A DNA stretch of 64,000 nucleotides from Cristatella mucedo (taxonomy: Eukaryota; Bryozoa; Phylactolaemata; Cristatellidae): assembly GCA_009760855.2 (NCBI GenBank), contig WPIO01000145.1, positions 521,001-585,000 of the forward strand, given 5' to 3'. The notes below the pieces were generated by a model, which saw only the letters and a list, made by a program, of their open reading frames with translations, was not told the origin of the DNA and ran no database searches. Both the position numbers and the translations under genes were made by a program. Positions 1-64,000 of this stretch are shown here, one piece after another (position 1 is the first letter of the stretch; each line of letters opens with the position of its first letter).

Positions 1-1795
1 CTAGTGATCTCGTCCTGAAGTTCATACCCCAATCAAAGAAGACAACAAGTCCTCTGGACCCTATTCCCACTGTCCTGCTCCTACGTTGCATTGATCTGCT
101 GCTGCTATGCATAACTAACATCATTAATATATCATTAGCCTCGGGTCATGTCCCAGCACCTTTAAAAAAAGCTCTAGTTAGGCCACTTCTTAAGAAAGCG
201 ACACTAGACCATGAGAACTTGAGCAACTACCGCCCAGTCTCCCTTCTACCATTCCTATCAAAGATACTGGAACAGGTCGTGGCGGGCCAGCTAAAATCAT
301 ATATTGAAACTTCAAACCTTGCTAGTAAGTTCCAGTCTTACTTTAGAGCTAATCACTCCAGAGAATCAGCATTGCTTAGGGTGTACAACGATCTACTTAG
401 GAATGCAGACATGGGTAGAGTGTCTCTGCTTGTTTTGCTCGATCTTTCGGCAGCTTTTGATACTATCGATCACGAAGTTCTTCCAGAGCGCTTCTCATCT
501 CGCCTGGGCATCACTGGCACTGCTCTGCAATGATTCAGGTCCTATCTCAGTGGGAGACTCCAGAGTATTGACGTGAATGGACAAAGATCATCCGAGGTAC
601 CTCTGAAATATGAGGTACCTCAGGGCTCCGTGCTAGGTCCGGTTCTTTTCATGGTTTATACTCTCCCTCTTGCAGATGTGATTGCCAAGCATAATCTGGG
701 CTTTCACTTCTATGCGACTGAAACTCAGCTGTACCTTTGCTTTGTAATGTAATGTAATGTATCTCTGTCAGTAACTCCACAAAGTCATAAAGACCATGTG
801 GGCGTTACGCAGGAGAGTTTTGTATAGCGCACTCACAGCCTAAGCGGCTTTCGGTACGCACTCGGTAGCCAACAGACTTCGTCTCACGCAACAAAGAGAA
901 AGTGGGAAGCATAGCAGAGTTAGGAGAGCAGTTGAGGTAGTGAGTAGCATAGAAGTAGCAGTTCAGGACCGCTGAAAAAGATGTGCCATAGTCGGCAGTT
1001 GGAGAGTAGATGTCGTTGCGTAAGAATTGTGGAAGCGAGTTCCACAGTCTAGGACCTGCAGAGCTAAAGCTTCTGTCGCCAACTGTCTCTAAGCGGAGGA
1101 ATGGGACAGCTAATTTATTGTCCACACAGGACCTGAGGGCGCGAACAGGCTGAAACTGATGTAGCAGTTCAGCTAGGCTTTGATCCCTCCCAGCCTTCGA
1201 GCCCCTCGAGTTCTCTCAACTCAGTTACTGCATGTATTGATGACATCCGCACATGGATGACAGCAAATTTTCTAAAACTATACGATGATAAAACTAACTT
1301 ACTAGTTATGGGCAAACCCGTTTTGATTCAGAAATTGGAAAGGTTGACGCTCAAAATCGGCTCTGCCAGCATATCTCCTGTCGAATCAGCTCGAAATCTA
1401 GGTGCCATATTCCAAAGCGACCTCTCGTTAGACGACCATATCAGCTCCACAGTCAAATCTGCCTATTTTCAGCTTCATAACATTGCTAAAATTCGGGCTT
1501 GTTTAGATAAAGATACCACGTCTAAGTTGGTCCATGCATTCGTGACATCTCGTCACGACTTCTGCAACTCACTGCTCGCTGGCCTACCGGCATGTTCGAT
1601 CAGGCGATTGCAGCTGGTGCAAAACTCTGCAGCTAGGCTTGTCTGTCGTGAGCATCGCAGTTGCCACATTACTCCACTTCTCGCCGACCTGCACTGGCTA
1701 CCAGTCAAGCAACGGATTGACTTCAAGGTTTTGTCGCTAACTTTTAGGTCACTTCATTCTTTGGCTCCAGCCTATCTCTCAGATTTATTGCACAT
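1..1795 (+). mobile_element. LINE family 1 (L2/CR1-type), reverse transcriptase region, broken
   Basis: This is the middle and C-terminal part of a non-LTR retrotransposon polymerase. The frame at 219-533 carries the fingers/palm motifs NYRPVSLLP and LLDLSAAFDTIDH. The frame at 1257-1795 carries the typical C-terminal stretch ending HITPLLADLHWLP and LHSLAPAYLSDLL. The catalytic YADD box is replaced by YATE near 712, and stops and frameshifts split the frame, so the copy is dead. A second LINE interrupts it at 745-1176. Copies at 32690 and 45150 are close relatives. The element starts outside the window. Assignment to the L2/CR1 group rests on these motifs only. Confidence 0.88.
745..1176 (-). 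mobile_element. LINE family 2, 5'-truncated, inserted in LINE family 1
   Basis: Read on the minus strand, this encodes a LINE C-terminus (TVGDRSFSSAGPRLWNSLPQ) followed by a 3' UTR and a short tail, visible on plus as taatgtaatgtaatgt at 745. It is flanked by the direct repeat gctttg at 739-744 and 1177-1182, and the host LINE sequence continues across it. A near-identical copy lies on plus at about 42545-43060 and a diverged one on minus at about 6755-7090. Family 2 differs from family 1 in both C-terminal protein sequence and tail. Confidence 0.85.
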
Positions 1796-2407
1796 TGAGG
1801 GGAAATTCCAGAGGGAAGCGAGGATTCCAAAGGCAAGCGTTAAGTCTGGCCGATGGGGTTACAACAAGCCTGATGACCACTAAGTTAGAGAGATTCACAG
1901 TGACGCATGTGGGGGAGCGTGCTGAGCGGTTCGAGACAATGCTAGGAGTACCAAACGAGCGGGTACTCTGCTCGCAGTTCCCGCCCAACGAGCAGCGTCT
2001 GAGCTGGCGGTTCCGGCCACCGCGGCGGCTACGGGGTGCTTTTCTTTTGTTAATGCATAGTTCATGAATCTTAGCAACAACATTCATATCTAGGAATGCA
2101 TTTGATCTACGATGACGAAGCGATAGCAGCTGCTGATGATCATAACTAACAAGCAGGTTACTAGCCGCCGGCGTAGCTAAGGCAGCCGCCGGCGTGGGAG
2201 ACCCAGCAGCCCGAAGCGATAACTGTTTAGATATCAATAGGCACGTAATTTCTTACGCGCTACGGTCAAATAACAATCACAATAACTTGAAACAGGTCTT
2301 AGCTGTATCGTTTCCGTATACGATGTTCACAAGAACTTCGGTTTTCGGAAGATTTCTGCAACGAACACGAACGCACGTGAGAGCGCTTTATGTCGGTAGG
2401 CGAGAAT
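1796..2407. other. Unassigned region after the LINE
   Basis: Homology to the LINE stops near 1795. The region is fairly GC-rich and has open frames on both strands (for example minus 2237-1785), but I recognise no domain and no clear splice structure. Confidence 0.4.
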
Positions 2408-2650
2408 GGTTTATAATAATGATAATAATAATAATACATTTATATAGCACCCTCTGAGAACTGAATCTCTTTCTAGGCTCTTTAAGATGCTGTATAGAAA
2501 GCACTACCAAATGATTAGTGGTAACATCCACAAGCAGCAGGCAGAGTGTAAGCAGGCATATGCACACGAAGAACGAATAAAATGTCTTTAAACATTGGTG
2601 GTCTGCAGTGTTTTTGCAAGCTTGATTCGAGACAGAAACCCAAAAGCTGC
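2408..2650 (-). mobile_element. LINE family 1 3' end fragment
   Basis: The ATT-repeat tail appears on plus as a run of ataat at 2415-2442. It is followed by the family 3' signature, agagaactgaatctctttct, and then 3' UTR. The copy matches a subfamily also seen at 55605-55870. It is a 5'-truncated insertion without coding capacity. Confidence 0.75.
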
Positions 2651-2789
2651 TTTTCATCGATCGTTCCATCAATCGTTTCATCGATCGTCAATCGTTGGCT
2701 AAAGGCAAAGTACGAAGTACTGGCTTTTAATAATAGGTAGGTGGCCCCAGCAAATTCTGCGTTGCGCTGTTGCAAATGCCTCGTGTCAA

Positions 2790-3872
<1,083 letters not shown>

Positions 3873-3881
3873 GCTCCCTAG

Positions 3882-5379
3882 GAGCCAGCGCCGTCGATAT
3901 CCGGCAGTTCAAACTGTCGCCGGTCCTGCTCGAGGGTTGGCTAGCCGGCTTTGCTGGCTCGTTTGCAGGATAATGACATCCTTCGCAGGGCCAACGAGGC
4001 GCTTATCCGCGAGAACGAGAGACTCAAGACGGAGGCGACTTCGGCGAGCACTGCCGCCTGCTCTCCGAGCCGGTGAGCCGGCGGCCGGCTTCCTCACAGC
4101 CGGTCACCACGCATTGGCTGCCTCGGCTGCTCCAGCTGCAGACCTGGGGTGGGGGTGCAGTGCTGTCCCGGCTCAATGGGCAAGACAGCTACAAGCAGCA
4201 GCAGCGGAAGCGGCGCCTCTCTTTTGGTGCGCTTGTTCCAGGCCTTCGCGATTCACCGTGGCGGCGCTGGAGTCGCAGGTGGAGCGGCTTCGCCGCGAGG
4301 CGGCCGCCCTAGAGGAAGCGCTCGAGTTGAGCGAGAGTCGAGAGCAGCAGCTGCTGCAGGCGGCTGCACTGGCGGCCGCAGCGGCGGTCTCTTGCAGCTG
4401 CGCCTCGCGCAGCAGCAAGCGAGATGCAGCAGCTGCTGCTGCTGCTGCTGCTCCACCGGATGCACGATCGCCAGCACCTGTCGCATCGACTGCGGCCAGC
4501 GGCCTGGATCCTGTCATTGCTGCCACTGCCGTCTCGCCGGCGGCGGCGCCGCCAGCCGAGCTGTGTGGCGGGCCACCTTCGATTTTATTCACGCGCTCTG
4601 TCAAGAAGAAGCTCTTCTTCGGCGACTCTACCGGCTCTTCGGCAGGCCTGCTCGGAATCGAGTCGAGCCCGCCGTTGCTGCCGCCGCAGCACCCATCGCC
4701 GCTGCCCGGCAGCGCCGCTGCCACCGTTGTGCACCCGTCAAGGACGGGTCGGCTCGGCTGCCGACGCGGAGCTGCGGCGGCGGGCGGCGATGACGGCTCC
4801 CCGTCGCCTGCCAAGAAGCGCTCGAGTGCTGCTAGCGATGTGACGACCTTTTACGGCGGTGTGCCGGCCTGCACGGACGCTATGCGCTTGAGGGAGCGGG
4901 CCGTCGATGGCGACAGCGAGTTCAGCCTTGATCTTCCCAGCCCAGTTCTTCCATCCACGCCTCTCAAGCGCCTGTCTCTGGCGACGGATTCGTGCAGCAG
5001 CAGCCCGTGCAGTAGCAGCCCGAGACGGCCGCTACTCAGGTTGCTGCCAGCGGCGAGCTCCTCCGGCGTTCGGCTGCCGAGGCCGGCACTCACCGGCGGC
5101 ACGGCCGAGGCGGAGCTTTCTTGCAGCTTGACGCGGCTGCTGCCCGATGGCAAGGCTCCGTCGGGCGTGACAGCACTGTCGTGTGATCGTGACGTGATAG
5201 CAGCTGACAGTATCGTCAGCTCGGATGCGGCTGCTGCTGCTGCTGCGTCGGCCGAGCTCGAGCATTGGAACGTCTCTGCAACAGAGGAGATGATTGGCTG
5301 CATCATGCTGCTCAATGCTGCTGAGAGCAAGGTCCTTCGATCAGGCAGCGACCTCGGCAGCAGCAGTAGCCAGCTGTAG
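3882..5379 (+). CDS. Uncharacterised coiled-coil / leucine-zipper protein (3' exons)
   Basis: Three exons fit together in phase: 3882-3935, 3969-4072 and 4242-5379 (stop TAG). The two later splice pairs use good GT-AG sites (CG|gtgagc and cttgttccag|G). The second exon encodes a heptad leucine pattern (ILRRANEALIRENERLK, leucines seven apart). The third opens with a second coil (ALESQVERLRREAAALEEAL), then low-complexity Ala/Ser/Pro sequence with SP and TP sites, and VKKKLFFGD, which fits the cyclin-docking pattern K/R-x-L-F. The pairing suggests a nuclear or cell-cycle protein, but I found no bZIP basic region and cannot name it. Upstream exons were not found. The first exon's frame is chosen only because its phase fits (EPAPS...). 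Coding is likely; identity is unknown. Confidence 0.6.
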
Positions 5380-5700
5380 CACGATCCATCTCGGCAGCAG
5401 CAGTTGCTGTGGGTCAACTGTCCGAGCCTGGTGAGCTATAGTGGCATGCAGAACAGATCAGGGCAAGGCAGTGATGGCCAGATGTCAGTTTCGGCGGTCG
5501 TTCTTGGTCTTGCAGACCTAACCTGGTGCCACGGTGTGCATTAACAGTAGCACTTTGCAATCCTGTATGCCATCATTATTTTTCAGACTTCTCTGCCAGC
5601 ATGCGCAGCTTGGTAGACGCCTGGCGGGGTAAACCAATAGTTCATGGCAGGCTAGCCGTGTAATCCAGCTACAGTTGCCCCTTTGCGTTAACGTTGGCGC
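5380..5700. other. Presumed 3' UTR of the coiled-coil gene
   Basis: Sequence directly after the stop codon. No further gene is visible, and I did not find a canonical AATAAA before the SINE that follows. Confidence 0.4.
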
Positions 5701-5860
5701 TGTGCTGGTTTGGCCCAGTGGTTAAGATGCTCGCCTCGAACCACGGTCAAGGTGAATGTATTTTATGACCAAGGTCGTTGGCTGGAGCCCTGTTGCATAT
5801 CTGAAGCCCTTGAATAGAGATTAGGTTATCACAGGGCGTTATACAAATGAATTACCGTAT
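5701..5860 (+). mobile_element. SINE family 1 (tRNA-derived)
   Basis: It starts with a box-A-like tRNA head (tggtttggcccagtggttaa), passes a degraded box B, and ends with the tail cttgaatagagattaggtta and gggcgttatacaaatgaatta. The tail matches the LINE family 1 3' end. Other copies lie at 33657-33776 and about 47353-47490. Confidence 0.78.
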
Positions 5861-6754
5861 TGTACCGTGTATAAGCCCCCAGCCAATTTTTTGGAAAAAA
5901 AATATTTTTATTTAATAACTAAATGAATTGATTCAAATCAATACTCAAAATAATTACGAATGTCGCTATCACTATACTCTGCATCAGGAATGGTGACGAT
6001 ACCCTCTCCATCTTCTTCGTTCATATCACAGGCTTGAAATTTGGTGGAAAATACGTTATTATCATTGTCGTCACTCTCTTTATGGACTAAGTCATATCAT
6101 CGGCTCCGTCCATTGCATTTGAAATGCCTCTTTTCTTGAAACTTCTTGATAAACAAGCCTACCGAACACATTATAGCGACTAGTCAATATTTGTTGGCTG
6201 GCATTCAAAGCAGGTACGTTGTTTATCGCAATGTTAAAGCGAAAAAGGAACCTCCATTTATAGGCCTTCTCTTCATAATCTGATCCCAAATTTTTTAGAA
6301 AAGTGGCCTTAAACACATGCGGTATATGTATTTATAATCGGGGGGGGGGGGAGGGTACTTGCTCATGTCTAACCGTGGCTTGAGCCGAGAGAGCTTCAGC
6401 CCAGATATTCCTTCTTCCACACCGTGTAGCCATGGCCGTCAAACGTCGCACTCATGCTTGGGGGCATAGTCAATGGCTACGGCTCGGAATCATTACGATA
6501 TGCTAATGATGACGCGTGGCAATGGTATTTGCATGTGTGTGCTCTTTTCTGCTGCACTCCTGGGTCTAACCAGTCTAGGGCGGTAGTCATTGCTGGATTG
6601 GAGTCAGGCGTCATGATGGCCATGGTCTGACCTTCCATTAGCAGTCCGGCTCTTTATCCTGTAAACACACTGGGCTTACACCGGCAGGTAAACCTTGAAG
6701 CTGCCAGTCGGTCTGGCGAGGTAATAGCGGCTGGCCTGTCGAGGGTTTGGGACC
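5861..6754. other. Intergenic, no recognised gene
   Basis: AT-rich sequence with a poly-G run near 6340-6350. Only short open frames are present, none with a recognisable domain. Confidence 0.45.
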
Positions 6755-7095
6755 TAGAATGTAATCGAATTTAATGTATTTCATCTTTAATTCCACAAAG
6801 AATAGTCGGGGCCCACACGGGAGAGTTTTCTGTAGCAGCTCACTCAAAGCCTATGCGGCTTTCGTTCGTCGTGCGGTAGCTAACAGACTTCACCCCACAC
6901 AACAAAGAGGAAGTGAGAAGCATAGCCGAGTCAGGATGGCAGTTAAGGTAGTGAGTAGCATGGAAGTAGCAGCCGAGGACCGCTTGAAAGGATGTGCCAC
7001 AGTGGGCAGGAAAAGAGTAGATGTTGCTTACAAATTTCGGAAGTGACTTCCGAAGTCTATTTTGGGTTGAGGGATCCCACACAGGGAAATGTATT
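6755..7095 (-). mobile_element. LINE family 2 3' fragment, diverged
   Basis: The minus frame around 7095-6840 repeats the family 2 C-terminus in diverged form (CGTSFQAVLGCYFHATHYLN). It matches 745-1176 and 42545-43060. It is truncated and not coding. Confidence 0.7.
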
Positions 7096-7779
7096 GCCTG
7101 CCACTTCCTCCTTGGATGAATGACGCGATCGATTATTTGCATCCGAGATATACAATTTCCTTGTTAGTTGGTTCGTTCATTTACCAACGCTTAAATGCCT
7201 GGGGGAGTTCGTTCTTATGCATTAGAAGTGGGCTTGCGAACTGGTGCATTTGGACATGCTGTGCCTGTTGGCTTTAACATAGCGAGACAATCTACCTTAA
7301 CTGCTTGTAAAGCATCAATTGAGCTCCCCGGGCTCATTCGTGCATTCATTAATTATCTGGCTATTTTATGTCAGTACTCAAAATCCAAGAATCCAGCCGG
7401 CCACTTGAAGTTTTCTCATCCAGTAAGATATCCAAAAAACTGCAGCTTCATCCAAGCCTCCCAGGTTGCATGCCCAGAAGCAGCAGTGTACAGCGTTCGG
7501 AAAGCGGATCAAGTGGGCCGCAAGCATCCACAACCTTTACGTGAAGCGAAAAGTGCTGGGCACAAAAACCCACGACCCACTGGCGCTTAATGTGATAGAC
7601 GGGGAAGCTATATCTATATCACTGCCAACTGCTGCAGGCCCTGTGAGCCTCAAGACGGTTCTAAGCTTTCACTTGCTATGCCAGGTAAAAGTAAGGAGAT
7701 TGCCACTAATCTGTCGCACTCTCTGTAAAGGGTGACAGGAGGAATAGGGCAACCTATGGAGCTAAGTGTGATGGGTGCT
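7096..7779. other. Unassigned region
   Basis: Holds overlapping open frames on plus (7195-7590 and 7466-7735). One reads RIKWAASIHNLYVKRKVLG and looks somewhat protein-like, but I recognise no family and no clean splice sites. Confidence 0.3.
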
Positions 7780-7915
7780 GTGAGCTTCACGGTGAGGTTA
7801 GCCAGCCAGCAACACGCTTCATCACGACCCAGGTCGTGTGTTCGAGACCGGCACCAGGCAATCCTTTATTGCCTGTTGATAGCCACCAAGGTCTTCTGCT
7901 GCTACGCACAAAAAG
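7780..7915 (+). mobile_element. SINE family 2 (tRNA-derived), diverged
   Basis: A box-B-like core (ggtcgtgtgttcgagaccgg) is followed by a tail ending aaggtcttctgctgctacgc. The same tail occurs at 20815-20835 and, reversed, at about 35140 and 57210. Confidence 0.55.
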
Positions 7916-8510
7916 ACTGTTGAATCAGCTATCTGTTACTTTACTTGACGCTCCTTTACTTGACATTCCACTATCTCCTTACCTTCCTTTCCGTGTGAAG
8001 CATAGATGTGATGTGTGATGCATAGATCGCGCCACTGCACCTACGACGATCTAAACGATCGCATGGAAATGCGAAACGCCAAGCCGGTACCTTATGACAG
8101 CAGCAAGAGTGCCAAGCGTGTGTGGGCTTCCCAAAAATGTTAATAACAGTATAGGTAAGGATATACAACTCTTGACTGGTCATGTAGCAAACACGAATCC
8201 TTACACGCTGATAACAGTAAGATAAATATTTCTGCCCCCTCCTCCAGAGCTTGCTTTGATGCCTCAGCCACGACTGCTGACATCGAGGAGAGGCCGAGGT
8301 ATCTACACGGTTACAGATCACATAACAGCTCAGAGTGGTGTGCCCGAGCGTGCTGTTTCGGGCAGCGAGCACTCGGGCCGGCGGTGTCTTGGACACGCGC
8401 GAGCATCGCCATGTCCACGGGCTGCCGGCACTCGCATCGGCAAACGCTTGAAAGGCAGAGCATTTAGCTCTTGCTTCAGTGCAGCAACGGCTTCGAGGCC
8501 GTGCGCTATG

Positions 8511-11380
8511 CTAAAAATTCGAAAAAGTCATAGCCCTGTCGTCGTCGGTGTACACTGGCGTGAGGGTCGGCATCGAGCACTCATCGACGGCCGAAGACAG
8601 CCCAACGGCCGGCAGCGGCAGCTCACTGGACGCGGCTGAGGTGCCGCCGGCAGAGGCTGGCGACGCCGACCGCAGCGCCACCGGGGAAGAGCTGCAGCTG
8701 CAGCCGGCGTACCGCTGCTCCAGCCGCTGCAGCGGCGACGAGCCACACGAGCGATCAGCGGCAACGACGGCAACGTCGAGCTCGGGAGCAGTAAGGGCGA
8801 CCGCCTGCTGCTGCTGCTGCTCCTGCTCCTCCTCCAGCTGCTCCAGCGGTGGCTGCTGCCTTAGCCACTCAGCCGTCGGGCCGTCGTCGTCGACGACGAC
8901 GTCGCGCTGGGCGGCAAGCTCGGCGGCAGGCGACGCTGCAGCAGGCGAGTCGCCGATCCTGTTTGGGACGGCTTCACTTGAGCCATCGCAGGTCAGCTTG
9001 TGCTGCTGCTGCTGACAGTAGGCTAGCGGCAAGCTAAGCGGCAACGATAGGGTCAAGTTCTTGCGATTGCGCGACCTCGAAATGTCGACGACAGCCGAAG
9101 AGGAAGCGCAGGCGGCCAGTGGGCTCATAGCCGTCTGTTGCTGCTGCTGCTGCTGCTGCGGCGAGGTCACGAGGTCGCCGCACCAATCTGCCTGAGCAGC
9201 AGCTGCCACCGAAGCACCGCCAGTCGGGCTGGAATGGCAATCGTCCGACAAGGCAGCCGCCACCGCCGACCCGGCAACGGGGCGTTCGTCAGCAGCCGCA
9301 CACTCGGCGGCTAGCGAGGTCACGTGCAATCCCTCTGCGCTGCAACCGTCGAGCAGCTGACGACTGAGTCGCCGCAGCGGCACTGTGGGCTGCGCCACGT
9401 GGGCCGCATGAGCAGAGGCCAAGGTCAGCGAGGCGCTGGCCGCAGCCTCTGGTCCGGCGAGCAGCGCTGGCAGCTGCTCACCGGACGGGGGCGGAGAGCG
9501 AGCACTGCCGCTCGACCAGCCGTTGCCGTCCGATTTCTGCCCGTCGGCTGCCTCAGTCGTGGCGGGACTCGGTTCAGCCACAACTGCGGCTGTCACTGAT
9601 GCGCCGGCGGCACTACCCCTGCAACCGTCCGGGGCTGCCGCATCGCTCCTGATGCCCTCGACGGCTGCAGATCGGTCGTCGTCGGCGACTGCGCCACTCC
9701 TCTTGCAGCCTGCGTGGTCGGCGCCGCCATCGGGCAGCTCAGGTGTCACCCACCAGCGCGCGCGACCGTCGACCGTCGCCTCTGCCGCACGTCGTGGCTC
9801 ATCGATGGGCCGCCGCCGCCACTGCTCTTCGACCGATGCGTCGCTGCTGCTCCCCGCTGGTGGCGGCAGTGGCGCCTCCGAAGCCGGCCGTGCGTCCGGC
9901 GACGGCCTTGGCAGCAGCACGACCTCCGTCCTGATGCCGAGCAGGCGCCGCAGGCTGCGCGTGTAGGGCAAGATCTCGACCGGATCCACGAGGTCGTCGC
10001 GCTGAGCAAGCTCGGCGTTTGCGCTGCAGCAGCCGCAGTCGCTCGCGAGCGCCCTCAGGGCCGCGACCGACATGGCGCCGGGCGCAGAGCCGCAGGCAGG
10101 CACCAATCGCTCGCGGTTGATGAGGCTTCGGCTGTTGTGCACGACGTCTTGCAGCAGGACGAACTCGAACGAGACCCTGCAAGGCAGCGCTCGAGGTCGA
10201 AAGGAGCATCGCAGGTTGCAGCAGTGACAGCGAGCGCTCGCGGCTCGACAACGAGCAAGACTCCTCACAACCCGACCAGACCGCGCACCGGCAGAATTAG
10301 CACCCGTCGCGTGACGCGAACGAGTGCGCGGTGCCCGGAGAAGAGGCCGAGGGAAGAAGCGCTCGCGAGATGCGAGCCTGGCGCCGCTTGCTTTGCTCAC
10401 TTGCGCCCGAGAAGACTCCTCGCATGGCACGCCTAGCACGCCGAGTTCGAGAACGCGAAGGCAGCGCGCCAGCCCCGACCTTGATGCCGGGGCATCACTC
10501 AGATACACATGTCAGGAGCTGGGGCTGCCCGGTCACTATGTTATATATGTTCGCTCCGAGGCAAACCAGCAAGCCGATACCAACAACTGCCGACACAGTG
10601 AGCAGGGAAGAATATATGCCGACACAGTAAGCAGGGAAGAATATATGCCGACACAGTGAGCCGGGAAGGACGTCGCGGCAGCGAAGAAACTCACCCGGCT
10701 GCCGCACCGGTTTGCCTGTAGACGGGCAGATAGAAGCTGCTGAACTCGAACACACACCTGTCGGCTGCCTCCGGCTCGCTGCCGCCGGCTAGCGACGATT
10801 TCGTCCACGCCGCAGCTCGACCGTCGTGCGGACTGGCCGGGCGATCACGTGACACGACGCCTCCCTTGCTGCAGCGCGAGCCGTGCTCACCGCGTCTTGC
10901 CGCTGGGGCGTCGTCTCTGCTGCCCGTGCGACGCGATGACAAGGATCGGTCTGCAGCTCGGCTGCCTCCAACGGCGCCATCGCAAGCGCTTTGCCCACCA
11001 GCGCCGCCGCCGCTGACGTCGCGAGGCGTTCGCTCTCTGGGCCGGAAAGATAGGCGCTTTCGCCGCCGAAGCAGTAGCTGCTGCCTATGCTGCTGCTTCA
11101 GGGCCCGCATCGAGCAAGCCGGCGCGGCTTCGTCGCCCGATCTCGGCTGCTCGTCGCTCGAGACGTCGACGACCGAGCTGCTGAGCTCGTCAACACCGGC
11201 GGTGGTGGCAAGCGTCGGAGGCTGCCGCGATCCGCAGCCCGACGCTGACGACGAGTTTGCTGTCGGCTCTTCCGGAGCTGCCGAGGCGCGACAGGAGGCG
11301 GCGACCGAGCTTCTCGGTCGTTTCCGGTCGTCTGCTGCAGCAGCAACAGCGCAGCGAGCAAAGATTAGCGAAGGCGGCAT
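8511..11380 (-). CDS. Uncharacterised Gln/Ala/Ser-rich protein, two exons
   Basis: Exons 11380-10695 and 10176-8511 (stop TAG at 8513-8511) join in phase through a good donor (GCCGG|gtgagt) and acceptor (ccttgcag|G), giving 783 residues. The join brings together the protein's least repetitive part, FEFSSFYLPVYRQTG, then FEFVLLQDVVHNSRSLINRE and VDPVEILPYTRSLRRLLG, probably a folded domain. The remainder is low complexity with poly-Gln tracts (about 9160-9130, 8845-8805). I do not recognise the family. The start is uncertain: the frame is open up to 11569, and an acceptor upstream of 11380 is possible, so the gene could be the 3' part of the next minus-strand gene. Coding is likely; function is unknown. 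Confidence 0.6.
10589..10672. repeat. 29-bp tandem repeat, about 3 copies
   Basis: The unit begins gccgacacagtgagcaggga and ends agaatatat. It is repeated about three times with single-base changes, inside the intron of the minus-strand gene at 8511-11380. Confidence 0.85.
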
Positions 11381-11887
11381 CCCGAACGGCCCAGGGACGG
11401 TGGCACGACGTCCCTCGTGTCGATGCCGCACCCACGCGGCTGCTAGGCAATCGGGTCTGGCGATGACTCGTCCCAGAAACACAGGAGCGCCTCTGCAATC
11501 GAGCCGCAGCAAGGGTGACAAGCCAAGTCGGCGGCTGCTCGAAGGCTTTGAGTCAAGAGTGCTTGCCATCCACTATGATTGGCTGCTTTGGACATGGTCA
11601 CGGTAGACGTCCCTTCAAGAGTACAACTTCTTTTGAGGAATTTGTGGCTATTTATGGCCCTTCTCACCAAGCAGATACCACTAACGACATCCCAGTACTG
11701 CAGGTGGCCCTTTGGGCATGACATGAAGTTTAGTGGGAAAGGCAGGCGGTCACATGGGCAGGACAAATGGTCGAGCTCAGTGCTCATCGATTCAGAATGC
11801 AACCTCGAGTTCACACGAGACAACAGCAAAGTGTGCAATAACAAGCAAGCAAGACGACAAATAAAAGTACAAGCAAAGGCAAAAGAT

Positions 11888-20155
<8,268 letters not shown>

Positions 20156-20694
20156 CTGAAGCGAATGCAAAGAAGCCGGCTTGCACCACGCATGCGCGGC
20201 ATGAAGGCAAGGGCGGTTGTCGTGCCAGGGCAGCCTTTGCACTCCCTTCGACAAGGCGGCTCGTCGCAAATGCAAAAAGGTGACACAATGAGCGTCTCGG
20301 GTTGTCGGTACCGCAGAGCGGCCAGCTGCGCTCAAAAGGCCTTCGGCCAAACTCAATGGACGCCGGACATGCGGCCTGCGCAGCCGACGCACGACGACCT
20401 ACACCGAAGCGGAAGGAACACGGCGCGCCGTCCGCGGCAGCTTTTTCTGACGTAGCAGAGAAAACTAAGACACTGGCCTAGCCTGGTCAGTCGACGTTCA
20501 GAACCCACCCGCCCGGGAATCCGGGAGCAAGCGCCACCTGAAAACCATGCACGGGGAGAGCGCTTTCAGAGACGACGCCGACGACGAAGAGACGGCGGCC
20601 GCATGCCACCAGCAGCCACACCCAATGGCCACAGGCAGAAAGCGAGTTCACAACTGCAGGCTCGTTTGGAATCCGCCGGTTTCCCCCTGAGTCG
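20156..20694. other. Region upstream of the PLDLS exon
   Basis: The minus frame stays open to 20286, but a good acceptor at 20156 suggests this is intron or 5' UTR. GC-rich; no domain seen. Confidence 0.4.
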
Positions 20695-20840
20695 TAGGCC
20701 AGGGTTAATGTGCTTGCCCTCCACGACCCAGGTCGCGTTCGAGTCGTGCAGTGGATTGCAGTGCCTGTAGATCTTTTAATGCCGGCTGCAAGTGGCGGCG
20801 GTGATAGCCTGAAAGGCTTTTCTGCTGCTACGAGCAGCTC
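20695..20840 (+). mobile_element. SINE family 2 (tRNA-derived)
   Basis: It has a box-A-like ggccagggttaatgtgcttg, a box-B-like ggtcgcgttcgagtcgtgca, and the family tail ending ggcttttctgctgctacgag. The family also occurs at 7780-7915, and reversed at 35130-35345 and 57195-57355. Confidence 0.65.
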
Positions 20841-20844
20841 ACTG

Positions 20845-21010
20845 CTTGTGGATTTGTTTGGCTGAGTAGTTCCATCACGGAAGACACCACTGTGCCATCT
20901 TGCCACTTGGCAGAAGTGCGCCATCTTGCCACTTGGCAGAAGTGCGCCATCTTGCCACATGCCACAAGTGTGCCATTTTGCGGCACGAGGACTTTCTCGA
21001 TTCAATAAGT
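20845..21010 (+). repeat. Dispersed repeat with an internal 26-bp unit (3 units)
   Basis: The head agtagttccatcacggaaga is followed by three tandem copies of the 26-bp unit gccatcttgccacttggcag plus aagtgc, then ccattttgcggcacgaggac. It matches the reverse complement of 14518-14650, which has two units. Confidence 0.8.
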
Positions 21011-21089
21011 AGATACAAGTGAGGCTGTATAATCAGCCTTGACCCTCTGCCCATGACAAAACCGTTCTACTCAAGCCAGCAAGCAGAAC

Positions 21090-21300
21090 AATAATAACAA
21101 TAATAATAATAATGCACTTGATAAAGCGCCATCAGAGAACTCAATCTCTCTCTAGGCGCTTTACATTTGCTGCAAAGGGAAATTCAATTGAATGGTGTGT
21201 AATATCATGCTTGATAAACAAACAAAATAATAGTTTATTATACCATAAAACACAAACTGGCATGTCATTATTGCAAAGAAAAAATTCAAACGTTAAGTAA
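21090..21300 (-). mobile_element. LINE family 1 3' end fragment
   Basis: It begins with the reversed ATT tail (aataataacaataataat) and continues with aagcgccatcagagaactca and tctaggcgctttacatttgc, the family 3' signature. Confidence 0.8.
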
Positions 21301-22485
21301 AAACACGATAAGTAAGGACAAACCTAAATTTTAATGTGCTGGAAAGCACCTACCGCAGGCCAAAAAGTTGTACATATAAAAAAGTGGTTAAGCATCAACA
21401 CTACCACGACGAATAAAGACACATCTGACGACAATAGGGGTCGTTGGGCGGCCGAGCTCGACACGCTTAACCAATCTTGCAACAATTATCTCAATGCTGT
21501 CGCTAGATGGTGCCTGCTTTGTCATTCAGCACTCTCTGCTGGCTTAGGATCTGGGATGTCATTTTCATATATATTCTCCCTTATAATGAGTCAGCACCCA
21601 TAACTGCCTGGGGTAAAGAATGTGCTCAGCAGTAAATGAGACATTGCATGGTGGGCTTTAAGTAAACCTAATATTTCCTTCTTAGACTTACTGCTAACAG
21701 CATAAACAGACAGATTCGGCGCTCTTGTCAAGATCTTGAAGGTCTTCCAACTGACTCATCCCTTTCTGGCATGGCCCTTCCAACCTGCCTAGTACCACTT
21801 ATCGTATCAAAATTTAACTGGAAGTTAACTGGAAAGACAAAAACTTGAGGCACCAGGGGCCTTGCTGACGTCTCCATCTTTGGCATTGCACGGGACACTC
21901 AATGGTATGCACATCTATACAAATAACTTAAGTTGTAAAACATCGAAGCTGTCTTTTCGCACCATCTCAAATGTTTTCCGTGACTCGGCCTTACTGGCAG
22001 TTGACCTCAAGACGAGACGGAATCTCTAGGTGTCTCGAGATGGTCTTGAGATGGTCAACAGTAAGCCAGATACTCCAGACCAGCCCCCCCCCAGCCGCCC
22101 AATGTGTTAGGAAGCGGCGGTCAGCTGGTGATCTTGGGTTACGCATGCCTTTGCCTGACATCAAGTCCAAGTATCGCCGTCCACGCTTGGAGGCATAGTC
22201 AAAAGCAATCTTTACGACACCGAGCTGGTTCAACTCCAGCATTGAATAGAAGATCTCCAGAACGAGGTCAAACAAGTGTGCCAAGCTACTTACATATATT
22301 GAGCATTAGGGAACATCAGTGAAGCATTTATTTCGTAGCTTGTCTTGTCTGTCATAAACGCTAGAATGTCGTTAAAATCAATGCTTGGAAGATAGCAACA
22401 TAGCTGTTTTCATCAAGAAGCTGCAGTGGCAATCACTGAGTTGGAGCCACATCAAAATGCATCAGCTATAATCGCTGTGAAGAGG
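21301..22485. other. Intergenic, nothing recognised
   Basis: AT-rich sequence with short open frames only. No domain, RNA gene or repeat family was recognised. Confidence 0.4.
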
Positions 22486-23060
22486 CTCGAAGCTGCCACA
22501 TCACACCACTTCTCGCCGACCTGCACTGGCTCCCAGTCAAGCAATGCATCGACTTCAAGGTTTTGTTGCTCACTTGTAGGTCCCTTCGTCTCTGTCTCCA
22601 GCCTACCTATCAGATCTACTCCCCCACCAGGCTAAGCGTCCTACCATCTGCTTTTCAGAATCTAATCGTTTACCTATACCTCGCACAAACCTCAAATCCT
22701 TTGGAGACAGTACCTTAAAAGTTCGTACGGTCCCAAAGCGTGGAACTTACTCCCGACTTGCGTCACGAGTTCTCCTGACTTGACAATATTCAAAAAGTAA
22801 CTAAGAACGCATCTACTTATCACAGCATTTAGTGGGCCCCTGTGGTTCGTTCTTTATGTGGCTACGCATGCTGACACTGTACATGCTGCCACTAACCATG
22901 CATGCTGACCCTGTACATGCATGTCACCCTTGTTGTTTATTGAGCATGCTACCACTAACCATTCGACTGTGCTTGCTTTGCAGCAAATGTAAAGTGCCTA
23001 GAAAGAGATTGAGTTCTCTGAAGAGTGCTATATCAAATGTATTATTATTATTATCACCAT
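22486..23060 (+). mobile_element. LINE family 1 C-terminus and 3' UTR, 5'-truncated
   Basis: The sequence at 22500-22600 matches the polymerase C-terminus at 1665-1790 (HITPLLADLHWLP region). It is followed by the 3' UTR, the hairpin-like signature (gcctagaaagagattgagtt) and an attattattatt tail at about 23040. Frameshifted and inactive. Confidence 0.85.
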
Positions 23061-23590
23061 CAAAAAACAACTCAGCCAAATCAAAAAAGACAAAATATCG
23101 ACTTGGTTGGATATCCTTCCAAAGCTGCTACTCCTTAGAATACAAAGGCAAGGGCACAACTACCAATTTTATTTTATTCCGAGGGAATGGGTCTAATGTT
23201 AAAACAATTTTTTTTTTATAAATTGGCTTCACTCAGAATATCACCTTTCACTTTGGCACTATTTCTCAGAAGAGTGTACTCCGTTCCAGGTTGTAGCAGG
23301 TTATGCACAATCGAATTGCCACACCATTAGCACAAACTAATTTTGCGTTCCGAAAATCTGTCGAAAACTAGGAACACCTATATGCCACTGCTATTACTAC
23401 GGACAGTGCTTCACCCAACACTTTTGTGGACTTGCGATTTCAGTCACAGCGACAAAGATGTCTGAACTGGACGGGCTGCTGTACAGTTCCTATCCGGTTG
23501 GTAATCCAGTTATATATATGGCTGTACCTGACGTTTCTTTCGATTCGTATGCTGAACTAACCGCGTTCAGGAAGGTCTGTACCAGTGTTT
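23061..23590. other. Intergenic, nothing recognised
   Basis: No gene, RNA or repeat family seen. Confidence 0.35.
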
Positions 23591-23726
23591 ATTACTCACC
23601 ATTCAATTGTGTTTCCCTTTGCAGCAGATGTAAAGCTTAATGTAAAGAGCATAGAAAGAGATTGAGTTCTCTGGGGGCACTTTATCAAGTGCATTATTAT
23701 GATTACTATATTATTATTATTATTGA
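23591..23726 (+). mobile_element. LINE family 1 3' end fragment
   Basis: Only the last part is present: tttgcagcagatgtaaag, catagaaagagattgagttc and a tail of ATT repeats. Confidence 0.75.
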
Positions 23727-25762
23727 ACCACAGAGGCTTACAGTTGCCCAGGAGTAGAAAGAGGCAGCCAAAAAAGTACATTTGTCAAATTTCTGTTTGA
23801 GATTAGCCAAAAGCCAAAATGTGCGCTGAGCAGAAAATCCGGGCTCCTGCCCAAATCGGCATAGTGCACGGACTTTCCATAAGCACAGACTCTGTCTGGC
23901 GCTAGTTATACGACGACATGAAAAGAGACTAAACCATGGGGGGAAGCTGTTGCCCAAGAAAGGTTGGTCACTGTGCCTGAGTGGTTTACCCATGATGGCC
24001 TGTGCATGGTCGGCCAATGGTAGGGGCTGAGGGAGCTTGCTGTTCTGCCTGTCAGGTCCCTTTCGGGTAGGACGAAATGCTTCCCATGGGGGGGGGGCTT
24101 TTTTTTGCCCGTGGCACTACGTTTGAGTGCTGGAAGCGGGCCTGGTCATCAGAAGCCTGCGGCGATAGAGTGTTGGCTCTGACGCTCAGCTTCAGGAGGC
24201 AACTATGGCACAGCCAGACGTTGTTCCGAAGAACAACAGAATTGCCACAGCCTTAATCCAGTAGGGCCACTCATACTTCTCATTGCATGGCTGGAAACAG
24301 TACTAGCATGCTGCTCTAACCACTGAGTCTTTCTTGAGCCCGTTTGAGAGGCAAAAACCAGAATCCCAATATTCCTCTGTATTCATCACACGAAATCTAA
24401 ATCAAAGATTTCACTTCAGAGAAGAGCACCGATTTCTCGAGCAGCAGCATGAACCATTGATATTTGAACTACGGTTAAGTAAACGATCAGGTGCGACTGG
24501 CCGCATGTAATACAAGTAAGAGCAGAAGCTCACAAGCTGGCGACAGTCACTGGCACCCTCAAACTCATCGAACAGCCAGTTAGGTTGGCCGGCACTTTTC
24601 GGCCACCACCATGCTCAATGCGAAGTCGACGATGCTAGCGATTCTGACCGTCAACGAGAGAACGCAAACTATTAATACAACAGTTCTTCGACACTATGAA
24701 GCAAGTAGCAACATTCGAACTGTACGAAAGCTGGGGGGCTAGCTACAACGCAGGGAAATTCAATGCATTATGACAATTAATGCATCTTCACAGATGTCTC
24801 TACTTCCTGGTAGTGTTGCTCTCAGAAAAACCGCAATCCCTTACCAAAGCATGGTCACCGGAAACTCGAGTCGGAGTTTCGTAGAAAGAGTACTGCACTT
24901 AGCGGTTTGATAAAAAATGGAGCTTGAAATAGCTAGTACCATAGATGAGCAGAAAAACTGTAATGATAGACCCCACGAGCGTCTGAGACGCGGCGGCAGC
25001 GTTCCGTAGACACAAACAGAACATCAGCAAGTAGGCTTGGCGTACCGGCCATGTGTTGAGCTCACTTCGTTCAACGACGAAACCGCTAGATGATTGAAGG
25101 TGCCACATTCGATGACAGGAATCCGAGTCGCTCCGCCAGTCGAAACACAGTTCGGTCCTGTAATGATGGCATTCTACAAAGAGCGTGGCTGTCAACGAAA
25201 TATTCTGCCGTCGACGCACGGTAAATGGTGGGCTCCGACCATACGGTACGGTCAAGCGTCGACCTGGTCCAATCTCACGAAATTTCAATGAGCTTTACCT
25301 ATTTAAGTTAATTAATTGATAAGGCTTACACTGCATTCATCTTTACGGAAAGCTTGGCACCGTGAAAAAAGGGATGCTACCATATAGCAGCATGTAATTC
25401 CCGAGTACGGCCGCTCATCGATATAAACCGGACAACAGGGTACACGAAAATTAACCAGTCATTCGATTCCGAGGCTTGATCGCGATCGTGCCCCGACGTA
25501 GATACGAGAGTGCAGTCACAGCGGGCCTGGATGGGGGTACGACGGACTGATCGATGCCTGCAGCCCTCTCTTATGCAGCCACCAACCTGCTTTTTAAGAT
25601 GCCGCCGGAGATCTCATTATAACCAACCGAGAAATTATTATATAAATTTAAAAACATTTATAAGCTGTTTTTTGTTACTATTTAGTCAAAATTTAGGTGC
25701 CTCATCTTCTGAAGGTCATCCTTCTCGCTCAACATCCGCGATCTCGTGACCTGTGATGCGAG
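23727..25762. other. Intergenic region upstream of ATP6AP2
   Basis: No recognised gene. A minus-strand frame at 25288-24899 (129 codons) ends in a hydrophobic stretch but has no recognisable domain. The last few hundred bases before 25763 should hold the ATP6AP2 promoter and 5' UTR; I see no distinct TATA box. Confidence 0.4.
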
Positions 25763-27823
25763 ATGGCCGCAGCCGGCTTGGGCTCCTACTGCGCTCTGCT
25801 TTCCTTAGTGGCCTGCGTATTCATCGTACAAGGTAAGGCCTTTGGAATGGCTTGATATTGCTCTGGTTTTACTGCATCATTAGAAGGAACATTAGGTTTG
25901 TGACTGCTTTTTCGTGCAGGCCCTCGCAGGATTCGCCTCCGCCCCTCTTCCCGTGGTCCAGCTCCTGTGTTGACATCGGTTAGCGTTTTCGTTCCTTCTC
26001 TGTATTCATCTTAGAGCGCCACGAAAAGAGTGAATCAGGCGTTAATCTGCTTGCTATAAGCTACGGGCTGAAGTTCCAGGCCTACTTAGAGCATATGGCT
26101 GTGCTGGCAGCTGCGGTATATTCCAGCTGCAACCAGTCGCACCTGGCAGGCTAGCAGGTTTGGCCTAGGATAGTCTGCCCCGTTTCGGACCTCCGGGCTA
26201 TGTTCCTGCAAACATTACATCGTGGTTTTATTGGAAAAGCATTAGTGATTGTAAATGCCTTTATATTTTTCGAAGACATTGTGGCCGTTTTTGCTTATGT
26301 CCTGAGAAGAGCGTGTGGTTGTTCATCTGTTCCAATCTTATCGAGGTCCATCACCACAACGTTACCACCTGCGCATCCATTGCTTCATATCCCTTGCTTT
26401 ATAGTAGCACCACCAGGATGTGTTGCATCCCTGGCTTAGTGGTGTGCTAATTTTTATAGTTGTGAGAACTTTGTTCAGACGTGTTTTGTATCTGTCAATC
26501 ATGTGGCACATATATAGGCCAGCAGAGCTTCTGCTGTGTGAAAGTTAACACAAACTCAGCGCCTTCCGCTACTTTATTTCGATGCTTCTTTCCCTTTTGC
26601 CCGATTATCAGCCCAGACAATGCTGATGGTTCTTAAAAATACCCCCATGTAAAATATCATGGACTACATGGTATATCATTTAGGGGTGGTTGGCCTCGTC
26701 GGAAAGGGGTAAGATAGAATAAGGCCTGCGGTGTATGTTTAGCCTAAGCAAATGAAACTGCTTTAGCCACCACCAGGCTCTGTCTCAAAAGGGTACTCCC
26801 GTGCAACCCAATTGATTATGCTTTTGCATAGTATGGGATTTAGCAAGAATGCTGGTCTAAAAGGCAAGCACTTGGTAATCAGCAGTGGCTTATCAAATGA
26901 AATGGATGTTTTGTTTTGTGCTGTGCATCGTCAACTTGATTTTTCCTCAAAATTTGAGCAAGTTTGGTAGTGTATTTTTACTTTTAAAATGACCCAACTA
27001 TTGATTTTGATCGTTCCAATGATTCTCATTTTAATCTTTGCGTGCAGCTGTAGTGTGTGAGAGGAGAGGAAATCTTTCTTCTGACCGGGGTAGGTAAATC
27101 TTATTGACACGTCTGTGGAATCAAGTTTGTCATCCTTGAAATGGCCGATTGCTTGTCAGCACAATAATGGTTGTAGCATTTAACGACTGCAAAAGTTAGC
27201 CAGATAGGCCAGAAGTGTCTTTTGGAAGCTAGGAGTTGGAAAGACTACAAAAGCCGTAGCCATCGACTGTCATGGCTGCAGAGAGTACAATTTCAAGGGC
27301 GACTCTTCTGCGAGGCTTCCAACTGCAACCCCTCATTCACGTTGCGTACTCTTATGTAATGTCAGTGCCTACCTAATCTCGAACTGGCCTTTGCAGTGTC
27401 ACTAGTTCAAGCTTAACGAATGCAAAAGCTCCATGCTGGGACTTGGGAAGGCCGAAACTTAGTGGTTTGCACCAAGCAAACGATTCCTTCACTTGGCCGT
27501 GCGCTGACGGGCCGATGGAGTACAGGGATTTGTGCACGTACTTCGTAAAACGTTTAGAGGCAGCAGCTTTCTCTCGTGCGTCACGTATCGAAGCATCTTT
27601 CGATTGTCAGCGATAGCGATGAAAGAGCATGACAAGCGCTTTGCTGCGAGAGCCACCTTTTGATCTGCTAAAGATGCCCGCTTGCCAGCAGTGGCCGTCA
27701 CTTGACTGCCCACTGCTGGTGAACATGCCGCACAGGCTGCAATTGGGTCCTGTTCCTCGTGATCCTTTTGCTGCCTTCCGATTCATTGCAACATTCGCTA
27801 AGCAGCTGTTTACAACGGACTGG

Positions 27824-27861
<38 letters not shown>

Positions 27862-29497
27862 CAACTAGTCGTCCGAGCTGTCGGGTGCAGCACCGGCACA
27901 GACCGGTTGGGCTGGAGAGGCATCGAGTTGTGCCACATGAGCAATGTCGAGATCCGATGCACAGCAGCCTCAAGGCTGCGCATGCTGGTGCTGCTGCCGC
28001 CGACATCCACCAGCATTGTGATGGCCTGTTGAATAGTGCTCACTGCTTCCATTCAGAGGAGGGAGAGGGGTATTTTTCAGCCACAGACTTCGCGCACGAC
28101 TCTGCCGCGTCTAGCAGCAGTAGCGCGCATCGCCCTTGGTCGATGCTGTGTGGCGCCGATGTGCTGACCATACACTTCCGTTGTTAGGCCAGCAAGTTCT
28201 CGTCGCCCACAAGCCTGACTACGTCCGGCTTCGCGGCGATGCGCTGCCGCTGCGAGTCACTGAGGTGCAGGATGTGCTCGGCTTGATGCTTGGCCTGCAC
28301 ACGGCGCAGGTAGCGTGCGCCGAAGCGAGCAAGCAGCGCAGCCTCAGCAGAAGCTCTGCTGCAAGCGCGCTCAGGAGCGCCACTGACCTTGGCCCTTCTT
28401 TCAGTGCTGCTCGGTCGGTTCCGGTGCCGTACGGTAGCTCTACGTTAGCTGCCTGTCCTGACCGTGGCTTCCGAGCAAGAGCCGGCTTGAGTCGCCTTCG
28501 TCCTAACCCCTCCAGATTGTAGAAGGGTTATCCTAGTGGCAAGCATATTTTCGTTTTTGAATACATTAGGTGTCTAGCTGTTTCAATGGGCTAATTAACT
28601 AATGCTGTCTTCCCCTTCATCCCCTGCTATGGTGAGCTGCTATCGTTCCTGTTTTTTTTGGGGGGGGGAACACGTGCTGCTCTGTCGAACCAAGTCAGTT
28701 GTCATTGCTAGCTCACGGGACGTTTATTACCTGGCCGGCTTGTACTGCCTGGCCGGCTCCCTCCTTGCTGTCAGCTTGACATTCGGTGGAGTTCCTGTAT
28801 TTTGGAAACACATTTGCATTGGCCCGTGCCAGAGTCATTTGCATCGTTCAGTCTGGCCCCCTGCTTGTCCTCCAGTTTTTCGAGCTGCTCGCCTTCTCGG
28901 AATCGTTGACACACGAATTGTCGAGGGCTTCGGTTTGAGCCTGCAAGCCACTCATACGCGACTGCAGCAGCAGCTTGGACCTGCGACCAGTCAACACCTC
29001 ACGCTTGTCTCAGCCAGTAACGTCTCTGCTGCCTTGTCCTGTCTTGCTCTCATCTGCTCTTCTGCCACCAAATGTTTGCTTGCCACCAGCCTTCTGTCCT
29101 CCTTATCCGCAGGGTTGGAAGTATGTCTCCGGCCGTCAGTGACCCGTGCAGCTCTGAGTACTGCTTGTGCTGCGCTTGTACTTGTCAGTACGCGCCTCCG
29201 AGCAGCAGTGCTGCTTTGAATAAATGGACCCAAGTGGAACGAGAGGCTATGATGCAGCTCTAATTTGAGCCACAAGCTGATTTATCAGCAATCGCCCAGT
29301 TCCAGAGCAGTGAAACTTACGTAGCTCAATTTCTTTACTCGAAATCTTTCCAGTACGATAGCTGACGACCCTATTGACAATAGTGCTTATGCCCCTAACA
29401 CACGAACGAATGCGCACGTGATCATCCACTTCTGGTTCCCTTATTCATGCACGCTGAGCTAGACTTGCTCACAGAAGATCGAGAGCTGCTGAGGTGC

Positions 29498-29545
<48 letters not shown>

Positions 29546-32500
29546 CAGAGAGCTTTACTGCTGCTACTCTGTGGCCCGCTGCCAGCCACCGTCTGATGGT
29601 GTCCATGGCTACACACAGTCCCAGCTAGCAGCAAGCGGGAAGGGCGCTAGACCGAGCCCGTTGCTGCGATATGATCGATTGGCTGTGCGTTGAATTTTGC
29701 AGGGCCCAGGGCCATTGGGTATCAGGGTCGGGCATGACACTGCACGGCGCTGGCTGTAGCAGCGCCGTGCAGCTTCGGGATCTGTGCTGTCTGAATGGCT
29801 CTGCCGGTGCCCCCCTTGGGAGAAGCGAATGTGCAACACGAATTGTCATTTTCTAGGATGTCAAATGGAATGGGCTGTTCAGCGGCAATGCTTTTCAGCG
29901 GCCCAGGGCGGCCGTGCTGCTAGTCGCCGAGGGTGCAGCCGGCCAATCGCCGACCCTTCGAAGTCACGCAACCTATGCCATCGATGCGGTAAGAGTCGGC
30001 AATGGAGGAAGCTATCGGCTTGCAGTAGCAGCACTGACTCGAGTGCATGCGCTCGAGCCTGCCGGAATTCAAACCTGTCTCCTGCAATACGCTTAGGGTA
30101 GCTCTTTCATCTTGCTATTCGCAAACCGTCCAGTCCAGGACTGCTGGTGGCAGTGGCCTGATAGGCGCCTCGAGACTAGCCTTCCTGTTTTGCTCGGCCA
30201 CACAACGTGTTACACAGCGAGCGTGCTTTTTGAAGCCGCCATGTCTGAATTGCAGGACGACGTAGTGGTGTCGACCTCCAAGCTAGAAAGTCGCCTGCAG
30301 GCACTGTACGGCAAGAACGCACTTACAGTCGAGCTGTCGCAGCAGTACAAGGTGAGTGAGTGAGTGACTCTGCCTCCCCTTCTCCGCTCCACTGCTGTTG
30401 CTGCTGCCTGTGAATTGCCACACACTGAGGCTGTTCGAATTGCTTCGGGTAGGCCATTATACTTTTGTGTTAATGCGGTTTGTTTCTTTTTTCCGCGAGC
30501 GTGAGGTGATTGTGACTTGTACCTGCACTTGGCCTGCTCTCCCCCAAGTGGTCTCTGACCCTTGTTATCATAGAGTGCTGTACGAATGTCTTATCATTAT
30601 TTTTGTAATTGTTATCCCTCTCACTCTTGAAGCCGTCCACCTTCCGGTCCAGCAGCAACCATGGCCACCGGTATTTTAGAACGTTGGAGCATGTGCCACG
30701 TTTTGCTTTGACAAAGGAAGCACGTGCCTCATTGGTCTGTCAAAGTTAATCCCTGACCTCTAGCAGTGATGCCCGAGTGTCCTATCTCAGCTAATAATAA
30801 TAATAATAATACACTTGATAAAGTGCCCTCAGAGAACTTAATCTCTTTCTAGGCGCTTTACATTTGCTGCAAAGGGAAATGCAATTGAATGGTAAGTAAA
30901 ATCATGCTTGAAAAACAAACACAGTGAATAATATGGTTAGGGGTGACATCGTTTGTTCATGCAGCAATGTCAGGTTCTCTATGGGTACAGTGCTTACACC
31001 AGGCTGTTAAACATGGCTGCCAGTGTATTGTTTTTATTTACTTTAAATAAACAATTTAGTTATTTTTTCCATTTAGAGTTTATCTCTAATACTTAAATAC
31101 TAACCCTAAGACCTAAAGTCTAAAACAAAAAAAAATACAAAATCTAACCAGTAAACCGTAAACCCCAAAGCTTTACAACCCCTAAATACTAAACTAAAAA
31201 TCCCTAACCCTAAGCTGGAAAGATAACTAAAAACGTGTTTATTTAACGTAAATATTAACTTACGCTGGCTGCTGCGTTGAACAGCCTGCTAGTTTTGTGG
31301 CTTACTTTTAGGTCCCTTCATTTTTTGGCTCCAGCCTATCTATCAAATCTACTGCCCCACCAGGTCAAGCATCGTACCGTCCGCTGTTCGGAATCTATCA
31401 GTTTATCAATACCTTGTACAAACCTCAAATCCTTTGGAGACAGTGCATTTCGTTCGTATGCTCCTAAAGCCTGGAACTCACTCCCGACTTTCGACACAAC
31501 ATCCCCTGACTTGACCACATTTAAAAAGAACTTACAAATGCTCCCATTTAGGACAGCATTTAGTGGGTCCCTGTGATTTGTCCTTCGTGTGCTTATGCGT
31601 GCTGACACTGTGCATGCTGCCACTAACCACATTTGCATGCTGACCCTGTGCATGTCACCCCTAACCATGTTATTCATGTTGTTTATCTAGCATGATATTA
31701 CTCACCATTCGATCGTGTTTCATTTGCAGCGAATGTAAAACACCTAGAAAGAGATTGAGTTCTCTGAGTGCCCTTTATCAAGTGTATTATTATTACGAGC
31801 ACTGTGCCATAGATAACCTGATATTGCTGTATGAACAAACGTCGCCTTATTAGCTGCTTAGCTACGACCAAAGCTGGCACCGGCGGTGGGGGGGGAGTGG
31901 GGCACTTCACTCCACGTCGTGCTGTCGTCACTAACGTGCTCAGGCACCCTTGTTGCCCGGGCCACTCTCCGTGCCGTGTCTCAAGTTTGCTGTGTACTGC
32001 CTTTAGCAAGTAACAGTAGCCCATGATACGATGTGTGAGTGACTTGGACTCTGGGCCCCTCATGATTAGCCTAGCTAAGTGGAGCTGAGCGTGCGCACTT
32101 CTGCCATGGTTTTAACAAAGGCCAAAGTGGTGCGAGATGCGTTCTCTCTATAAGACCACTCTGAGTTGCCCCACTGTTGCACATTATGTGGAATTGTGTT
32201 GCCAAGCAACATTTGCCCGCCGTTTCGTTACAGCTGAGTGACGTGCAGGATGCACACTCACCCCTCTTTGATGACGTGCCAAGCGGAAAGCGTGCCATCG
32301 TGCATTCACTACGCACGGATCCCGAGTCGGTGGTGTCGGACAGCCTCCACACAGGATCGCTGAACGTCAGCGATCCTGACTACTACCACACTGTAGCTGA
32401 GCTAGAGACTGCTCGACATCTGTTAAAGAGGGTGAGCAACCTTTTTTAGCTGGCGCCACCTTCCCCACCCCTACCCTCCGCTTGAGAGTGTAACCTGCTC

Positions 32501-35500
32501 TTTGCGTTGGCAGCTTGCCGATTTCCCCAAGATTGTATGCTAGTGCAATGTAGTAGCAGTGGCAGGAAGGGGTGGGCAGTTGGAAAGTTAGCAGATTGAT
32601 AGGTGACAGGTAGGGAGATGAGTGGGGTGGGAGCAGGGGAGGGAGGGGCTAGGCACGGATGTGATAGCAGCTCACTGGTGCAGCATCTCTACTCCTGGCT
32701 GATATAGTCAAAGACGACTGCTGGCCCTCTGGACCCTATACCCACTGTTCTTCTGCTGCGCATACATCTACTGCTGCCATGCATAGCTAACATAATAAAT
32801 ATGTCCTTAGCCACAGGTCTCGTCCTTGCACATTTCGAAAAGGTGGTCAGGCTTCTCATTAAGAAAGTGACACTGGACCAGGAGAACCTAAGCAACATCC
32901 ACCCAGTCTCCCCACTGCTGTTACTATCAAAGACACTGGTACGACTTGTCGCCGACCAGCCAAATGGTTACATAAAAACACCAAACAAGCACTGCGAGCA
33001 AGTAAATTTCGGTCAGGATTTTGAGCTAATCACTACACAGAGCCTGCATTGCTTTGGGTGTATAATGATCTTCTCAGGAATTAAGACTTATGTTAGGTCT
33101 CTCAGCTTATTTTGCTTGATATTGCAGCAACGTTTGATGCAATTGATCACCAAGTCCTGAGTGCCTCTCATCTTGCCTGGGCATCACGGGCACTTCAGTG
33201 CAATGGTTTAGGTCCTATCTCAGTGGGAGATTTATTTGATGCCAATGGGAAACAATCATCCGAGGAGCGTCTAAAGTATCTCAGACTCTATGCTTGGCCC
33301 GCTACCTTTCACAATGTATATTCTCCCTCTTGCCGATATAATTGCCAAGCACAATCCAGGCTTTCCTTTTTATGCGGATGACACGTTTACCTATGTTTTG
33401 ATCCCTTCCAGTGTGTCATATTCTCTCAGCTCCCTTGATGCATGTAATACTGACATTTGCTCTTGGATGGCAACAACTTTTCTCAGATTGAATGATGACA
33501 ACAACTTTTCTCAAATTGAATGGCGATAAAACTAGCTTGCAAGTTATGGGCAAGCCTAGTGTGACCCAGAAATGGGAAAACCAATCCCTAAAAATTAGCT
33601 CTGCCAGCATATCTTCTATAGCATGTGCACGAAATCTAGATGTCCTGTTCTAAAGTCTGGTTTGACCCAGTGGTTAAGGTGCTTGCACCGAGGTCGTGGG
33701 CTCGAGCCCATGGCGTGTGTGAAGTGCCTGAATAGAGATTAAGTTCTCTTAGGGCGCTATGCAAATGAATTATATATAAAGTGGCCTTTCACCAGACGAC
33801 CAGCTCCACAGTCGAGTCTTCTTACTTTCAGCTATGGAACACTGCAAAAAATTTGGGCTTAATTGGACAGGGATATCACATCCAAGTTGGTTCATACTTT
33901 TGTGACATCCGTCTTGACTTCTGTGACCCCTTTTGCAGGTCCTCCGACCTGTGCAATTAGGCCTTCTTAGGTGGTTCAAAACACTGCTGCTAGTCTTTCG
34001 TGATCATGACAGTTGCAATGTTACACCACTTTTCCCCTACTTGCACTGGCTCACTATCAAGTAGCGTATCGAACTCAAGGTTTTGTTTTTCACTTTTGAG
34101 TCTCTTCATTCCCTGACTTCAGCCTACTTAGCAAGCTAGCTACTCCCTAATTAAGCTAGACATCGTACCACTCTCTCGTCTGACTCAAGTATATGCCTCT
34201 AACTAATCTAAAATCCCCAGGAGACCGTGCTTTTAGTGTGCGTGCTCCTAAAACCTTGAACTCACTCCCGACTGACGTCACAATGTTCTCTGACGACATT
34301 TAAAAAAGCTAACGACACACCTGTTCCTCACAGCATGTTCTCGGTCCTTGGTAAATTTCTTTTGTGGGCTTATGCCTGCTGACGCTATGCATCTTACCGT
34401 TAAACATATTGTCATGCTTCTTTACAGCATATGTAAAAGTGCTTAGAGGGGGAGAGAGAGGCAGACAAGACATTCACAGATAAACTGCTATGCATGTCAG
34501 AGCAGGGAGTTAGTAAATGCTGGCAGGCCATGGTAGAAGCACATGGCAAAAGGTAGCCTGCAATGTGAGGTCATGAGCACCAAGGAGTGTGCTGCTGTGT
34601 GCTCGTTTGCGGCTGCTACGAGCCGTATGTAATGGAGCTGTCGGTATGCAGATCCTACATTAGCCTGCTGCTAGCTCTTGCCGTGTTATGGCACCAGTGG
34701 GAAGGTTGAGCAATAATATGCACAGGCTGTGCCATCAGGCAGTGGTGAAGTCTTGGCACATAGCTCTGCAGCACCCTCTCCCATTAGCATTTGTCGGTGC
34801 TGTTGGCATTTATGCCGATGCTGCCAGTTCTTGCAGAGGCGTTTGAGAGTCTCAGCGCTAGGCGGCAGCCTTGCCTTCTTGGGCAGCATTTCTTTTATCA
34901 TTGGTTAGTGGAACGATCTCTCGAAATAGAAATCGGCTTGACTGTTTCTCGCCGGATGTACAGTTACGAATTGTAACAGCCATTCACTCTTGTTGATGTG
35001 GTCAAGATGGACCTGATTCAGTGAGCCTGTGGCTCACACACTTGGATGGAAGGTTGGTTCATGAACTACGCAGCAAATTTTCGGTTAGGCCAATCGCTGG
35101 GAGGGGATGGGCTGATTTAACAGCCACATTTGCATAGCAGTAGAAGAGCCTTAAACAGGTATCGCTACCCCTTGCAGTTGGCAATACAGGATCGACCACT
35201 GCTGGATTCGAACCCATGGCCTCGGTCGTGAAAGAGCAAACATCTTACCTCCGGGGCTAACAATAAAGGGTCGCCCACTGCAGGATTCGAACCCACGACC
35301 TCGGTCTTGAAAAGGGTGAACATCCCACCTCCTCGGCTAACAATGGAGCTGGTGGAAGGTCCTTAAAGCTTCGATTTGCTTAAACTGTTTAAGGTGGCTG
35401 CAAGTATGCAAGGCCGTTAGTTGTAAATCAAGAGTCTAACGAAACACAACTCGATGTCCAAGGAAGTGATAATGGTAATAAAAAAAGTGCGCAAAAGTGA

Positions 35501-37381
35501 GCTCAACGAAAGGTGTCAAGAGTTTGATTAAGATTCGTGTCTAACGGTCTCCCTTTCTTAATAATAATAGTGGCTCAATCAAAATTAGCATGGTAGGCAT
35601 TCATTTTTGGACAAATCTCAGTTTTGATATGAATGGATTTTGATCAAAACTGAGCTAATTGTGCCGAATGTTTGCACAACTATAGCAGACCACGTGAGAG
35701 ACAAGTGGGGAATAAGTGTCACGCTTTAGAAAGGTCCCCTGAACTCAGTGCAGCTTGCAGCGGCTATAAGAGATCAAAGAGAATGCTAACGAGCCTGAGC
35801 AGGCTGGATGACACCACCTCCAAACTTCGGGCTTTGCAAATCCGATGGCTTTACTGCGTGATTTTTCACAAGTATTTGCTAGGATCGTGCATAAAATGCA
35901 TTCAGTTTCCACACGTGCGAATTGTCAGTTATGTGCACAAGAAAAGTGGCCGTCCGCTCTCAGAGTTGTCATATGCCGTCACATGTCACTGCAGCATTGA
36001 TGACAATCAGCCTTCTTAAAATTAGGTTTTGTGAATCATTTGTTGTAATAGTTGCAAAGAGCGGCTCAACGCCTGCACCGTGAGGCACAGACGTCGGCTT
36101 TCTGTTGCAATAGGTAGCCCAACTTGCAAAATAGCAAGCAGTATTGTGAAGTTTCCCACGTTTGCAGTAATTAATTTAGACTGCGGCTATAGGCAGCCTG
36201 GATCGAAGGCACGTCTTTGCATTAATGCAGTCGAGGCAAAAAAAATCTATCGTGACTTAACTGTCGAGGAAACGCTTTCTCGTGTGATGCGAAAGCTCCG
36301 GCACACAGACCCATTGACTCAGCTCAGCGTGGCTGCGTGTGGCCGGCTCGGGTGTGAAAGGTCGTGAACACTCGTGCCTATCGGTCGTCGATTCATCTGT
36401 GAGCTGCAGCTCAGAGCCACGGCACTTGCACTGTCGGAACCGTTCGGCAGAGCAGCGGCGGCTGACCATCGCTGGAAGGGGCGCCATGGCCTGCACGCAC
36501 GCGAGCTTCACATTTGTTCGTGCAGGCTGGTCAGAGGCAGTCCGCAGCGATAGCCGATGGCACCGCAGCGGCACCTCACGCCGACCTCTTCACCATCTAC
36601 TTGGACGGCTTCCTCAAAGTGGCGACCGCCCGCGGTTTCGAGTCCGCAGAGGCTCGAAGCTCGTGGCAGCTGACCGACGATGGCCTGCGCAAGGTCGGTG
36701 CACGCTCACACGTGCCGGGCGATAGGCGTGCCATCGTGTCGCTCGCTCCTGGCACAGGCCTCTCGCTGACTGCTGTGCCAAGCTCTGCAGTGCTTGTCGT
36801 TTTGTAGGTCGTCGACGCGGCACGAAAGGCGTACGACGACGACGCTGTAGTGCTGCTGCTGACCATGAAGCCGGTCGCGCTGACGGCGGAGGAGCGAGCT
36901 CTGCGCTCGCGGCAGGCGCGCAGCTTGCTGACCGTTGCGGACTCGGTGAGTCTAGTGAGGACCCGCTGCCGCCGCCACCTTTTTTTTTATGCCATGCCCC
37001 TCCCTAGAAGCGCCTGCCCTCCCCTTCCCACCGCCGTCGGCGTCGAGACGAGACGGGAGTGTCGCCCGCCGTTGACAATGTCCCTTTCCTCATCCAGCCT
37101 GCCAGGCCCCGTCGGTCGTGTGGGAGTCTATGTCTGCAATTGCGCTCAGCCTCGATCTTGCTTATTGTCAGTTGAGCTATCAAAACTGGACCAACGGCAC
37201 CATCAACCTGGCGGCGTCGTACAGTTCTGACTACAATGCGATATTCAACATCATCCTGTGGTTCTGCATCATATTCTTCCTGGTCGTGGTCTACGTGGCG
37301 TTTGGCATTTGGCACATGGATCCTGGCCGCGAGAGCATCATCTACCGCATGACAATGCAGAGGACCAAGAAAGACAACTAG
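25763..37381 (+). CDS. ATP6AP2: (Pro)renin receptor / V-ATPase accessory protein 2
   Basis: ATP6AP2 is a type I membrane protein that helps assemble the V-ATPase and takes part in renin and Wnt signalling. Exons are 25763-25832 (signal peptide), 28188-28309, 29857 to about 30097, 30218-30351, 32234-32431, 36526-36693, 36808-36945 and 37106-37381. Matches to the family include WNGLFSGNAFQRPRA, SVLFEAAMSELQ, AVVLLLTMKP and the conserved tail IWHMDPGRESIIYRMT. The last exon holds two N-glycosylation sites (NWTNGT), one membrane segment (about 37241-37312) and a C-terminal KKDN, a dilysine ER-retrieval signal. RSRQAR at 36904-36921 fits the furin site near the human RKTR position. The model gives about 440 residues against 350 in human; an insert in exon 5 explains part of this. 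The 3' end of exon 3 is unresolved because an in-frame TAG lies at 30094-30096. Confidence 0.93.
25833..28187 (+). other. ATP6AP2 intron 1
   Basis: Starts gtaagg and ends ccgttgttag. It holds a (GA)n tract at about 27827-27860 and open frames without recognisable domains. Confidence 0.7.
28310..29856 (+). other. ATP6AP2 intron 2
   Basis: Begins with a weak donor (gtagcg) and ends ttttctag. It holds a 205-codon plus frame at 28602-29219 with no recognisable domain and a (GA)n tract at about 29500-29540. I regard both as intronic. Confidence 0.6.
30793..30930 (-). mobile_element. LINE family 1 3' end fragment
   Basis: Reversed ATT tail (taataataataataat), then aagtgccctcagagaactta and tctaggcgctttacatttgc. 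It lies inside ATP6AP2 intron 4. Confidence 0.82.
30935..31865. mobile_element. Terminal-inverted-repeat element, copy 1 (split by a LINE)
   Basis: The left arm (about 30945-31060, gtttgttcatgcagcaatgt) is the reverse complement of the right arm (31225-31273 plus 31799-31865, attgctgtatgaacaaacgt). Between them lies AT-rich sequence with degenerate telomere-like ctaaccctaa motifs. The right arm is cut by a LINE 3' fragment at about 31274-31798. Copy 2, at about 47232-47965, shows the uninterrupted arm. No transposase is present, so the element is non-autonomous. Confidence 0.75.
31274..31798 (+). mobile_element. LINE family 1 C-terminus and 3' UTR
   Basis: Encodes the family C-terminus (FGDSAFRSYAPKAWNSLP), then the 3' UTR signature and tail attattatta. 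It sits inside the right arm of the inverted-repeat element, exactly where copy 2 reads straight from ctactag into gagcactgtg. Confidence 0.85.
32690..34465 (+). mobile_element. LINE family 1, longest copy, frameshifted
   Basis: It follows the order of the copy at 1-1795: LDPIPTVL-like start, palm region, an intact YADD catalytic box at 33371-33382, C-terminal domain and 3' UTR to about 34450. Many frameshifts and stops break it. A SINE interrupts it at 33657-33776. It lies in ATP6AP2 intron 5. Confidence 0.85.
33657..33776 (+). mobile_element. SINE family 1 with target-site duplication
   Basis: It has a tRNA-like head (tggtttgacccagtggttaa), a clear box B (ggtcgtgggctcgagcccat) and the LINE-like tail (cctgaatagagattaagttc, gggcgctatgcaaatgaatt). 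The direct repeat taaagt flanks it at 33651-33656 and 33777-33782, and LINE sequence resumes on both sides. Confidence 0.88.
34466..35129. other. ATP6AP2 intron 5 sequence, nothing recognised
   Basis: Ordinary intronic sequence with a short GA-rich patch at about 34445-34465. No domain or RNA seen. Confidence 0.4.
35130..35345 (-). mobile_element. SINE family 2, with duplicated tRNA-like head
   Basis: Reversed family 2 SINE: tail around 35140 (agtagaagagccttaaacag), then ggattcgaacccatggcctc, the reverse complement of a tRNA box B. The head occurs twice in tandem (35195-35265 and 35266-35340) with small differences. Confidence 0.75.
35346..36525. other. ATP6AP2 intron 5, distal part
   Basis: No repeat family recognised. 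It ends at the acceptor gttcgtgcag of the exon at 36526. Confidence 0.5.
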
Positions 37382-37985
37382 GAGGCTGCTGCTGCTCTCG
37401 AGGAGGCTGCTGCTGCTGCTGCTGCTGGCACCAGCACAGCACCAGCAGCAGCAGCAGCAGCCTCCTCACGCGATTCCCCGGGCTGCTGCTGCTGCTGCTG
37501 CTGTCGCTGCTTCACTACTAACTGCTAATGCGTGCTGCTGCAAGGTTGCTGCCGCCGCTGCTGTGTAGCATCCTCATTGGTAGCTTGTAATTGGCTCGTG
37601 AACTGACTCCTGCTCCTCCCTCGAAGGGCTCTTACGCTGTGGGCCGCTAGCAAGCTGCTGCTGCTGCTGCTTGGGGGAGGGGCGCTTTTCGATGTGCGCC
37701 GTGTAGTATTTGCCCCCCCCCCCCTATCCTTCTGCATCCCTCTGTCTCTGCAGCTGTCTCTGCAGCGAATCCTCTTGGCTTGTGCCTCCTCGAATCGTGC
37801 TCTCTTGTGTATGTGCGATTGTACACTCGCTGTGTAAGCACTGATTAGCGATTAGGGGTTCAGCTAAGCAGTCGGTGCGACCGAAGCAAATGTTGATACG
37901 GTTAACTATTTTGCCCAATGGGCTCACGTCATTATTGTTCGTAGCGCCTAAGCATAAATTTACCGCCGTCTTTCGGTAATAAAAC
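37382..37985 (+). other. ATP6AP2 3' UTR with CTG/CAG hairpin
   Basis: Immediately after the stop lies a near-perfect inverted repeat at 37402-37465. The arm GGAGG(CTG)n pairs with (CAG)nCCTCC around a short loop, and a further CTG run follows at 37482-37504. A canonical AATAAA at 37978-37983 is the probable polyadenylation signal. Confidence 0.65.
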
Positions 37986-38720
37986 GTCTATCTGCTATGG
38001 CTGACGCTAGGAATGTCTGCTGCTTCCTTCTCTGCCCGTTTGTCTCCCTCCTACTCCTTCACACCTCCCCCCCTCAACTCCTTTGCTTGTCGGCTGTGGC
38101 TGTTTGCTCTTTTGCTGCATCGTCTGCCAGAGTTCGGTCCAAGTTGCCTGGCCGTGCTCGCCAGAGGCCAGCATGCTTCTTCCGAGCAGGGAGCTTAACA
38201 GCACGGTTTTGAGTGGCCTCGGTTTGGTTGGCCAGCCTGGCACTGGCAACGTGTATATTTGCACCTTCCCGGTCCTTCCTTTTTTGACCCAAAGCAGTCT
38301 TCAAGGCATCAGCATTGTATTGCAAAGCAGTGTCGTATAGACAGTGTGCTAGCTCTCAGATGATCTGTGCCACAGCCTTACACGCAGCCACTAGTGGCTT
38401 CTAGGTTTATAAAACCCATTGCTGGCAAAAATCCTTTGCCTGGAACTACGCCATGAGCCTACAGGAAGCCGATCAGACGACGTGACAAGCAGGCAGTAGA
38501 AGTACAGCGTACAGAGCCGGTTGGTTATTGATTATGGCTTTACCCGACCTTGAGCTGAGTACCACTTTGTGCTAACCTGCAGCATTGCTCAGTAAAGCCA
38601 AGCCAACTTTCGTATAGATAAGCCTGCAATGCACAGGCGATTCTCGTTTGCCCAAGTCGCAGTCACACTTATGGACTTGTGTAGTGGAGATTTGGGGCAT
38701 CCTCTACGACACACGTCCCA
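37986..38720. other. Intergenic, nothing recognised
   Basis: Short open frames on both strands; no domain seen. Confidence 0.35.
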
Positions 38721-38935
38721 TGCTCATCATTTAGTGGGTCCCTGTGATTCGTCTTTGATGTGCTTATGCGTGCTGACACTGTGCATGCTGCCACTAACCA
38801 CATTTGCATGCTGACCCTGTGCATGTCACCCCTAACCATATTATTCATCTCGTTTGTTTTTCAAGCATGATTTTACTTAGATTGAGTTCTCTGAGGGCGC
38901 TTTATCAAGTGAATTATTATTATTATTATTATGCT
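38721..38935 (+). mobile_element. LINE family 1 3' UTR fragment
   Basis: Matches 31560-31790 (gctgacactgtgcatgctgc and following), then agattgagttctctgagggc and an ATT tail. Some of the 3' signature is deleted at about 38877. Confidence 0.8.
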
Positions 38936-41900
38936 CATAAACGGATGACTTTAAAAAATACATGTAAATCGTTCTTTGCATAGTGCCATAAGAGAACTTG
39001 AATCTCAATTCAGGCGCCTCATACTAGTGGTGCTGAATCGCAACTAGTCATTGTGAAAGAGTTCGGGAACTTTTACACCAATAGGAAAGTTTAAAAAAAA
39101 TTGAATTTGGTCGGGCGCCACTTGATAGGAGAGCAGCCTCCTCGGACTTCAGTGGCTCAACATCGACAACGTTTAAATGTACGTCCTTTTTCCTTATTTA
39201 TTTATTTATGCTTTCCTCATTTACCGGCGATGCCCTTTTCCTTACTTTCCTTTGTTACTTCTGCGTATGTCTAGCAACTGTAGGTAATCAGATAATATAT
39301 TTCACTACCTTTCGGTGCTCAGCTCTCTATTACATCAATCTATCTTGGATGATACAAACTTGTGGTCACATAAGTCAGGCTTCCTGTCGGGCTGGTGCTG
39401 AAGTGCCGGCTATGGCCGTATGAGGTAGTTCAGGCTTTGACCTCAGACCCAGCTGCTTGAGTGCTTTTGGAATTTTATATTTGACAGAAATGTATACGAT
39501 ACGATGAATCAATTCTAGCAGAGGCTGAGATTAAAAAGTTTAATCAGCGGCGATGCATGCATTGTGACTGAAAATTGCCGAGAAGCATTATATGGGGCAT
39601 TAAGGTCGGGAAACAGCAGCTGTCTGCCAATTTGCCCAAGGCAATTGGATCAGTGGGACTAGATTGTCAAAGGGGGAGCATATGGCTGAGCGACAGTAGT
39701 GCCGACGGTATAAGAGCTGCAATCTTTGAAATTCACCTTTCTTATGCAGATGCTATTGTGATCAGTTCGTCTCGATGAGACAAAGTAGCTAGATTAGCAG
39801 ATTTTTTGGGTTGCAACATATGCTTTGAATAGCTGTTCAATTGTCATCATGTGTAATCTGATGTGGGTATTGGAACCACAGCCACATCTATTAGCGAACA
39901 CCTCAGCTCAAATTGAGTGTCAAAGATATTTGCTTCTAGCGTGAGATGGCTATTATTCCTTTGCAGCAAATGTAATGCACATAGAAAGAGATTGAGTTCT
40001 CTGAGGGCGCTTTATGAAGTGTATTATTATTATTATAGTTTAACTGACAGCAAAGTGATGTGTATCTACAGACCCACCGGCTCACACTTGTGTGGAATAG
40101 CTAGTGATGAAATTCAAATAATCTAATTGCTTCTACACCTCCCTTGAGCAGCTGTTTCAAATTATTGACGCTTCTTTCTACAAAATATGAATGATAATGA
40201 CTGGTATATTTCCTGTCAATAGCTTTACGATCTGTTCCTAAGCAACTTTTTTTGGTATTTCCACTGAAAGAATCCATGCATATTACTCGGAAAGCTTTAT
40301 ATATCGGGCTGCGTGACTCGGGCAATCAAACATTATATTTCTACACTGGTAGCTTTCATCGAAGTTTCATCTGAAGTTTTGTCGCGACTGCCATTTTGTT
40401 TCTATCATGTCTATAACCTATGAAGTAATACTGTTGGAGCTTCAGGCTGTCACTAATGCTTCGAGCCTGTAAATCGCTGCTCTCCACTCTCATTGCTTGC
40501 AAATCTGATGCTCAAGCCTTCAGTCAACTGTAAAAGATTATTTTGCCACCTGCTAAACAAATATTAGGTTAGGAGTGCTGGATTTCGGCCAGATTACTTA
40601 AACTGAAAGACGATACAATCGAACTCCTCGAAGGAATCCTAAATGCAAGCCGGGAATTTGTAACTTTGAGCTCAAGCAGAAGCGGCCGTAGACCTTCAGA
40701 GAGTGCTTGCAATATGACCGTTCTACCGGGCAACTTTCTGCCGATCGTTTAAATCAGAAGATCATGAATGTGTCTGTGTCAGGAGCAGCAGCAGCAGGAG
40801 AGGGCTGAGAAGAGCTAAAGCCAAGCTACAAGCATGGATGCTCGGATTACACATCCATCCATTACACGTGGGCATCCATTACACACCGACAGAGAGAAAT
40901 AATAACCCGAAGACAGCAGCCAATGATGCTCGACTTCTGTTCACGACTAAGGTGGCTAGCTGAAGATCCTACTCAGCTCCTTGCTTATCTCTCTAGGCTT
41001 CTGACTTCTGTAGTTCAGTATTGGCGAGGCTGCCCGAGGCTGAGGCATTGGGTCTCTCTGGTGCTGAAGCTAAAAACAAAGCTGAGTGTGAAAGCTGCAT
41101 AGACTAATGACTCGCTCCCAAATTCAAGCACAAATGCTGAGATCGTCTCTCCTGCTCAAGAATCGGACTTCCTTTCCAGCTATCTCACGCTTATTCTCTT
41201 ATACCTCTTCGCTATTCCTTGCTTTGAACGTCCAGTGGTCATCAGTTTCGTCGTCAGCGTAGTACGGTCTCCTTGTTTGCGCATGTGCCAAACCCGGTGT
41301 GTCTTAAACTTTTGACCATTCTTAAAGTATCTGACAAAGTCGTGTAGATGCATTTTTCGAGAGAGTGATACCTGGCTTGTTCGCAAATTTCTTTTCACAT
41401 AGCGTCATGACAACCAAAACTGCGCTGGAAACTTCGTGTTTCCGAATTCGCGTGAAACCGCCACACAAGTTTGTATACTTTTTAAGCACCCAGAGAGGTG
41501 ACGACACACACGATTTATTGCTTCTTCATATCCATCCTATCCTTCTGATGGAATTTTTGCTACCTTGACTCGTACCATAAAACTGCAATGTTTGAGGTTG
41601 GGCCTTGATGGACAAATGCATTTGAAGCTCATAATGGTGGTCGCACTACAGCGTCACTAATTAGAAGAGCAAACTACTAGTCTAACCGCATGCTTAGGGT
41701 GCCGTATGAGTTCGGTTATTGTCATTGTTTGACTTAAACAAATTGGCCTACATCCAGCAGCAAATGTCTACAAGGGAATCACTCAGTTTATTTGTCGCTA
41801 CAGCTGATTCAATAGCAAAGACCAGGAGCGTACACTTATGGAAATCTATACGCGACTGGTCTGGTAGGTGAGGTGTGACTACCACACGACACGAAGTGAA

Positions 41901-42359
41901 CACGATTGGAAAAAACGATTTGAACCACACTAGAGCCTTATAGATCAGATCGTCGTTGCCAATCGTTTAAGTATGATAACATAATCAATAGCAATTCAAT
42001 CTTAAAAGCATTCACAATAATTTTTTCAGAAATCAGGCAGTAATTAGCCACTAACACAGCACACAACGGTTCTAGCCCTATCCGACGCTTGTAAAATACC
42101 GACGAAGCTACGAATCGAGGCACGCCTGGGGATTCGTAGAGGCTGCATCTACACAAGCACGCATTGCGACAGTAGCTGAGTGCGGCAGCAAAAAATAATG
42201 TCTAACTTAATATAACAATTCCCTATCTATAGCGTAGAGCTGTCTATAGAGTGCATAAGTGCCCAGCACCAGCCAGTAGGTACAACTCTTTCATTCGATG
42301 CCAAACCACAACTGACTGAAAGTAACATGACTTGGGATTTATATGTCACATAAACAGAT
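38936..42359. other. Gene-poor stretch with small repeat fragments
   Basis: I see no gene over about 3.4 kb. A reversed SINE family 1 tail lies at about 38975-39025 (agagaacttgaatctcaatt). A LINE family 1 3' tip on plus lies at 39955-40040 (agagattgagttctctgagg then attattattatta). The remainder is AT-rich with short frames. Confidence 0.5.
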
Positions 42360-42450
42360 AATGATAATAATAGTAATAATAATAATACATTAGTATAACA
42401 CGCTCAGAGAACATACCCGATTCTTAATCATAATTCAGGAACCTCGATTA
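42360..42450 (-). mobile_element. LINE or SINE 3' tip
   Basis: Reversed ATT-type tail (aataatagtaataataataa) followed by a degraded family 3' signature. Confidence 0.5.
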
Positions 42451-42544
42451 ATATCTAGGCAGTCTTAATCTGGAAAATGCAGCAAGACATCGTTTTAGAT
42501 CTACACACACCCATGGTCATTGACATATGAGTCTATACATATGA

Positions 42545-43065
42545 CTATGTTGTCAATAAAAATATAGAGCAAAGTTCTTACGCTGACCCACAAGGCCCGC
42601 CACGGCTTGGCTCCTTCGTACCTAGCTGAACTGCTGCATCAGTTTCAGCCTGTTCGCGCCCTCAGATCCTGTGTGGACAATAAATTAGCTGTCCCACTCC
42701 CCCGCTTAAAGACAGTTGGCGACAGAAGCTTTAGCTCTGCAGGTCCTAGACTGTGCAACTCGCTTCCACAATTCTTACGCAACGACAACTACTCTCCTAC
42801 TGCCGGCTATGGCACATATTTTTCAGCGGTCATGAGCTGCTACTTCTATGCTACTCACTACCTCAACTGCTCTCCTGACTCTGCTATGCTTCCCACTTTT
42901 TCTTTGTTGCGTGAGACGAAGTGTGTTGGCTACCGAATGCGTACCGTAAGCCGCTTAGGCTATGAGTGCACTATACAAAACTCTCCTGCGTAACACCCAC
43001 ATGGTCTTTATGACTTTTTGGAGTTACTGACGGAGATACACTACATTACATTACATATATAATAA
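42545..43065 (+). mobile_element. LINE family 2, 5'-truncated
   Basis: Encodes a LINE C-terminus (APSYLAELLHQFQPVRALRS, then VGDRSFSSAGPRLCNSLPQF) with an open frame to 42993. A 3' UTR and the tail cattacattacat at about 43045 follow. It is the best-preserved copy of the element found at 745-1176. Confidence 0.88.
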
Positions 43066-43370
43066 AGGATCGGTCACGAAACCAACGTCAGTCAAGCCAC
43101 GCTGCTAGGATATTATGTATATGTAGCGGTACGTTGGCGGAAAGAGAGGGAAGATGGGGAGAGAGAGGATTCCATCGATCTAGATCCTCTCAAACTTAGC
43201 AGTGATCATTATTCCTTAACCATAGCGGCTCCTAAACTACAACGCTGCAAACCAAATTTCCTACCAGATAACCTTGACCTCAAACTAGTGGGTGTGGCGT
43301 AACTGTGCACGCACAACCTTGAACCGTAGCATTCGTCTCGCTTCCGATAAAGGCTCTACGACAGCAGAAG

Positions 43371-44106
43371 ATGTTGGCATCTGCACTCTGTCGCACTCTG
43401 GTAAAAACAACCGTAGTCTGCTCTGTTGTTTTTCGAGTGAAGATTGTGTTCTTATTATCTCGGTCTTTAATTGCAACAGTTTTGTTCTTTTCAGCCGTAG
43501 CTTTTAACTATGTCTACGTGACTCGTGCCTTTCTTTGCAGTTCCGCAACTCTGGTGCTTTAACTTATGTGGCGAGAGGTTTCAGCTCTTCAGCTGGCGAC
43601 AAAGTAAGTGCAGCTAATAGCTTCTTTTATCAGCCACATGTTCGATCCCCCACTTGTCCTCCAATGGTGTTAACTTAGGCGGAGCGCTTTTCGCATGTCA
43701 GCAGCTCAGTTATCTTTGATTTGATTCTTTTGTTCCAGAAATTGTTTTCCTTGGGCAGGCTGAATCATGTTGCGATCGCCGTCCCAGACCTCGCCAAGGC
43801 GTCTGCACTATATAGGGACGTGTTCGGTGCTAAAGTTTCAGAACCTGTGGTAATATATATTGTTGATGCTAATTAATTGTTACCTACCTTTAATTTCATG
43901 TCGCATTTTTCTGTGAAATAGCTTGGATGCGCTTGACTAAAAATCGGCGTTATGTTTTTTTATTTCCTTAGCTTAAAACCATATTTACATGTTTACAATG
44001 TGCATGCTACCTCTACTTTTATAATGCTTGTTGACAATATTCATCTCTTGGAAGGGTTGGCTTTGAGAGCTGCCAGTTGACTGGTAAATTCTTCAGTGTG
44101 TGCGTG

Positions 44107-44144
<38 letters not shown>

Positions 44145-47100
44145 CTCTCCGTGGTCATGACAATTAGTGGGCTTCGACTGCTTAAGCAGCAACTATCACC
44201 GATTAAGCTCAGGGCACCATCTTTTAACAAGCAGATTTGAAGTGCCTAGAAAGAGATCTGAGTTCTCTGGGGGAGCTATATCAAATGAATTATTATTATT
44301 TCTATTATTATTTAAACTATCTGCACCCTAGTCAGCCAGGTTTCCCGTAAAAGTGTCTCAGCAGTCTCGAAAAAACTGCAAAATAGTTAGGTCGTGGATA
44401 TTTACGATTTATGTGACCAACTCCACTGGGAAGCGATTGACATTAGATAGGCACAGAGCAACCCAAGCCGGCAGCCTCCACAACTGCAGTTTCAGTGACA
44501 TCTGGGCCTGTTCAGGGGTGTTCTCTAAGCCATACACACTAAGCACGAATGTTATGCACAAGACCTTTTTTATTGCAGGCTCAAAGCCTTAGTGCACGAA
44601 AGCTTAGCAGGCTTTTTATATGCAATCGATAGCATTAACTGCCATTTCACTCAACCAAGAACAGCAAGAAGCTTAGCATAACATAACTGTAAGGACTGAT
44701 CAGGGAATGTGGTTTGTGTGTATGTGTGTGTGCATATATAAATTGCCCCACAGGGGCAGGGAAAAATAATGCGATACCTGACGTCAGTCTTTTTAAGATT
44801 TGGAGGTGGGCTCCACAGCTCCAATCGTAGAGGTCTTCTCTAGTTTTCGCCAGCCCTGGTTAGATATATTACACGGTATGTAGCCCAACCTTGAGAGGAC
44901 CATTCAGTTAATAAGTTCGATTGCTAGCGATTGTGGTGAGTAGTCCCAGGTTATGGTACTTTTGACTCACTCTCTCTCTCTTTCTCTCTCTGTCTCTTTC
45001 TCTCTGTCTCCCTCTCTCTCACCGTACTAGCAAGGTTTGAAGTTTCAATTTAGGAGTTTAACTGGTCTGCCTCGACCCGTTTTCGTGTCTTTGATAGGAA
45101 TAGTAGAAGGGAGACTGTGCGGTTGACGCACGGTGTTCCTAGATTGCTAAGGATCACCACGTCCTTCTAGAGTGCCTCTCATCTCGCCTGGGCGTCACTA
45201 GTACTGCACTGCAATGGTTCAGGTCCAGTTTCTGTGGGAGACTCCCGAGTGATGATGTGAATGGACAAAGATCATCCAAGGAGCCACTGAAGTATGGATA
45301 CCTCAGGGTTCTGTGCATGGTCCTGTTCTTTTCACAGTATATACTCTCCCTCTTGCCGATGTGATTGCCAGGCAAAATCTAGGCTTTCACTTCAATGCAG
45401 ATCACAACTCAGTTGTACCATTGCTTTGATCCTTCCCAGCCCTCTAGCACTTCAAATTCTCTCAACCCTCCTTGCTGCATATATTGATGACATCTGCACA
45501 GGGATGGCAGCAAAATTTCTTAAATCGTATGGTAGAAACCAACCTACTAGTTATGGGCAAACCAAGTGTGATTCAGAAATTGGTTAACTAACCCTCACGT
45601 TCTGCTCTACTAACATATGTCCTGTTGAATCTGCAAGAAATCCAGGTGTTCTGTTCCGAAGTGACCTTTCGTTAACGACCACATTAGTTCCATTGTCAAG
45701 CCTGTCTACTTTCAGCTACATAACATTGCTAAAATTCGGGCTTGTTTAGACAGGGATACAACGTCTTAACTGGTCCATGTATTTGTGATATCCTGTCTCG
45801 ACTTCTGTAACTCACTGCTTGGTCTACCGGCAGTGCAATCACGCGCTTACAGCTGGAGCAAAACTCTGCAGCTGCTAGGCTCGTCTGTCGTGAGCGTCGC
45901 AGTTGCCACATCACACCACTTCTTGCCAACCTGCACTGGCTCCCAGCCAAGCAATTCATAGACTTCAAGGCTCTGTCACTCACTTTTAGGTCATTTCCTT
46001 CTTTGGCTTCAGCTTACCTATCCGATCCACTCCCCCACCAGGCTAAGCATGATACCATTCGCTTTTCGGAATCTAATCATTTACCTTGTATAAACCTCAA
46101 ATCTTTTGGAGACCGTGCATTTAGTTCGTGTTCGCCCAAAGCCTGGAACTCGCTTCCGACTTGCATCACGACATCCCCTGACTTGTCCATATTTAAAAAG
46201 AAACTAAAATTCATGTATTTATCACAGCATTTAGTGGGTCAATAATTCGTCCTTTACCAGCTTATGCACGCTGACACTATGCATGCTGCCACTAACTATA
46301 TTTGCATGCTGACCCTGTGGATGTCACCTCTAACCACGTTATTTTTGTTGTTTATTCAGCATGCTACCACTCCTTTGCAGCAACTGTAAAGTGCCTAGAA
46401 AGAGAGTGAGTTCTTCGAGGGTGCTATAGAAAATGTATTACTATTATTATTATTATTATTGCTAGTCGCTAACCGTGTCTGGCAGGGATAGCCTCGCATG
46501 CTAAGAAGCTGTCTCGGGATCACTTGTTTTAGTCCAGCATGTAGAGCCCAAGTGATACAGATGTGTCCAGCGGTGGGAGTCTGTGCTTTGTGTCGTCAGC
46601 AGGTGTAAACTGTTGACCTCCTCTCTCCAGACTGCCAGCGCCTCGGTCCCTTCGACTGGCCATCCGTGCCGGTCCCTTCGACTGGCCATCCGTGTCGGTC
46701 CCTTCGACTGGCCATCAGTGTCGGTCTCTTCGACTGGCCATCAGTGTCGGTCTCTTCGACTGGCCATCAGTGTCGGTCTCTTCGACTGGCTATCCGTGTC
46801 GGTCCCTTCGACTGGCCATCCGTGTCGGTCCCTTCGACTGGCCATCCGTGTCGGTCCCTTCGACTGGCCATCAGTGTCGGTCCCTTCGACTGGCCATCCG
46901 TGTCGGTCCCTTCGACTGGCCATCCGTGTCGGTCCCTTCGACTGGCCATCCGTGTCGGTCCCTTCGACTGGCCATCCGTGGCGTCCCTTCGACTGGCCAT
47001 CCGTGTCGGTCTCTTCGACCGACTGGCCATCCGTGTGCGAGCATTTGATACATCGACAGCAGAGCATACAGTAACTGCTTTATGAGGCAAAAGGAGCTCG

Positions 47101-47487
47101 AATGCTACGAGTTGGGGCTCACACCTGCCATGCACAGCCAGGTAGCAGCTACTATAGATTCCGGATCGGCTGGTGCTCCAGGCGTCAGGGCCTTGCACCG
47201 GCCTCTCTGCGCACCCCCCCCCCCCGACTAAACAACTAATACGCCGTCGGCAGTTCGTACAGCAATGTCAGATCTGTCATGGGCACAGTGCTCATAGCAG
47301 GCTGTTCGAAGTGGTCGCCAGCGTATGTTTATATTTACGTTAAATAAACACGTGCCGAGCTGGTTTGGTTCAGTGGTTAAGGTGCTCGCCCCGACCTACG
47401 TCTGGCTGAGGTCGTGGGCTCGAGCCCCGAGGCATATGTTAAGCGCCTGAATAGAGATTAAGTTTTCTTACGGCACTATACAAATGG

Positions 47488-47558
<71 letters not shown>

Positions 47559-47641
47559 CATATATATATATATATATATATAGTTTAGGTCTAAACTAAC
47601 TACTAAACCCTAAGACCTAAACTCAAAATCCAAAAACAATA

Positions 47642-47687
<46 letters not shown>

Positions 47688-48890
47688 TAGGTCTAAACTA
47701 ACTACTAAACCCTAAGACCTAAACTCAAAATCCAAAAACAATACAAAATCTAACCGGTAAACCATAAGCCGTAAATCTCAAAACATAAAATCATTCAATA
47801 CTAAACCCAAAATCCTAAAATCTAAGCAAAAAATACAACTAAAAGCATGCTTATTAAACGTAATATAAACATGGCGACCATGTTGAACAGCCTACTAGGA
47901 GCACTGTGCCCATAGCTGATCTGATGTTGCTGTATGAACAAACGACGCCGTATTAGCTGCAACAGACATTAGTATTTTCAGCCTGAATGCATAGGATTCT
48001 TTTGCCGGCGGCCGGTCTGGTCTGGTCGGTCGTTTGCCAGCAGAATAGGACAGAGCTAAAAATGGCTGCCGGCTTTTAAAATTTCATATCCTCACCACTG
48101 AACCAACCAGGCTAACTATTCGCCAGGCTAACTATTCGCCAAGCCGGCATCTGCCAGTCACCCAGTCTGAGCACGCCGGTCAGAGCACTTGGAAGCTCCT
48201 CACTGCAAGCAGGCCCTCTTGGCTTGTGGTTTTTGCCGTGGCCACCATAAGTGGACGCTTGGTGGCGGCGACTGCTAGCCGAGCTCGTCTGCATGATCTC
48301 CCCGTTCTCCCATGCAGCCTTGCGGCAGCCATATCGCGCGCGCATCGGGCTCTCCTTTAGCCGCAGCCAGAGCACGGCGTCTACACGGTCTTTGTTGAAC
48401 TCGACAACACCAAGATCGAGGTGGGCAGATGCAAGCTGCCACGCTTCGCAGAGCTTTCGCAGAGCTGCTGCTGCTGCCGCCAGCGCCGCGCACGTGTGGT
48501 CGTTCAGAAGCTGATTTCTGGCCTCCTCTCCCCCAGCTGTTGCTGCCACTGGGAGACAAGAGCCCCATCAAAGGCTTCCTCGACAAGAACCCCTCTGGCG
48601 GCATGCACCACGTGTGTCTCGAGGTAGGTCCCCCACAGGCAGGGGGCGCAGCGCCCACCGAGCGCCCACCTCGTTTTCTCCGCAGCGGCTGATGAGCGTG
48701 ATCGTGCGCTCAAGCTTCAAGCTGCGCCCTCACGCAGGTGGACGACATCCGAGCCGCCGTGCGTGAAGTGAGGGCCAGCGGCGTGCGGACGCTGGGAGAA
48801 GAGCCCAGGATTGGGGCACACGGCAAGCCCGTCATTTTCCTGCACCCCAAGGATTGCGGTGGCGTGCTCATGGAGCTGGAGCAGGCGTGA
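43371..48890 (+). CDS. MCEE: Methylmalonyl-CoA epimerase, mitochondrial
   Basis: MCEE interconverts the D and L forms of methylmalonyl-CoA in propionate breakdown, between propionyl-CoA carboxylase and the B12-dependent mutase. Six exons join in phase 0: 43371-43400, 43541-43603, 43739-43849, 48361-48420, 48537-48623 and 48738-48890, giving 167 residues against 176 in human. The N-terminus (MLASALCRTLFRNSG) has basic residues and no acidic ones, as expected for mitochondrial import. Family motifs are RLNHVAIAVPDLAKA, PEHGVYTVFVELDNTK, GGMHHVCLE and KPVIFLHPKDCGGVLMELEQ. The metal ligands known from the family are present as His41, a His in MHH (112/113) and Glu163. Intron 3 is about 4.5 kb and carries LINE, minisatellite and inverted-repeat element insertions. 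Splice sites are canonical throughout. Confidence 0.95.
44097..44142. repeat. (GT)n microsatellite
   Basis: GT repeat with two gc interruptions, in MCEE intron 3. Confidence 0.9.
44220..44312 (+). mobile_element. LINE family 1 3' tip
   Basis: Contains aagtgcctagaaagagatct and gagttctctgggggagctat, with an ATT tail. In MCEE intron 3. Confidence 0.75.
44313..45140 (+). other. MCEE intron 3 sequence
   Basis: Nothing recognised apart from a (CT)-rich tract at about 44969-45020. Confidence 0.4.
45145..46462 (+). mobile_element. LINE family 1, 3' half, frameshifted
   Basis: It runs from the end of the palm domain (LGVTSTALQWFRS-like) through a mutated catalytic box (NADH instead of YADD), the C-terminal domain (FGDRAFSSCSPKAWNSLP) and the 3' UTR, ending in ATT repeats at about 46436-46460. 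Located in MCEE intron 3. Confidence 0.88.
46645..47035. repeat. 26-bp minisatellite, about 15 copies
   Basis: The unit is cggtcccttcgactggccat followed by ccgtgt. Variants carry tctctt for tccctt and cag for ccg, and these cluster in copies 3 to 6. One copy lacks a base near 46980 and the last has an insertion near 47018. Because 26 is not a multiple of 3 and the unit lacks stops, several frames on both strands are open; these are not genes. It lies in MCEE intron 3. Confidence 0.97.
47353..47490 (+). mobile_element. SINE family 1, inside the inverted-repeat element
   Basis: Box A (tggtttggttcagtggttaa), box B (ggtcgtgggctcgagccccg) and the LINE-like tail (gcctgaatagagattaagtt, cggcactatacaaatggatt), then TA repeats. 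Confidence 0.88.
47491..47755. repeat. (TA)n tracts and duplicated telomere-like block
   Basis: TA repeats at 47491-47581 and 47648-47684 separate two near-identical copies of a block (47582-47647 and 47685-47750) that starts tagtttaggtctaaactaac and contains ctaaaccctaagacctaaac. Confidence 0.92.
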
Positions 48891-50005
48891 GCTGCCCACG
48901 GGGGGGGGGCAGGGCGCTCTTGCCACGCCTGCTCAAACTCCGCCCCCTCGGGCGCCCGAGAGGTGGCGACGCTTGCCGGGACAGGCGCTTGCCACGCCTG
49001 CAGCCTTCGCTCCGGTCGGTCTCGTTCAGCGCCAAGGCATCCGGGCGTTGAGGGCGCTGTGTGCACGCTCTCGTCTCGGAGGCAGCAGCTGCATGCTTGT
49101 GGCAGGTGGCTGCTGCTTAGTGCGCTAGGCGCCTAGGTGCGCTGAGCATTCATCAAGCTATCGGTCGCTGGCCACGGTTCTGCCACTTAGCGGCGGCTTG
49201 TGCGCAGAAGTGCCAGTGGAGCGTAAAAGCCAGCAAGAGGCGATGGCACCTTAACGTTTTCATTTCCTAGTAACACTGCTGCCGGTTTCATTAAAAATCA
49301 AGAAACTGTGCAGCCGACAATAAGTACATAGTAGAATGCTACGACTGTGGAAGCAATTATTTAAAAACCAATTCATAGCACCAAACTAGGATGCATTAAA
49401 AAAAAGTACTAATGAAACACTATCGACATAAAAACAGCCACAGCCTGCCAATGTGCACACTTTTGTGCACTGCTGCTGGTGTGTGGTGAGTGATAAGCTA
49501 GCCATTGCCTAGTAACCGTCGCAGGCCATCATAAAATCAAGCCGTTGCCTAGTTCAACAGGCAGGGGCACACGAGGAAGCAAGCACCATCAGCCACCAAA
49601 TGACTAGATGTGGCCAAAGCTTGGGTTAAGATCACTTGAGATCAACGAGTCATCTTTCGCCGACCATCCACTCCCTCCTGCAGCCTGCCCCCTGCTGTGG
49701 GCAGCATGAAGGCAGTTGCTCCCTTTTCGGATTGGGTGGGTGGAGAAGGGGGCGTCAACAAGACAACACCAGGCCCTCGGCTCAGCTCGATGGTCCTGAG
49801 CGATCGAGACCACACTGGCAGGCAGGCTGCAGGCAAGGCCAGAACTGGTGGCTGCACACGGGAACCGGCAATTCAGGCGGGTGCCATGCTGCACACAAGA
49901 ATGCAAAAGTAATGTAGTCGTTATGTGCACCCGAAGCTGACTGCTTTGGCGTTTTTCTTTGACCTCGAGAATGCACGTCAACTCGGCTTGCTTGATCTGC
50001 CGAAG
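48891..50005. other. Convergent 3' region between MCEE and the NYN gene
   Basis: It holds both 3' UTRs. A plus-strand ATTAAA at 49290-49295 is a possible MCEE polyadenylation signal. I saw no canonical AATAAA on either strand here. Confidence 0.4.
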
Positions 50006-53000
50006 CTAACGCCGCGTGAGGAGCTCATCCAGCGATGGGCCGTGTCTGCCCATGGGGTCGTCATTGATGTAGAACATCGAGTCACCGACTATGGTAAACA
50101 TGATTACCCTGCAACGTGCCAGCAGCCTGAAGTTTCAGGAGCTTCACTCAGTCCGGCCCAATGGGTCGCGTCAACCTCCTTAGATGCTCATTGAGCGCAT
50201 ATGTACGTGGGCATTTACGTTATCACCGATCGTCACAGCCTCCATGCAACGAACGCCAGCACCAGCACGCCGTACCCGAGGCTCACCTATTTCTTATAAT
50301 GTGGTCACGCTCACGGCTTTCTTCTAATAAATCTTTATAATTGTCATTAGATATTACGACACCGTCGTAGTTAATGGCAATGTCAAGAATGAGCCTGCAA
50401 AGGAACAAAACCACGTGCACACACGGCGTCACAACAAATGAGGTGACCGGTGAGGTGAACTGCCTGGCAGCCGACTGACAGTGAGAAACATCAATCAGCA
50501 TCTTTATCGGCAAGTGGCATCTCAGTGCAGGTGCAGACGCCCCGTGGCCACTCTCCGGGAGCTCTTGCCAGCTTCGACTTTCTAGCATCTTGACTCAAGC
50601 TCCTAGAAACTTGACTCGAGCTCATACCGAGGGTCTGAGAAGGCCCTGCAGGTGCCGGAATGCACAAGCGCCGGGCGCACACGACCTCTAGCCAGTTAAC
50701 CAAACGATGCTGCCGATCCTCAAAAGGTTTTTGTCTCAAGTATTTAGATCAGCTACAGCATTAAACTAAGATCGTGTTGCGTCAGGTGTGTGTTCTGTGA
50801 CGTGTTCCAGGGTAAGGGAGTCATCGAGTGCATTAAGCACATGAGTCGGAGATACCCAATTGGTCTACCCGATCGATGACGGCTAAGACGATTGCAGCAA
50901 ACAGCAGGGCATCCATCCACCTACTTGTCATCGTAAGGCCTGATCGACGGCATGTTGGGTAACTTCTTAGATGGTTGGTAGGCAAGCATCCTCCTGCTAT
51001 GTAACTCATCTAAAATATGTGCATCACGTGTAGCTGGGTCCGTTTTACGATACATTGGCACAACCACCGTGATGTCTTTGTGACCTCTTCCAAGGAAGTA
51101 GTCGACACAGATTTTCAGGTTTCGGCAACGGAAAATACCATCGCCTTGGCTACAAAAAAGAAAAAGGTCACATAATCAGGCTAAAACTCATGTTTGCTAG
51201 TGCTTGCAGCCAGCTAATTGGATAGGTTTTATTATAGCGAGAAAAGGCAAAACAGACCAGCAGATTGACGCTTCCCCTTTATGCAAAAAGGCAGTATTTC
51301 AACATAGGCAAGTGGTTAAGTTTGCCTATGGCCACGTGATTTTACAGAAGCAAACGTGTGAGACGTAGTCGCGTCATGCAGAGAAATCAGGTAGGAAAAA
51401 AGCGTGGCCTTCAGCAGTAGATGCAAGTAATGCAGCAATTTCAAAATGCAGACACCGGAGGACGTCTGACGAGGGACTGAGCACAGAAAGCGAATTTTGC
51501 CTCGAGCTGAGCTGGGACCGATCTCACCATTGGGGATTGGCACACGACTAGCTTTAGACGTTATTTGTGTTAGCTGGCTCAGTCCCGGACCTGCTTTTTA
51601 ATGCGACATCAATCGGTCTCAATTCCCCATCCTTCCCCATGTCTCTTGCATTCATTTTCCGCCGGTATGTATGGGCAGCACACGTGCACAGACCTCATTG
51701 CCGCAGCCCCTTGCGAGTAGTGCTCACATGGATCATACCCAGACATTCGCTCCTTTTGTTCTCTTCGTAGCAGCTGACAAAAACCTCTTGCTTGAGCAGC
51801 CTCAGAATTCAATGAAAACAAAATAATACCTCAACATTTGGTGGCCGAATAAATATCTACCGGCGAGTTTTGCTGGACTATTCAGGTCTTGGATATAGGA
51901 TACGAAGTTTAAATGTAGTAATTATAATGGCAATTATAAAAAATAAGTATAGCTAAAAGAACTAAATCTTTCTAGACACTTTACATTTGGTGGAAAGCCA
52001 GCGTGTCAATTGGTCAGTGATAACAGGCACACTGTCAGCACGTATGAGCATAGGCAGAGCAATTCACACGAACCCAGCAAATGCTGTTAAGAACAGGTGC
52101 TTTATTTACTTCTTTTAAATGTCGAGGCATCAGGGAATGTCGAGCCGTCAGTAGGAAGTGAGTTCCAGGCTTGACAACTAACTGAAAGGCACGGTCTCCA
52201 TAGGATTCGAGGTTGGATAAAAGCACAGTTAAACGACTTGAGTCAGACGCGAGATTGGGAAGGTGCAAATCCTGATTAGGATATTTCGAATAGGTAGGCC
52301 GGAGCAAGAGAACGAAGGGCCCTTAGGGAAACTAACAGAACTTTGAAGTCAATAAACTGCATCTAGTATCCGCAAGTCTTGGCCTGAGCGATTTTTTTTT
52401 GTTCTGTCCCAAGTTAGCCTAGCTGCTATAACCTGCATCATGACACAACTGTACAACTTGGCATGTGTACAGACAAATGTACACATGCATGACATTCCAC
52501 ATAAAAGCCAAAGTTGAGGCACTAATTATCACCTTACAGCACAAGCAAGCACTAACCATAACAATAACAGACCCCTTAGGTTTAGGTACACTATATTTGA
52601 CAGGCTGGCCAATGAGATTTTACTATTGATATGTAGGCTCTGGAATCTCCCACTGAGATAAGACATAAACCATTGCAGTGCTATGCCAGTGAGACCCGGG
52701 CGAGATGAGAAATGCACGAGAATGACTTGGTGATCAATAGGATCAAACGCTACCGAAAGATCAAGCAGAACAGAGATCAGAGGTACTCTACCCAAGTCAG
52801 CAGTCCCGGCGGTCGTTATATATGAGCAGCACTGCTGGGATTATGCAAAATGATTAGGGCTAAAACTTAATCAGAGCTTCCGTGATAGGCTTGCAGTTTA
52901 TAAGTAGGAGTTTTAACTGCTCTGCTATTACTAGTTCCAGTGTCTTTGTTGGGAATGGCAATAAGCAGACAGGGCAGAAGTTGATCTCTTGAATAAGGTC

Positions 53001-56000
53001 GACTTCTTAAAGAGTTGCCCAACAACATCTTTGAATGATGCAGGATCAAGATTTGAAGCTAAGGACACATTAATTTTGTTATGTATGCAGGGCAGCAGCA
53101 AACAATAGGCTGCTTGCTTGCTAATGACGAAATCATGCCTCGAATGCAGTCAGCGCCCTGCCCTCTAGGCAGCCGGCACGACATCGCTGGCCATCCAGCA
53201 TTCCCAAGAGCCAAGGCAAAGGAAGTAGCACTTGTTACCGGTGTTGAAAACTTAACTGGCCGAGGCATCCTCGCTGCCACGCATCCTAAACTAAAAAGTC
53301 CTCCGAGAGAAAGAGGTGACGCTTGACGACTACGAGGAAAGCAGCTCTCGACCTGCTTCATGATTGCAGAAAAGACGACGAGAGTCTGTGTGAAACTGCC
53401 GATCAGCTAAAGCTGCTTTTACACGGCATAATTTCCTCCTGACCGATGCCGATTTTCTTCCTGGTTAGGACGGTTACACGACCAACGATTTGATGACCGA
53501 CTTAGTCCCACCCACAGCTTGTGCTCTGATTCGGGAGGCTGGTATTGAAGAGGGTTTCCCCAGAAAGATGCCAAGCCATAACCTGCAGAAGTATAAGTTG
53601 AGTTCGCAGCCGAAGTCATCAATGTAGAGTTGCATGAGAGGAACTATAAACCACTAAAATAAGCATATAGAAAAGCTTTTTCGGGAAAGTGTGCAGTACT
53701 AAGTAACGTGTACCGTTACGGGTGTGCGGATGTATAGTGCTAAGAATGCGCGCCGTTCCGTGTTTGTTGGTGGATTTCATAAGCAGACACACGTCATACA
53801 TGTAGAAAAGGCCCGAGCGTTGGCTACAGCCCACTAGCATCCCATGTTCAAAGACTTGCTCTGAACGCCTCAACATAACTCGAGCCTACGAACGTCAGCC
53901 ATTTTATTTTGACCGTGGAGTGTACTTGCCGAGCCTAGGAGTTTAATTGGTCGGCAGGATCAACAAGGAGCCAAAAAGTAGAAATAGGTTTTCCAACATG
54001 AGAGTCTGCCGACTTGGCTCCTCTCCCAAAATGTGGGTGTGTATGGTAACTCGGTAGCCCAAATCTGTATGACATCTTTGCAGCAAATGTAAAGCGCCTA
54101 GAAAGGGATTGAGTTCTCTGAGGGTGCTTTATCGAGTGCATCATTATTATTATTATTAAATCGGTCAAAAATCTGGGCCAACTTTGGAGGAAATTCTGTC
54201 CAACGCAGCTTTGTGCCCACAAACCAACACCGACTAGCCAGTCGCCGGTTTGCCAGGGCCGGCCGCCAAGAGTGGATACCGACATAGCGGCTTGCGCACG
54301 GTCGCTCGCTGTGTGAGCTCGCGCTACTTACTACATGGCGACATTGCTGCCGTCAACGACGATGTGCCGTAGATTCTCTGCTGGGCTGGTGCGTGAGTTC
54401 GACGATGGGCCACTGGGGGCGGCAGCAGTCGGAAGCCGTGCAGCAATGCTCTGCCGCTGCTGCCGCTGCCACACACTGCTGCCACTGCCCACATTGGCAG
54501 CCGACTGAGAGCTGGCGGTGGCGGCAGGCTGAAAAGAGTGGCAGCACAAGTGTGCAAGGGTAAGCGAACCCGGCAGCACCACCAAACTCCGTTCAATCTG
54601 TGTTCCCTTTTGCCTTCTAGGACCGCGAGTGGGCTGCACCTCTCAGACCAGCAGCACTCAATGGCAGCAGACTGAATGTTCGGGTCAGACACCACGAGTG
54701 GGAAGGAATCATAAATATTTTGCATATCGAGCTGCTTCTCACCGTCATTGCTTACTGGGGGGGATACACGTTTGTGGGGGGATATAAATACCGACCCTTG
54801 TCTATTTGCGCTAAAGAGCCGCTTGAAGACTTACATCTAAGGGTTGCACGCAGGTCAAGGACTTCCCTTGAACGGGAGCAACTTAAGGCAGGCAGGCACA
54901 CAAATGACAATTACTGCTCACACGATGGAGTGAAGCAGAAATATCACACTCCAAGCCAAAGTGTGAAATGTAAGAGCCGAACGAAAATATATCGCCGACC
55001 GACCCGATTCACCATGTTGGTGGCAGAAGCATCTAGCAGCTGCTGCTGCTGCCTTTTCAAGGCAGTCATGAACTGCTCGTGTGATATGTCCTCGCCCAGA
55101 TCGGCGATCACTGCGCTTATGTCGTCGTCGGTGAATCCCATCGTCTTGGCAAAATCAAATATGTCTACAATGCATAAAGCCGGGGGCAGTCAGGCACTCG
55201 TGGAGAATTCCAGCCACTGCCACAGGTTGCAACCAGCAGTCACCATTACCCCGGTGGTGCTCTGCCGAAGATCCGGCGAGGATCGAGCCTCTCAAGCGCT
55301 GCCGAGCCTAAGCCTCCATGGATCGAAAGCTGAAAGCCACTTCGATCGGCCGCCGCATGCTCGAACGCGATTTGGGGCAAATTTCTTGGCAGATCGACAT
55401 CGATCGGCGGCCACCAGCTGTAGCCACAATTTTAGATCGGAATGCTGAGCCCAGGCAGCTAGCAGACCTTAGGCTAGCTAGCACACACTTAAGAATTCGT
55501 TACAGCTGAAATTCATAATAAGATTCGGCTTGTGCTATACTGTTGGGATGACAGATACGACCGCTCGACCACTTGACATGGAGTTCGAAGGGTCCCAGGC
55601 AGTCAAGCATAATAATAATAATAATAATAACAACAATAATACATTTATATAGCGCCCTTAGAGAACTGAATCTCTTTCAAGGCACTTTAGAGATGCGGCA
55701 TAGAAAGCCTTACCAAAGAATTGGTGGTAGCATCTGTAAGTAGCAGGCATAGTGTAAGCAGGTATATGCACACGAAGGAGGAAACACAAACACCCACCAA
55801 ATGCTGTAATCAACAGGTGCGTTTTAAGCTTCTTTTTGCATGTGGTCAAGTCGGATATATTACCAGAAGCCAAGCAGGCGAACTGGCTCGAGTTCGAGTT
55901 CCAGTCGGCTAATGGGAAAAGAACGCCGGATATCTGTCCAGACGAGGCCTACCCAAGCAAACCCACGAAAATGCTGGCGGTGCAGAAAAAAGTGCTACAG

Positions 56001-59000
56001 CATTTGGCGCCAGCATATGGCAAGTCTGCAGCCACCTGCAGCAGGCCAACGCAGACGACTAGTCCAAGGAAGCGCAAACGCTGCGGCACTAACACACACC
56101 CTATGAGAGGGGGGCTCGCGAAGTGCAGCATTCGAGGCACGAAGTGTGGCTGCACGAGAGCGCCCGGTGCTAGCGCTAACAGCCTCACCCGTACTCTTCT
56201 TCGACGAGGACGATGCCGCCGACCCAGATGTGCTGCCAGGCTTGCCCTGTCGAACCTGCCAAACAGACCAGCGAGTGCTCAGTGGGCATGCCGCTCAGCG
56301 CGCGCCAGGGGGTAGGTGAGGTGTTTTCGCCTAACAACCCAGGCTATTTGCTCCAAACCGGTGGCACTCGATCCTCAGCCCCCCTCGTGCAAGCACAGAG
56401 ACAGCTTCTAAAGCTCTCCAGCTCCTCTGTACGTGAGGCTGCTGCTGATTCAACCAATCTTTGCTTTGTACCCTACTTTTACCATGAGAAGGCCCAACCA
56501 CCACTCTTGCGCACTGTTAAGTGTGAGAAAGAATATAACTCAGAGAAGCAGTAAGTATACATCTACAGCAGAGAAGGCTAGTATTGCAACACTTGAATAC
56601 TTGAATATATGCTAGGCAATTTCAAGTTTCCTCGTCATCAGCTGCAATAGCAATAATAAGTTGCTTGTATAGCGCCCCGTGAGAACCAACTTTTTATCCA
56701 GGTGCGTTAAACTTACTGCAAAATTATAGGCAGATATGCAAAAAACTGTTTCTGTTACCACAAGATCACTCACTTCAAAATTGTACAATTTATATACACT
56801 TACTAGCATCTCTGTGAGGTCTTTTACAGCTTTGCTTTCTTAATGGAGTGCCACTTGATAAGATCGAGTTTGACGATAAAAAGCATTGCAGGTTAGCTAT
56901 GGCTCGGAAACATCTCCACTGGCGATTGAACGACACAGCTGGCTGCATGCAGCAGTGGCCACAAATGTTGTTTTTTTATACTATCTTGCAGCACCCAGAT
57001 AGCTTCTCAGATCTCCGAGTTGCTGCCTCAGGCAAGAAGAACAAGTGTTTCTGGCAGTGATGGTCATAGAAGAGCTAGTTTCAAGCTGATAGCCATGATG
57101 CATAATACAGCGATGTGGTCATCCTCAGCTTAGGCACATCGCCTTCTCGTAATCCTAAGCATCAGCAATGCTTAATAATAATAATACTAGCTAATTTAAT
57201 AGCCTCTTTTATATAGCGACAGAAGAGCCTTTACAGCAATCACCACCACTTGCAGTGGCGATAAAGGATCGCCCACCGCAGAATTCGAACCCATGACCTC
57301 GGGACCTCTGTCGTGAAAAGCAACCAGCTTATCCAGTGTGCCATCACGACTCATTGCATCGTTAAGCATCATACGAAAATGCTTTCAACATCATCAAAGA
57401 GGTTGGCAATATCAAAAGAAGCTATTCTAGAGTGCTTAAAAAAAAGACTAGACCGCTATGGTCTAGTGAAAGCTCTAAACATGAGTAATAAGGTCAATAG
57501 TTTCGGTTATTTGCATGTGTGTCATTCAAATGTAACTAGGCAACGAAGTTTACTCTGATGTATAGAGCAAGAGCTCTTTTACAGCATATGTGAAGTGCGC
57601 AGAAGAGATTAAGTTCCTTCAGGGTACCGTACAAAGGTAATAATAATATTATCATTAAGAGCTTGAACACCTTGCACCACGACACCTCTAACGTCGCTGT
57701 AATGCTACACCAATTAAAGCGATGCTGGCTATTTTCCAACCAGACCTCTATATACAGTGCTGGCTCGAAAAATCTATGCACCGAGGATCGACCTAATCTC
57801 TGATAATCCAGTTTGTTCATGAACTCCAGGCCAAATTTCGCCGGAGCATATGATTTGCACGAGTTAGCAATATCTGTCTAGGTTTTTAACTATCTCAGTT
57901 TGATAAAAGCATGCACTAAATTAAACTAGTGGCTCATTATTTCAGGGAACACATTAAAATCCATTCAGGTCACAATTGTTTTGGTATATCATATGTTTGC
58001 CAAGATTTCTAAAGCAGTGTTGTAGTGCTCTATGGCTCTTTTTTCATCACGAAACGTAGTGAGCTGGTTTCTTGCTCTAACTGTACTGCCGATTTCTTGC
58101 ATATTCTCAAGCCAGATTTGGCCTGTGTATGTGTAAGCATAAAACGAGAAATTCCCCAAAACAAGTGCCTGACACAGTTGTTAAAATACATGGTGCATTT
58201 ACTGCTTCATCTTAATAATCTTACTCTGTGGTAGCAAAAACTCTGCAAAGTTTCAGATTTCTATTATTTCCCATGGTGCGTCGATTTCTAACAGAATCTC
58301 TGCTTTATCTTCACATAAGCCAAAGGGCTCGAGCCCACGGCCTCAGCCGTCAAAGGCTAGCACCTTAACCTCTGGGCAAAACCAAGACAAGATCTGTTAC
58401 AAGGCGTGCTGCCGCTGACGATTGAACAGCAACTAAATTCGGCCAATCGAGTGATCAAACTGGCAGCACTTACAGCTCCCACGGTGGGTGGCTGCACAGA
58501 CTCAGAGCCTCCAGTCTTGCTCGTGGGTGGCACCAGAGCAATTGGAGTGCTGCCACGTGGTTTCTGCTGCTGCTGCTGCAGCGGGGCTGCTGGGATGCTG
58601 CTTGCCTGCTTATCACCGTGCAGTGCCGAGCTCGGCTCTTTGCTTCCCTTCAAGTGCCCAACGGTGGCAGACAGTTCTGAAAGAAGAAAATGGAAATCCT
58701 CCCAATAAAAGGGTGCCGAACCTGAGTCTCAAGGCTTTCTTCGTCCGCAGCCAGGCTCTGCCACACCCACCCCCTTGCTCTTGCCTGCACAGCTGACCTT
58801 CCGTACCTGACTATCTTTAATGCTATCACACCCCGACTATCTTGCATGGTACATCAAGTATCACGTCTCCGCATCCTTTACGAACAAATGTTATTAGAAG
58901 AATCACCATGGTGAGAGCCAAAGACGCAACCGAAAGCAATTATACTGTCATGCTGACAACGACTACATTAATTCATTGCCCAGCCGGCTTGCTGCTTTGT

Positions 59001-59603
59001 ATTTGAGGGTCAACAAATGCTAAGTCAGGTGCTGTTAAATATAAAAGGTCCGCTTCCATCACGTGACGTGCATCAATAGCTTGATTTTTTTTTATTAAAT
59101 ATGATTTCCAGATATGCCACTTGGTATTGGAAGGCGAATTGCTGACAAGTGGAAAATCTACTGAGCCTCTCTTCATGTATTTAGAGTAATAATACGATGA
59201 TAAAAATTTCTACAATTCCCTAAGAGAACCAAACCTCTTTTAAGGCATTTTTAGAAATGCTTAGAAAGCAAGCTTGTCAACTAAGCAGCACAACGACTTC
59301 AGCAAGCATAAGCACACTGGCGACAATCCACATGGTCGAAGCAAATTTATGTAAAACTGTTCAGCAAGCCTACAAAAACTGCTAGCATGCATCTTCCAAA
59401 CGAAGCTTAGCATCGTACCATCTGCTCATCTGCACCTGTTCCTCACAGAAATTCTTGGGTCCATGGCTATTGTCATTTGTGCACTTACGTGTGCTAACAC
59501 TGTGCATGATGCCGCTAATAAGATCAACATGCTTCACATACAGCACGTCTAAAAAGCCCAGAGAAAGATTCGGGTCTTTGAGGGGCTATACAAATGTCTT
59601 AAT

Positions 59604-59636
<33 letters not shown>

Positions 59637-62066
59637 AATAATAAAACACAATCACAGGTTGCAGCAAACCAACTCCTGCATCCCTGCAATGTGTAAAGTG
59701 CACACCACCTCATGTCTCAGGTTTACAGTGGGAGACAAGTTGGGATTGAGGAGTAGTCACACAAAGAGTCAGTCACACAATGCTAGAAAACAATCACAGG
59801 TCACACGGCTTCGGGAAAGGCTCACAGTGAGCACGGCTTACCTTTATTGACAGCCGGATGATCATCTCGAAGCAGCGGAACTTTGAAGTTACCTTCCACC
59901 TTCCTGCTACTCGGCAGCTCAGACGGCGGTGGCATGGCCACGCTGTTAGGCTGCAGAAGCAGCTGCTGCCGCTGCTGCTCGTTTGGTACGAAAGATGCGC
60001 TTCTGGCAGCAGCTGCCGAAGAAACCTGGTACAACGGAGCAGCAACATCAATATTGACCCAGCCACTGGCAGGAGACCGACCACAAGTAGGAGGAACAGG
60101 ACACAGGACTGTGTCGCCAGGTGGCTGCAGCCAAGATGACCAGTCGCAGTGCTGCGAAAGGGAGAAAAGAGAAGAGAAAAAGAGAATGATACCAAGAGCA
60201 GGAGGCAGAGCAGCCTCCGTGCCGTTCGACATCGGCAAAAAGGAGCCAGTACAGAAGGGCACGAAAAACTCGGGAGTCAATTATCTCCATTTGCCTCTTC
60301 TCTCAATTTCCGGGGGGGGGGTGTGGTGGTGGTGGTGGTGTAGTACTATCTCCCTGAAGCCATCCACGAAGCAACTTGAAGTGACTGGCAACTCCCTACC
60401 GGATTGGAAAAAGCGTGGGGGGGGGGGGTGGTGGGGGGAAGAGAATGAAAGCAATTACCCACGCTGGCAAAGCAGTGGCTACGAGCTGTGCCCTGCCTTT
60501 CGGCATATGGTAGGTGCAAGTGGCTAGTTTTGCATGCTGCCTGTAAGCCTTCTTTTCCATCTAGCTAGCTGTGCACGGCAGCGGGCTGCAGAAGAAAGCG
60601 GTGGCCTGTGGTTAGGCCTCACCGGCACGGCCATTGGGAAATAGCCATGCGTGGCAGTGCTCCGTCCTAGCGAGCAACTGAACAGCATGCAAACCTCTTA
60701 TCTCATCGATTGCCTGTACTTTACCTGATCCGCAGTGGCCGTGTTCTGTGCGCGCAGAGCCTTCAGCTCTCTCATGAAGTCGGCAGGCCGTGCACTGCTC
60801 CCCAGCACACGGCAGACGGCTTCAATCTCTGCCTCACTGTATCCCTGCATCCGTGCAAAGCTGGCAACGTCTGCAAAGGGTAACTCGCGTGACACTAACC
60901 TGACATAAAACTGGCTAGCTGCCATCAGTCGCCAATTCAAGCGAGAGTCATGCAACGGCAACAGTGCTGCCCACTACAAAGAATGCAGCATGACATACGC
61001 TTCCGGCCAGACGAGTAGTACACATGGCAACTAGGCAGACCGAATGGCCCTACATCGGTAGCAGCCAGAGAGCTCACTCGAATACGGCTGCTGCAGCTGT
61101 CACTACGGTGTATCTGCAGGCGTTCATCTCGTTAGTGACTGCATCCAGTTACTACTCTGATGCCAGCGTCTTGTTGGCAACAGACGTCTGCCTGCTGTCT
61201 CCGAGTCGAAGAGCAGAACACTTGACAGCACACTGGGTTTTTTAACCTTATAAGTTGTCCAAGATTTAAGTTCCCAGTGGGTACAGAACCGTTGTCTAAG
61301 TACCGGCAGGGCAGCACTTATCTAATGTGCTGCACAACCGGAGAGGCAAAAGTTCACGTGTAGTTTAATTTCTGAGTGGGTTTCAGTATGTAGGCGACAT
61401 TACAAATGACTGACGGCATGGACTGGGAAGGAAAGCAGATTCGCGCATTACACAATAAAAGCTTCGACGTGTCGAAGACTAGTCCAGACTTGCCCAGATT
61501 TTTGGTTCAGAGACTTTTTCCAGATGCTATACGGCAGCTAGATTGTGCTACTACTACAGTCAGACGAATCTTTGCACAAAATTACGAGTACCTAGCCTTG
61601 CATAGACATCCACGTCTGCAGCAGAATTTAACGAACCTGCCTAGATGCTGATCCTCCAGAAAGCACGGTATTCCGCTGACCGGCAGGGGGCGGCGGCTAA
61701 AAGCTGCACACTATGCTGCTTTCGGGTTCGCTTGGCTAGAAAAGCACGCAAAGAGCCAGCAGTCAATGAGCTAGCACCCAGTTAGCTAAGGAGACAAAGC
61801 ACTCGGCAATATAGCAATACATGGTGACTGCCATCCACCTCGCAGCTCATGATATGCATTCGCACGGTAAATTCATACTTTTGTACTTGTCCTTTAGGTT
61901 TTGGCCATCAGTACTGACTAATTTTACAAGAATTGTTCATTTATCGACTTTTGTGTTTTGATTTTGAACCTGAAACCTAACCTAGTAAAAAAAATTATTC
62001 TACTAGAAAATGTGCGCAGAACACATTGCAGCAGAGCATGTGACAATCTTTCTTCTTTTCTGTCTC

Positions 62067-62155
<89 letters not shown>

Positions 62156-62850
62156 ACTACACCGAACAAGCATAAATATATACGCATAAAAAATATTATG
62201 TCAAGTGCCCAGCAAAAACTGTTTTCAAAATTCCTATGCCATGGAAGACTATGCATTACACCTAGTCACAAAAGTCAGCTATAGAAACCTCAAAGCATAC
62301 TAAATATGCTATAAGCATAACTTATATTATGCTTTAAGGAGGATTCATACAATTCCGAGGTTCTAATGTGCCACTAAAAATGGGGACAATGGGAAAGAAG
62401 ATGGCTGTCTGTGCTTTGAGGGATTTAGTCAAGTTTTTGGTCCGGGTCAGGAGGTGAGGCTTATGCTACACTAAATCACTCTTGCTGCTTGCTTGGAGTG
62501 GAAGCGCCGACCAACTGGGCATTTCTTTCCAGTCACATGCACACATGCACGAATGAACAAGCCTGTGTGCTTGCACTTGCAACCACACACACAAGCACAA
62601 GCACACGAGCACAAACAAGTGTGCGCACGCACACGGTGCTAGCATCTTATTTGCATTTATGTATTGCAACAAACAAGATTAAAAACATGAGATGAAGCTT
62701 AAAATTACACATTATAAACATATACGTCTTTACACAGTACAACATGAGGGCTGGCAGTAAAGATTTAGCAGCCTCAAATGTGGTTTACAAGGACTTACCC
62801 ATGTTTTTCGTTGACTTGCTAGAGAACGCCAAAACAGCCGGAATCGGCAT
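50006..62850 (-). CDS. NYN-domain ribonuclease with two UBA-like domains (Regnase/N4BP1-like)
   Basis: Proteins of the ZC3H12/Regnase and N4BP1/KHNYN group cut RNA with an NYN (PIN-like) domain. Ten exons join in phase: 62853-62799 (ATG at 62850), 60870-60725, 60151-59842, 58676-58474, 56255-56189, 55164-55013, 54528-54332, 51149-50925, 50394-50287 and 50108-50006, totalling 520 residues. Two UBA-like domains (about 18-60 and 260-302) precede the nuclease domain (about 363-518). Nuclease motifs are LRHIVVDGSNVAM (catalytic Asp369), GRGHKDITVVVP, RPYDDK, NYDGVVISNDNY and DDPMGRHGPSLDEL. All four acidic positions known to bind metal in Regnase appear to be kept. The protein stops right after the nuclease domain, so the CCCH finger of ZC3H12 proteins is absent. 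Linkers are rich in Gln, Ser and Ala. An upstream non-coding exon is possible, since the first exon has an acceptor 3 bases before the ATG. Confidence 0.92.
51930..53070 (-). mobile_element. LINE family 1, internally deleted
   Basis: On minus, a palm-domain piece (RVPLISVLLDLSVAFDPIDH, 52795-52529) with N-terminal flank up to about 53070 is joined to a C-terminus and 3' UTR piece that ends at about 51935 (signature tctttctagacactttacat). The middle of the polymerase, including the catalytic box, is missing. It lies in the NYN gene intron 7. Confidence 0.82.
53071..54065 (-). other. NYN gene intron 7 sequence
   Basis: No gene or known repeat recognised. Confidence 0.4.
54066..54160 (+). mobile_element. 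LINE family 1 3' tip
   Basis: Signature gcgcctagaaagggattgag and tctctgagggtgctttatcg, then attattattatta. Confidence 0.8.
55600..55870 (-). mobile_element. LINE family 1 3' end fragment
   Basis: Reversed tail (aataataataataataataa), then gcgcccttagagaactgaat and 3' UTR matching the subfamily at 2408-2650. In NYN gene intron 5. Confidence 0.8.
56645..56850 (-). mobile_element. LINE family 1 3' fragment, diverged
   Basis: A degraded signature (tatagcgccccgtgagaacc, tatccaggtgcgttaaactt) follows a short reversed tail. Confidence 0.55.
57195..57355 (-). mobile_element. SINE family 2
   Basis: Reversed copy: cgacagaagagcctttacag tail region, cttgcagtggcgataaagga, then cagaattcgaacccatgacc, the reverse complement of a tRNA box B. 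Confidence 0.72.
57575..57656 (+). mobile_element. LINE family 1 3' tip, diverged
   Basis: Contains tttacagcatatgtgaagtg, agaagagattaagttccttc, and a short aat-repeat tail. Confidence 0.6.
57840..58280 (+). repeat. Unclassified interspersed repeat, copy 2
   Basis: Collinear with 12750-13590 in the same orientation (see that entry). It lies in NYN gene intron 4, just downstream of the exon at 58676-58474. Confidence 0.65.
58322..58390 (-). mobile_element. SINE family 1 head fragment
   Basis: Reversed box B (gggctcgagcccacggcctc) and box A (cttaacctctgggcaaaacc), without the tail. Confidence 0.6.
59180..59300 (-). mobile_element. LINE family 1 3' tip, diverged
   Basis: Reversed tail remnant, then ccctaagagaaccaaacctc and ttttaaggcatttttagaaa. 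Confidence 0.55.
59400..59650 (+). mobile_element. LINE family 1 3' UTR with (CAA)n/(ATA)n tail
   Basis: Matches the family 3' UTR (tgctaacactgtgcatgatg) and a degraded signature at 59555-59590. The tail is replaced by CAA repeats (about 59601-59633) and then ATA. Confidence 0.7.
60871..62798 (-). other. NYN gene intron 1
   Basis: Starts gtaagt and ends ccctttgcag. It contains a (CT)n tract at about 62070-62150. No other gene was recognised. Confidence 0.6.
62070..62152. repeat. (CT)n microsatellite
   Basis: Uninterrupted CT repeat of about 80 bp in NYN gene intron 1. Confidence 0.95.
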
Positions 62851-62853
62851 GGA

Positions 62854-64000
62854 CTGCAAAGAGAAAATGGATTACAGTCAGGCCTAAAAACTGCTATTCC
62901 GGCAAACGAGCAAGCGAGTGACATGCCCTCAGCAGGTCGGTAACATGCATAGTTCGACTACAGCTTATCTGAGGCAAACCATCAAATGAATAACAAAGCA
63001 AAGGGACATACAGCACAAATGGCATATCAAGCTCGACATCAGCACGAGCCCATCTTACGGCCGCACGAGATGGCACGGCACAATACAAAGAAGGAAAAGT
63101 ATAGCCTGATAGCCCTTATGTCGGATTAAGGTAGCGCCAACTCCCCCACCACCTGCCCTGCCCCGTTGGAATATCGTGGTGCTAGAAAAAATAGAAGAAC
63201 GTGTCGTGCCACGGTACTCGGAACCAATGACCTCGAGAAATCGGCTGTCAGTCACACTGCCAACGTTTAGAGAGAAGCTAAGCAGAGTGCCAACGAACGT
63301 GTTAACTGACTTCGTCGAAAAATGACGACAAGCACAAAGGCAGTGTCAGCAACATGGTAGTGACACGGCTCAAGGACAATGGCAACAACTGGTCAGGGAC
63401 CTGTGTGCTTCAAACTTTGCACTCGAAGCCCGCCAGGCACTACGCTGGATGAGGCTACCCTCGGCTCTAGCTTCCGGCAGACGGAGGGGGAGGGAGGGAG
63501 GGAGAGCTGGCAGAGATAGCAGCTCCGGCTTCAGCCTTTTTTGCTCGCAAAGTGGGGCGGTGTGACGCTGCCCAGCCACTGCCGAGTCCCCAACCATCTG
63601 CCTGCTCGCACGCCGCTGGGCAGAGGACTCTGTACATAGCATCTCTATGTGTGCCCTTATGCCTCCATCGGGCTCAAGATGGTGTTATGTGTCCAACCAT
63701 CATCTACTGCCGTGTCTAGATCGATCAAAATCGACTCATAAAGTGGCTGCATTCTCACGAGGGTCGGCACAGTGTAGCTCTCGAATATTATTTGCTTGTC
63801 TCAGATTCATAAGGGAGAGAGGAAAGGAGACAGAAAGTGACAGAGAAAAGGAGAGCAGCTGGAATGGCGATACGACATTGCAGAAGCATTTTGTCAAACG
63901 CCTGAGTGCAAAAATATGTGCTTATGAGTCACTGTGCAGATACCCAGCAGAGGTTGCACAGTAAGCTGCACCAGTCCCCCTAAACCGTGCAATGTAAGAG
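62854..64000. other. Region upstream of the first NYN coding exon
   Basis: Probably intron, 5' UTR or promoter of the NYN gene. A GGGA-rich patch lies at about 63486-63507. No coding domain was recognised. Confidence 0.4.

Follow-up and report, generated by a model that had tools for sequence, protein, structure and literature searches.

Predicted gene structure inside the window and upstream of it

A putative ribonuclease gene on the minus strand of a 64,000-nucleotide stretch of Cristatella mucedo contig C50 (the window; assembly of 572 Mb in 688 contigs) had been described as encoding a NYN nuclease domain preceded by two UBA-like domains, a combination that appeared to be new. The locus therefore raises the question whether it encodes a new kind of enzyme or a member of a known family of NYN nucleases.

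We rebuilt a 520-residue open reading frame from ten exon-like segments at positions 62853-50006 of the minus strand (Table 1). All introns are of the GT-AG type, the phases agree and there is no internal stop. Splice sites were ranked with a consensus matrix among all minus-strand GT or AG sites of the window; 18 of the 19 sites of the model reached at least the 90th percentile, and the weakest one, the acceptor of exon 10, the 79th. The region past base 64000 (L016, C50:585001-595000) contains further predicted exons on the same strand, which together with exons 2-10 form a single open frame of 920 residues in 13 exons, with every phase fitting. Five of the seven added splice sites were at least at the 92nd percentile. 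The weak junction joins the second KH exon to the linker exon: its donor (69880) ranked at the 88th percentile and its acceptor (66209) at the 63rd, and alternative acceptors are present for the linker exon.

Exon 1, when placed between the upstream linker exon and exon 2, shifted the frame and led to a stop at residue 428. As modelled it opens at a splice acceptor and therefore provides no transcription start by itself; it is either used as an alternative 5' exon, or non-productive, or no real exon. The initial ten-exon model was thus right for exons 2-10, which, judging from the sequence, are real coding exons on the minus strand, and wrong in including exon 1. Since this exon breaks the frame and KH exons are located upstream of the window end, the 520 residues are probably incomplete and unlikely to be the whole protein, for which the fuller predicted model comprises 920 residues.

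Table 1. Predicted features of the nuclease gene, with exons 1-10 numbered as in the initial annotation.
Feature	Position (window scale)	Position in L016	Strand	Basis or remark
Possible start, MPFEQ	73930-73916	9930-9916	-	joins in phase
First KH exon	73565-73383	9565-9383	-	KH_N4BP1_1st match of joined peptide
Second KH exon	70531-69880	6531-5880	-	part of joined KH peptide
Linker exon	66209-65808	2209-1808	-	joins exon 2 in phase
Exon 1	62853-62799 (55 nt)		-	good splice sites; probably outside main coding chain
Exon 2, UBA-like module 1	60870-60725		-	rebuilt frame
Exon 3, linker	60151-59842		-	frame and Pfam search (no Pfam match)
Exon 4, Gln/Pro/Ser-rich linker	58676-58474		-	rebuilt frame
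Exon 5, Ser-rich linker	56255-56189		-	rebuilt frame
Exon 6, UBA-like module 2, MGF loop	55164-55013		-	UBA_6 9e-5, 22.9 bits (cut-off 23.5); three-helix model
Exon 7, linker, then NYN start (LRHIVVDGSNVAMY)	54528-54332		-	frame and NYN alignment
Exon 8, NYN core with DD pair	51149-50925		-	PF11977 1.4e-16; own open frame alone
Exon 9, NYN, SNDNYKDL	50394-50287		-	frame and catalytic-residue alignment
Exon 10, NYN end (DDPMGRHGPSLDELLTRR) and stop	50108-50006		-	no CUBAN/CoCUN or CCCH after it in exon 10

An N-terminal N4BP1-type KH domain in the predicted protein

The upstream exons, the KH-coding ones among them, sit 2-10 kb past base 64000. The joined conceptual KH peptide matched the Pfam family PF23050 (KH_N4BP1_1st) with an E-value of 5.5e-8 and 33.2 bits, above the curated cut-off of 27, and the match was retained within the 920-residue protein (2.8e-7, 30.9 bits). 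A search of the peptide against the PDB (177,635 sequences, E up to 10) gave four matches, the top three of which were the di-KH structures of KHNYN (9cs9, 0.0014; 9hts, 0.0016) and of N4BP1 (6q3v, 0.016). The PDB matches span residues 4-90 of the 138-residue peptide, corresponding to KH1 and the start of KH2. Neither the second KH-like part alone nor the chain lacking the first KH exon matched an entry in Pfam or the PDB. The predicted 920-residue protein has an N-terminal N4BP1-type KH domain, which is probably a di-KH. The earlier statement that the protein has no KH domain as in N4BP1 and KHNYN is true only inside the window.

These data very probably identify the locus as an N4BP1/KHNYN-type gene on the minus strand, about 24 kb long (C50:594930-571006), with a predicted product of about 920 residues consisting of KH, UBA-like module 1, UBA-like module 2 and NYN, without a C-terminal CUBAN/CoCUN domain. 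The window covers only its 3' part, about 14 of the 24 kb. Since the KH exons are located just outside, the apparent UBA-UBA-NYN combination is the back half of an N4BP1-type architecture: a real gene cut by the window edge had looked like a new domain combination.

A free-standing UBA-UBA-NYN protein of 520 residues, starting from exon 1 and lacking the KH domain, with the upstream KH exons belonging to another gene or isoform, is unlikely. The splice sites of exon 1 are indeed good, and it has an ATG in frame with the open 520-residue chain; as an alternative 5' exon it could yield a short isoform beside the long one. However, this reading has to contend with the acceptor at which exon 1 opens and with N4BP1-type KH exons that lie on the same strand, in the domain order of N4BP1 and in phase with exon 2.

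The NYN domain and related genes in the genome

The assignment of the product as a NYN ribonuclease was borne out by the profile search of the 520-residue protein, in which PF11977 (RNase_Zc3h12a) was found with an E-value of 8.3e-48 (2.1e-47 in the 920-residue protein). A search of the genome with PF11977 gave six exon matches in three genes, i.e., the window gene, a gene on contig C55 and a further copy on contig C665. The C55 gene encodes an ordinary Regnase with a UBA-like N-terminal domain (NTD; UBA_6 2.0e-9), a NYN domain and a CCCH finger (CPYGRKCTYGSKCKYAHP); its joined peptide matched the Regnase-1 finger 2n5k with 5.1e-8. The C665 copy has the same NYN exon borders as the window gene and the same stop point (...GRNGPSLDELLTC). 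A search of about 48 kb upstream of the nuclease on C665 yielded no match below an E-value of 2.8 with the UBA-like profile and none below 0.2 with the KH exons as query. With one Regnase and two window-type nucleases, this single genome offers material to follow how ubiquitin reading came to be linked to RNA decay.

Residues D141, N144, D225, D226, D244 and D248 of Regnase-1 are all kept in the window gene and in the C665 copy. The NYN domain of the window gene differs at W182 (Y), R214 (K), R220 (S) and R247 (K), the first three of which are among the RNA-contact residues of Regnase. In both genes, as in KHNYN, the loop following the motif VPxxR is three to four residues shorter than in Regnase. 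Between the two NYN copies, dN was 0.17 and dS 2.25, the latter being near saturation (155 codons), and we therefore conclude that the nuclease has been kept by selection and that the shared stop is old.

The NYN domain of the window gene is 72% identical to that of the C665 copy, 46-47% to those of ZC3H12A, ZC3H12C and the C55 Regnase and 47% to that of KHNYN, so that the NYN domain taken alone does not bring it nearer to KHNYN than to Regnase; for KHNYN and the human Regnase chains the corresponding value is 57-58%. An NYN tree of six rows was too small to place the window gene, and in an AU test on it a grouping with the genome's own Regnase was not rejected (p 0.30). This result is compatible with an origin of the window gene as a paralog of Regnase (ZC3H12) whose CCCH finger was lost, as are the first NYN intron, whose position and phase match by eye those in the C55 Regnase, and the likeness of UBA-like module 1 to the NTD of Regnase-1, which was greatest among its comparisons, none of them significant alone. 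We nevertheless consider such an origin very unlikely. A KH domain is no Regnase feature, and the remaining NYN intron positions are, by eye, unlike those of the C55 gene. Moreover, the C55 gene favours the ZC3H12 proteins (298 bits to ZC3H12A when the query included the finger, 259-265 bits to ZC3H12 chains without the finger) over KHNYN (167-169 bits), whereas the window protein scored about equally with both (134.6-142.5 bits to ZC3H12 chains, 135.6-138.2 bits to KHNYN). A full Regnase including the finger is present separately on C55, in agreement with the initial view that the gene is not a ZC3H12 whose finger was lost by misassembly.

RDE-8, NYN-1 and NYN-2 of Caenorhabditis elegans are not known to carry a CCCH finger, which counts for a function of the window gene like that of these proteins, namely as an RNAi nuclease preparing templates for an RNA-dependent RNA polymerase; nor are they known to have a KH or UBA domain. 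Such a function is scarcely credible: RDE-8 and NYN-1/2 share a Zc3h12a-like NYN domain with the window gene and are described as proteins of RNAi in PMC6072111 and PMC12265681, but the KH domain of the window gene is of the N4BP1 type, and the polymerase partner (eukaryotic RdRP, PF05183) was not found in the genome although Piwi/Argonaute was found at several loci, PF05183 having given no match in any control genome either.

Two UBA-like modules between KH and NYN

The two UBA-like modules reported initially were recovered, both located between the KH and NYN domains. The score of their mutual alignment was reached by none of 5000 shuffles, and both were predicted to form three helices, with a pLDDT of 81.5 for the model of module 2. 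The UBA_6 match of the 520-residue protein was just short of the cut-off (Table 1); each module alone gave E-values of 0.033 (module 1) and 0.013 (module 2), and the 920-residue protein gave 0.00035 for UBA_6 and 0.24 for UBA_N4BP1, both under the cut-off. The modules therefore match UBA_6 better than UBA_N4BP1. As to a likeness to the UBA-like NTD of Regnase, a PDB search with a profile built solely from modules 1 and 2 gave 14 matches, headed by 2n5j with a weak E-value of 0.023. UBA domains usually contact ubiquitin through the MGF loop, which is present in module 2. UBA-like modules ahead of a NYN-type nuclease are already known, in Regnase-1 and N4BP1: the UBA-like domain of Regnase-1 docks on the PIN domain according to PMC4772114, and N4BP1 reads K63 and linear ubiquitin chains according to PMC7925594.

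The C-terminal end

A strict CCCH pattern applied to all six frames gave three matches, none of them on the minus strand within the stretch bounded by the stop and position 16366, consistent with the finger-less protein described before. The sequence contains no Ns; a finger interrupted by an intron is beyond the reach of this pattern. In the predicted exons the stop follows directly after ...GRHGPSLDELLTRR and hence immediately after the NYN domain, leaving no C-terminal CUBAN/CoCUN domain. A CUBAN-like domain is regarded as ancestral in N4BP1-like proteins and as present in lancelets, echinoderms and molluscs in PMC9888277, and like the window gene NYNRIN (CGIN1) lacks the CUBAN tail, as stated in PMC7226360. 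Since the domain is present in N4BP1 and KHNYN and absent from their paralog NYNRIN, it is typical of the N4BP1/KHNYN family rather than defining for it.

Comparison with known NYN proteins

In domain order the predicted protein resembles N4BP1 (NEDD4-binding protein 1), for which KH, UBA and NYN are given in this order by PMC9888277 and a figure legend of PMC11997328. N4BP1 and its invertebrate relatives share with the window gene an N4BP1-type first KH, probably a UBA-like part between KH and NYN, and a NYN domain near the C-terminus, and the lengths are similar (human N4BP1 ends at residue 896, as given by its CoCUN range, the model at about 920). Unlike N4BP1, the window gene has two three-helix UBA-like modules and no C-terminal CoCUN. 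The same legend lists ex-diKH, UBM, UBA, PIN and CUE-like domains, from which two ubiquitin-type modules follow for N4BP1 besides the tail. With KHNYN the window gene shares the short NYN loop and a KH region for which the KHNYN di-KH was the best PDB match; mammalian KHNYN has, according to PMC9888277, lost the UBA-like domain, whereas the window gene has two such modules. Catalytic residues and probably one or more UBA-like modules before the NYN domain are common to the window gene, Regnase-1 to -4 (ZC3H12A-D) and the C55 Regnase, from which it differs by the absent CCCH finger, the KH domain and the loop deletion.

Compared to N4BP1, the predicted protein is unusual in having a second three-helix UBA-like module and in ending without a CUBAN/CoCUN tail; it is not a new kind of enzyme. 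Of the initial proposal of an ancestral or lineage-specific family member, a lineage-specific variant is possible, whereas an ancestral position found no support.

Proposed mode of action

The product of the window gene most likely acts as a metal-dependent endoribonuclease that is directed by its protein contacts. Based on the conserved residues, the NYN domain would cleave RNA in a metal-dependent manner. By analogy to Regnase-1, whose NTD activates the nuclease by docking on it, one UBA-like module might dock on the NYN helix bearing the DD pair and raise its activity. The other module, for which module 2 with the MGF loop is the likeliest candidate, could bind ubiquitin chains or a ubiquitinated partner, as N4BP1 does with chains. 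The di-KH might serve as a protein-docking platform whose partners bring the enzyme to RNA, a role suggested by KHNYN because its di-KH shows no RNA binding according to PMC11997328. If the kinship of module 1 with the Regnase-1 NTD holds, the window gene makes it possible to test directly whether nucleases of the N4BP1 type are activated likewise.

A more far-reaching and rather doubtful possibility is that in this lineage an N4BP1-type nuclease traded the ubiquitin/NEDD8 reader at its C-terminus for two UBA-like modules of the Regnase-NTD type ahead of the nuclease. In that case, a UBA-like module clamped to the NYN domain would predate the split between the N4BP1 and Regnase families, ubiquitin reading would have shifted from the tail to the front of the protein, and the nuclease copy on C665, perhaps free of KH and UBA domains, would have arisen from a gene of the window type.

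Domain organization and relatives of the NYN nuclease gene

The exons encoding an N4BP1-type KH domain of the NYN nuclease gene in the window lie past the window end, and the genome contains two other NYN (PF11977) genes. In the Regnase gene on contig C55 the NYN domain is split over four exons. The copy on contig C665 shares 72% identity with the window gene in the NYN domain, and the exon borders and the stop are common to both. Neither KH nor UBA was found in a search of about 48 kb upstream of this copy.

Location of upstream exons and of the other NYN genes (C, contigs; L016, C50:585001-595000)
Feature	Location	Strand
Window gene, upstream exons, N4BP1-type KH domain	L016:1808-2209, 5880-6531, 9383-9565, 9916-9930 = C50:586808-594930, past window end	minus
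Ordinary Regnase gene: UBA-like NTD, NYN, CCCH finger	C55:6713263-6727530 (L008-L009)	
Second NYN gene of window type	C665:6343355-6347299 (L012-L013)	

Repeats and open reading stretches in the window

Within the window gene, the intron separating exon 7 from exon 8 holds a fragment (52529-52840, minus strand; LDLSVAFDPIDH) that by eye resembles a LINE reverse transcriptase. A tandem repeat at 46628-47079 yields repeats like GPFDWPSVSVPSTGH in plus-strand translation. Coding-like codon use was seen in a 1374-residue open reading stretch (16108-20229) with a PLDLSLK motif close to its start, and in further long open stretches at 8526-10421, 4254-4811 and 4854-5366, all on the minus strand; none of the four matched anything in Pfam.

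Small-RNA pathway genes and a mitochondrial-looking contig

The whole-genome search revealed Piwi/Argonaute at several loci and no match to the eukaryotic RdRP profile PF05183, which was also silent in all control genomes. Contig C688 (21,008 bases; L037, L039, L040) looks mitochondrial, and its COX1 is open when read with table 5. Partial COX1 matches also occur in contigs C83 and C299, where they carry TAA stops, and in contigs C166 and C549.
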